Shown here: piece by piece, positions 1 to 64,000 of the stretch
Layout: every line of letters starts with the position of its first letter
How positions within the stretch are numbered: position 1 is the stretch's first letter
Source: Asterochloris sp. CNOR1
Lineage: Eukaryota > Chlorophyta > Trebouxiophyceae > Trebouxiales > Trebouxiaceae
DNA: 64,000 nt
Direction: 5' to 3'
Assembly: GCA_963969365.1 (NCBI GenBank)
Contig: OZ017753.1
Location: forward strand, 1,426,001 to 1,490,000
Notes under the pieces: generated by a model
Databases searched by the model: none
What the model saw: only the letters and a program-made list of their open reading frames with translations
What the model was told of the DNA's origin: nothing
Program-made: the position numbers and the translations under genes

Positions 1-987
1 TCCTGCAACTGCGCTCGGCAGCTGCATGAGTTCATGGCTGCGCAAAGACAGGCAACAACAAGGTGGAGCCCAAGCCCCTGACTGGCTGCACAGAGGGATG
101 GTCACTCATTGCTATAGCTCGTGGCCACTGCAAGCACTGCAGTCCCGCTGCCACCAATGTAAGCAGGGTGATGGCCGCACTTGCACCTTGCACCAGCAGC
201 CACATGGATTGCCACAACACTCTGGAAACTGCACGATCGCAGCCAGCAACGTAGGGTCCAGGCTGGACTCACCTGTCCCAACTTTGGTGGCTCGCTACCG
301 CCTAAGTTGAAAGCAAACTGGGTGCTGGCCTTGACGTCAGGCTGCTGATGAGTGACTGCCCAGCTGCTGCTTCCTGGATTGGCTGGACCCGTTCATGCAA
401 ATCTGAATCGGCTCGTTTAAAGCCAGTTTTTGACTCAAATGCGCTTCACTGCTTTGCTGCTGCTTCCTGTTCTGGTCCTCGCAAGGAGGCAGGTGCTGAC
501 AGCAGGAGAGTTATGTCGGTTCCTGGGTCATGCCAACCTGCCAACCTGCCTGCATTGGATCGCTTGCATGTATCACAAGTAGGTTCTGAATGCCACCGAT
601 GACTGTGCAGATGTGAGCTGTGATGATCTCAGGCTGGAGCAGGACTGCATCAAGAGCGACTGTGCCTGGTGAGCTGCATGCTGCCAGATACATTGCTCTG
701 CACAGGAAACGAAGAGCGCCTGGCCCGCACCCTCTTCATCTGGATGCATCACATGCATTCCTTTGTTGCAGGTGCCAATCTTTTGCGGTCCCTTCTGAAT
801 GTGTCTCAAGAGTAAGTGCTGCAGACCAGGACTGTCTAGATGGTGTGAGGCAGGCAACTTAAACCGTACAGCATATTACATACAGGCGGATGCTGGAAGG
901 CTGCCGCCTGCGGTCTTCAAGTGTGAGACACAGACAGCAAGTAGCCTGGATGTGGAGCCATCTGACGGGAGCCTCGACCAGGCCTGA
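1..987. other. Left edge, no assignable gene
   Basis: No family is recognisable on either strand. A short plus-strand reading frame at 1-61 ends in a possible GT donor (ACAAG/GTGGAG) and could be the last piece of an exon from a gene lying to the left. The rest shows only short overlapping reading frames without matching splice phases. Part of it should be 3' UTR of the minus-strand LYR gene that stops at 988. Confidence 0.3.
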
Positions 988-1655
988 TCACTCCAGGCAG
1001 GCGCCCTTGAGGCTGACTTCCCACTCTGATCTTCGATGGTCCATGCCTACATAACTCTGCACGCCAGCTAGAGAGGTCGTCCACCATGCTTGCAACCTGA
1101 CATCAGCCATTTGCTCATGCGCTGGACATTGTGAAAGTTGCCCACCTGCAGCTGCCCCAGGGACGAGACTGCCAGCTTGCGGGCCTTCTGGATTGCATCT
1201 GGATCTGTTAAAGTCTGCAGGCAGAGACTGGGAGGTCTTGCATGGTAGATGCAGGCGCACTGCACAGACCAACATAAACCGGTGAGGCCACAAGACTTGC
1301 TGAAGTCAAATTTCAGCGGGTCAAGCACTCACCTTGTTCTGGTGAAACTCTACCTGCAAGGAAGCAGACATGGTGTACGGCTGCCGGCTCCATCAAGATT
1401 GGCCATACTCCTATAAAGCATGGCTGCCAGCACTGCAGTGGACATGCAACAAGCTCAGACATAGCTTGCCTTGATGTCTGCCACCAGCCCGTCCCGCTTG
1501 ATGGTGGGAAACCTGCAAGCAGAGCTGGGCTCAGTAAACAGGTAAAACCAAATCACAGGGAGCATCACTGCAAAATGCAACCTGCTGTGCCACACTCACC
1601 GTTTGGCAGCCTGGAGGATGTGGCGATACAGCCGAAGCACCTGTTGGTCCACCAT
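988..1655 (-). CDS. LYR-motif (Complex1_LYR family) small protein
   Basis: Five exons on the minus strand (1655-1600, 1512-1470, 1353-1333, 1214-1146, 1056-988) join in phase to 85 residues. The LYR tripeptide lies near residues 9-11 (QVLRLYRHIL), followed by the conserved FPTIKRD stretch and a second helix DPDAIQKARKLA. LYR proteins of this size are mitochondrial matrix adaptors that bind acyl carrier protein and help iron-sulfur or respiratory-complex assembly. The best match from memory is the plant LYRM9-like group. The start ATG has a good context (AAGATGG). Intron 2 appears to use a GC donor (AAG/GCAAGC). The gene begins only 28 nt after the stop codon of the CHCH gene on the same strand, so it may be read from a shared mRNA. 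The last exon (SYVGMDH to SLKGACLE) is the least certain part. Confidence 0.75.
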
Positions 1656-1683
1656 CTTATTGTTGGTCACTACCTGCCTGCCC

Positions 1684-2025
1684 TCATTGCTTGGAGGGCT
1701 GCTGCTCCTGCTTTGCCTTATTGAATTTGCTGTAACAGTCCTTGAGGGCCTTCACTTCTGCATGGGCACAGACCGCAAGGCGGTCGTGAGCGGGGAGCAT
1801 GCTGTAGCTCTTAGCATAGCAGAGGCCTGCACCTGCTTGACAGGCACGCCAGTCTCTAGAGTTGTCTCCCAGGCACTCCTCCAGCTGGGCATAGACCTTC
1901 CCACACCCCTGTGCGTGCAGCAGCAGCAATGCTCAAACCGTGATTTGCATCACCCAGAATGACAATGCTACCTGTTGATCTGTTTGTGGATCTATCCAGT
2001 CCTTTGAGGTCCTCTGCTTGTGCAT
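1684..2025 (-). CDS. Twin-CX9C (CHCH) mitochondrial protein
   Basis: Three exons (2025-1972, 1908-1833, 1757-1684) give a 67-residue protein. After an 18-residue hydrophilic start it has CGKVYAQLEEC (C, nine residues, C), then CQAEVKALKDC (again C-x9-C), the second motif being created by the last splice. That coiled-coil-helix pattern marks substrates of the Mia40/Erv1 import pathway of the mitochondrial intermembrane space. Plant COX19-like CHCH proteins of this size have the same spacing, including the RDWR-CQ link, and act in respiratory-complex assembly. The ATG was chosen because it opens the only frame that joins in phase to the first motif. The gene lies head to tail with the LYR gene (28 nt) and 116 bp from the divergent rhomboid start. 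Confidence 0.8.
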
Positions 2026-2141
2026 ACACCAGTGCTCCAGTCAAGCACTGTCGAAACTGGAATTCAAGGAGACAACGCATAAAAGTAGGTCAGCTCATCA
2101 CCTGACAGGAAAGTCATCAGGAGTAAGCTGTCGACTCTAAG
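2026..2141. promoter_or_regulatory. 116-bp divergent promoter region
   Basis: This is all that separates the CHCH start codon (minus) from the rhomboid start codon (plus). It must hold both 5' UTRs and whatever promoter they share. No TATA-like element stands out. The call rests on gene layout only. Confidence 0.45.
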
Positions 2142-3945
2142 ATGCACAGAAGCCTGCACAGCACACAGCATCGAATCCAATATGATCTGCTCCCTCACAC
2201 ATTTGCAAAAGTCAAGGCCAGCAGAGATCTGTCGAGACCATGGATAGTCAGGGCTGCTTCAGATGGTGATGGGCCAGGCAATCGTATCAAGAGCACACTC
2301 CAATCTTTAGACGGCTTGCTGGGTCCTCCAGACACCAGCACAGCAGAGACTGCTGAAGCAGCCAAGCCTGACAGGTACGTGCACAAAGATGCAGCTCATA
2401 AACATCAGCAATTGTAGCAAGAATAGCGCTCAAAGTCTGCATGCTCCTTGTGCAGTGTGCCTGAGCCACCTAAGCAGCCACAGGAGGAGTCAGGTCCAGG
2501 GTGGAATGTCAAGAGAATCCCACAGCCTGACGGCACCTCCAAAATTGTGACCAGCTATGACCTGCCTCTGGTGAGCAACGCGGCAGCAACACTCCTTCAG
2601 GGCACTCCTTCTGAGATCAAGCCACATCTCCTGCAGGCACAGCCGCGGGTGTCCTATGCCCTGCTGCTTCTCGTGCTCGCTATTTATGGGGCAGGTGTTG
2701 CCATTGCCCTCCTCGACAGCGGTGCAGCCTCCAATGACTTTTTCCTCAAGCTGGCGCTGATGAAGCCGAAAGTCATTACTGGGGAATACTACAGGTGTGC
2801 TAATTCAGAGCTGCGTGCTGACCTAGGGCATGCACCCTATTGCAACGCTGATGTGTCTTTGGGCTGCTATCGACTACCAAGTGTGGTGGTGAACTGTGTG
2901 TGATACAGTCAGATGTGCGGCGGCAATGCTGGTACCGCAGGCAGCCAGCAGCTGCTCACCTCCCTCAACATGACACACCCTGGGCTTGTGAGACTAATCT
3001 GACAACACCCGTGTGCTGCAGGCTACTGACAGCAGTATTCCTCCATGCTGGAACACTGCACCTAGGCCTGAACTCACTGGCCCTGTACAACATTGCACCC
3101 CAAGCTGAGGCGGTCAGGGATTGCTATGCTGACTGCTTACGACACTGATCAATGGCTAAGCTGACCGCTTGCTACGCTGAGCGCAGGTCCTTGGGCCCTA
3201 CTTATTTCTTGCTGTCTACCTGCTGTCAGGCATATCAGGAAATGTTGCCAGCTTCGCATTCAATGACTTGGTCGTAGTTGGCGCGTCAGGCGCAATTTTT
3301 GGGCTCATAGGTGCAGCAGTGCCTTGCCTGCACTGAATGTGGGGGATGTGCTTGCAGACTACTCGTGTCTTACATGCTGCACTGGCTGCAGGCGCTTTGG
3401 CAGGTTACTTCCTCAAAAACAGGCAGCTTTCCAATAGCAAAGCTAGCCTGATAGAAATCTTGGCCCTGTCCTCATTTAACCTGTTCCTTGGTCTCATTCC
3501 CAACAGTAGCGTGGACAATGCTGGTAAAGTGTTCTGTCTGTAGCTCCAATGATGTTGTTTGTTGCTGTCATTGTCTTGCAGCATGTTGCAATGTCTTACA
3601 ACCCCCGCCCTGTGCAGGCCATGTCGGTGGCTTTCTGGCAGGGCTCATCCTTGGTGAGCCTTGCAGCTGGGGTTCGAGATTCCAATGCCTGCGATGTGGT
3701 ATTTTGCACTCAGCTTTGGCTGACAATCACCACATCTCCCTGCAGGCCTGTTGTGTGCCCCTAAGTTCGTGGTGGATGAAGAACCCAGTGCTGAGCCCGC
3801 AAAGTTCCAGTTCAAGTCTGCAGACTCCAAGGAGCGCACAAGGGTTTTGAATGCAATTCCTCAAGTGCAGCGTGTTTCGGGAGTGGTTTTCTACAGCGTG
3901 TCCCTTGCCCTGAGCTTTGTTGCCCTCCTTGCTGGGAAACAATGA
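2142..3945 (+). CDS. Rhomboid intramembrane serine protease, probably plastid
   Basis: At least six exons. Exon 1 (2142 to about 2375) encodes a Ser/Arg-rich leader reading into IVRAASDGDG, like a chloroplast transit peptide with its cleavage region. Exon 2 (from about 2459) carries the first membrane helix. Later exons show the rhomboid signature in order: the His/Asn helix HAGTLHLGLN (near 3050), the catalytic serine in GASGAIFGL (near 3285) and the catalytic histidine in GHVGGFLAG (near 3620). The protein ends in a final helix, LSFVALLAGKQ. Both catalytic residues are present, so it should be active. The layout resembles plant plastid-envelope rhomboids of the RBL10/RBL11 type, which cleave membrane proteins inside the bilayer. 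The stop is at 3943-3945. Exon edges near 2900-3000 and 3340-3400 are approximate. Confidence 0.88.
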
Positions 3946-4326
3946 ATAGGCCAGTCGCAGCCACTCTGCCTGTCACATGTTGCCTGAGTATGGTCAACCA
4001 TTTGTTTGCCCGAACATCACTGCACTCTTGTATGTTATGCCAACTCGACATCACAGCTCGCCAGCCATGGGCCAGCCTATACTCCTTGGAAGGCTGGAGC
4101 CTGTTGTGTTGCAGGTATGATGCAGTGGCACATCATTGATTGAGCAAAATGACTGAAGCAGATGATCCGCTTTCCTTCTGAAAACTCCGATGCCCAATTG
4201 CCAGCTTGAAGTCTTGTGCAAAGAGAAGGCCACTGTGTCACTGCCAGCATCGAGCACAGAAGGACACAACGCTTTGAGTGGGGTGAAGGACTGGGCCAAG
4301 GCTTGCTCGATCTGAAATAGACCGAT
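3946..4326. other. Rhomboid to SPCS2 spacer
   Basis: This holds the rhomboid 3' UTR and the SPCS2 promoter and 5' UTR. Nothing coding is convincing on either strand. Confidence 0.4.
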
Positions 4327-5457
4327 ATGGAGTGGCTGACAGGCAACAAAAAGAAGAGGAAGAGGCTACCACCATCCGCCACAGCTAGTCTCAGTGGCAC
4401 AGGCAAAGCTCAGGAGCCACAGCCTGGACCGCTGAACCTGTATGATGCAGCCTCCCTGCACAAAGCACTCGAGGAGGCCACACGAGAGGTCAGACTACAA
4501 AGCAGCATCTGCTGATAGCTCTTTGTTGATTGCTCATGACTTCCCTGCAGGCTTTTCTGGACCATGGCATCCCTGAAGACCTGAGGGTCTCGAACATCAA
4601 ACTTTCCCTTGGCTTTGCATCGTGAGCCCAGATCTTAGCGTCTGCCTTGGTTGGTGTGTGGCCTGCACAAGCAGCCCAGTCCTGGAGGTGCCGGTGTGCA
4701 GCTGCTTTGCCACTTGCAATCCCTGGCCTTCCTGCCACCCCAGACCCTCCATGCTTGCACCTGTAGGTGCCTTTGTGCAGCCATCTCCCAGTTCTACCCT
4801 GGCAAGTGGCCCGCCACCCGTCCAGTCATCCTGGTATGTGTGATCGTGTACCTCATCATCAGTGCAGTCACAGCCATCTTCCAGTGGAAGATCGAGGGCA
4901 ACGCCTTCTTGCACACCAAGCGCACAAAGGTGGACTGCTGTCCTGCACAGGCAGAGCTTCAAGTGGCCACTGCGCTGAATGACGCTGTTCCCCTTTGCAA
5001 GGGCACAGCGATGCACTGCCAGCCCCTCCAGTCATTGCTTATGGTGGCCTTTTGCCTCTGCCTGACAAGCCTGGCATGCACTGCACTCATCATAAACTTG
5101 TTTTCTCAATGTCAGTCAAGTGATGCAGGACTTGCCACCCCTCAAGGTGTCAGCCAAGCTCCCACGCTACTCTGATCAGTGGAGCTGGACTGTAAGGCGA
5201 GCAGATTCAGCAGATGCGAGGTGGGCTCCTTCTGCAACTGGCTCAGAGCTGTCTGAGTCTGCAATGTGCCTGCTGAGAGCTGCAACTGACGGACTCTCGC
5301 TCCTTGCTCCTGCAGTCCTGTTGCATCCAAGACTGCCAGCATTGCCACATACTTCCATGAGAATGGTTACATCTCAAAAGTTGCTGTCCAACAGGACATT
5401 GGGGACCTACTCAAGAAAGTGCGAGCGAGCCTTGTTCAAGTGAAAAAAACGCAATGA
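4327..5457 (+). CDS. SPCS2: Signal peptidase complex subunit 2 (SPC25)
   Basis: Five exons. The N-terminus has the basic NKKKRKR stretch, then an acidic/amphipathic part (LHKALEEATREAFL). Two membrane helices follow: one around LSLGFASCLCAAI, and VILVCVIVYLII at about 4830-4870. The ER-lumen-to-cytosol loop continues as IFQWKIEGNAFL. A soluble C-terminal domain follows (LPRYSDQWSWTV; TASIATYFHENGYI; IGDLLKKVRASL) ending KKTQ. This matches SPC25/SPCS2, which sits in the ER membrane with SPC12, SPC22/23 and SEC11 and helps remove signal peptides and contact the translocon. The exon 2/3 junction (SLGFAS/CLCA) and the exon 4/5 junction (around 5219/5318) were chosen to keep phase. Confidence 0.85.
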
Positions 5458-5994
5458 CAAAAGTGTTCAGGACTTGCCGCAACACCCGCAAGGCATTTCA
5501 TCAGTGCTTACGGCAAGCAACACCTTGTTGAATGCAAAGCCATGATTACGGCTGGCACTACTCGGGTTTTCTCCGTTAGTTGAAACCGTCTACGACTTGA
5601 GCAAAGACTTACAACGTCCCGCAGGGCCTCCTTACACTGTCCAGAGGGAACACCTTGCCTGTACCGAGCAGACAATCAGCTTAGTGCTGCTGACAATGGA
5701 GACAAGGCTCAACAGACAGCAATTCACAGCACAGACAGCAATTCGCATTCTGGTGACCTTGGGAGCAGTGACATCATAAACTCAAATCTCTTGTATGCAG
5801 CTTGCAGCTAGATTGAGGCATGGCATAGTCCACTCACACATGTGGTTTCATGTTGCTGTGGGCAATCAAGTGCAACCAAATCCCATGCAGATAACTAAAT
5901 AGTACAGGAGCTCCTGAACGCGTGCAACAAATCCAGTGGATATGAGCATGACAAAAGGACATTTTAGCCTCGAACGAAGAGAGCAAACCACATC
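5458..5994. other. Gene-free stretch before the small MGLCLC ORF
   Basis: About 540 bp with lower GC than its surroundings. It should contain the SPCS2 3' UTR. Short reading frames occur on both strands but none shows splice phase or family features. Confidence 0.35.
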
Positions 5995-6216
5995 ATGGGT
6001 CTCTGCTTGTGCTCCACACATCCCAACGAGAATGAGCCTCATCAGCCCAGCGTCAGAGACTCCTATTACGCTTATCCTGTCAAGAATTTCAGAAACGACT
6101 CTCGCCACAACGACAAGACTCGTTCATCAGATCACACCTCCGGATGCCTCTCTACATCGGCGGCAGCCGACGCTCTCTCGGGTGGAGGAGGATTTAATGG
6201 TGGTGGGGGCTGCTAG
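5995..6216 (+). CDS. Small hydrophilic protein with N-myristoylation-like start
   Basis: A single-exon 73-residue frame starting MGLCLCST. Gly2, a permissive residue at 6 and Ser7 fit the N-myristoylation rule, and Cys4 and Cys6 could be palmitoylated. The middle is Asn/Asp/Ser/Arg-rich with two Tyr-Tyr/Tyr-x-Tyr sites (SYYAYPVKNF). The tail is SGGGGFNGGGGC, ending in a cysteine. There is no membrane helix and no family I recognise. If real, it would be a small lipid-anchored membrane protein. Its stop is about 100 bp before the channel gene start. A short frame can arise by chance, but the ordered lipidation motif and Gly-rich tail argue for coding. Confidence 0.45.
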   Translation: MGLCLCSTHPNENEPHQPSVRDSYYAYPVKNFRNDSRHNDKTRSSDHTSGCLSTSAAADALSGGGGFNGGGGC

Positions 6217-6318
6217 GATTATGGCTTTCTCAGGATGGACTGACAAAAAATGCATGAAAGATGGATGAGATTTGTGACCTAGCTGAGAATCTGACATGTC
6301 CGCCTTAGTTCATTCATC

Positions 6319-9300
6319 ATGATGCCTGCTCAGCGCCTGCTGCTTAAGCAGCCAGCATTCAATGAGGCACAGTTCCTGCTCATCAGACGTGCAGTGGCTG
6401 TCATCTGGCTAATCTTTGTTGGCACGGTCCTGGGAACGACAGGTTTGACCCTGTATTGCAGCAGGTGAACCTCGATCCATGTCTGCATCCTACGCTGCCA
6501 TGCATCCTGGCATTGGGAGCAGACTGAGTCACCAACTGCAGGCTTCGCAGCCAGAACTGGGGCCTCAGGGAGGAGCTCAGTCTGCTCACCAATGCAGATG
6601 CGTTGCAGTGCAATAAACCACCGCCAGGCTGGCTGCGGTCACCCATTGAGCTAAATGGGTCCGCGGCCGTATATCAAAAGGCCACAGTCATGAAAGATGC
6701 CGCCGCCGAGGAACAGGCTGCTGCAGCTGCAGCCCTGCAGCTGAATGAGCTGCTTGAGGCGCCCCACAGCGGCATCTGGAAGGTGGCCGCCTCATGCTCA
6801 TTCCTAGGTGAGCTCATGAGTGCGTGTTTCTGCATTCCTTGCCTGAATGCAACGACAGATGCACCGGCCTGGCAGCTTGTTGTAGCTTATGAGCCATCAC
6901 CCCGCTGCTCTGCCTAAAGCCACTCAGCAAGCTACCTTGGGTGACTTGAGACGCACTCTGTAGCTTGCTTTTATGAGCTTAAGCTGCAGTCCAATCCCTT
7001 CAAATGTTAGTGCAGGACAGCAGGCAAGCTGCAGACACGCTGACACCTGCCCCCATACACTCCTCAGCTGCCCTGCAGTGGCCACCCTGTCCACAGTGAT
7101 GACCCTGCGCCACATGGACAGCCTGCCAGCTTGGGCCCAGACTCTGGTGCGCCGCAGCCTCAAAGCCGACCACGGCAGCCTGCAGCGCATGCCCCTCAGC
7201 AAGCTGCTGGCTTACCACACTGACCTGTGGCTATCCAAGTCCCCCACCAGCAAAATATGGGGGCTGCTGGCGGGCACCATGCTGCTGTCCCTCTTTGGGG
7301 GCATCTCCCTTTTTGTTGTCAGTGACGGTGAGCAATGACAGCAGCAGCCAGTCAGCCTTTGCAGGAGGCGCCATGGCTGCAGAATAGCACGCCTGTCAGC
7401 ACCTGTCACGAACAGTGTCATCAGTGTACTTGCGCAGTCCTGGCATTGAAGTGCAAGGAAGGATACAGCAAGCAGAAGCAAGGTGTGCAACAGAGCTTGT
7501 TCATGGACTTGTCCCTTCCTGATCTGGTTTCATCAACTGCAGCAGGGATACTTGTGTCCCCTGCTTGCTAATTGCTGCTGCCCACCTGCAGACTCCATCT
7601 ACACGTCCCTTTGGGAGGCCTTTGATGGCCTGGGCCTCAATTGGCGCTTTGCAGAGGCTGCTGCCAGCAAGCAGTCATGGGCAGCTTGTCTGACTCGCAT
7701 CCTGGCCGTGTGCATCAGTATTGGGGGCTCTCTGGTGACCGCCCTGCTGCTGGGTCTGACTTCAGGTGGGGACAGGACAACCTGCCGCAGCAGCATGCCC
7801 AGCAAGTCATCTGCTTGCTTGATAAAATATGTTGTCTCTGCTGCTGGAAAACCTCAGGTGGGGCAAACGACTATCACATACTGCATGCACATTAAGCAGT
7901 CTGGGAATGGATTCAGCACCTATCATGACCTAGAAGCACAGCATTGTGTCGCAGCAGCATCTTCACACCCAGAGACAGCTTGCCACCCAACGCTGCCCAG
8001 CAAGGCAGCCGCAGGGACTCGCGCTGCATCCACAGAGGCTGATTGCAGCAAAGCCGTTTGCTGTTTTCTGTCAGGGCGGACCGACGAGGTATGTGACTGG
8101 CCTGCAGAGGCCATTGACAACAAGATTGGTGACCTCAAGAAAGGACGGGCAGAAGTATTAGAGAGTGAGCACATACTGGTGCTGGGGTGGAGCAACAAGC
8201 TGCTGCGCATGCTTGTGGAGCTGTGCAACGCCAACGCCCAGAGGGTGAGCCCGCCCAAGCCTTGTAGTGCACAGCTCTTACCCATGCAGCGGACTTTCGG
8301 CAGCAGGTCTACCTGGCATGGGACACACTGCCTTGCATGTGCAGAGTGCGCTGCTTGACACACGCTGATGCCTCAGGGGCACATCAGCCTGCCGGCCATG
8401 CGGCTCTGTGGCATGGCATGGCGAAGTGACACGATGCCATGCCAACTCCCCCTGACAACTGGCTGTGCAGGGCGGGTGCCCCATTGTGATCATGGCTGAG
8501 CGCGACAAGACTGAAATGGAGTCTGAAGTCAGCAAGCACGAGTTTGACCTTCAGGGCAGCCGCATCATCTGCAGGTCAGGTCGGCCTTTGCTGACCCTCC
8601 ATCAAGCAGAGTGCTAGATGATTGCGTCTCAATTTTGGACAGGCGCTGGCAGACGCACAGTGCTACATGAGTGATGCGCGATTGCATTCAGGCTGGTGAT
8701 TATATCTGCCAGCCAGCAAGCATGTTGCATACATCTTTTGCAGCAGTGCTGCTGTTTTGTGCTGTTGACAACCTGCAGCCTCCACAAATGTTGCCGCATG
8801 TTCTGAGTGCGGCAAGACTGTTTGAGGGGCAAAGTGACCCCTGGTGAAGGGCGTGCAATGCGACGGCCCACACTCTGTGAATGCCCAGCGTGCCACATGG
8901 CACCGCCCTGCCCCATGTCTGCAGGTCAGGGGACCCCCTGCTGAAGGCTGACCTGATGAAGGTGTCGGTGTCCTCAGCTGCCACCATCATAGTGCTGGCC
9001 TCTGAGGAGACAGCCAGCCAGAGCGATGCCCGTGTGCTGCGCATTGTGCTGATGCTGATGAGCATCCACGCCCAGCTGGTGCAGGCTACTGAGGAGGGCT
9101 TCCCAGTGAGCCGTGTCTGTTGCGCTGCAGACTGCAATCCTGCATCCACAGCCCAGGTGTGGCAGACAGGTGCCTGCAGTGCTGGAGACTGCAGACTGCC
9201 ATATGTACGCTGCTGCTATGAGCCTTGTGGGACCCACCCCGTCACGCAGCAGGTTGTGGAGCAGGGGCATCTGCTCAGCAATGCAGACAAGCTGCGAGGC

Positions 9301-12300
9301 GTGAGGCTGCAAGGCGCAGAGCCAACAAGCCTGAGAGCAGTGTGGCAGACAGCACCGCAGGAAGCTCCAGCAGAACTGCAGCTGCCTGCTCTGATCTGCC
9401 ACTGTGGCACCCTGCAGGGCTCGATCATTGTGGAGATCAGGGATGTCCAGAATGAGATGCTTATCAAGCTGGTGGGCATGAATATTGTGACATCTATGGT
9501 GTCACAGGTAAGCAATCGACTATGGGTCTCAGCGCTGTTCAACGGACTGGGGACATCTCGTGCCTGTGGCTCATCCCCATTGCCTTCACAGAGTATGGCC
9601 CTGTCCATCACGCCCCCTGGGAAGCAGCATCTGCAGGGAAATGACAACACGCAAAATATGTGAGATGGGCGGCAGCACGTGCTCAGCATCTTCAGCGACT
9701 GTCCAGCCATGCGCCGACGCTGTCTCTGACATCAGGCGCGGCAGCAACCAGGCACAGATCAGCTGTGAGATCTACTTTGGGTGTGGGACCGTCACAGTCC
9801 CTGGTGCCTGGGCTGCAGGACATTATTGGGCGGCTGATGATCCTGTGTGCCCGGCAGCCGGGCTTGTCGGGCGTCTGGGAGGCCCTGTTTCAGACTGAAG
9901 GCAAGCCCGTCTGCCGCTGCAGTGCCCTGTTCACATGCTGACAAGTGTTTGCATGAGCCTGACATCAATTCATCACTTCTTGTGACTGGCCTTGCTACTG
10001 CATTTGCAGGGCCTCAGTTCCACATTTACCCCTACCCAGACCTGGTTGGCTTGTCCTACGGCGATGTCTTTCTCGCCTTCCCAGATGCCATAGTGGCGGG
10101 AGTCACCTCAGACCACAAGGGCCTGGAGCGCAGCTACAACACCTCCATTATTCGCAGCAGGCGCAAGGTCTTCCTAAACCCGCCAGACGACTACCGCCTG
10201 CAGCAGGGTCAGTGCCAGCTTGGCAGGGGTCTAAGTCACCTGGCAGTGCTTTTGCTGCCCTGCGGCAGCAAAAGCAAGGTGTTTATAGAGCATCTGCTGA
10301 AAGACTGCTGCCTGTGGCAGAGTGGGTGATTACGTACGGTCCAGCCTGCCCCCAGGGTGAGCAGAGTGGGTCACGCAGCGCTGCTGCATTCTGTTGTACA
10401 GAATCAACCAGCCCGGCATGCTAAATGGCAGTCTTGTGGCTGCCATCCTGAGCAAGCTCAAGTGAGGTGCATTTCTGGACACCTGCCACCTGCAGCAGGG
10501 TGAAACTGGCGCCCGAGGTAGCCATGGAGGCCACTGCTGGCTGTTGCTGCCAGGCTGCAGAAGGCATCCTGCAGCGAGTCTGCTACCGCTCATGTCATGC
10601 TTTCGAGCTGTTATCACCCCTAGCTTCCTGTGCCCGTTATGTACAGATAGGCTCAGCAAGTGCATCAGGCCTTGCCCTCTGCCAGGCTGCAGCAGTCCTT
10701 GCCTGCAGGGGATGAGCCAGTGGATGTCAAGATGCTCCACGACTGCACTGCCCATGTGCTTTCTTGACTGGCCCAAACTGCCCCAAACCTGCTGCTCTCA
10801 GGTGATAACATTGATTGTCTCCTTGCTGCAGACGACGAGTTAGTGCTTCTCACAGAGCACCGCAACTGCCAGCCCCAGCCACAGATGTCCTTTCCCCGTC
10901 CCGGTGAATACCCAGAGCTGGAGGACATGCAGGCCAAGGAAATGGTGCTCTTTCTGGGATGGCCAGATGACCTGCCCTCCCTCATCATGGTGCTGGACCC
11001 CCTGGTCATGCAGGGCAGCGAGTTGTGGCTGTACAGCGATGTGAGTGGGGTTGTGGATTGGTTTGAAGGGGAGGTGGCGGCGGTTCTCACTCATTCTGCT
11101 GAGGCTTGCAAAGCAAGGCTTGCTTCTAGTCCTGGCTCTTGCAGCCAATCCGTGCTTACTGCTTCAGGTTTACAAGGGGTATGAGTGAGGAGGTGGCGTG
11201 TGTGTGCTGCAGCTTCAGGTCTTGTGCATTGCTGGCGGCCTGCTTGTGTATGTGTTTTGTGTCCACTTGCCCTATTGCAGTCAGACTGGGCTGAGAGCTG
11301 CTGCGTGGCAGGTGCCCATCAAACACAGGCGCCAGATGCTGGCGCGTGGCGGACTTGACTTTGGGCACCTGGTCAATCTGAGCTGCAAGTATGCAGAGAC
11401 CCATCTCAAGGGCAGCCTGCTGGACCGCAAACAGATTGGCAGCCTTAGGTGAGCTGACTTTGGGCACCTGTGGTACAATTGAGGACACACATGCAGATGT
11501 GCGCAAGTAGAACTTGGGTAAGTGAGGTGAGTATGTGATCTTGAGTCAGTACACAGTCACCACCTTGGGCTGCCTAAAGCTGGATTGCAAGCAGTCAAGG
11601 GCGACTGGTCAAAAGCTGCATGCAGCACTGCAGCTCTGTGGTAACCTCAAAAGAAAGTGCAGCACATCGCAGCGTTGTGAGATAGACCAGCTTTACTGGG
11701 CAGCCTTGCTGGCACATTCCCAGAGCGGCAGCCTGCCAGGCAGCGCAACATTGTAATGACCGTAGCAGTGCGTCCTGCAGCGAGTAATGGGAGCCATGCC
11801 CAGGCTCTGCAGGCCAGTGGTGGGCACAAAAGCGCAGACAACACATCTGCATGCTCTACAGGCTGTCACAGGTCTCTGCCACTTCCAGTTCCAAGACAAT
11901 GGGTCTGGCCAATGCTTCCTGCTCCTGGGGCGCAGTGTATCAAGCATCGGGGGGCGCACATGCCCACGGCCTGGCACTGTCGGTGCTGCATGCCTCCTGC
12001 AGGCTGTCACAGTTCTCTGCCATTGTCATCTTCCGAGAGGACGGGTCTCGGCCCACACTGCTGGCCCCCAGGGTTGTGGGCAACGAGCAGGCGCTGGGCG
12101 ATGCGGACGCCCGCAGCTTGGCCTGCCTGCTGCTTCTGCGCCACATCCAGGTGCTGCAGCGCAAGGGTCTGCCTGTGGACGCAGGTGGGTGCTGGAAGGG
12201 GAGACTGTGGCTCATCTGCTGTTGCTGCCCACCAGGTAGCCGCCAGCGTCAAGTGGTGTCCTTGCTTTGGCACAAGCCACCCTGGCATGCTGCGGCCAGG

Positions 12301-13167
12301 CATTGTTGCTATGAGTCCATTGCACTGCCCAGCCAAGGGTCAGCTGTGCTGTGTGCCAGACTGCTGGGGTTCAGGCAGCAACCTGATCACCAGGTTTTCC
12401 CCTCTAAATGGCTGCAGCTGTCAAGGCCTCCGGCTCCCTGCACGTCCAACAGCCATTGATCAAGTGGCAGCAGGCAGTCAAAGGGGCAGTCAGGTTTGAG
12501 CAGGTGGTCAAGGAGTCAGTTATTGTCCTGCAAATCATGGAGCAGAACACTCGACGCCTGCTCAAGGTCAGGTGCAGGCCTAGGCACGCATCGTGTCTTT
12601 GGCAGGGCAGCAATTGCAACGCCCAGTCCCAGGCTGGCCTGATTTAGCATTCTTGCCTTGGCGGCACCCTGAACACAACTGCAGCCAACTACAAAGTACA
12701 TGGCTGCTTTGTCCTCCAGAGGATGATGTTGTAGGATGAAGATGAGTGCCATGGTGCAGGAGGATTATATGCGCGCTGAGTTCCTGATGGCCAATGAGCT
12801 CATCAGTGTCATTCTAGCCGCTGTGGTGGAGCAGCCTGCCATCAGCACAATTCTGCGTGAGCTGCAGTCTGAGGTTGGCAATGAAATCCATATACATTCC
12901 ACAGCTCGCTTCATCAGGTGAGCTGCAACTTGGGCCCCACGCATTTGAGTCTGAGATGTAGCGCAGGCTGAGGGTGTCACCTGCAGGGAAGGAGAGGTTC
13001 TCACAATGAACGAGCTCATGCTGAGGGCCAGGCAGCGCCTGGAAATAGTGATTGGCTACAGATTGTCTGGTCAGCGGCATCCCACCTTGAACCCAAAGGG
13101 CCGTGATGAAAGGAATCTGAGCAGGAGATCCATCGAGCATGTCATCGTCATAGCTGCCTCTGCCTGA
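6319..13167 (+). CDS. CASTOR/POLLUX (DMI1)-type cation channel
   Basis: About 17 exons spread over 6.8 kb. The first exon encodes MMPAQRLLLKQ and a membrane helix (VAVIWLIFVGTVLG). Later exons give helix LLAGTMLLSLFGGI (near 7260), a pore-region exon (7590-7766) and helix ILAVCISIGGSLVTA. Then come two RCK-type Rossmann modules: EHILVLGWSNKLLR and VIMAERDKTEME with CRSGDPLL; later MVLFLGWPDDLP and IVIFREDGSRP, and RSLACLLLLRHIQ. The C-terminus is LMLRARQRLEIVIGYRL ending VIVIAASA. This order matches plant DMI1/CASTOR/POLLUX, nuclear-envelope channels that support calcium signalling. The pore differs: where the family has ADSG/ADAG, this protein reads EAAA (WRFAEAAASK). Its role in an alga is unknown. 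The stop (13165-13167) lies 31 bp from the convergent POP4 stop. Confidence 0.88.
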
Positions 13168-13198
13168 AACAGTGTTTGCAGTGAGAAAGGGCAACTTC

Positions 13199-14486
13199 TC
13201 ATGTCAGCACCCTCTCCTGGCTGAAGCCTGTGCCATGGAGGGTGACCTCCTTGTCCCAGCCTGCCAACACTTTGAAGTCTGTTCCTGCTTTTGGTATCTG
13301 GCGTACTTTGTCGCTCTCATCAATGATGGTGAATGTATTAGCTGCATCCTTGATGACAATGCCCTTTGCCCCTGTGTGGCGTGGCTGTCTGGACTTGACA
13401 ACTTGCAGCATGGCTCCATGGTAGTCAGCCCCCAGCAGCAGTCCTGCCAAATTACGGCCTCTTGACAGCAGACCAGAGATGTACTGCTTCCATAGCTGAT
13501 GGAGTGACAGGAACAGCTGGTACCTGTAGGCAAAAGCTGTGGTGTGCTGAGCACAATGCACAGCTGAAGTTGATGGCAAGCAGCACCAGCAGTGCACACC
13601 CAGGCAGCTAAGCACAGAGGCTGCCGGTGCTTAGCCCCAGCAGTTTGCTGTACGCCATGCAGCTCACTTTTGATGCTCTGCGGTCAGCTGATACAGGCCC
13701 AGCTGGTGCTGCTCCCGTTTTGGGGCCAACTGCTTGCTGCGGGTGAATTGCTTTGCTGCTGCCTTGGCACCTGACAAAGTGGTTGTGGGGTTGTCCAGCA
13801 TCAGATTCTGCAGCATGGCGCAGTGGCAGCATCAGTACGGGTTGAGGCTAGCTGCTGCTTTGAATTGAGGAGAACACCAAAGCTCAGAGTCACAGCATTG
13901 GGTGCCTGATGAAGCAGGATGCTGGGCAGCAGGGGACAGGGCAGCACTGCACGCTCACCCTGTCCTGCACGCGCAGGCTGACATTCGTCCTGCTGTCAGC
14001 TTTGGGGTTGGTGCGAACTGCCTTTGCCAGGATGCTGTCCACAAGGCTGCCCTGGCCCTGCACCTCTGACAACTACAACAACGAACACAATGCTTCATCA
14101 CGTTTGAAGGCAACTTGAGGCATGTGTGGCCTGAGGAGGCACTGTGGCCTGAGGAGGCACTGTGGCCTGAGGCAACTGCCACCTGTCCGAGCTGTTGCGC
14201 CTGCAGGGCCAGCCCAAGCCAGCCTGCCAGAAGGAGGGCTGCTGGTGGTGCAGCCTACAGGACGGGCGCCCACCTGCAGTGCCTTGGCCAGAGGGCCTGA
14301 CAACAGTTCCTGAGACAGGGCCTGGTAGGCTGCCACCTGGGTTACAGCATTGGGCGATGGCCTGCTTGGACCAGCATCTGTGTCGGCCTGCCTCAAAGCC
14401 TGCTGCTTGGGTGGCCTTGCGCTGTCCTGCTTGGACCGCTTGCTGCTGGCTGCAGATGGGTAAGGGTCGCTCAGCAGTGAGGTCAT
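13199..14486 (-). CDS. POP4: Ribonuclease P/MRP protein subunit p29 (POP4)
   Basis: At least five exons on the minus strand. Exon 1 begins MTSLLSDPYPSAASSKRSKQ, a basic, Ser-rich start. A middle exon near 13980-14050 holds SLVDSILAKAVR. The next (about 13670-13810) has LMLDNPTTTL and a Lys-rich helix reading KREQHQLGLYQL. The last exon (13524-13199) runs YQLFLSLHQLWKQYI, GLLLGADYHGAML, GAKGIVIKDAANTFTII, DKVRQIPKAGTDF and ends HGTGFSQERVLT. This is the Rpp29/Pop4 fold (an Sm-like barrel), which binds RNase P RNA and the p21 subunit in tRNA 5'-end processing. A three-copy 18-bp tandem repeat lies in an intron near 14126. Exon 2 edges are uncertain. Confidence 0.85.
14126..14178. repeat. 18-bp tandem repeat, about three copies
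   Basis: The unit TGTGGCCTGAGGAGGCAC is present twice perfectly, followed by a shortened third copy. It sits in a POP4 intron. It also reads as an open frame on both strands, but no splice phase links it to the exons. Confidence 0.8.
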
Positions 14487-14489
14487 CCA

Positions 14490-14886
14490 CAGTGGCCTAC
14501 ACGTGCAGTGCCTGCAACTCGCATGTCAGCAGTTCCGCACCCCTCAAGCTGGCATCAAGAGCTGCCAACCTGCAGGCATGCACTAGCAAACTGAGCAAGT
14601 TGCATGACCATATGAGCTGCTGTTAGGCAAGCCCAAACCTGCGTTTCTTGGCTGACGATTGCAGGTTACTCTCGGTTTGATTCATCACACGGTCTGTGGA
14701 TTGGCCGATGCCGGTAGACGGGTAACAGTTGCTCACTCCTATTGATGATCACTGACAAATCAGCTCACAAGTAGTCAGATGGGACCACTTCGGGCCAATT
14801 GAACAAGAATAGCTGCCTACACGGAAAGCCTACTGGATGAGCTACTGGATTAGCTAGACACTGGGCTGCAATCTGCAGGGTGGTAT
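14490..14886. other. POP4 to cyanase spacer
   Basis: Upstream of POP4 and downstream of cyanase, both on minus. It should hold the POP4 promoter and the cyanase 3' UTR. Nothing coding is supported. Confidence 0.4.
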
Positions 14887-16643
14887 CTATTTGGGAGGCT
14901 TTGCAGTGTTGTCCTCAACCTTCTGCTCCACATGAGGCAGGAACTGCAGGGCAGCGCACTCACTTGGGGCTGTTTCTGAGGAGGTGGCCAAAGCAGCAAG
15001 TGAACCTCTGCTAACCTTGCCATTGAGGCTGATCACCAGCCGCTTCTCGCCCTGCTTGCCCTGGATCACATCGATGGTGGCGTACATGTCCTGCAGCAAG
15101 CAGAATTGCTGTAACTGTCAGGTGCAATCTGCAGTACACGGGTGCACATGCCAGGGGTCCTGCAATGGCTCCACCCCCCAATCCCACAAAGATCTGTCGA
15201 GGACAGGGGACCTTGCTGCATGTTGGTGCAGGCTGCACTTTCAGAGACAGGCAGCATGGCTTACAATGGCTGACATGATGCCGTCGCCGCACTCCTCGTT
15301 CATGATGGCCTGCAGAGGCACGCTGCTGCTCATTCAAAGGGGCTACTGCATGCCCCCGCCAGGCACCATCATGCTAGCCGATGTGCTTGCCCGTCAGCAT
15401 CAGAGCTCTGGAAATCAAGGCACTGCACATCGAACAACTGCTTGCTTGTTGCAAAAAAGTTGTTCGCCCTCCGCCAGCAAGTCACCTTGATAGCCTCTCC
15501 GTAGTGTAGCACTGCCTCTGTTGTCCTGCAGGTGCATGGGCCAGGGGGTCACTGCTTGCCCTTTTACACAAAGCTGCTGCCCTCAACCATCACAGCCCTG
15601 GAGTGCATGCACACACAAGCTCCATGGCCACAATCACAGATGGGCCGTACAGAGCAGTGCCAACAGTGAGGGTCTGCATGCATGTCTGTGGATGTGTTCC
15701 CTGTATGATGGCCTCAGCTCAAGTGGACTTGCTGCCCAACTCGCACCCACCACTTCTCACGCATATCCCCAAAGAGCTGGCATAGCCACTTGCCGGTAGA
15801 TGTGGGGCTCCTGCTTGATCATGGGGTCAAAGCTACGCATGGGGCAGCGCTTCATGATGCTGATGTGCTCGTCGGTCAGGCCAGGGACAGCCTGCCTCAG
15901 CTTGTCCACTGTGCTTTCCTTCAGCTGAGCCTGTAGGCAGCAACAGTTGGGCAAGTTGCAGCAGCAGTGTGTGGCTATGCCCACCGGGCAGGCAACTTGA
16001 AGCAGCAGCCTTGAGCTTAACCGGCAGGAGCACCACATAGCACCAGGTGCAGCTGCAGCTCTTAGGCCTTGAGGGCAGGTGCTTGCTGGAGCTGCATGCT
16101 CCTGTTGACAAGCTCACAGGCAGGCAGCTGGAGGGCAGAGCCATGTTGCCTGCATGGCCTGACAAGGCCCCACTGCAGAAGCACAGCCAGGAGGGTGCAC
16201 GTTATGTCAAGAACTTCCTCAGCAGCCTCGAGAAAGGCCACGAGCCTATATGCAGGGACTGGCTGCCACCTGATTGTAGAACAGCTGGGCAGTGTAGGCA
16301 TTGGTGAGGCCCAGCTCCTTGCCAAGCTGGGTAAAGGTCTTCCCTGCAGGCAAGGGCAGCGCATTCAGCCCCTCAGGTGCCAACCAGCTCACCAGCCCAA
16401 ATGAAGGCATGCACAAGCAGGGTGCAGCCTGCCTGTGGCCTCTTTGGCTGCGATCAGCTCACTGACGAGGTGCTTCTTGCCTGCATAGGAGCGGGTGATA
16501 CCCGTCAGTGCCAGAGGCTCAGTGTGTGTTGGCTGGCCAAAACGCTAGATAGGGCAAGAGTTGCAGATTGATCAGGCATCCTGACTGAGCTCACCTTGGC
16601 TGTCAGGCAAGCTGGTGAAGGAAGGCTGGATCTTGTCTGCCAT
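14887..16643 (-). CDS. cynS: Cyanate hydratase (cyanase)
   Basis: Eight short exons join to about 175 residues, the usual cyanase length. The N-terminal helical DNA-binding-like domain reads KKHLVSELIAAKEATGKTF and LGKELGLTNAYTAQLFYNQ. The catalytic domain follows: MRSFDPMIKQEPHIYR, then LHYGEAIK, NEECGDGIMSAID, GEKRLVISLNGKFLP. The catalytic triad known from E. coli (Arg96, Glu99, Ser122) is conserved as the Arg of IYR, the Glu of TTE three residues later, and the Ser of IMSAI. The enzyme converts cyanate and bicarbonate to ammonia and CO2 (via carbamate), detoxifying cyanate and giving usable nitrogen. At least one intron (after HIYR) has a GC donor, GCAAGT; the exon 2 donor may be GC as well. 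The many introns rule out bacterial contamination. Confidence 0.9.
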
Positions 16644-17057
16644 GGCAACAGTGCCAGTCCCAAATGACCTCCTACGCTGCCTGGTCGGGACCAGGGCGCT
16701 CTGTACAGCACAAACCCTCTGTCATGCATGGCAACTGTGACGTGACTCAGGACTGAAGGCCTTCTGGAGCACTCCAGCCAAAGGAACCTGAAGCAATGCT
16801 CATGGCACCAGTTTACATACAGCCTTTGAAGGGAACAGCGGCAGGCAATCACCTGGTGCACAGCAGGCTGTGAGGTCAACCTTTGGAGGCTTCTTGCATG
16901 GGAGCACAGGACGCCCTTCATGGTGCAGCAGGTGATCTGGAAGGCTGACAGAGTGAGTGAGGGTGCGCAACAGATGTTCAAGAAGATGGGGTTGATCACA
17001 TTGACCTGACATGACAAATAGTGACAAAACAGCCTGTCTTGGCAGCATGGAGGTCAC
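16644..17057. other. Divergent promoter region, cyanase and dehydrogenase
   Basis: A 414-bp gap between the divergent cyanase (minus) and 2-hydroxyacid dehydrogenase (plus) start codons. It contains a long minus-strand open frame without homology or splice support, so I read it as promoter and 5' UTR DNA. Confidence 0.4.
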
Positions 17058-19566
17058 ATGGCAACATTCCTGACTAAAATGGCACCCAAGATGACCAGAG
17101 TACTGTTTTGTGGCAATGAGTTCACATGGAGCTACCAATTCACAAAGGAGGCTCTGGCCAAGCATGCAGACATCGAAGTGTGCTTTGGTACCAATCTGAG
17201 CAGCATGCCGCTGCCACTATGTGCAGCCTTCACTCCTGCTGCAGGTGCTCAGATGTGAGCGCTCAGAGGTGCCAGACAGGATTCAAGATGTGCAGGTGGC
17301 CATCCCTTTCATGGCGCGTATTGATGACGAGACAATGGAGCGTGCCCCAGCGCTCAAGCTCGTTTTGCAGTATGGCGTGGGGGTGGAGGGCATTGACATG
17401 GCTGCCGTGAGCTGATTGCTGCACGCTCCACAGCCCTGTCCTGTGTGGTGCATGCCAGCTGCAGCACACATGGCACTCTCACCCTGCTTGCACTGTGTTG
17501 CGCTGCAGGCCACCCGGCGAGGCGTGTGGGTGTCCAACATCCTCAGCGCCGGCACGGGCAATGCTCTGTCCTGCGCCGAGCATGCCATCTACCTCGCGCT
17601 GGCCACCCTGCGCGACCAGAACAGCATGGCTGCCTCCATTCAACGCCAGCGGCTGGGTGTGCCCCTGGGGCAGACCCTGTATGGCAAGACTGTGCTGATT
17701 GTGGGCTTCGGCAACATTGCCAAGGAGCTCATACCCAGGTGGGCAGCACTGTGCTGCTGCCCGGTGGCGGCTGCAGCGCCCTGCACTGTGCCCTTCCCCC
17801 TCCAGTGCATGACGGTGGCTGCAGTACATCATCTGCTGACACAGCACCTGCTTTGCAACAAGCTCTGCGGACAGGTGGCCGGCACTACGATGCTACACAG
17901 TGCTGGCTGCAGCGTTCTACACTATGCACTGAAGTGCTGTTACGCTCGAATTGCTGGAGGGCAGCTGCAGCACTCCTCTTCAGGCTGTGCAGCAGCATCA
18001 AGTTCACCACAGCCCAAACCCCATGCGTGTCGCCAGCAGGCAAGCAGCCCCACATGGGATGTGGCTGAGCGCTTGTATTGCCCTGCGCCACGCTCCCCTG
18101 GCTCCTTGTGGGCTGCAGCCCTGCTGCACCAAATGCAGCGCAGCTTGTCATGTTTGCGACATGCTCACCGCCAGCACTGCAAGCAGCGCTGCACCTCTTG
18201 CCCGTCATCAGGCTCACCTGGTGCTTAGGGGTGCTGTGCATGCTGTGCGCTGCATGGACAGGAACAGGGTCTGGCCCAGCTGTTGGCTACCAGGTCATCA
18301 ACATGCTGCCTGCAAAGGTGAGGGATGTAAGGACTGATCAAGCTGATAGCTGCTTTTCTGTCAGTGCCTGAGCAGGCATGCGAGGGGGGCCATGGGCCCA
18401 GCACTTGAGACTCGCCATGGCGGAAAGTGGGTGGGGTGCGAAGACCATCCAGTCTGGCAGAAAGGGCTTGCTGCAGCTTGCTGCAGCTTGCTGCATGAGG
18501 GTGCAAACTTACAGTGGAGGTGTGCCAAAGCTGGAAGCCTCTAGTCTGGATGTTGCTGCAGTGAGGACTGCAGCCCTTGGGCTTTTCCCCACAATGTATG
18601 TTGGGCAGTGCCCGAAGCTGGCAGCCATCCCAGTAAACAGGCAAGTTTGCCATTCTCCTGTGACATTGCCTGCCTCTGCATGCAGGCTGCAGCCCTTTGG
18701 CTGCCTTTTGCTGTGCGTGCGACGCAGCCCCTGGGGCCAGCAACCTACAGAAGCTGTCCTGGAGCAGCAGCTGCATGGGACAGGCACCTGGCAGGACCTG
18801 CACACCATGGCTGCCAAGGCAGACATCATCGCCATGACCTGCTCGCAGACGCCCGAGACCAAGGGCATGGTTGATAGCAAGCTGCTGGCTGCCTGCAAGC
18901 CCGGCGTGCGCATTGTGAACGTTGCCAGAGGTCGGCCATCAGACCTTGTCTGGGCCTGTTGCTGCTGCCTGTGCACCAGCGCACTGCATTCTCGTAGGGG
19001 CTGCAGTGCAGCTGTTGAATGGCTCGTGAGGCTCAGGTCCAGTCACAAGTGCTGCATGTCATCATGGCTGCCTCAGCCCTACGCCTGACGGTGAACTGCA
19101 AGCACCACACTCCATGCTACCTGCAGGAGGCCTCCTAGATTATGATGCTGTCAAGGCTGCTCTGCAGTCTGGTCAGCTAGGAGGCCTGGGGCTTGATGTC
19201 TTTGCGTATGAGCCTGTGGACCCAGAAGACGCCCTGGCGCAGCACCCTAAGTGAGGGCTGCTGAGATCTTGTTCTTGACTGTTTTGCTGCCAGCTTTGGC
19301 CATGACGCCAAGTGCAGCTGCTGGCAATTCCATCACCTTGGGATGTGCCTGCAGGGTTGTGCTGACGCCTCACATTGCTGGTGTCACTGAAATGAGCTAC
19401 AGGAACATGGCTGAGATAGTTGCACAGGAAGTGCTGCAGATACATCAAGGTGGGGGTGCCATTTCTGCTCCATTGCAGGACATGCAGCTCTGCCTGCTCC
19501 AGTAATGCCTATTGTGTGTGCCGTGCAGGGAAGCCCCCACTTCGCCACCTAAACCAACTCAGCTAA
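17058..19566 (+). CDS. D-isomer-specific 2-hydroxyacid dehydrogenase
   Basis: Seven or more exons. The start is MATFLTKMAPKMTRVLFCGNE; a second Met in frame at 17079 is also possible. The substrate domain contains VAIPFMARIDDETMERA and LVLQYGVGVEGIDM. The hinge and NAD domain follow: TGNALSCAEHAIYLALATLR, KTVLIVGFGNIAKEL (Rossmann GxGxxA), then ADIIAMTCSQTPET. The catalytic triad is visible: Arg in NVARGG, Glu in DVFAYEPVDPED, His in LTPHIAGVTE. It ends KPPLRHLNQLS. There is no ACT domain, so it is not a typical phosphoglycerate dehydrogenase. The closest pattern I recall is the plant At1g72190-like group of uncharacterised NAD(P)-dependent 2-oxoacid reductases. A large intron (17740-18690) holds a repeated GCTTGCTGCA near 18468. 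Confidence 0.85.
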
Positions 19567-19739
19567 CAGCGCAGCAACTCGTGATCTTGGAAGCCTGCCT
19601 GCTGACTGACAGCCCAACACGCAATAGAGACTAGCAGAATCCCTGTGACTTGTGACATGCAGAAGACAAGGTGTGCCATGTCAGACCAGGCTTGTGCTAC
19701 ACAGCCAGGCATTTTCATTGCTCAACGTTTAGATGAGAC

Positions 19740-20710
19740 CATCACTTGGAGATGTCATACTTGGCAGCCTCCTGCACTGTGGGAGTCTGCTGCGGCTCTG
19801 TGGCATGGGGTTGGGCATACATGGCCTTGTCATCGTTGGGGACGTCGCCCAGGTGTCGCCGGGTGCCATCCTGCTCAACCACCTGGCCCACGCCGCCCAC
19901 AGGCTACATGCAAAGCGAGAGTGAATGAGCATCAAGCTTCCAAAGTAAGTCTACACACGAGGCTGGGACTGGCTGCAAAGCGGGCCAGGTGCATTCTGAA
20001 CAGCTTCAGCTGAGTAATCAGGGACGCCGCTTCCTCATTTCATGGCTTGGCTGGGGTCGGCAATGGCTGGGTCAAACTGCTCCACGTTGGCAGGGGTTTG
20101 GCTGGCCACCAGGCTGCTGTTGGGCTGCTCAGGCAGGCTGTGGGGGCTGGTGCGCTCGTCCACAAAGTGGTGGACCTCAGGGGCTGCAGCCATCTGGGCC
20201 ACGCCGCCCGTATGTGGCTGCACATGCAGAGAGAGCACATGCATGCTGCGGTGCTCACGGGATCCCATTGCAGGCAGTATCCAGGCATAGGCAGACAGGT
20301 GGCAGGCATGAGCATACTGAGAGACATGTTGCCGCAGTGCTCTCAAGGATTTGCATGAGTGTACCGCTTGATGACACAGCAGAACAGCACAGCTGCTGCC
20401 CGCCTTCTTACGGCTTGCGCTGGACATCCCTGTGTGTCTCAGCCAGTGATGATGGTCCTTGGCACATGCTGTGCAAAGTTGATGCAGGCCTCACCGCGTA
20501 GCCCGTGCCTGCTGCGCCTGTCATGCCTGGCTGGTTGCGCATATTGGCCGTGTTGCCACTAGCAGCTGCAGGTCCTGACGTGCCCACATTGGCGGCCCAG
20601 GCATTCACTTGCGTCCCTGCGCCAGCCTGAAGGCCAGCATTTTTGGTACCAGCAGCACTTCCTTCTGCCTGAGTGTTCGTGCCATTTGGAGTGCCTGTGA
20701 CTGAAGCCAT
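19740..20710 (-). CDS. Small hydrophilic protein with two candidate last exons
   Basis: Exon 1 (20710 to about 20498) encodes a Gly/Ala/Asn/Thr-rich hydrophilic start, MASVTGTPNGTNTQAEG, with no membrane helix, ending at a GT donor after GTGYA. Two downstream exons both accept in the same phase. One (about 20214-20035) begins PHTGGVAQMAAAPEVHH and ends DPSQAMK-stop. The other (about 19907-19746) begins PVGGVGQVVEQDGT and ends EAAKYDISK-stop. Both open with P-x-(x)GGV-x-Q after a similar acceptor, so they look like duplicated terminal exons that could be spliced as alternatives. The composition resembles LEA-type or other disordered stress proteins, but I recognise no family motif. Confidence 0.5.
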
Positions 20711-22288
20711 TCAATCGACCTGCACAGTGTCCAGTTGAGATTGACTGGCAGGTGCGGTCAATGCAGTACGATTGGCGGGAGTGCAGGGCTGTACTCACTC
20801 TCGATGGACCGGTACGGGCGACAAGTCAGGTCGGATGCTTGGCAGGGAGCACTGCAGCTTCGCTCTGGCTTTAAATGCCTGACTTTAGTATTCCACCCAT
20901 GTATGTCACAGCAGGGGCATCTGCAACTGCTAGCCTGTTGTGAAACACTTGCCAAACGTCGCTTGGCCCCACGAGGTCCTGTACTCAGGTTACTTGCGCT
21001 GCTGCTGCCAGCACTGGGAAGCAGCACATCACACCTAACAGCGCTACAAGCTCCCTGGAACATGTTGCAGAAGCCCACAGTCACCGAGGGCGGCGTTGTA
21101 GTGGTGGACATGAAGTGCTCCCTGTCCTCACATTGTCAAACAAGGGCATGTGAATTCTGCACCGGAGGGAATTCTTCTTACTTGAACAAGCTGGACTGGT
21201 TTTAGACCTGAGCTCTCTGCTGCAATTTGCGGCATGCAGCCACTTACAGCTGTGCCATGACAGGGGGTGTCTGCTGCCAGCCTGCCAGCCCATCTGTGAT
21301 GTTGCAGAGCCTGGTGTGCACCTGCAGTCACTGCAACCTGGCCGAGGGGCAGGCACACTGCTATTGGGCGTGACATGAAGCCCCATGTGAACTCGGCGCA
21401 GCGGCTCCCTATAGGAAATTAGCTAATTTCACCCACAGGCAGGGAACGTGAGCTGTACTCCCCCTGCCTGCCTGCTCATAGCTTTGCAGAGCAATAACCC
21501 TTGTAGTTTCCAAGACAGGGCCATGCTTGGAATGCTGCACAATTTGGCTATGACGGAGACGATGTTTCTGTGTAGCACAGGAGCGTTCCTTCATGATCGA
21601 TCATGAAGGGCCTGTAGTTGCAGTGCTTCACGGTAGCTGCTGCTCTGCACACCTCCAATGCTAACAAGCAGGTAGACCAGCCACTTCCTGGTGGCAAACG
21701 GCTGGTGGACGCCCGGTCATTGCTGCTTGAAAGGGCAGGTTTGCAGGCGGCATCTGTAGATGTACAGCAAGATGTGCCCCTGCAGCTGCACGGCTCTTGC
21801 GCATGCCTCTGGGCCTGCTCTCGCGGGGAAGTGGCGCCAGCCTGTGTGCTGGTGCAGCAGCATGTGAGCGGGGCACTCTGTGGGATGAGAGAGCCCATGT
21901 ATGGCGGCACCTCAGCCTGCCTGAAAGCTCTTATTGCAACATGCATGCTTGGAAGTGCGGCTTGACTAGGGCTTTGACCAGCAAACCTGACGCAGATCCA
22001 GCTTCCGAGCTGAGCAGAAATGAAGAGGGGTGCAACCCATCGTCTGGGATATCTGCTCAATGCAAGATTGACACGTATGTGGCCCAAGTCGTGCTTACTT
22101 TGTTGTCATCCGGCAGCAGCTGAAGGGTGGATACCTCTTTGCAGGTTGCTGTGCTGCGCCAACAGAGGTTCAGACTGTCCGTGCAATGACTTGCTGTGCA
22201 CAGACACATCGAAATCACCTGGCAAGTCCAGAACTGCTGTAGAGCAGTGAGTCAACTGAACACCACCATCAACGTGTGCCTGATCCAT
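20711..22288. other. Long stretch with no recognised gene
   Basis: About 1.6 kb. Both strands carry moderate open frames (20758-21111 minus, 21618-21965 plus, 21548-22087 minus) but they overlap each other and match no family. It must contain the promoter and possibly a 5' exon of the AAA+ gene. A perfect 22-bp palindrome lies at 21588-21609. Confidence 0.35.
21588..21609. repeat. Perfect 22-bp palindrome
   Basis: CCTTCATGATC followed by its exact reverse complement, with no spacer. It lies about 680 bp upstream of the AAA+ ATPase start, outside any gene. It could be a dimeric transcription-factor site or a cruciform-forming sequence; its function is not shown by the sequence. Confidence 0.9.
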
Positions 22289-25200
22289 ATGCAGGATGAC
22301 CAAGGGAGTATCACAACAGGAGAGCTTAACAAACATTTGGCATTGTCAGCGGCAGCAGTGCTGCTTGGCGCTGCTGGACTCTTTGGAGTTGCCCATGCTG
22401 AGACTGCACCTGGCCATCCAGCAGTGAGTGCAGCTTGAGATGTTCCTTCATCCAAAAGCGGCAGCGCAGCACCATTGAGGCATTGCCTTTTCCAAGTGTG
22501 ACTGTGTGCATGCCATGCAGTACCCAGCAGCATTTCTCTGCCTTGTGACTGCCTTGTGAGATGTCCAGGGTGCCCCACTGACTGACATGGACACGCCAGC
22601 CACAGGCATCTGGTTCATGCACCTGCTCCCACCGGCTGCTGAGCAGCATTGCAGATGCGGCACAATCAGCTCACTGCCACGCCTTTGGCCCCATGACAGC
22701 GTGTCACAGGTGGTAGGCAGACTTGCTGAGTGCCGTGCAAGGTAGCAGTGCCAGCTCACATGGCCGCCGTCTGTGCTGCAGCTGCCCAACAGCGCTTTCC
22801 AGGGCAGCGGCAAGGGACCTGTTACTGTGCACTGCATGTTTGTTGCTGCCAGCTCACAGTGTCCTTGGCTTGCAGCTGCCCGACGGCGCATGGGAGGCAG
22901 CAGCAGAAGCATTGAGTGCTGCGTGGGCAGAGGTGGACGAGGACCTGCACCGCGAGGAGGCACGCCTGGCTGCAGGCTTCCCAATGCCCAGGTGAGCTTT
23001 CTAGAACTGGAAGACTCTCACCTGCAGAGGCAGACTGATGAGCAGCTGCATGTCATGCGCCTGTCTGCCGACGTGGTGGTGGTCAGCTGCAATGTTTGCA
23101 CCTGCAGCAAGTCAAGAGGCACGATAATGCTGCCGGCTACAGCACCTTCAAAGCACAGTGACGCCATGGCTTGCCACGACGCCTCCAGGGTTGGGCAGAG
23201 GGGCGGGCAGCTGCATACCATGCTGCCCATGTGCACGTCACACCTGCATGCTGCTGCAGACTGCAGCCCCCGCAGCTGAGGCAGAAGGATGGGCAGCTGC
23301 ATGTCACCCTGCGCCTGCGGCGGGGAGCAGACCTGTCTGCAGTGCTGCGGGAACTGGCTTCCTCCCTGGGAGCAGCAGGCCGCAGCGACAAGGGGCCATC
23401 AGTGCGCGAAGGGGACATCAACATGCAGGTAAGGCGTGCTTCTGTCAGAAGCTGCAGCTGCCAGAGGTTGCAGGTGTCGTTGTCTGCTGGAACCTAAAAA
23501 CAAGGCTGCAGAAGTGCCCCTGCAGGGGATCACTGCGCAAAGCGTATAGCATCAGACAGGTAGAACGTAGTAGCTTGCTGCAGCTTGCATAGGCTGATGG
23601 CACAGCGCATCAGCAGCACAACTTTCAGTGGGTGGCATCCATCAGAGCTGTGAATCAATGCACCTTTCGGCATTCATCACCTCAGTGGCTGACCTCTGAA
23701 GGTGGATAGCCCATTGCTGCATGCCATGTATCACCTGGCTGCTCTGCCTTGGAGGGCAACCCTGGAGTTGCCTCAGCACACAGCTGGAGCTTGCTGCCCC
23801 ACGGCTGCAGGTCACAGACTGTGGTGCGTCCACAGTGCTGCGCTGCACAGCTCCTGGGGGCGACCCTGGAGCCCTGCGTGCTGATGTCTTCATCCCGAAG
23901 GCTGGCAATTGGCAAATGCCAGAGGTGGACTTTACAAAAATGGGTGCCTTCAGCCGCGCTGACCTGGGGACGGTGGCTGTCGTCATGCGGGCAGCCAACA
24001 ACATTGTGCAGCACCATGATGGGGTCAGCAGCGTCCAGGTCAGGGTTTGCAGAGCCGTGTTGCAGAGCAAGGCGATTGGATGTGCCTTGCTCAGGGACCA
24101 ACGACAGCATGGTTGGCGAACTGTGCCAGCGTTGCATGCTAGGATGGCTGTCTGTTAGATCAGCTGTGCATGGACATGCATCAGAGCAAAGGGCTGGATG
24201 CTGATCATGACCCTATCAAGATGAATTGTACAGCTGTTTTCACTGCAACTTAGCTGGGCACGCTCCTGATTTCCCTGTCCAGATGCCTGTTGTCCCCTGC
24301 CCTGCAGATCAATGGCGGCAGTGGCTGGGAGGAGGGCGCAGGCCCCTTTGGGCGCATCGATGAAGCAATGAGGAGCTTCCAGCATGGGGCACAGCTCTTT
24401 GGGGCCTTCCCTGAGGATGTTGCATCCATGTTTCGTGATCTCCATCGCGACATGGGCAGCCTGCTGGGCGGATTCCCAGGTGTGATGCTCTGCGCACTGC
24501 GCTCCTGGGCTACCTTCTGCAGCCGCTGAGCCTGCAGCTGCACAGCTAGGCAGCTGTTCTGGTGTCTGCCCTGCCCTCATCAGATCATTGCGAGGTGTCT
24601 TCCTTGAGGCTGGGGGCTTCATCTCTGAGCAGCCTGCTAGGCACATTACCAAGGTTGTAAGCGGACCAATAATTCCTTGGCTGCCACTTGCAGCTGCTGA
24701 CCCAGCAGCTACAGCACGGGCAGCTTGCTGGGCGGCCCTCCAGGTGCCAGTAATGACCCGTTTGGTCCAGTTGAACCCGCATCTTTTGCTGTATTGGCAG
24801 ATCTCCCTGAGGTGCAGCTTGGGGGGCGCCTGCAGCCATCAGCTTGTTTTGAGGTTCCAGAGCCATGGCAAGCAGCAGGATGCCATGCCATGAACAAGCC
24901 CCAGATCTGCTGGCAGCCTGAATCGTTGTGCAATGCCTGAGAGGCATGAGGCAGAGCATGAAACGCTGCCACCTTTCCGGAATGCTGCGGGAGCAGTAAG
25001 GACAATTGGCCGCCCTTGACCCTGCTGATTGATTGGTGCCTGCTGTGCGGTGTGCAGGTATGCAGGAGCGCCGTGAGTTGGATGATCCTGGACTTGATGA
25101 GTTTCCGGCCCCGGCACAGCAGTGGCCCCCGCGTCAGCTGCAGCCCCGCCCCTCTGAGCAGCCCACTCTCCAGCGGCAGTCGCCGCAGCAGCAGGTGGGC

Positions 25201-28200
25201 GTCGTCTCTCTCCTGAGTGTGTCCGCCTTTCAAGCATGCACGTGACAGATTTGGACAGCGTCACCTCAGTTGAGCCTATGCTCTGCTATCTGGCCGTCAC
25301 AGCAGGTCTGGGGTGCAGCGAGGTGTTGTGGCGCCAGCAGCAGCTCTGCTGTCAGAGCTGTGCCTGCAACATCTGCTGCAGCACAGTGGCTCAGCAATGC
25401 AGCCAAAGCCAATCCTATGGCTGCACTCACCATCACCGCTTGGTAGGGGTCACGCTGAAGCGGCTGCTACAGGGCCAAGTGCCTGCTGAGGCGCCGACAG
25501 AGTCCCAATATGGCAGCCCAGAGGCAGATGCCGCAGTGCAGAAGCTGCAGAGCATGGGAGCCACTGTGTACCCCCCGGGGAACAAGGATGCCATCGACTG
25601 GGGGGTGCTGGCAGGTGAGGTGCAGCCAGGGCCAGGCACTGCACCTTGCACAGCTGTCAGGCATCTGTTGCTGGCACTCAAGGACATTGCAGCCCTGCCA
25701 GGTGGTGCTGGCTTCACCACAGCGTGGCAGGGCCACAGCAGCCGCTGGGTATGTGGTGTAGGCACACAGTGTGGGGGCGCCAGCCAGCCGGGGCTTTGCA
25801 GGGTCCTGCGTCGTGCACAGAAAAATGTCAAACAAAGCCAAAAGGCTACAATGTTGCAAAGGAGGTGCCTTTGCATGCTGCCTGCAGCAGGCCTCGCGGC
25901 AGGGTCTCGCTGCACATTGCTGGCATGTGCAAACAACTGCTCTGGCCCTGCCCATGCTCCTTGTCACTATGTGTTACATCCATGGCAATGTTGCCCGCCC
26001 AGCCTCCTGGGCAAGATGGTTTGCCTTGCATGCATCACTCTGGTCCTGCAGGCTATGACGACCAGAAGCGTCAGATTGAGGACACCCTGCTGCTGGCGCT
26101 GCAGCACCCTGAAATCTATGATGACATTGCCAAACGCACCCGCAAAAGCTACGCCAGCAACAAGCCCAGGTTTGTGAAGAGCATCACTCTCCCTTAAACT
26201 CACCAGATGGACTTGTTGAGGCTTGGTTGCACCAGTGTTGTCATCTGCCGACTGTGTTTGATCAGGTCAGAGCCTGTTGTCCTGCTCCTGTGTGTCGATG
26301 CGCAGACAAGAGCTGCATGGCCTTGGTGTCTGATCTGGTCTGCATGACTTGCTTTGGCCAGCAGCTGCTGTCCCAACAGGGGCGCACACGGTGGCACACA
26401 CACTTTCTGCTGCTGTGCTGCAGGGCTGTGCTGTTTGAGGGACCTCCTGGAACCGGCAAGACCACCAGTGCAAGGTGGGCCCCCCGCAAACACTAGGCGG
26501 CAATGACTGACTGTGCTGACCAGCGCTGCAAGCAGAGTGTGTCAAGGTGTTGAGACTGGTGGCCTGCAGCAGGCAAATCAAGGCCTGCCCCGCTGCAGCA
26601 TCAGTCTCCTTGCGCTGCCTTTCTCCATGTCGCTAGTCGCCCCAGTGACTGTGGCCCAGACCAATAAAGGCCTCTCCTGCTGCACCATGGCTACTCCTTG
26701 CGTGCAGTCTTGCAGGATGACTGCCAGGCCCCACTCAACACGCACTGCCTCCTTGCAGGGTGTCAACCAGATGTCATTCCCCTGAATCTCTCAAGGCCCT
26801 GCCCTGCCTCAATACCTTTCTCCCCTGCAGGGTGATTGCCAACCAGGCTTCAGTGCCACTCATCTACATCCCCCTTGAGGCTGTGGGCTCCAAGTGGTAT
26901 GGAGAAAGCGAGAAGCTGCTGTCAGATGCCTTCAAGGCAGCTGACAGTCTTCCAGGCTCCATCATCTTCTTGGACGAGCTGGACTCCCTGGCCACCACCA
27001 GGTCTGCACGTTACTGGTGTTCCAGAGCTTTGACCAGCCTCTTGGGTACATCGAGCAGTGCAGGCCATGCAAAAGTGCACCATTTGCCAGGATATATCAA
27101 CTGTAGCCTGTCCATGCGCAGGCTGCCAGAGATGTGCACAGCCATGACAGATTGGCTGAGCATGCCTTGGCTCACAGCTCTTCCCTGCTGGCACACTGCA
27201 GATTGGGCAGCTGCGTGCTCAAGTGCACATGACTTCTTGCGTGCATGCAGGGGGGCGGACATGCACGAGGCCACGCGGCGCCTGCTGGGAGTGCTGCTGC
27301 GCCAGCTGGACGGCTTTGACGCAAACAAGCGCAGCGTGGTGGTAGGAGCCACCAACCGTATGGAGGACCTGGACCCAGCACTGCTCAGCAGGTGGGTGGC
27401 CCCCAGTTGTGTCTCTGCACAGTACACTTGAATGCCGCACGCAGAGGTGCGGCTTATTCTTCCTGCAGCTGAATGCATGCGTCACCTGTACACTGCTGAG
27501 CACAGTAGGTCACTGTGCAGTGTTGTGGTACACAGGGCGCCGGAAGAGGTAGTGGCAGAGGTCATGCATTTGGAAGTCCAAGGCTCAGCTGCTCAACACA
27601 TTAACATGCACAGGTTCTGCACTCCCTTGAGACACACCCAGAGTGCAGTCTGCATGCAGCCTGGCTGGCAGGCCTGCATCTGCCTACCTGCAATGTAATG
27701 CATTCTGCCCCTGCTCTCCTGTGCATCACTGGCTGTTGGGCATGATGGCTTCTGTGCTGCAGGATGGATACAGCCATTACCTTTGGGCTGCCTGAGGAGG
27801 ACACGCGCAGGCAGATCATGCACAACTACGCCACTCACCTGACAGATGACGAACTGAAGGAGCTGGCCAGCATGACAGGGGGCCTGTCTGGCAGGGACCT
27901 GCGGGACCTGGCAGAGCAGACAGAGCGCAGATGGGCGAGCAAGGTGGCCTGCAAGCTCGGAGTGTCAGGCAGCTGTACTGGCCGTGGCTTTGTTGCATTG
28001 AGAACCACTGCATGGCTTTGCTGAGTACTAGGCAGTGTTGCCTACCTGTCAATGCAGTAGCAGCACCCACAGCACCGTGACCTGGCTGCAGATCATCAAG
28101 GGCGAGGTCCAGAAGACAGAGCTGCCCAAGCTAGAAGATTACAAGATTGCTGCTGAGCAGCGTGTCAGGACACATGATGAGGCCAATAACAAGCGGGCCA

Positions 28201-28235
28201 GAGGGCCCCTGAAGTATATGACCAAGTTGGCATGA
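22289..28235 (+). CDS. Organellar AAA+ ATPase
   Basis: More than a dozen exons. The N-terminal exon (ATG at 22289) has a hydrophobic helix, LSAAAVLLGAAGLFGVAHAE, fitting an organelle membrane anchor or targeting signal. A long variable part follows (EALSAAWAEVDEDL; LRRGADLSAVLRELAS; RADVFIPKAGNWQMPEVDF; MFRDLHRDMGSLLGG). The ATPase module begins YDDQKRQIEDTLLLALQ, then Walker A GPPGTGKT with the ARVIANQA helix, the KWYGESEKLL pore region, Walker B IIFLDELD, sensor 1 VVVGATNR, and SRMDTAITFGLPEEDTR with sensor 2 in GLSGRDLRDLAEQ. The C-terminus is MTKLA. There is one AAA module only. The YDDQK-type lead-in is shared with plant single-AAA proteins of mitochondria or plastids whose substrates are poorly known. 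An exon may exist upstream of 22289. The exon around 24680-24720 is ambiguous in frame. Confidence 0.82.
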
Positions 28236-28402
28236 AAAGTGTTGCCATCGAGAGCAGATCTTACAGACAAATGGATGCAATTTCTGAGTCATATCTGAGA
28301 GCTTGCATGTTGTGAGGTCAAATGGTTGAAGCCCATGTGCCAGAAGATGGCAGTACTTGTTGAGAGTCGCACTTACTCGCCAGCTAGCTGGCCTTTTGTC
28401 AC

Positions 28403-28860
28403 ATGGCCAGTCAACTGTTGCAACAACTTGCAGGCCAGATCATGCTGCGAGTTCTGCGTGTTGTTGGCAGTGTTGTTGTTGGCAGTGGGAGGCCTCAGAG
28501 TGGGACTGAGACAGCCAGCTGGGGCAGCCCCACGTGGGGCTGCACACTGTATGCCTGGGGCTATTGGGGGCCATCCTGCTGGTCAGGGCTGCTAGGCACA
28601 GCACCAGGCTTCTGTGCCACACAGTGCCTCTGCAGGGCCAGTGTCTGGGCAGGGCTGCGCGCCTCAGCAGCAGCAGGCTGCAGCAGCCCAGACAGGCCAC
28701 ACAGGGGCAATGCCACAGCAGCCAGCTACAGCACCCCAGAGTGGTGACGGCAGCAGACTCTATCAAATCAGGGTGGCAACCCTGGCACAGAGCCACAGCA
28801 GCAGGGCTCCAGCATTTCAGGGTGATTACACAGGGCACGGTGAGACCTTGCTTTGAGTTT
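28403..28860 (+). other. Gln/Ala-rich possible coding segment (copy A)
   Basis: A frame starting MASQLLQQLAGQ and, after a likely CTCTGCAG acceptor near 28633, a low-complexity stretch (GQGCAPQQQQAAAA). The related copy at 30780-31445 shares the MASQLL start and the AGPVSGQ segment, and also has a clear hydrophobic helix, LATAALLALLLLWLF. The shared pieces suggest an original small membrane protein with a Gln/Pro/Ala-rich tail. The frames between the two copies disagree, so at least one is probably broken. No family is recognised. Confidence 0.3.
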
Positions 28861-30350
28861 CGTTTGCACAGAGGAACCTATGTAGCCACCTGGCGCCTGT
28901 AGCAGCTGGCCCAGTAGGCCCCTGTGCCCCACAGCGCTGCTGGAGTGGTGCCCATGCGGCTCCAGAGATGCCAGACCTGCCTGCAGCTGCCTCGCTTGGA
29001 CCCTCTGCCTCTGTACAACAGCCTTGAACCTCCCTTCCTACCATTTCAAGTGCACACCAGACTTACTAGTTTCAAGCTGTCAGAAGGCTTCATGTGTGGA
29101 ACCTCAAGCTGTTGTAAGTCTTGTGTGTTCTTAACCTCAGAGAATGCGCAATAAGGGGTGGCGGCCGCGTTCAGAGTACATCCGCAGCAGCTGCATATGC
29201 ATGGTGTGGCGGTTAGAGGCAACCTGTATGCTGCCCGTTTGATTACGGGTGTCAAGGGCTTCCCAAAGGTGAAACATGTCCTGCAGCTGTGCAAAACGCC
29301 TACAGTACCCACTTCCCCACGCACAAGCCCCTGAATTCAGTTCAACACCAATCAAACCAGCCAAGAAGGCTGCTTGGAGGCCACTGAAGCTCACTGTGGG
29401 GCAGTCACCAGGCTGAGAGGCATCTGTCTGGCCAGTCCTCACCCTGACAATCTGGGAGCACACCAGCAGGTGACGCAGTTCTGGGACTGAGGCCAGCTTC
29501 AGGTCTGTGTAAACCCCCACACATTCAAGACCCTGCTCTCTGTGGTCGAGGCGGCCAGTCTCAGCGACGACTGCCCTCACGCACAATGTCTCTAAGCAGC
29601 TGGACGCCACACCCAGCGCCAGGCAAAACTCCTTTGATGGCTCTCCACGCTCCAGGCAGTGTGTCTGGTGTCGCTTAGAGCGCAGCACGGTGACAAGTAA
29701 ACCTCTTACGGTTGCGTTGTTCCAGTAAATGGTGTCCTTGCAACCCATCGTCGCCGTCAGGCTCGTCTCGATGTGCACAGCTGTCAGTGCTGGCAGCTGA
29801 GACCATCTGAAGTTGACAAGATATAGCCTGTGTGTGCAGAGCGCCAGCTTGCATTTCTGCACATGCCTCAGCACCGCCCCCTCTGGCGGCCACAGCCGCC
29901 GCCATACGAGCCAGCACTTGCCTGCTGAGAGATTGGCCTGTGCTGAGCCGGCCAGGTGCTGCCACTGGCGGCACACGCAGGCTGCCTGCCCCTTGGAGTG
30001 CCAGTCGAGGCCGTCTAGGATGATGGGAACAATGTCCGGGCTTGTCAGCACCTGAAGAGCTGCAGTGGCACAGCCAAAAAGTTGAAGGCTGCCATGCTGT
30101 AAGTTTTGAAGGCTGCATCAGAAAGCAACAAAACACTACCTGGAGGCGGGTCCGGTTCATCCCTTCTGAAGCGCTTGGCTGCAGCGGCACCAACGAAGTA
30201 TCAGAGGCCTGCTGCCTGACACCCTGCTTCCATTGACTAGCAAGCTTCCCTACCTGAAGGTCTTTCACATGTGATGCACCCACCCATGGTCTACAAGAGG
30301 ACTCCTGAGAGCTACAGTGGAACAAAGCCAAATGCAACTTGTGAGAAACA
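28430..30350. repeat. Tandem segmental duplication, copy A
   Basis: This block matches 30830-32770 at an offset of about 2.42 kb. Matching landmarks include GGCCAGATCAT (28434 and 30835), a Gln/Ala-rich plus-strand stretch with AGPVSGQ (near 28640 and 31070), GGGGTGGCG at the F-box gene end, and GACAATGTCCGGG (30029 and 32457). Copy A keeps an intact F-box-like gene on minus. Confidence 0.8.
29137..30160 (-). CDS. F-box-like protein (intact copy)
   Basis: Two exons: a 21-bp first exon (30160-30140, MNRTRLQ) and one long exon (from about 30054 to the stop at 29137), giving about 311 residues. The first 50 residues fit the F-box pattern: SPDIVPIILDGLDWHSKGQ, then ACVCRQWQHLA with the VCRxW hallmark. 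The remainder has repeating hydrophobic/polar stretches (LPALTAVHIETSL; ASVPELRHLLVC; CPTVSFSGLQAAFL) like weak leucine-rich or beta-solenoid repeats. F-box proteins link substrates to SCF ubiquitin ligases; the substrate here is unknown. The upstream exon differs from the decayed copy, which instead shows a longer Ala/Lys-rich segment (GAAAAKR), so the true 5' end may extend further. Confidence 0.6.
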
Positions 30351-30750
30351 CATGATTCTTGCTGGGATGACCCTTTGAGTCAAATGGTGACATGTGGCAG
30401 CTTCCCCACCCAGAGACAAGATGCCGCCTGGCCTGACAGAGGTGACTGAATCCTGCTGGTCAGCAACAGCCAGCTAAGAGGACTGATCAAGGACGTGCAG
30501 CAGAGCAAACAATGGACATGAGGGCAAAATGGAGCCCACACGCATCACATCACCTCACACAAGGCTGCACCTGGATGTTCTGCTAACTATCAAGGAGCTG
30601 ACCTGGTCTCCCCTTGTATATGTGAGAGTCTGGGAGACATTGTCTTTGATCTCACAGGCAGAGTGCAGGACTGGCAAGCCCGTTTGTGATAGTCTCAGCT
30701 GGCGAACGCAGGCTCAAAGTGACCCATAGCCGATCCCAAGCTCATATGAT
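30161..30750. other. Spacer between duplicated copies
   Basis: Upstream flank of the intact F-box gene. No coding exon is supported. The part up to about 30350 belongs to duplication copy A. Confidence 0.35.
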
Positions 30751-30779
30751 TCAACGGTCAAGAATGGGGAAATCTGCGC

Positions 30780-31445
30780 TTATGTGCCCCGTATTTTGCA
30801 TGGCATCGCAGTTGCTGATAAGCTTGATCTGTTGGCCAGATCATCGAATTGGCCTTCTCCACACTGCACACAAGCAGCCATGGTTGGCAACTGCAGCCCT
30901 TCTGGCCCTGCTGCTGTTGTGGTTGTTCTGTTGTAGCATCGCCTCTGCAGGAGCTTGTGGCCGAGACAGCTGGCAGCGCCACACACGGCTTGCCTGGCGC
31001 TGCTGGGGGCCAGCCTGCTGATAGGGGGTACCAGGCACAGCAGCAGGCTCCTGCGCCATTCAGTGGCTTTGCAGGGCCCGTATCTGGGCAGGCAGGCCCT
31101 CAAACTTCAGCAGCAGCAGGCTGCGGCATCCCAGGCAGAACACTCAGGCGTATTGCCGCAACACCAGGCTCCTGCACCAATGCAGGCTGGGGCCTAACCC
31201 ATGGTGGCAACATGAGGGCTGCGTGTTCTGGTGGCTACACAAGTGCAATGTCACAGCAACAGCCTCTGGCATCCCCAGGTGACTACACATCTGCAGCATT
31301 GTGGCAGGGCAGAGAATCCTTTCGGCTTGCACAAAGTGGACACCTGACACCACTGCCAGGCGCTGGTGGCAGCTGGTCCCAATCGGCACTCCATGCAGCA
31401 GCTGGCTTCTGGGAGGCCATACCTGCCTGCAGATGCCCTGCCTAG
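30780..31445 (+). other. Possible membrane protein with Gln/Pro/Ala-rich tail (copy B)
   Basis: Two overlapping plus frames. One starts MCPVFCMASQLLISLIC and carries a helix of about 18 hydrophobic residues near 30890-30945. The longer frame (30849-31445) continues through YQAQQQAPAPFSGFAGPVSG to a Ser/Gly/Gln-rich end, GDYTSAALWQG. The low-complexity tail is typical of disordered regions. It is related to 28403-28860. Neither copy yields a clean gene model, so I report it as a possible coding segment only. Confidence 0.3.
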
Positions 31446-32770
31446 GCACTCTGCGTCTGTACAACAGCCTTTAAACTCCCACCCTGCCACATCAAATGCC
31501 AAGTAGACTCACTTCCTGCAATCTGTCAAAGGGTTTAGGCGGGAATCCCCAAGCTGGCAGAGATCTCATGTGTCCTTGGTGTCTGGGATTGTACAGTTAG
31601 GGGTGGCGACCGCATTCAAGGTACGATCGCAGCAGCTGCATGGTGTGGCTGTCAGAGGCAACCTGTATGCTGCCCTTTAGACTACCAGTGTCAAGGGCTT
31701 CGCAAAGCTGAATATGTATTGCAGCTTTGCAGAATGCCTACGGTAACCACTTCCCCATGCAACTTCCCCTGAATTCAGTTCCAGTCCATTGTAACCAGCC
31801 AAGAAGGCTGCTTCGAGGCCACTGAAGCTCACTGTGGGGCAGTCACCAGGCTGAGAGGCATCTGTGGTAACTGATCACTCTGATCACCTTGGAGCACGCC
31901 AGCAGTTGATGCAGTGCTGGGACTGAGACCAGCCCCAGGTCAAAACAGACCCCCAAAGAACTACTACCAAACCTGGTGAGGTCATGCAGTCCACAGGCCA
32001 GGAGGGCAGTCTCAGCCATGACAGCTCTCACCCACCACGTCTCTAAGCAGCTGGACGCCACATTAAGCACCAGCTGATAGTGAGATTGTGGCACCCATGC
32101 GCAAGGCAGTGCCCCTTACAGTGACAGACAAATCCCTCGCGGTGTCGTTTTCCAAGTAGATGGTGTAACCATTGCCCCTTGTTGTAGCCAGCCTCACCTC
32201 GATGTGCACAGCTGTCAGTGCTGGCAGCTGTGGCCAACTGAAGTCGACAAGATGTAGCCTGTCTGTGCAGAGCGCCAGCTGGCATTTCTGCACATGCCTC
32301 AACACCGATTCCTCTGGTGGCTGGGCTGCTCCCATGTGAGCCAGCGCTTGCCCGCTGAGAGGCTGGCCTCTGCTGAGCCAGCAAGGAGCCGCCACTGGCG
32401 GCACATGCAGGCAGCCCCTTAGAAGGCCAGTCAAGGCCATCCTAAAGTTTGGGGACAATGTCCGGGTTTGTCAGCACCTGAAGAGCTGCAGTGGCACAGC
32501 AATAGTGTGGTGAGCTGGCAGACTGACATTGTGGATTGCAGGCGGCATCGGGAAGAGAGCCAAGTCTATCCTGAGGAACATCCTCACCATCACTTTTAGA
32601 CCGCTTGGCTGCAGCAGCACCCACTGGAGTGTACAGACGCCTGCTGCCGGAGACTCTAGATTGGCTGACTAGCAAAGTCTCCATCCTCTCCTCCCTTGTG
32701 TGCAAAGTTTTGCACGCCCAGCAGGGGTGCAACGCCCATGCTCTGCAAACAGGTTCCTGAGAGCTGCAAC
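30830..32770. repeat. Tandem segmental duplication, copy B (decayed)
   Basis: The second copy of the 28430-30350 block, in the same orientation. Its plus-strand segment (30780-31445) keeps a 198-residue open frame with a membrane-like helix (LATAALLALLLLWLF) and a Gln/Ala/Pro-rich tail. Its F-box copy on minus is broken. Confidence 0.8.
31600..32490 (-). pseudogene. Decayed F-box paralogue
   Basis: Clearly related to the intact F-box gene at 29137-30160. The opening VLTNPDIVPKL meets a stop directly after the F-box start. Later fragments match in different frames: HVQKCQLALCTDRLHLV, LPALTAVHIEVRL, and further on SYHRCLSAW-type remnants. Several indels and a missing central part break the reading frame. 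It keeps the CCGCCACTGGCGGCACA landmark of the functional copy. It is best read as a pseudogene created by the tandem duplication. Confidence 0.75.
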
Positions 32771-33380
32771 AAAGACTGTGTCAGAGGTTCAGGAAGAGCC
32801 AACACCTTCACAAGGATCGCTGGCAAGTCTGATGATGCACAAACAGGAAACTCACAAGCTCCCCCACCTACCTAGATCATTCGCCAACTGTTAGGGAGCC
32901 TGGACTAGCGGTAATCTAAAGCTTGGCAACTTCAACACCTCCCGACAGCATCTCCGACACCACTACTCAGCTTGTATCTTGTGACAGGATGGTCCTGATG
33001 CAGCTGACCCGTCCTGCTCCAGTGTGTGTGGCCACAAGCGGCACCACTAGTCACAGAAGCGCTCAGCTCAAAAGCTCTGCACACAGGGACATCAGCAGGA
33101 GGTAGGGCAGCATGAATAGCATGTGCATGCGTATTTGAGCTGGCCAAGGCTAAGGCCCCCTCAATGCCCTGCAGATCTGCATTGGCTGGCCTGGTCACAG
33201 TACCCACACTCTTTGCTGCTTCCCGCGCATTGGCCCGGGACGCAGACAAGGCCCTTGCAGCGTGAGCGCATAGCGGCTTTGCAATCAGGATCTGCTGCAG
33301 CTTGTATCAGTCTGTGCATGCTGTCGATGCAGCTGCTCAGTGGTCTCTGGCATCAGGAACCGTGTCTGCCTGTAGCAAAG
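32771..33380. other. Unassigned stretch upstream of 33.4 kb exons
   Basis: No family is recognised. Short plus frames (for example SDTTTQLVSCDRMVLM near 32960, ending near a GT donor at 33101) could be 5' exons of the uncertain gene at 33.4-34.6 kb, but phase does not decide this. Confidence 0.3.
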
Positions 33381-34649
33381 AGGAGAGGAAAGCCAAGCTG
33401 GCCAAGGCTGCTGAGGAGATGAGGGAAACTGGCAAGACCGAGGCAGCCTTTGCTGACAGCAGCTACGCAGTGAGTCTGCCTGCCTCTCTCAAGCAGTGCA
33501 TTGTTTCCTGCTGGGACAAGGCCTGTGCATCCATGCTGCCACTATGGGAACCTGCACTTCTCGCACACTTTATGAGGCATCCCTTGCTCTGCATTGCAGG
33601 TCAGCGAGGACAAGGTGACAGTGTCAGAGCACCTTCTGCATCACGTGCAAGCTTTGAGTCGACAACTGTGCAGCTACTGACCTGTGCAGTGCCAATTGCA
33701 GAGCCCCAATGTGCACACCAGACAGGAGGAGGGCATTCGTGAGTCCAGTTGAGTGGCTGTTGACAAGGGTCAAATTTGAACAGATCTTGCTTGGCATTCG
33801 ATTGGCATGCCGAGATGCACAACACTTCTGAAGCAGTTGATCTAAGGACATGCCCTCTTCTTTGGGGCACCCATAAGGTCAAGCGAGAAGATCCTCATTA
33901 CATGAGTCTAACACTGCCTGGCAGAAGGCCTGAACATGGATGACATTGGTGCCTTCCCGAGCTGCAGCAACATTCCAGGATGTTGACCAGGCCAGCATTT
34001 GACAGCCTAGCCAAGGCTGACTTCTGAAGGCATGCTGGCAAGCAGGTCATCAATGGCAGGCACGCCGCAATGGCTATGCAGCTGGACAACATATATGCCC
34101 TGCTGAAGGGGGATGCTGACGCCAAATGCCAGGACGCATCCTCTAGGGAGTGCAAGGCACCCCTATTCAAGGAGCTGAAACGACAAGGAAAGCTCGCAGG
34201 CTATGCACTGGATGCTGTCAGAGGTGGGAGCTTCACCCCTTTTGGCCACATTACATGGGGAGCAGCAGGCTTTCACAGCCAGAGATCAGGGCTGGCTGTC
34301 ATCTGTGTGTCCACCCGCTTCTATGCTCACTTGGCAGCATCCAGGCAGTATGAGCTGTGCCACGGCTCTGATGCTGACGACAATGTGCTGGTGCTGAGGA
34401 GGTTTCAGGCCTTGAGACACCAGCTGAAGCATGCGTCATACATGCAAACCTGCATCCTGGCCTCTGCCACACAGTGTACTTATCGACTCTTGGCCCCATC
34501 CTTGTTTGAGCAATTTGCAGTGAAGCTCTTGAGTAGAAGAGAGGAGACAAGCAGCGCTTGCATTGGACATTGAGCAGCAGGCTGGAACGCAGCCCAGGCC
34601 CAGCAGCCTGGCGGCTAGTGGTCACAGCACCCAGCCGCCAGGATGCTGA
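33371..34649 (+). CDS. Uncertain multi-exon gene of unknown function
   Basis: Plus-strand exon-like pieces with good splice sites. Near 33380-33470 is a charged helix, KEERKAKLAKAAEEMRETGK, ending SSYA at a GTGAGT donor. Near 33601 is VSEDK followed by a further GT. Near 34080-34225 is LDNIYALLKGDADAKC, then CKAPLFKELKRQGKLAGY. A last exon from about 34537 joins in phase (DAVRE/ERRQAALALDIEQQ) and ends HSTQPPGC-stop at 34647-34649. Lys/Glu-rich helices suggest a small, mostly helical soluble protein. I do not recognise the family and cannot fix the first exon. The stop is 42 bp from the convergent DRG2 stop. Confidence 0.4.
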
Positions 34650-34691
34650 CTGAGCCTTGAGGAAGATTTGAGGCGCGGGGCAGATGGCAAC

Positions 34692-37600
34692 TCAGGTTTT
34701 GAGCGCAGGCTTCTTTTCTCTGTCTGATATCCGCAGGGGGGCATCGCTCTTGGACTTGAACCTGCCCCGCCCATCAGCTGCTGCGTCCACCTTTTTCTTC
34801 ACCTGCACCGCATCAAGCAGCACTCAGGGCCTCCCTTTCACAGCAGCAAAGCCTTCTCAGCACCAACAGAGCAGCATCAACACAGCACCAGCACACAGCA
34901 GCTGTGGAACAGTCATTCTGTGCCCGGGTGCATATGACTGAGGTCTGGTACTTGTTGTGCCAACAAGGCTCACCAGCTGCACCACATCCTCGTCCTCCAG
35001 GCCATGTGACAACCCACATCTGTGAGGCATGTGGGCAATGCTGGGTAACACAGTGCCAGTCAGCTGAGATAAGTGCAATTTGTGGGCAGCAACTCTTGAA
35101 GGTGGGCAGCAGATCCCTCATGAAAGTCCTTGCTCAGAGCTTGCAGAGCAGTCATGCACACTGGTCACCTCTGTGGGTAATGTTTTGAGCTGATTCCCCA
35201 CACCAGGGCGTACTGAAACTGCTGCAGCAGGTTCTTGTGAATCTGAAGGCAGAAGTGCTCCACTGTGGTGCCCCCTCTGTCAGCAGACAAAATGACAGGG
35301 CCGCCAAAGTCTGGCTTGGCCCCTGCCTTCTTTGTGTACACTCGGACCTGCAGGAGCACACCAACTCTCGACAGCACCTGGCATGAGGGGCCACAGCAAA
35401 AGCTACGGATGCCAGCAAATGCAAGCTTGAGTTGCCCATGGCATCTGCTGCTGCTGGCTAGCAACCCTCAGCTGCAGCTTGTCAGCTGCAGCTTGTCTAC
35501 TGCAGCTTGACATCAAGGCCTGCTGCCATCTGGTTCAGCTGCTGCATCCTTTTTAAGATCTTTTTGCAGCTTGGTGTGGCCGGCGCCTTTGCATTGCAGG
35601 GGCCCCTAATCGCCCCTTGGCAGTGCTTGCAGCCTGGGTGCAGGTCCTCAGGAACCATGCGAGAAACTCACCAGGGCCATCATGTCCCACATGCGTACCA
35701 GCAGTCCATCGAGATTGAGCTCCATTGAGCACGACACAGGGATGCAGTTGGGCCGCCTGCATTACACATCTCAAATGGCTGAGGGACAGTTGCCGCTTGT
35801 CATTGCACACTTGTCTTGCATTAAGCAGCTGGGAACGGCGCTTGGAACAACAGCGCAGTTCAGGTGCATGCATTCTGTCTGCACTTCAAAGCAGATGCAG
35901 CATCAACTTGCTGGACATCTGCGCACAGACAACACAGCTTCTCACCTGGCAATGGCGTCAACCTCCTCAATGCTGCAGACATCGATTTTGTTGTACACAT
36001 ACAAGCATTTTACATACTTTCTGTTCCCCTGCAGCCAGATGCAGGTGTTGGCTTCCCTGAGGGGTGTCTTTGCCTGGGAGCAGGCATGCTGACAGGCATG
36101 CAGCCCTGCTCTACAACTGGTGGCTGTGACCAGAGGCTGGCCGGGATAGGTGTGGCCAGGTCGGCCTGGGGCCAGACAGCCTTGATCCAAGCACCGCTAT
36201 GAGAGGCATGCAGCCTCCATGACAGACATGGCTACAATTATCTGTCCTCATCACAGGCACCCTTTGCCTGGCCACAATCCACAAGAAGAAGGCGCTGGCC
36301 CCTGAGGGGTGCCTTTGCAGCTTAGGTCGTTTCCCTCAAGGCCATGTCTGCCGCATTGTCTTCATGCATCTTCACTGGCTGGCAGCAACGATGTTCACAG
36401 ACTTACCTCAATGACATCGATGAGGTCGTCCACTGTGCAGTCCTCCTTCATGAGTATGTCAGCATTGTGGATCTTGTACTCCTGCAGTGGCAGGTCATGC
36501 ACGGGCCTGGACACCAGCAGGACTTGGCAGTGCCGCTGTCACCCATCACCCAAGCTGCAGCCTTGGAGGAAGTTGCACTCCTGCAGTGGCAGTGCTCCAA
36601 TGCACTGGCGACTTGCAAGGGACCAAACTGCTGTACACCTGCGCGTGCAGGCAGTTGGGGCATTCAGTGTTGCAGTGCACGCAACAGGCAGCGGGTACAT
36701 CCAGGCTGGCACCAGGCCTGGCCAGCAGCTGGACTTGGTGCTGCTGCTCTACCCACCACCCAAGATCGGCAGCCCTGAAGGCCTAGAGCACTGCTGGAGG
36801 CCCTCAGTAGATGACCAAAGGGCTGGCGCGCAGCACGAGCTGCATGATTAGTCAGGCCTGGCACCAGGAGTCCGAGATACAGGCTTGAGGAGGTAAGCAG
36901 AATGCTAAAGCTGGGGACATGCCTGGCAGCTCGGGTGCCGTACTGACCTGAAGGATGCGCTGCACCATTTTCTCATCCATGTGAGTCAGCGGAAGGGTTG
37001 CGTTGAAGGAGATGCCCCCCGTCTTTTTCTTCTTGAAATAGATGTTGGGCGCCTTCCTGCATGGTCAGGCCTCTCATGAACACAGTTCTGGAAGAGTGGC
37101 GGAGGAAAGGACCAACAGGGCTGATGCTATATAATACTGCTTCCCCTGTGTAGAAATGTCGCCCAAAATGGCAGCCAACGTCTGGGGGCATCTGTTGGTT
37201 GCCAGCCACGCACCTGTTAAGGCGCAGACCCACAGACTCCAGCTCTCTTGTTAAGATATCCTTGTGAAAATCTGGCTTGGAGGCGTCCAGCACCATTAGT
37301 AACAAGTCTGCACTCTTGCAGACTGCAATGACCTGCCGCCCCCTTCCTGCAGAGCAGATTGCAGTGCCTGAGATACGGAGCAGCAGGTGGCAGCTGCAAA
37401 GAGGGTGCCTGGGGTGCGCAACTACAGCACACAAACAGTGGAGCAATGACTGCAGCAGCCACCACCTCCCTCCCTGCATGCAGCAATGACTTAGCCAGCA
37501 GCCAATTGAGTTAAAGGACTGCTGTGCCTTCTGCAGCCCCTGTAAAGACTACAGGCAGTGATAGAAAATTGCCCTCAACAAGAGCCAACCAGCTGGTTGG

Positions 37601-38806
37601 TTGTCAGCCTTGCATATACGCCCCTTGATGATTCTGGGCAGGTACAGCAGGCACACAATGTTCCAGTCAGTACCCAGCAGCCTTCGTCTTGCAGCGTCCT
37701 CAGTAACTGCAAGCTGACTCAGCAGCTGATGTGCAGCACATAGCCACTGCAGCCTTACCAGCAAGCTGCTGGCCACTGACCTTTGCCTTCTGCAGCCCCC
37801 TCAATGATTCCTGGCAGATCTAGCAGCTGAATCTTGGCATCATTGTACTCAATGACTCCAGGGATGCAGGTCAGAGTCGTGAACTCATAGGCTGCTGCCT
37901 GCAGCCGGGCAGTCATTATTGCGAAGCGGCTTGCCGACAGGAATGTGGTGCAGGCAGCAGGGCAATAGCCCACCTCTGACTTGGTGCCTGTTAGCAGTGT
38001 CAAAAGGGTGGACTTGCCCACGGATGGGAAGCCTGCAGCCAATGGGGAGAACTTGTTGAAAGGGGCTTTATTCAGCCTGAACCATCTGGTCCATTCATGC
38101 TTTTTATGAGGGGCTGGCAGCACTAAACCTGAGCCAAGCACATGTGAGCTGCCAATGCCATGCTTGAGGGGGGCACCGAAGACTGGCAGCCTGAGTTGCA
38201 CCCCACATCGGGTAGCTGCACATACGCAGCCATGCAGCATGGGCTGCAGCCACCAGCAGGGCTAAACGAGGTGCAGCTGGAGGCCAATGTCTCTCTCTGG
38301 CTGTGTGAGCAAATGGTCAACCTCACCAATGAGGGCACATCTACCATCGCCATACTTCTGCACCTCAAAGCCTTCGCCACCGCCCTTCCCATCCTGCAGG
38401 CAGAGACAAGCTTGACTTTGTTCAAACGGTCTTCATTCTGACGCCATCATCATGTTGCGGCTGCAGACAGTTCTCCACTCTGCATACAGCCCAGAGGCAG
38501 GGCCACCGCTGGGCACGAAGGATTGAGCTTGACTGCATTTATGAGCAATGTTATGTTATGCAGCAGTGGCTCACTTTGGGTGGCTCCTGCAGCTGTGTCC
38601 TGAGCTTTGCCAGCTTGGCCTTGAGCTGCCCTAAGTGGTATTCAGTGGCCTGCACGCCATAGCATTGGGCAGCATGTCACAGGGCTGCTGTCAATTGTAG
38701 CAACTGGGACAACTTTGCGGCTCGGCTTGTGTTGCAGGCCCACCTTATTTTTCTGAGTCCTATTCATTTCGAACTCAATCTCCTTGATCTTTTCGACAAT
38801 ACCCAT
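34692..38806 (-). CDS. DRG2: DRG2, developmentally regulated GTP-binding protein
   Basis: Twelve exons on minus. Exon 1 is [20 protein letters not shown], then [20 protein letters not shown]. The GTPase core has G1 GFPSVGKST (near 38020), the [14 protein letters not shown] switch, G3 [16 protein letters not shown], and [20 protein letters not shown]. An inserted helical part follows ([34 protein letters not shown]). G4 is [14 protein letters not shown], then [18 protein letters not shown]. The C-terminal TGS domain reads [19 protein letters not shown] and [15 protein letters not shown]. It ends EKKPALKT. Inserted residues in the core are of DRG2 rather than DRG1 type. DRG proteins are ribosome-associated GTPases that work with DFRP partners. 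The exon acceptor at about 36490 is duplicated in the upstream intron (near 36580). Confidence 0.9.
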
Positions 38807-39238
38807 GGTGCCTTGCTTGTGTCTGGCCCCACCAAAATCAAGTCAAAGGCAAAGTCAGCTGTTGCTCAGAGCTGCCAATGGAATGGTCAATCTGCACCTG
38901 TAGATGCCAAGGAACATGGTGATCAGATCAGAATGCATTGCTGCCGCAATAGAAGCAGCTGAGCAGACGTGCTGCCGTGGCCTGGTGCAGAGATAGCAGA
39001 GAGGAGGCTTGGGCTGATATCAACCAATCACACCCGAGCTGGCAGTGCTGCTGTGGCTCTGCTGAAGCTGGGCAGCTTGGGTGTGCTCTGTGAGCCGCAA
39101 TGGCTGGGAGCTTGAGATCTGGGGAGTCAGAACCTGGAGCTTTGTGGAGGCTGAGCCTACACAGGTGGCCTGCAAAGCAGGGCTGCTCTGAAGACTTCTA
39201 CAATTGTTGAGGGGGAGAGGTCTCCAAACCCTATCTGC
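38807..39238. promoter_or_regulatory. Divergent promoter region, DRG2 and FAD synthetase
   Basis: A 432-bp gap between divergent start codons. It contains open frames antisense to neither gene, without homology. It is presumed to hold both promoters; no specific element is identified. Confidence 0.4.
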
Positions 39239-42200
39239 ATGGACATCGTTCAAGCAGTTGCAGGCTTTGAGGATCAGCACTTGCGAGACAAATTTGATAA
39301 GGCTGTTGCCATCGTCACCAGAACCATCGACTTGTTCAAGTAAGGCTTGAGCGCAGATCTGATGCATGGTCTGTCCATGCAGGAGGCCCTGCATACTGCT
39401 GTCTGATGTTCAACAGTGCTCCTCAGGCCAGAGGGCACAGCGCTCAGCTTCAATGGCGGCAAGGACAGCACATTACTGCTGCACATCATCAGGGCAGCTG
39501 TGGCACAGCGAGCAGCTGCCACAGAGCATGCTGACGGGAACAGCACAAGCACAAGTAAGTGTTGTCCCAATGCATGTCTGCCAATCTTTGCTGAAAAAGA
39601 TGATGTGCTGAAAGAAGCTGCTTGTACATTCCTGGCCTGCATGCTGACACAGCCAGGCTGATGGCTTGCAGGCTTGGGAGGCATCCACAGCTTCATTTTT
39701 GAGCGACCAGATGACTTTCAGGAGATCTTGGAATTCACAGAGCAGTGCAATCAGCGATATGGCCTGCACATCGAAATCATGCAGACTGACTTCAAGACCG
39801 GCGTGTCCCAGTTGCTGGAGGAGCGCCCCATCAAGGCCATCATCCTGGGGACGCGCAGGTGACTCTTTGTCAGCAGCTACACAGCCCTGGCGTGCTTAGG
39901 GCAGGTCCTCCACAGGCAACCTGGCTACCCCAGAGCATGAAGAGAGCAGACATGGCGCAGCTTCCTCCCTCCCCTTTGATGCCCCTGCAGGCAACTGAAG
40001 CCACATCGCTGGCCACTGAGGACAATCCATAGAGTGGCCAGGCGCCCTCAATCACCCAACCATTAAATTGCGGCCAGAGCAGACATCCTTCATATGTGGT
40101 CCTGCAGCTTTTGCCCTCTGCTTCTGTGCTCCCGCAGGTGCATACTCTAACACGATTGGAGGCTTGGGCCTCCAAGCCTCAAGCTGTCCCTTGAGCTCAC
40201 TGTGCGCCTGCAGGGGCGACCCCAACGCAGGGGACCAGGAAACCTTCTGCCCCAGCAGCGCTGGCTGGGCTCCCTTCATGCGCGTGAACCCCATCATGGA
40301 CTGGGGCTACACCGAGGTCTGGGCCCTGCTGCGGGGAGCACACCTGCCCTACTGCAGCCTGTATGACAAGGGCTACACCTCCATCGGAGCCACCAGCAAC
40401 ACGGCGCAGAACGGGTCAGCACACCAAGAAACACTTTCAGGCTGTGGAGAAGCACCAAAGTCGGTGGTTACGGCATGCAGCACAGGCCTCCTGTGTCCTG
40501 AACAGCGCTTTTGTCTGCAGTGCTTTTAGGGATCCTCAGGCACCCTTTTGGGGTGCGCGGTCTGCTGGGAAGCGGGCAAAGGTGTCCTTCCCTACCGTGT
40601 GCCTGCAGGGGCACCCGCTCAACACTTTATCAGAGTGCACGCCACTCGCTCGATGTGCGCCACTTCCTTGCTGCAAGGTCCCTGCAGCGTACAAGGGACT
40701 CTTTGTGTTCCAGCCAGGCAGGTAGCCTGAAGCAGGCAGGATGCAGAGTGTGCTTGTCTCTGCAAGTTCGTGTAGCGCGAAAACGGATCCTTTGCCTAGC
40801 CTGGCAGCTGACAGGGGTTGGTACGCATGCACAAGCCACTGGCGCATGTGTCTGCTGCTCTGCAGGTCCCTGCAGCTCAGACGCAATGCTTCAGTTGCAG
40901 CCTGCAACCCCGCCGATGCACGCCTCCAGACACTCCGACTCCTGACCCACCTCTCTCCAGGTCGCTGCAGCGTAAGGACGGGTCCTTTGCCCCGGCCTGG
41001 CAGCTGGCAGACGGGCGCCTGGAGCGGGCGGGGCGCAGCTCCAAGCCTGGCCACAAACCGGTCCCCACCCCTGGGATGACCCTGACAGCTGGCCTGGTCA
41101 TTGTGGGGGATGAGATTCTGAGCGCCAAGGTGCCAGACACAAACACGAGCTTCCTGTGTGCGGAGCTGCGGGCGATTGGGTGGCGGGTGTGCAAGGTGCG
41201 TCGGGCTGCTGTGCAGCTTGAGTGGGCGAGAGTTGCATGTTTTGGATTCAGATGACTGGGAGGTGATTGCATGCACAATGATTTCATGCCTGCTGTGGAG
41301 TGGACTACAAAATCCACTGCTCAGGCGTCCAGAAAACAGCACTGCATGGGCTTTGTACAGGCTGCTTATGCCCTGTTCACCATCAGAGTCTGTGAGCTTC
41401 CACGGCTGGGCCGGACCAGCCCTGCCCTGTCTGCCTGCAGGCGGCATTTGTCCACGAGAAAGGGTATTGCCATCAGCAAGCCACTCAACCTGCCCTGTGT
41501 GCCTGTAGGTGGTTATCGTGCCTGACGAGGTGGCTGCCATCAGTGCTGAGGTACACACAGCCTCGGAGTCCTTTGACATCGTGATGACTACAGGCAAGTC
41601 GAAACCGTGCTGTTATGTCTCCTCATGCTGTCCCGTGCAAAAGGGCTGACCGTCGCAGGCAACCCCCCCCCACCCGCTGTTGTGCAGCTTTGCGTTTAGC
41701 TGCACGTGGCAGCAAATTGCCTCTTGTGGAGGCAATGTTGGCAGCAACTGTTGACGAGAGAAGCTTACCAATAGGTCAGAAGAGCAGGTGTACAGGCACA
41801 AAGCAGCTGCCTCCTTGCAGGCGGTGTGGGCCCCACTCTGGACGATGTCACAATGGCGGGCATCGCAGATGCACTGGGCCGCCCACTGATCAGGTGGGCG
41901 TGCACAGCGCAGTCCGCCATGCAGCGTGCAGGCAGGTCTGGCGTGACACATCACCAGCCCTGTCACGTGCTGGACAGCCGGTGGCCAGCGATGCCCTGCC
42001 TGCAGGGACCCCCAGATTGAGGCCAGCCTGAGGGGCCACTTTGGCAGCAGCATCACAGAGCATCACCTCAAGCTGGCAGAGACCCCTCAAGGCAGGTGTT
42101 CTTGCCTGTGACTGCTGTGCCAGGCCTTTTGGTATTTGCAGGGGCAGGCCCGGCAGCAATTGGCAGGCCAGCGCTTGATGCAAGGCAGTTCACAGTCTCA

Positions 42201-43214
42201 TGGTGCTGCAGCTGTGGTGCCATCTGTGTATGACCACCTGGCAAAAGCCTTTTCCGCAATCCTGCAGGATCACTCCCTCTGATGCACGTGACCTGCAGGA
42301 GAGAGCACCATCACGCACTATGCCCTGGATAATGGCCAGCAGAGCCCATTTCCCCTGCTGAGGTGTCGCAACATCTACGTGCTGCCAGGGGTCCCCGCCC
42401 TGGTGCGGAAGAAGTGGCAGGCAAGCAGACCGCAGTAGCCCAATGCATGCAGGAGGGGGGATTGCCCACCCGTCTCCATTGCCTGGGAGCGGCAGTAGAG
42501 GACTGCATGCAGACCAATTGTGCTGCACTGGACTCCGTCATCTGGCACCAGCTGGCAGATCATTCCGGCTGCAGAAGTGCATGCCATGCCCCTCTGTGTT
42601 GCTCAGCAGCATCAGACAGACTTTCTCCCTTGGCGCGCCTCAAGTGACGATGTTCCCATCATCCATGCTCTTTACGCAGTACAAGAGACCCCGACCTCAT
42701 GGCTGTCTCATACTGCAGGTCATCAAGGAGCAGCTCTTGCAGCACAACGACCTCAGCCCTTTCAGAAGTGTGACGCTGCGGCTTTCAAGCTCCGATGAGA
42801 CCCAGATTGCTCCGGCACTGCAGGCAGTGGCACAGGAGCTCACAGGCCAGGTGTCCCTAGGAAGCTATCCAGTGAGCAGTTGCAGCTGGAATGTTTTGGT
42901 CTTTCCAAAGCTGACATGTCTTGGGATCTGGCTATACACACGCAGACTGGTCCTGGCTTGTGTTGACGACAGTCCCAACATGCAACCTGCAGGTGTCTCA
43001 TCAGGCAGACAGGGCAGGGATTGTCCTATCGCTGGAGAGCAAGTCTACAGAGCAGCTGATGGCAGCGCGTGACCTGTTGCTGAAGCATCTCCCAGTCGCA
43101 GTCCACATCACAGCTGAAGAGAGGGATTCATCTGTCCTTAGCAGAGCCCGCTCAGTGCAGAGACTCAGTACTGAACAAAGCCGCCCCTCCCCTGCTTCCC
43201 CAGGGGACTGCTAG
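39239..43214 (+). CDS. FAD synthetase fused to a MoaB/CinA-like domain
   Basis: About 13 exons. The N-terminal PAPS-reductase-like FAD synthetase domain has LSFNGGKDSTLLLHIIR (the SxGGKDS ATP loop), then FIFERPDDFQEI, AIILGTRRGDP, FMRVNPIMDWGYTEVW and LYDKGYTSIGATSN. A linker exon (PAWQLADGRL, near 41000) leads to the MoCF-biosynthesis (MoaB/MogA) domain: GLVIVGDEILSAKV, FDIVMTTGGVGPTLDDVT, and later NIYVLPGVPALVRKK. FMN plus ATP gives FAD in the first domain; in human FLAD1 the second domain hydrolyses FAD. The order here (synthetase first) is that of plants, the reverse of animals. The intron before the linker exon holds two decayed copies of that exon (40670-40730, 40765-40815). A TGTAA polyadenylation-type signal lies about 34 nt after the stop. 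Confidence 0.88.
40660..41010 (+). repeat. Three-copy exon duplication inside FAD synthetase gene
   Basis: The functional exon start near 40962 (CTGCAGCGTAAGGACGGG) is echoed at about 40681 (CTGCAGCGTACAAGGGAC) and about 40772 (GTAGCGCGAAAACGG), each followed by a degenerate TCCTTTG-CC-GCCTGGCAG. The two upstream copies carry in-frame stops or shifts and lack a continuous frame, so they read as intronic pseudo-exons. Confidence 0.75.
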
Positions 43215-43330
43215 CACAGAGCTCTCATGTTTGTTGCAATGATATTTGTTGTAAGCCTGCTTGCCATGAGCCAGGGAGACTAGCTGCTTCTTGAACCTTC
43301 TTGCACGTGCAATGTGATCCAACAGCATAT

Positions 43331-46300
43331 TCAAAGAGTCATCACGTTAGCTGTGCCCGTCATTTGCTGATACGCTGAGGACATCCCCATGAAGCCAGCC
43401 TGATTTGAATCCTCCATGCCAGATGGCATGGTTTGCACATTCCCCTGCTTGTATAGCCGGAGTTTGAGCTGCAGCAGCTTGTGCATCCCATTCAGCATTG
43501 CCGTTTGGTGGGCAGAGTCACCAGTAGTGTCCTTCAGTGTTCTTTGGTGGTCTCTGAGAACCTTTTGCCGCTGCTCAAGCTGCTGCAGCTCCTGCTGGTA
43601 TCTGAAGGCAGGCAGGTCAGGGCTGCTCAAGGCTGCGCAAATGACAGTACCTCTGCTGAGACCGCAGCATCTGTTGTGTGGCAAGCATGGCCACAACAGG
43701 CCACAGAAAGGACAGAGCCACTGATTTGGCTGGCTTCATAGTGCCATCTGCCATGTGGCAGCCTATGCACCAGGGCAGTAGCTCTGCTGAATGACCTGGA
43801 ACTGCATGCCTCACCTCTTGACAGTGTCAGCAAAGTCCGACGGCTTGGCGATGCGCTGGCTCTGCTGCTCCAGCAGGACCATGGCCTCCCCCAGCCAGTG
43901 CAGGCGGCTCTCATTGCTCTCGATCTCTGCCTTCAAGGCAGCCACTTCCTGCTCCAGGGCAGCTGTCCTGTTGCTGCTGCCAACCATGGCCATTTCATAG
44001 GCCTTCTTCTTCTCAGCATGCTGCACTTCCAAGTCCTGCAGCATCCAGGTGATGGGTGGTTGCTAAACAGGTGAATGCTACATAGCAGGTGCAAGGCAGG
44101 CAGGAGCTGCGCTGTGCATGTCAGTTGAGGCCTTTCTGGTTTCCCTGAGTTCCCAGGGCCCAGCTGAGTGCACTGCATGCTGACTGGGGTGTACATGCCA
44201 ACAAGGAGGGCATGCGCAGCATGAACACATGGTAGGATACGTGGCGGACAGGGGGATGATGAAGGGCGTGAGGCCAGCCTGTCCTTCCAGCACTGCAGGA
44301 AATGCTGGATTGCGCAGCAGGGTGACCCCACGGTCGGACTGGGCAGGCAGAGGAGTACCTGTGCAGCCTGCCGCGCCGCCCGCAGCTCCTTGACCTGTGG
44401 CGCCAGCTGGGCTTTGCGTGCCTGGATGGCTGTGTTGATGTCCTGCACAGTGCGGCTAATTTGCTCCAGGGTGGCACCCTTGTCCTGATTGATAGCTGCA
44501 GCCGCCGCAGACACAGCCTCCAACCCCGCCTGCGGGTAGAGACACAGGGTGTGGCTCAGATTGTGGGCATTGCCTCCTGGGTGTGTTCAGCAAGCAGCCA
44601 CTGCTGTGCGGCCCAGTACAACCCACTCGGCTGCTCACCCATGTCTCGGCGTAGCCTGTGACCCCTATCTCCCGTTCCACTGCACCCAGTTGTGCCAGCG
44701 TCGCGGCCTCCTGCTGCGCCAGCACAGTCAGAGTGCGCTCCAGCACCAGCAGCTCCGACTCGATCTCAGCCAACTCAGCCTTGGCCGCCTTGTATCTGCA
44801 GCACAGCGCAGGCGTGTCACCTGCATGTGCAGCATGGTCAGCGTGACCCCAGCGCCAGCAGTTCACATCAAGCAGGAGTAGGCAGCACTGCATGCAAGCT
44901 TCAGCGGCTTGGCTAGAAGGGCTAAGCCGGCTCAGTGTGAACTTGTTGCCTTGTACCTATCATGCTGAGAGCAGGCTGTCTTCGTCACCGTGCAGCAGGC
45001 TCAGCTGTGACTGCCATTGTCTTGCAGTGCAGAGCAGGCATGACACATGTGAATGGGACTGCCAGCACAGCTGAACTACGCCCGGTAGGGTCGTCTGCAG
45101 CTGTAAGGGGTACAGCCTGCGTGAGGCTGCCATCTGGGCACAGGCTGCACTGGTACTGCTTCAACGACATGCAGGCGCTGGGCTGAGAGATGTCTGCCGC
45201 CCTGCGCTTTTCTCTCAGCCTTTTAGCAACTCGTAGTTCTGCTCTGCAGCTACAGTGCTGAGACTCTCACCACTGCTCCGGAGTACTCGTTCTGGCAATC
45301 ACACCTGATGATTACTGGCTGCCGCTTCGCGGCACTCTCAGACAAGCGATGGCAGGACACATGCCTGCTTTCTTGACACACATCCTGCCACAGCACTGGG
45401 CTCCAGCACTCTCCCCTTGTGCAGCTGCACACATGGCCATTGCCTGCTGCGGCTGCTGGAGAAGCAGTAACACTGCCCATGGGGGCTCCCTCTGGCTGAC
45501 TTGCCTTGGCAGCCTTTGCCTGCTGCATTGCGGTGAAGCAAGGCAGGCCACATGCTGCTCCCTTGACACATGCCCTGCCACAGCACTGGGCATGCGGCCA
45601 GCAACATGGCCAAGGGCCACTCACTCTGGCAGGCGTGCCTTGACAGCATCTGCCCGCTGCTGCAGCTCCTCCGGGGTGACTGCATGCGGGGCCCCCCCCT
45701 CCTGGGCAGCCATGCTGCGCTGGTAATCCCCCTGCAGGGAGGCCTGCACAGCCAGCACATCCATGAGCCAGCCATGCGCATCCTGACACCCAGACATGGG
45801 CCAGTGCCCTCAGCCTTGACTAGTGTGACACTGCCGGCCTCTGCACCGCATCATGTTCAAGCTCTGCAAAGCTGTGTGGCTCTGCACATGCTGTCGTTCT
45901 TTGCCTGTGTTCTGCTGGTCTCTGCCACAACATCCTGCAGCGGCTGGCATTCCCAGGTGGCTCACATCTGTACGCTGCCGCAGCCCTGATTGCAGCTGAG
46001 AAGCAGCACCACTCACTGCAGCTGTGGTTCCGTACATGTCGTTTCAGAGGTATCCAGCTGACAGTTCATCAGCCTGCGCACATTAGTTTGGCAACACATC
46101 AGGCCACTCAGTACCTTCTTCTCTGTGAGCCTGTCCAGCTTGGCTGCAGCCTCCTCCTTCTTCCTGGCCACAGCTGCTGCCATCTGCTGGGCCTGGCGCA
46201 ACTGCAGGGCCACCCTGTCCTCGCCAGCAACAGCCTCTGCAGCCAGCCTGCACCAAGCAAGCGCTTGGCTGGTGTGCAGTGCTGCATCTGTGACGGCTGC

Positions 46301-49300
46301 CATGCAGACCATCTCACTGGCATCAGGTCAGGCAGTGGCTGCAGACTTGCTCATGCAATGCATGCCAGCAGCTCCTGGCGAGGCAGCATCAGGTGCTCTG
46401 CACTGCATGCCAGCAACGGCGGGCAGGTTAGGCAACTACATGCAAATGAAGTCAGCCAGGCAGTGGCATTCACAGTTTGTACCTGCTGTCCAGGATGGCC
46501 TGAATGTCTGCCTGCATCTGCCGCAACTGCTGCTGGCGCCTTGTGACGTCTGCCTGCACACACATCGCAGAAGGCAGGTGAAGCTTGAGACACCTCGATG
46601 CAGGATGCAGCATCGAGCTTGGAGCTGAATGCGGCTTCCCAGCCCCAAGCTGGTGCTGACTCCTGCCCCAGCCAGGCATGAGCGCACTGCATTTGGGCTC
46701 CCAGCAGTGTGCTGCTCTGAGGGTGCTGGCAGGCCCACAGCTGCCACGCCTGGCAGACCTCAATACCTGTGGCCCCTGGACGCACACCCAGCAATGAGGC
46801 GCATGTGACCTTCAATCGTGTATAGCTTTCACTGTTCAGAGTGGCAGGCGGCTGCAGCCAAGAGACTGGAGTACAATATGAAGTACATCACTTTAAGCAG
46901 CTCTTGGGCAGCCACCGTGAGTCTTGCAGCCACGCAGACAAGCCCATTCTTTCAGGCAGGCTCATACAGCCACTTAGCTTCAAGCTGGCTGCTGATGGGT
47001 ACAAAGGTGTTTTGTGTCAGAACATTGGCTGCAGCGCAGGTTGCCTACCTCACTGGCAACCTCACTGTCTAGTACCTCCTGGGCAGCCCTCAGGCGCTTG
47101 TGCTTCTGGTCTCTATCCCGCGGGAGGGCCTCTTGCACTGCAAACTGCAGCTGTGACAGCTCCTCCTGAGCCTGCGGGCAATGAAAGCAGCGAACACTCA
47201 GGCCTGCTTTTACGATCACACAACAGCACGCCTCCCATGCCAGGGAGACTCCTCAAGCCTTTGCCGCCCATATTACAGCTGGCAGGGCAAGGGGTCCACA
47301 GTGTCATCAGGCTGACATATGCAGCTGCTGCCCCATCAGAGAGTCCTCTGTTCGGTGTGGGTTCTTGTGGGGCTGCTGAAACATGAACAGCAGTGCTCAA
47401 GCAGCACGAGGGTGCAGCTTGGCTAGGGGCCTCCGCACGACTGGGAGTCATTGGTCATATGCGGCCGTAGGTGGTTGCTGAGACTGTGACTGCACTGGCC
47501 AAGCAGCAAGAAGGGGCCCAGACAATGACCTGCCCCCGCAGCGCCTCTGTTGAGCGCAACTGCTGATGTGGCTGCTGAATATTGATTGCGTCGGTCAGGC
47601 AGAAGAGGTTGCCCACAGCAACGTGCGGCCAGGGTGGCAGACCATCTCCCAGACTGGCAAAGCTTGACCTGCAGAACTGCATCAGGCAGTCACCTGCTCC
47701 AGCAGCTTGGAGGGCGTGCCGTCCAGGGCTGTCAGGCGGACCTCTCGTAGGTGCGCCATGGCCCGCGTCTGCTGCACCTCTGCGGCTGCCAGCTGAGCCA
47801 CCTGCTGCGCATGCTGCTGGTCCAGCAGGGCTGCCTGCTCCTGCTGCTTGCGCAGCTCCGAGCACGCTGCCTGCAGGGGGCAGGCACGCTGGAGATGCTG
47901 GCCTGCGAAATTATGGCTCAAAAGTGGTGCCTGTGGGCCATAGAGACCGCTTGTTCAGGCTTCCCATGCCAGGCGCATGCACGAGTAGTAGCAGGTGCAG
48001 ACAGGCTACTTAAGTAGGCTACTCCTGCTGTTGATGCAGGCTGCAGCAGGTTACCTGCAGAACAGGAAGCTAAAGCGTGCTGTGGGCTCTATGTATGTGC
48101 AGGTTGCAGCTCACAGCCTGCAACACAGGTGCAGCATCACCACCCAGTCAAGGCTGTTGCTGCAAGGCTGCCTGCTCCTGCCTGCGCAGGCTGGTGTGGG
48201 CTGCATGCAGACGAGGCGCACCTGAAGCAGGCACTTGCATAGGCAGCTGGACTGGGCAGCACATTACATGATCAGGCCTGAGCACGCCACCTGCAGGCTT
48301 GAGCCTCTTGAGCATTTCTCTGTTTGCGCATATGAGCCGCCTGCTGTTGTGACCGTGTTGTTGGCAACAAGGACAAGAACAAAGGACTTTGCTGAACCAC
48401 AAGCAACGTGCTGCAGGCAGCATCAGGTACGATTGAGTCTGTGCTGAAGCTGAGGCTGCACAGCTGCAGCTTCTTCTGGCTGCCCCTCGCAGTGGCAACG
48501 CTGGCTCTCCTCAGGAACTCTGTCCACCTGCTCACCAACAGCTCAGTGGCCTTTGGAACCTGCTGGGCCTTGGCCCTGGCCTTGGCGGTCCTCTCTTGCA
48601 GCCTCTCCTGCTGCTCCCCCAGCTGCTGCAGCTGAGCCTTCAGCGAGGTTGGGTCCTGCAGGCACGCTGAGCAGGCAGATTCAGTACCCAGCCTGCCCTC
48701 ATTCATGCTTGCCCTCCCTCGAGCAAAAATGCAACCAGGCAGGACCTGAGACGCACATGACTTGTGAAGAGGCACTGCACAGGAGCCATGCTGTCATCAT
48801 GCAGCCTGCTGGCAGCCATCAAGTGTGACCTTTTGCTGTTTGGATGCAGATAGGCTCCCTGCATGAGCAGCCACGCTCTGAATGTGCTGGCAGGCAGACA
48901 CATTGGGGGCGGTCCGCACACACTGACCCAAGACAGGGGGCCACAGCAAACAGGGCAAGCACACCTGGTGCTCCTCCCTGAGGACCTCCATGGCCTGGTG
49001 CAGCTGCACAAAGTGCCTCTGCTGGGCCTCAATCTCTAGCTGCATCTCCTCCACATCCTCATGCAGCAGCAGCTCTGGGGGCAGCTGCAGATTGTGTGGG
49101 CACGGTCAGTGTTTTGCTTGATCAGGGTGACAGCAGCTTTGGGGGCAGCTGCACTTTGTGTTATAGATGATCTGAGAGTAGCTGCATGGATGCTGGTGTC
49201 TGCACAACTTTATGAGTCTGGGTCAGCTGTGCTGTGGGCTGGCATGGGCGCTTTGCCCTTTGGGAAATTGCGGGTGCAGCGCCGGTGCAAGAACAGCTGG

Positions 49301-50273
49301 TGACCCAGTCATTGAGAACAGCAGAGATGCTCTGCCTGATTTGTTGGCCTGAGGAGATGCTGCAAAGCGTATACCAAGCTGCTCAGCATGGATGCAGCAG
49401 AGGGTGTGGCAATGCAGATGCAGCCCCACCCCGGCATGAGCCGGCTGCAGCAGTTTGTCTTTTGAGCCTCAGTGTTTGCAGCACCCACCTCCAGCCCAGA
49501 GAGGTAGAACCCAATGTGCGCCCGCTTCTGCAAGACCTGGTCCTGCTGCTGGTCCTGCTCAAAGATCCAGCTGAGGACTTCCAGTATGGTGTCCCTGTCG
49601 CCCTGATACAGCAGCTCCCTGCAGACGCACACAATTTGCAGACGCAGCCAGATGTAGCCCTGCAGACTGCAACCAAGCAAGTGGGCAGAAACAGCTGGGT
49701 GCATTAGCAGCAGCCCACCAAACCTAGGCATGTGTGGGGCAGGTGGACCCGACCCCTGAGAATATACAATTCAGTGAGGTGCATTCAAGGTCAGCAGCCA
49801 CTGGGCCTCGCACAACCAATGGTTGAGGACTGTGCACCAAACAGTGAGGGTGAACGTAGGCCACTCCACTGGTGCAGGTGCTGCTGATGTGCTCACGGTG
49901 TGGGCAGCTGCGGGTATTTGACAGCTCGCAGGAAGGACAGGATGCGAGCCACTGTCTGCTCCACCAGCTCTTGCCCTCCATCCTGGGCCTGCAGTCATGG
50001 GAAGCAGTAGCAGACCGTTTCTGAAGGGCATGTAGGCATGCAAGCTGTGGCGCCTACCTTGTGCAGGGAGCTAAAGGTGGAGACAACGGTGTCAAGGATC
50101 TGGATGAGGGCATGAGGAGGCTTCTCACTGCAGCAGGGCATTGCTCCCTTTGTGCTGGCATGCAAACTTGTGGGCATGAGCCAAGTCTTTTCACACCTGA
50201 GGGTGACTGCTGTCAGATCAAAGTTGTAGGGTGGTGCGTTCAGTGCATTCAACACATGGTGCAGTTCTGCCAT
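43331..50273 (-). CDS. IFT81: IFT81, intraflagellar transport complex B subunit
   Basis: About 15 exons on minus. The N-terminal calponin-homology domain, which binds tubulin, reads MAELHHVLNALNAPPYNF, HALIQILDTVVSTFSSL, ELVEQTVARILSFLRAVKY and DTILEVLSWIFEQDQ with KRAHIGFYLSGLE, matching the IFT81 pattern. Long coiled-coil exons follow: EEMQLEIEAQQRHFVQL; LKAQLQQLGEQQERLQ; QQTRAMAHLREVRLTALDG; VTRRQQQLRQMQADIQAI; YKAAKAELAEIESELLVL; INQDKGATLEQISRTVQ; AEKKKAYEMAMVGSSNRTA. The last exon has LQQLEQRQKVLRDHQRTL and ends GTANVMTL. IFT81 pairs with IFT74 and carries tubulin into growing cilia. Some internal junctions (48.4-48.6 kb, 46.1-46.5 kb) are approximate. The start codon lies 55 bp from the divergent selenoprotein T start. 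Confidence 0.88.
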
Positions 50274-50328
50274 GGCTTAGTTTTTGGCGTTGAACAAAGT
50301 CAACCTTCGTCAGCTGGCAACATCCGCC
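50274..50328. promoter_or_regulatory. 55-bp divergent promoter, IFT81 and SelT
   Basis: Only 55 bp separate the two start codons. Both 5' UTRs must be very short or overlap, and core promoter elements may lie inside the opposite gene. No element is identified by eye. Confidence 0.45.
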
Positions 50329-51726
50329 ATGAACACCCAACAGCTCTGGGTTATAGCTGCCTTGAGTATCCTAGCTTTTGTGATCGCTGGTGACTTCAGA
50401 AGTATTTTCATGGGGGAGGTGAGCTTGCCGGGCATCATTCTGCATGGTGTGAGCTTGCAGGTGCAGTCCTGAGTCACAGAGGTTGCTTCTCAACGTTTTT
50501 GGAGAGTCTATGCAGGCAGGAAGCCCAACAGCAGATCCCAAGCCAGGGTTGGAAGCGCTGACTTCTCCCAACAAAGTCTACATTGCCTTTTGCACATCAT
50601 GATCCATGCGGTATGTATAGCAACAGGGCCTGCCTGCATCAACGAGGGCTGCCATGACGTGTAATGCATGTCTTGGCCTGCCATCATCTTGCCCGCATGC
50701 TGCAGGGGCGCTTTTGTTCAAGTACAGAGCGCCTTGCAGCAGACCTTCCCAGGCTTGGAAGTAGAGGGAGGAACATACCCAATCCCTGCAGCCAAGGTGC
50801 TGACCAGCTGCACGCAGCACGCAACATCCACTCTCATGCAGCTGAGAGGCCCAGCGATCTTGCACTTCGTCTTAGAGCTGGCAACATGGTGGCCATACGT
50901 GGCGTCAGTCTTGAAGACATTGCTGGCACGTGCACTGCCTTTCAAAGGTGGCCAACAATGTGTTTCCTGCTGCAGGCCCTAGGAGCACGTGCTGTTCAGA
51001 TCCTGCAGTATATCCTGATGGCTGTGGTCATGTTTGGCGACCACATTTTCCCCGTGCTGGGAGTACAACCCCCGGCGCTGTACCAACAGGTCAAGGACAA
51101 GAAGTTTGGCGTCATCATGGGAGCTTGGCTTATAGGTGCGGGCCCTTGTGCTCCCGCTGATTTGTCGACTTTGTCCCTGTGTAGAGGCCTGGCCACTTCT
51201 TACCGTCTCTTGAGCGATATTGCACCCCAAAACCTGGTGTCATGATTTCCCTGCATGCTATCCTTCCCAAGGTAGCCCTGCTGCTTGGCTGAGCCCCTCT
51301 GGCTGTTGGGGGCAATGTCAACATGGGCTTTGTCTGAAGCAGCATGCATGACGGCAAGCTCATCACAGCAAGCAGGCTGCACTGCATCACAACAGCACCA
51401 TTTGTGTGGTGCAGGCAACATGCTGAACAATAGTCTGAAGTCAACTGGCGCCTTCGAGGTGTACTACAATGGGCAGCAGGTGTGGGACACTGCTCGTCTC
51501 ACGAGTTCGCCAGAAGCTTGGCCTTGCACCTTCTGTGAGCCTACCTGTTGCCTTTAGCTGGCAGATTGTGCCCCTGCATGGTGCTTTGCACTGCTGGCCA
51601 TTCCCAACTGTAGGCTTCTGTGTCGGTTGCGTGCAGGTCTTCTCCAAGCTTGCAGCAGATCGCTTCCCCACCCTGCCAGAGGTCATACATGCTGTTGAGG
51701 CTCTCATGCCTGGCCGTCGAGCATGA
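50329..51726 (+). CDS. SELENOT: Selenoprotein T with in-frame UGA (Sec)
   Basis: Six exons. Exon 1 (50329-50418) encodes a hydrophobic ER signal/anchor, LWVIAALSILAFVIAGDF. Exon 2 (50516-50610) ends VYIAFCTS-UGA-SMR, with the UGA at 50600-50602. Read as selenocysteine, this makes the CxxU redox motif of the SelT thioredoxin-like fold. Exon 3 restores the frame (GAFVQVQSALQQTFPGLEV). Later exons carry the SelT membrane segment (ILQYILMAVVMFGDHIF; FGVIMGAWLIGNML), STGAFEVYYNG and the end FPTLPEVIHAVEALMPGRRA. SelT is an ER-membrane oxidoreductase. A well-formed SECIS lies 68 nt after the stop, supporting recoding rather than a nonsense mutation. Standard gene finders would truncate this gene at 50602 or split it in two. 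Confidence 0.9.
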
Positions 51727-51793
51727 GATTCATGTCTGGCAGGCTGGACATTCAGCAAGCACAGGATGCAGATGGAGGGCAAGTGCGCTTTTT

Positions 51794-51858
51794 CCTGAAC
51801 AATGATCACTCGCCCTGAAAGCAGATCACGCTCTGCTGGGGCAGTGGGAACCCTCAGG
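51794..51858 (+). promoter_or_regulatory. SECIS element (type 2)
   Basis: A stem-loop in the SelT 3' UTR. Helix I pairs CCTGA (51794-51798) with TCAGG (51854-51858). The non-Watson-Crick core is ATGA (51802-51805) facing GGA (51847-51849). Helix II pairs CACTCGCCCTG (51807-51817) with CTGGGGCAGTG (51836-51846) with three mismatches. An unpaired AAA (51818-51820) follows at the apical bulge, then a mini-helix GCAG/CTGC (51821-51824 with 51833-51836) closes a loop. The core-to-AA distance of about 12 bp is the SECIS hallmark. SBP2 should bind it to allow UGA decoding. Confidence 0.85.
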
Positions 51859-52112
51859 CACCTGACACAAGCCTCTGTCTGAATCTATGTTGCTTTTAGA
51901 CTGATGAGAAGAGGATTGAGAGGCTCTTGTGTGGGGACATGCCTACCACGCTGCCCTAACCTGCAGGCAATTTGGCATGGCTTTCATGTACTGTGCGGAT
52001 GAGTGCTGCGCAGGGTACGTTCATTCTCCAGGTCAAGACAAGGGACAAGTTGAGCACCAGTGAGACCTGCGAGCTCTAGGGTGGCCCTGTTCTGACGCTC
52101 CATGTCATAAAC

Positions 52113-52984
52113 TCAGACAGGAATGCTGAGTGAGAGCTGCTTGATCTCGCTCAGCGCAGCGCGCAGCTGCTTGATCTCGCTCAGCGCAGCGCGCAACTGC
52201 TTGACCTCCTGCCGCCCGGCAGCCAGCTGCTGCAGGGTCAGAGTGACAACCTCGGCCTCTGTCTCCCCAACGGCAGCTTGCAGGCGCTGCAAGCTCCCCC
52301 CTGCTGTGCAGTATGCCTGGCTGCCGGGCTTGCTGCTTCTTCAGGGAGGCTGTTGTCACTGAGGTGCGGTCCTGCTGTGCTTGCAGCTCGGCCAGCTGAT
52401 GCTGTGCAGGGTCCAGACCTGAATCCCTCACCTCCCTGTAACAGCTGGGCTGTGACTAGTGTCTCGCACTGGCGTCTGTCGTAGGCTGCCTGGCCAGCTG
52501 GGCCCCTCCATGCGCTGGGCAGTGCTGTGGGCTTGGTGAGCAGCGCTGCAAGCCTCCGACATGCTGACAGCCAGCAGCGGGTGGATCACCCGGGTCCGTC
52601 AGCACTTGTTGCGGGGCTGCTTGACAGGAGGGGGACATTACCCTTGGAGGGCACTGAGGAGCGCATAGTGGTGGGCAGCATGCAGCCTTGTCGCTTGACA
52701 AGTGTGCCATGATATACAGGAGCACTGCAGAGCCGTCGAAGACCCAGAGTGTCCTCAGAACGCAGAGTCGCATGCCAGCATGGCCTACTTGTGCAGGTCT
52801 CGACCGCGTCAGCAAGGCTACAGCAAACACAGCCAGACTTGGCATGGGTCACGCAGGCATCACCGCTTGCCAGCAGCCTGTGTGTCATCTGCAGCACTCT
52901 CAGGCTCTGCATGCTAAGCTGCTGTTGCTGTGACCCCACTGTTACCTCGGCCTGTCGCTTAGTCACGCTGTCAGACAGTGCCAT
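52113..52984 (-). CDS. Coiled-coil protein with a frame break
   Basis: Exon 1 (52984-52946) is MALSDSVTKRQAE. Later minus-strand pieces read AAYDRRQCETLVTAQLLQ, then (after a GGTGAG donor and an in-phase acceptor) LDPAQHQLAELQAQQDRTS with SLKKQQARQ. A final part reads LQRLQAAVGETEAEVVTL, RQEVKQLRAALSEIKQL and ends LSIPV. The last two parts lie in frames one base apart, with no plausible intron between them; the shift falls at a run of six G (52298-52303). A sequencing error, a programmed shift or a mutation could explain it. A 30-bp direct repeat gives QLRAALSEIK twice. The heptad pattern indicates a coiled coil; the family is not recognised. Confidence 0.45.
52137..52197. repeat. 30-bp tandem repeat, two copies
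   Basis: The unit GCTGCTTGATCTCGCTCAGC plus GCAGCGCGCA occurs twice in a row, the second copy with one change. It encodes a ten-residue coiled-coil unit on the minus strand and so changes the length of the coil by whole turns. Confidence 0.85.
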
Positions 52985-53682
52985 TCTCAATCCTGCAGGA
53001 AGAGAGGATGTTTGACTGCAGAGTGTGCAACACCCAGGATGCAGGCAGCCCCTGAATATAGATGCGATATCCCTGTTGGCAACAGATCAGGCGGAGAACC
53101 CTGTATTCATGCCAGATGATAGAGCGAGACAGGCCAAGGTACAGCCCGCTCAGCTTGTGCCTGAAACCTGAAGTGATGAATGGAGATGCAGCCAGGTCGA
53201 TGTGCTGCGTGCATGGCAGATATATCGATGGGGTGTATAGCACTGGGGTGTATAGCACTGCTTTGTACAGCAAAGTCCACCTGATCTGCCTGTGGACGAC
53301 TTCTTCATGTACAGCCCTCCAGAACATGCAAGTGGAGAGGCAGCAGCAGCAGGCAAAATGCAGTCTTGCTCAGTATCTGCATCAGCCCAGAGAAGCAGCT
53401 GTTGCTGGCTCATAGGCCACACCTGGGTGAGCTGCATGTTGATTAATGACATTGAGATCAAGCTCAGCTGATACTGACAGTGCAGCACCTCAGGGCCAGA
53501 GGCCCAGCCGTCCTCTCCAAAAATCAGACGTTTGCAGGGAGCTCAGGACAGCATTCAGGTGGACCTGGTCAAGAAGAAATGAGTGGCCTAAACTCTGACC
53601 TACAAACTGGTTCTTTTGCATTCAACCAGAACCTAGGCCCTGGGATCTGTAAGCTGGATGTTCTGACCGTGGAGGACCGAAC
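52985..53682. other. Spacer, divergent coiled-coil and small basic gene
   Basis: Contains a doubled 15-bp unit (GGGGTGTATAGCACT) near 53229-53259. A plus frame at about 53520-53680 ends just before the downstream start codon. No gene is supported. Confidence 0.35.
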
Positions 53683-55175
53683 ATGAACTTCTTGAAAAGC
53701 ATCAAAAATTTCTTCACTGGCGAGGTGAACCACATGGAGCCAGTCCTGCTGTGACCGATGGAAGCATGCAATAAGCATGTGAAAGCAGATTGTCGACTTT
53801 GAGTGCATGGCTAATTGCTGCTGAATGTGCCAAGCCCCTGCATCGTGTGCCCATCTGCCAGGGTGACATGAGCTGGGCAGCCTCGATGAGATGCCTTAGC
53901 CTTTGCATGTGGCATGTCAGCAGCATGCATCTGCCTGTAGTGGCTCAAGTCCACAACCACATTATGCACAGCCTCTGCCTGACGTCTCAAAAGCCCCACC
54001 TGCCTGGACCGAGGTGCCACTGCGGTGATGTTGAGCTCTCAAGAGAGCAGCAGAGTCACTGAATATCATGATTGAGGAGCAATGGGAGAGCTCTCCAGTG
54101 GTAGCTTGCCCGCATAACATCAGCACTGAGGATGTCTGCTGCAAATGAGAAGAGAACAGTAGCAGGAGGGGTACAGCACAGTCGGCCACTGAGTGCTCAT
54201 GGTGGCTGCATGCCCGTGCCTATCTGTTGCAGGCTGATGAAGGAGAACCTGCAGAGGGAGAAATCTTCCTGCAAACTATGTTTCTATCATTGCTGTCAGC
54301 ATCATGGAAAGCCAATGTCAATGCCAAAACATTTGTGTGACAGGGCACTCAAGCCTTGGTAAATGCTGTAGGTTGAGGATGAAGAGGAGGAGCAGGAGCA
54401 GCCCCCGTCATCAGCTGGGCCCAGCACCCAGGCGCGCAACACTCGGGGTATTAAGCGCGGGCGGGCAGTGCACCAGGCCCAGATAACCGTGCCGCGGCGC
54501 CCGCTGCTGGAGAATGCTGGTTATGGGAGCAGCGGAGGCGTGCAGGTCAGTGGGGCAAAGCTGTTGACCTGCCTGCCAACAACGTCAAGCTTTCTGTACA
54601 AAACATCTGAAGGCCAGTGAGTCCTGAGGCTTCACAGTGCGCAACGGTGATCTCCCACTGCATCTCTGTCCAAGAGCCAGAGACTGGCTCATGTAAGGCC
54701 CCCTTAAGGGCTGGACTGATTTGTCAATGTGTTTCATTGCCTGCCAGGGCCTGAGGTGGTTCTTAGAGTGTCTGAAAAGAGATAAGGACGACGATGTGGC
54801 GTTGGAGTTCTTGAAAGAAACACAATCAGGGAAGGAGCCAGTGAGGACACGGATCCAAAAGGTCAGCCCAACTTTCCACAGTGATGCTGGCTGCTTCAAT
54901 GTGCACAGAAGCTGTCGCCTGGCTGCTCTTCAATGGCAGGGGCTTTGACTATTGCATAGAGGCTGATGTCTGAACAGTGCTCAGCTGCAGGAGGAGTAAG
55001 CTGCTGCCGCCTGAATGCTAACAACTGGCATGCAATAGGCTACTGCCGCTTGACTACTGTTCAGCGGCAGGGGGTGCATGATGCTTTGCAGGTGCAGCAG
55101 CGGCATCTGCGGCCCCTGCTGCCCTCAGATATGGTGGTCATCAATGGAGAGGTCCTTGTGCTGCCCAGACAATAG
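53683..55175 (+). CDS. Small basic protein of unknown function
   Basis: Exon 1 (53683-53724) is MNFLKSIKNFFTGE, an amphipathic basic helix. A candidate exon near 54232 reads ADEGEPAEGEIFLQ. The next (about 54371-54546) is acidic then basic: VEDEEEEQEQPPSS and NTRGIKRGRAVHQAQITVPRRP, ending GYGSSGGVQ. Then come GLRWFLECLKRDKDDDVALE and FLKETQSGKEPVRTR (54749-54861), and last QQRHLRPLLPSDMVVINGE with VLVLPRQ-stop (55173-55175). The three last exons join in phase; the second is less sure. The WFLECLKRDKDDDVALEFL helix looks like a conserved module, but I cannot name it. Its place near IFT81 and TGS1 says nothing firm about its role. The stop is 86 bp from the convergent TGS1 stop. Confidence 0.55.
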
Positions 55176-55261
55176 CTATTGCCATCAGTATGCAACAAGA
55201 TTCTGATTTTTGTCATTTCATGAAATGCCTCGTGTACTGTGCTTTGCTGCAATCGCTTCTA

Positions 55262-58861
<3,600 letters not shown>

Positions 58862-58960
58862 GCTCCCAATGATCTGGCCACCTCCCTTTGACCTACTCAG
58901 CCAATGCTGTGCACTCCATTTACGTCTCTCATCTCCTGACCCTAGTGGTGCCGAACACGT
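58862..58960. promoter_or_regulatory. 99-bp divergent promoter region
   Basis: Separates the TGS1 start (minus) from the start of the unknown gene (plus). It depends on both start calls. No element is recognised. Confidence 0.35.
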
Positions 58961-61653
58961 ATGGCAGCACTCAGCACGCAGTCTTCAACCCAAGAATCAA
59001 TACCGTGAGGATCTTAGCTTGATAACATGGCTCTGCAAGCACCATTGCCACCTGTGCTGTGCCTGCTTGCAGAGCCTTCCTGCTGAGTGGTCTGGACAGG
59101 GCACATCGAGGTATGAGAGACCACCACCTGGTCTGCAGTGTCAGGCCTGGCATGTCCTGACTCAATGTCAACATCTCCCCCACTGTATAGGCCCGCCGCC
59201 AGCAGAGCTTCTCAGAGACCCCACAGAGCACCTTGCCTCGGCCGCTCCCTCAGAGGCCTGGCGCGGGCAGCTGCAGCAGCATCCTGGCGCCGGCCTTCCA
59301 GAAGCCCTTCCTGTGGACGATGACATGGCCCTCCTGTCAAAAGGTCTGCCTTCTCCCATGGCCAGCGCGGTGGCACATGTACCTATGCAGGTCTGCTCCT
59401 GCAAGCATGCTGCATGCATCTTCCTGCTCTGAGTGGCTTTGCAAAGGCTGTCAGTGACCTTGTCCTGCCGCGCAGGGCAGGGCTGCACTCAGCATGCTGC
59501 TGACGTGCCCTGTGCGGCTGTGCAGAGGCCTACAGGTGGCAGCTTGAGCATCATGTGCTACATGAGACACTTGCGATGCGGCCTGTGCGGCTGTGTTAGA
59601 CGCCCAAATTGGAGGCGGGGAAAGCATCATGTGCTGCACAAGACGCGTGCTGACGTGCCTGGTGCGGCTGTGCAGAGGCCAACAGGAGGCAGCCCAGGCA
59701 CCTGACCAAGTACATGAGGGAGTTTTATGCCCGCCAGGACACTTTGTTCCACCATGCCCTGCGCAAGGCTCCTTGCAGCGTGGCGCCTGCCCAGGTGAGA
59801 TGCAGCTTGGAGGCATCTGTCTGCCTTTGAGCTGGCAGGTGTCAGATTGTCGAGCGGTGCGCACCACACGTCCATGCGGTGTCTGCTTGTGGCCTGACAG
59901 GTGTCAGGTCACTGTAGTGGTGTGCACCACACCATCTTGGAGTGTCTGCCTTTGGGCTGGCAGGTGTCAACTTGAGCTTTTGGTGTCTGACACAGGGCGG
60001 CATCTCTGCATCCACATGCTTGATGCACAGATGTTGAGCGCCTCCAAAGAGTGCAGCGCAGCCCACTTGGATGCATTTCAGGTGCTGTGCATTGCTCCCT
60101 GCACAGGCTTTCAGTGGGACTTTCCTTGGCAGGTGGCTGTGGCGGCGCAGCTTGTCAGGAGTCACAGGGATCATGATGCCATAGAGGCCTGTACCCAGCC
60201 AGTGGTAGACAGCATGAGGCAGCACACGCTGGCCTGGCGGCGGGAGCTGCTCCAGGGGCAGCAGGGTGAGGCACTCTCCCCTTGGTTGCAGAGCAGCATG
60301 CGGCCTGCATTCCATCACAGACTGCCCGAGGCAGCACGCACTGCCCTGGCAGCAGGTGCTGCATCCTGCAAACACAAGAGGTGTGCAGACAGGCGAGCAG
60401 CGTGCACCTGTGCTGTCTGATATTGCCCAGCTCGTGTCTCAGGTCAGCTGTGCAGCCTTGCAGCCCAGTGCAGCCTTGCTGCTCCAGGCAGGGTGTGCTC
60501 ACAGCGCTGTTGGCATGGCACAGCACTGTCGCGTGTCTGAGGCCCATTCTGTCAGCAGAGGCAGCTGCCAGCCCATCAGCAGCTCCTGGCCTGAAGCATC
60601 AGCACCTGCCCGTCAAGACTCCCTGTTCCTGCCAGCCTGCATCTGCTGGTGCTTGACGCCCCTCCTTGCAATGTCAGCCTCCTGCAGAGTCTCCCAGCAC
60701 TGAGCCCAACCCTCCCTCCCTGCTAAGGCTCAGCATCGTCTACACGTGTATGCACCCTTTCAGCCTGCACTGCTGAGCCATCCGCCGTTCACAGCGCTGA
60801 GCCTGCCTGTCCCTGCAGGGGCCCGACCCCGCCTGCGCATGCATGCGCCCTTCCAACGCCCTGCCCCATTGCGGCCGCGCCTGCGCGGGGCCTCGCACAC
60901 CATCCCCCAGCCCCACACGCACTTCATTTTGCAGGTCAGATGTAGGGCCGCTCTGGTGCATGCTGCCAGCTTAGAGACCATAGGTGGTGGGCTGGTGACC
61001 TCCGCCCTGCATGCTCAAGCCTTGCAGGAGACACATCTGTACTGAGGTCTCAATGAGCCGTTGACCCACATAGGTCGCTGGACACCACTGGCAATTCAGC
61101 CTCTCATGGCTGGCCACATGCCGCTGGCAGCATCTCGTTGCAGCGTGTGGCACCAGCGTTGCTGTGGCTGTGCACTGCAGGTCCCCCACGCCCCCGACCT
61201 GACGCAGGACCCTTGGCCCCGCGCAGTGCCTCCCCTGCTGCCCCCAGGGCGGCTGGACGACCAGGGGCGGCCCCTCAGCACTGCCAGGCCCACACGACGA
61301 GCGCCCCGCCTGCATGTGAACCCACTGCAGCTGCAGGTACAGCATGCAGGCAGGCTTCCCAAGCAATTGCCCGTGGAATGTCCCCCTGTGATGCATGGCT
61401 GAGCTTTCCTGCTTAGTTCCTTTGCTGTCTTTGGGGTGCCCATCGGCATATACATGCACACATTGGCAGCAGCACAGCAGCAACCAACTTCTCTACATCG
61501 CTGTCACAGCATGAGCTCACAGCTTCGCCTGCATCGCTGCAGGTCTCTGAGCCAGCCTCTGCAAATCTAGAGCGCCGTCTGGAGCCATCTGTGCATCCAA
61601 GACGGCCATTTAGCATGGTCTGCATGGACCGGCAGCGGCTCTCTACACAGTGA
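58961..61653 (+). CDS. Multi-exon protein of unknown function
   Basis: Nine exons join in phase to roughly 320 residues: MAALSTQSSTQESI/PAFLLSGLDRAHR; GPPPAELLRDPTEHLASA with LPVDDDMALLSK; EANRRQPRHLTKYMREFYA with RQDTLFHHALRKAPCSVAP; VAVAAQLVRSHRDHDAIE with QHTLAWRRELLQGQQ; GVQTGEQRAPVLSDIAQLVS; RPRLRMHAPFQRPAPLRP; PHAPDLTQDPWPRAVPP; and LERRLEPSVHPRRPFSM, ending QRLSTQ (stop 61651-61653). The third and fourth exons look helical and conserved; the last four are Pro/Arg-rich and probably disordered. I do not recognise a family. Introns hold tandem copies of a splice acceptor plus exon start (59500-59690) and a 65-bp tandem repeat (59815-59995). Confidence 0.6.
59500..59690 (+). repeat. Three-copy repeat including splice acceptor and exon start
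   Basis: The functional acceptor GCGGCTGTGCAG/AGGCCAACAGG (near 59665) is preceded by two similar units of about 75 bp: one at 59515 (GCGGCTGTGCAGAGGCCTAC) and one at 59587 (GCGGCTGTGTTAGACGCCCA). CATCATGTGCT recurs between them. The middle unit has lost the AG acceptor. Confidence 0.8.
59815..59995 (+). repeat. About 65-bp tandem repeat in an intron
   Basis: The unit has GCTGGCAGGTGTCA followed by GTGCGCACCACAC or GTGTGCACCACAC and GTGTCTGC. It recurs at about 59829, 59894 and 59959 with moderate divergence, inside one intron of the unknown gene. Confidence 0.75.
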
Positions 61654-62147
61654 CAGCTCCCAGTTAAGGCGTCACTCTGTTGAGGCCAATGTTTACATGT
61701 TGCATGACAAAGAATTGCATGTATGTCTATGGCTATTCAAACATGCATTGTACAACTCAGCTGAGAGGAGAGGGGTACTAGGAACGCAACTATTGCTTTG
61801 CTGATTATTGCTGATGATGACTGGCAAAAGCAAAGGCAAGCTTGTGGGAGGATTTCTATGTAAGGCCGCTCCCTTGTTGGTGACGGTAGGGTACCAGGAA
61901 GGCTACCAGACAGAGGAGGGGCCAGTCAGGATTCAGACAGAGGTGCAGTTCTTGATGACAGAGTCACTCAGATTTCTAGTCAGCGGTGCGCAGTGGGGCG
62001 GCCTAGCCACGCCCGCAGTGGCAAGTACCTGCTAGACAACAGAATGCAGGGCTTGACATCTGCCCCTTACAAGTGCCAAGAGGCTGCAGGGCTCTACTGC
62101 TGTCACTCCACGGAGGGCGCCCCAGCACACATCGTGCAATAGCCCCT
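61654..62147. other. Convergent 3' regions
   Basis: Holds the 3' UTRs of the unknown gene (plus) and the sucrose-phosphorylase-like gene (minus). A 75-residue plus frame at 61808-62035 has no support from homology. Confidence 0.4.
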
Positions 62148-64000
62148 TCAGACAGCTGGGGGGCTGCACATCTCCTCTGACTGCCACTTTACAGGAGGCT
62201 CGCCAGGCACGCAGCCCTCAGAACAGTCCTCAGTGCCCAGCATCCACTTCATAGTCCGCATCTTGTCCCCCTGAGGCGCAGTGGCCTCACAGTAGAAGCT
62301 GGAGTCCTTCACGTTGGCGTGCAGAGTTGCGCGGTGGGGCCCATTGCGCCATGTGACCTGCAGCAGGCCAGATCTGAGCTACAGACGTGAGATGCAGCAC
62401 ACCTACAAACCAAGTCGTGTAGGCGGCAAAGTGCAACGCTGCACAACTATGCAGATCTTCCCCTGTCGCCTGCAGCCTAACACCTTGTAAAGTGCACCAC
62501 AAGCATTGCTGGAGTCAGCCATGCTGATGCAGGCATGAGCGAGGTAGACATGAGCAACAGAGGTTAGATTGTCCCCAACAACAGTATTTGACACTCAGAA
62601 AGATGCAGCAAGTCAGTCACAGGATCGATGGCAAGCCCTGCATTTGGGTCATGCCATGGGGTGTCATGCCGGTGTGGCAGCATCATCAGGAAAACTTACC
62701 TCAAGAAGCTCATCCTCATGCAAGTCTGCAACCTCCACCTGCAGGCAAACAGGGCAGGCTTTGAGATCACTGCGCTCGCACAGTTGAGCTTCAGCAGTGG
62801 CGACAGCAGGAGGGCTATTTAGCTCATTGCCATGCACTGATGTCCGAGGCGATCAGGGTGCAAGCTCAAGCGGGAGGCCGGCTGGGCCCATGCAGGCGTC
62901 TGAGTGCAGGCTCAGCAAGAAGCCAGTGGTTGGCCCATGCCCCTCTCATGCGCATGGATTGTGGTGGTATCAGAAGGGATCCCCACAGCTCCTGGCGCCC
63001 ACACAAGCTTGGGCAGGCTCAGTGCAGGGCATCTCACATCGCCCATGAAGGCCTCATGAGTGTTCCTGAAGCGACAGAGCTGCAGCAAGGCCTTGACGAC
63101 CGGCTGCTGCAGCGCTTCCTCAGCCTCCTTGACAGAGTAGCGGTGCCTGCAGCAGTTGTGACAGTGCTGGGGACACAGACAGGCGCGCAGTGCGACCACT
63201 GTCAGTGAAGCCAATGCAAGACCAGTCCAGGAGACGTCTTTGTGCAGGGCTGCACTAAAGGGGTGGTGCATGTAGCATCTGAAGCACACTGCTGACGAGG
63301 CTGCTCCAGCATGGTGCAGGCAGCAGGCAAGCAGGTCTTCAGCAGCAGAGCAATCTGTTGCTGGTGATGGCAGGCTTCACAGAAGCAGTCAATATCTCTG
63401 CACCCCTTCAGGCGGTCCTGAGAGGCAGCCTGCAGCAGGCAGAGACCTGGTGCTGCAGCCTGGAAATGCCGACACCATTGATGCAGTGTCAGCACAGAAA
63501 GTGCAGATGTCCCCAGACTTGCCTGTTGATGCCCCTGGGCCCCTGCTCCTCCACAGCGTCAAAGTCATTGGCGCCGGCCAGGAGACCGACGTAATAGATC
63601 TGCATGGTGACGCAGCCTTACCGTCAGCTTGTGCAGCACACCGCAGTGCATGACATGTCTGCGGCGTTGGCACACGCAGCAGCCTGAAGCATGGCCCTCT
63701 GCATGAGGGCAACAATTGACATGGGCACTACTGGGGGACTGTTCCAACTTTTTGTACAATGCTAAGGCAGGCAGCATATGAAATGTCATGCTTCCTTTGG
63801 GCACCTGTGCTGTCTCCATGTGACACGCAGGCAGCTGCATTGTTGGCAGAGACTTGCCTGACAAGTAGCAGGCAGCCGCCGCCACTTGAGCAAGAAAGCA
63901 GAATAAAAAGCACAGGGCTGTGGCCCCAGAAGGGACGCAGCAAGCAGCCCAGAAGTAAGCACAGCTCCTACCATTGGGATGCCGGGGGTGAAGAACTGGA
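62148..64000 (-). CDS. GH13 sucrose-phosphorylase-like enzyme (C-terminal part)
   Basis: Partial; the 5' part lies beyond the right edge. Five exons join in phase: QFFTPGIPM (63972 to edge), IYYVGLLAGANDFDAVEEQG with PRGINR, then HRYSVKEAEEALQQPVVKAL and LLQLCRFRNTHEAFMGD, VEVADLHEDELLE (62702-62740), and VTWRNGPHRATLHANVKDS to the stop at 62148-62150. TPGIP-IYYVGLLAG-ND, INRH-YS, RPVVKAL-type and FRN-H-AF, followed by TWRNG, are the C-terminal hallmarks of GH13 subfamily 18 (sucrose phosphorylase and related glucosyl-glycerol/glycerate phosphorylases). The catalytic Asp/Glu residues are outside the window, so substrate and activity cannot be judged. The donor after INR is GC (GCAAGT). The protein has a short extra tail (CSEGCVPGEPPVK) absent in bacterial enzymes I recall. 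Confidence 0.8.

Follow-up and report, generated by a model that had tools for sequence, protein, structure and literature searches.

A COA4-like gene and an LYR-family gene 28 nt apart in Asterochloris: a probable nuclear bicistron

Two short genes on one strand of a green algal contig, one encoding a COA4-like CHCH protein and the other an LYR-family protein, are best explained as the two cistrons of a single nuclear mRNA. We consider this explanation likely, with the shared transcript being predicted from the DNA. The genes lie in a 64,000-nt stretch of the trebouxiophyte lichen alga Asterochloris sp. CNOR1 (the window), on contig C8 of an assembly of 56.4 Mb in 21 contigs. The locus itself is real and confirmed. 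A sequence-only reading had named the two families and given their order, their common strand and the 28-nt gap between them, and all of these were upheld by spliced gene models, by two database proteins (P0001 and P0002) and by Pfam profiles; the limits it set, 988 and 2025, are the exact ends of the ORF pair. The pair is probably a bicistron of a kind already known from other green algae, and the statement that polycistronic nuclear transcripts had been reported for these algae is borne out (PMC11892635 and PMC11291117).

The two genes and their surroundings

The first gene, ORF1 (1684..2025, minus strand), consists of three exons (2025-1972, 1908-1833 and 1757-1684), whose 204 nt encode 67 aa. 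In a full-length Pfam scan the protein matched the CHCH domain PF06747 at 28.5 bits (cut-off 27.2). It is 100% identical over 67 aa to the database protein P0002, from a 1,658-nt contig of source 'lgn' that is longer than ORF1 alone requires. Both ORF1 introns, GT-AG introns of 63 nt (1909..1971) and 75 nt (1758..1832) on the minus strand, are absent from P0002, and because they are gone we take that protein to come from cDNA. Three of the five search matches, P0004-P0006, share 57-61% identity with ORF1. When these were aligned with the window protein, the CX9C cysteines C20, C30, C41 and C51 were invariant in all four sequences, and an IDP..DQQGCGKVYA block and RDWR.CQ were conserved in the same four; the alignment left out P0002, which is identical, and P0003, in which intron 2 is read through. 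A sequence taken to be human COA4 is 35% identical to ORF1 over 55 aa. The CMC4 profile scored 19.9 bits, under its cut-off of 28.9, and solved structures gave three weak matches, the best to P8MTCP1 (E 0.052) and the next to CMC4 (0.33), with no chain named COA4 among the three. We describe the predicted ORF1 product as a COA4-like cytochrome oxidase assembly factor of the twin-CX9C type. The second ORF1 intron is in frame and free of stops, and its retention would lengthen the protein; in P0003, which apparently derives from a relative's unspliced DNA, the intron is translated.

The second gene, ORF2 (988..1655, minus strand), is the longer of the two, with 258 nt in five exons (1655-1600, 1512-1470, 1353-1333, 1214-1146 and 1056-988) encoding 85 aa. 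Its intron 2 (1354..1469, minus strand) was assigned GC-AG ends, with the donor AAG/GCAAGC, because the resulting protein has a higher Complex1_LYR score (PF05347, 56.2 bits against a cut-off of 24.8) than the alternative built on the GT donor that the Astpho2 catalogue uses (46.8 bits). The same GC donor joins the CDC26 gene in frame elsewhere in the assembly. A protein search with the 85-aa ORF2 returned a single candidate (1/1), the Astpho2 catalogue protein P0001, whose 88 aa correspond to ORF2 plus three residues from the alternative intron 2 donor; we take the code Astpho2 to stand for Asterochloris. A C-terminus without the last splice, reaching 1068, was given up in favour of the spliced end at 988, which agrees with P0001. 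Judged by the family profile and by an LYR tripeptide at residues 9-11, ORF2 is an LYR-family protein. Its closest solved relative was LYRM4 (23 bits, residues 5-62), in a search whose query carried the superseded C-terminus. On contig C3, however, the assembly has a separate LYR sequence that is presumably ISD11/LYRM4, and those on further contigs we take to be LYRM1, FMC1, NDUFA6 and SDHAF3, the last name being backed by a Complex1_LYR_2 match. The LYR-profile scan also brought up one repeated ORF, which accounted for 17 of the 29 rows at an identical weak E of 0.886 (C3:560946 and C5:2599243 among them); it is 1148 aa long in 7 of those 17 rows and is perhaps a mobile element.

A DNA search with 800-2300 against its own assembly gave one match, itself. 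On the ORF1 side the neighbour is a divergent rhomboid-family gene (2142..3945, plus strand; PF01694, 120.8 bits), whose exons were joined by eye, so that its start and end are approximate. Its first ATG lies 116 bp from that of ORF1, and the 116-bp region between the two start codons (2026..2141) is presumed to hold the promoter and 5' UTR of the pair. On the ORF2 side a convergent cysteine-rich ORF on the plus strand ends in a TGA (985-987) that abuts the LYR stop (988-990) within the sequence TGATCA, and any 3' UTRs would thus overlap the gene on the opposite strand. A joined piece of this convergent ORF matched the PSI profile only, below the cut-off (14.3 vs 23.1 bits).

Spacing of the two frames

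The spacer (1656..1683, minus strand) is 28 nt long; the ORF1 stop (1686-1684) directly precedes it and the ORF2 ATG (1655-1653) directly follows. In A. protothecoides the published median distance between the ORFs of bicistronic loci is 40 nt, compared with 2,518 nt for monocistronic colinear genes; for C. reinhardtii the corresponding figures are 183 and 3,415 nt (PMC11892635). The 28-nt gap falls within the bicistronic range and not within that of monocistronic colinear genes, which supports a bicistron. From the A. glomerata genome, with 10,025 genes in 56 Mb of which about 26% is intergenic (PMC6652019), we calculate that intergenic regions average about 1.45 kb. Under a simple exponential with this mean, about 1.9% of gaps would measure 28 nt or less, and so the gap by itself is unusual and is no proof.

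The protein searches provide a further hint. Astpho2 was present among the LYR matches and absent from the five COA4 matches, as would happen when an annotation keeps just the longer ORF of a bicistron, and automated approaches are reported often to misannotate bicistronic loci (PMC12633428). Source 'lgn', which supplied the spliced COA4, yielded no LYR protein in these searches, and so nothing places both ORFs on the contig of P0002. Scans with the COA4 alignment found no relatives in viral_contigs and genome_contigs, sets without other algal genomes. A literature search, judged mostly by its listings, did not find the COA4-LYR pair by name, and Asterochloris was absent among the matches listed.

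The absence of an LYR protein from 'lgn' fits an arrangement of two overlapping monocistronic genes, in which LYR transcription would start from a promoter inside the COA4-like gene and COA4 transcripts would be polyadenylated within the LYR gene. Genes are packed tightly here, as the abutting stops of the LYR gene and the convergent ORF illustrate. However, this would require each of the two transcripts to have an end within the coding region of the other, and two published bicistrons in the same assembly have similar mature spacing (see below); we regard overlapping monocistrons as unlikely. The poly(A) signal TGTAA was dropped as evidence for 3' ends, the window not being enriched in it (52 seen vs 56.2 expected); on the minus strand of 600-2300 there is a single copy, at 880-876.

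Control pairs in the same assembly

Two pairs of genes that have been named as bicistronic in algae, TOM22-SDHAF3 (PMC11291117) and CDC26-TTM3 (PMC11892635), were found close together in this genome as well. TOM22 and SDHAF3 (37.4 bits, and 48.6 bits to PF13233, respectively, by Pfam) lie in that order on one strand of contig C12 (locus L019, reverse complement, 785 to 1477 and on). They are 482 nt apart in the genome and 27 nt apart once an apparent GT-AG intron of 455 nt is removed. Like the COA4-LYR pair, they consist of a small mitochondrial protein followed by an LYR-family protein; they differ in the identity of the proteins, in the apparent spacer intron and in the strong AUG of the first frame. 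At positions -3/+4 the TOM22 start reads G/G at MANKS, and an in-frame AUG farther upstream reads G/T; for SDHAF3 the AUG reads G/C.

The CDC26-TTM3 pair, on contig C18 (locus L039, about 600-2700), resembles the COA4-LYR pair in its short first ORF, its near-zero spacing and its weak and then strong start contexts (T/C for ORF1, G/G for ORF2). It differs in that the proteins are unrelated and that the stop codon shares 1 nt with the following start codon, as TGATG. The joined C18 protein scored 43.5 bits as CDC26, and the CYTH protein that we read as TTM3 scored 30.8 bits; the TTM3 start depends on a two-codon first exon that was joined by eye. Before joining, the raw CDC26 profile match on C18 stood at 19.5 bits, under the cut-off. 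The best raw match exceeded the cut-off at 25.1 bits and lay on C5, in a stretch that was rejected as glutamine-rich low complexity. A second CYTH match in the assembly is on C9. The presumed first TTM3 intron contains several repeats, diverged in sequence, that are similar to the second TTM3 exon (about 1795-2590 of L039).

It is clear from the two controls that closely spaced pairs of this type occur in the genome; they are not transcript evidence. With two published bicistronic pairs at comparable mature spacing, they support a COA4-LYR bicistron, and the order of weak and strong contexts recurs in one of the two (CDC26-TTM3, not TOM22-SDHAF3).

Start codons and the probable route to the second frame

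The sequence-only reading held that both start codons have usable contexts, which proved too generous for the first. The ORF1 AUG is in a weak context (-3 T, +4 C) and the ORF2 AUG in a strong one (-3 A, +4 G), as graded by the rule of PMC11892635 rather than by an Asterochloris consensus. Six other LYR or CHCH starts in the assembly, a control from which the rhomboid start (A/C) was left out, have a purine at -3 in four cases and are too few to define a consensus for the genome. A weak ORF1 context combined with a strong ORF2 context is the pattern described for algal bicistrons, for which mutational work in A. protothecoides gave support to leaky scanning as the principal way of reaching the second frame (PMC11892635). 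The weak and strong starts of the COA4-LYR pair match the prediction of leaky scanning.

The simplest way to picture expression of the pair begins with one promoter, presumably within the 116-bp divergent region, that would drive both genes. A single capped mRNA would then carry the COA4-like ORF1 and the LYR ORF2, with six introns spliced out. Scanning ribosomes would initiate part of the time at the weak ORF1 AUG, and those that miss it would proceed by leaky scanning to the strong ORF2 AUG. Between the two starts there are 2 AUGs, compared to 3.0 expected (Poisson probability of 2 or fewer, 0.42), and AUG depletion before ORF2 is thus not significant. An mRNA with its 5' end upstream of 2080 would carry further AUGs (2117, 2098 and 2080).

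A mini-ORF of five codons (MRAGR; 1670..1687, minus strand) begins at one of the two intervening AUGs, which has a fair context (-3 G); its ATG overlaps the ORF1 stop as ATGA, and its end is 14 nt before the ORF2 ATG. Reinitiation is therefore possible. On one bicistronic mRNA, ribosomes would finish either ORF1, at the UGA of AUGA, or the mini-ORF, and would then resume at the ORF2 AUG 28 or 14 nt farther on, ORF2 being reached mainly in this manner. The stop/start overlap of CDC26-TTM3 in the same assembly is in keeping with such a route. On the other hand, ORF1 at 67 codons is long for this purpose, since reinitiation is most efficient after ORFs of a few codons (PMC11892635), and as the main route we think reinitiation improbable, with leaky scanning preferred. 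Trans-splicing, an IRES and a 2A sequence were rejected by inference, considering the lack of a pyrimidine tract before the ORF2 ATG as well as the 28-nt spacer and the stop and change of frame between the ORFs.

An exon junction more than 50-55 nt past a stop codon is, by the usual rule, a signal for mRNA decay. Four junctions lie 84-217 nt downstream of the ORF1 stop, and by this rule an mRNA translated at ORF1 alone could be a decay target, which translation of ORF2 would relieve.

Taken together, the start contexts and the two published pairs in the assembly leave the nuclear dicistron that had been proposed as the best reading, with the single spanning transcript as its predicted element. 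An annotation artefact at either ORF or at both, which their short and intron-rich structure and the dependence of the LYR C-terminus on one catalogue model (P0001) might suggest, is hardly credible, considering that ORF1 has three database relatives (57-61% identity) in which each of the four CX9C cysteines is conserved and that ORF2 scores above the PF05347 cut-off.

Relation to known bicistronic loci

Exclusively bicistronic loci of green algae were reportedly treated by Gallaher in 2021. As described by Duenas in 2025 (PMC11892635), such loci share with the COA4-LYR pair two colinear nuclear ORFs, a short ORF1 and a short spacer, along with the weak and strong start contexts. The COA4-LYR pair, a bicistron predicted from sequence, differs from them in having no significant AUG depletion and in the mini-ORF that overlaps the ORF1 stop.

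LYR-motif proteins occur in conserved algal bicistrons, and one bicistron of A. protothecoides (Auxenochlorella), UTEX250_A05.08765/08770, combines a respiratory-chain assembly protein with a cytochrome oxidase assembly factor (PMC11291117, a preprint). This may be the same pair as COA4-LYR, the two being compared by description only; the excerpted text of the preprint does not give families or order. A mitochondrial function is suggested for both proteins of the present pair, and the idea that pairing two mitochondrial factors makes functional sense is possible, yet in many algal bicistrons the two proteins are functionally unrelated (PMC11892635).

Conclusions

The locus is an example of how one member of such a pair may drop out of an annotation, with Astpho2 appearing among the LYR matches and not among the five COA4 matches. 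If the bicistron is confirmed, exclusively bicistronic nuclear genes would extend to a lichen-forming alga, and one genome would contain a second pair with an LYR-family second cistron, beside TOM22-SDHAF3. A more speculative idea, to which we give little weight, is that in green algae LYR proteins repeatedly occupy the second cistron after a small mitochondrial factor (COA4-LYR, TOM22-SDHAF3), forming a dosage module in which the ratio of import factor or complex IV assembly factor to LYR protein would be set by the stringency of start-codon selection, e.g. by the level of eIF1 under stress. If confirmed, the COA4-LYR pair would be a naturally occurring case in which to ask whether bicistrons in algae keep mitochondrial assembly factors at a fixed ratio.
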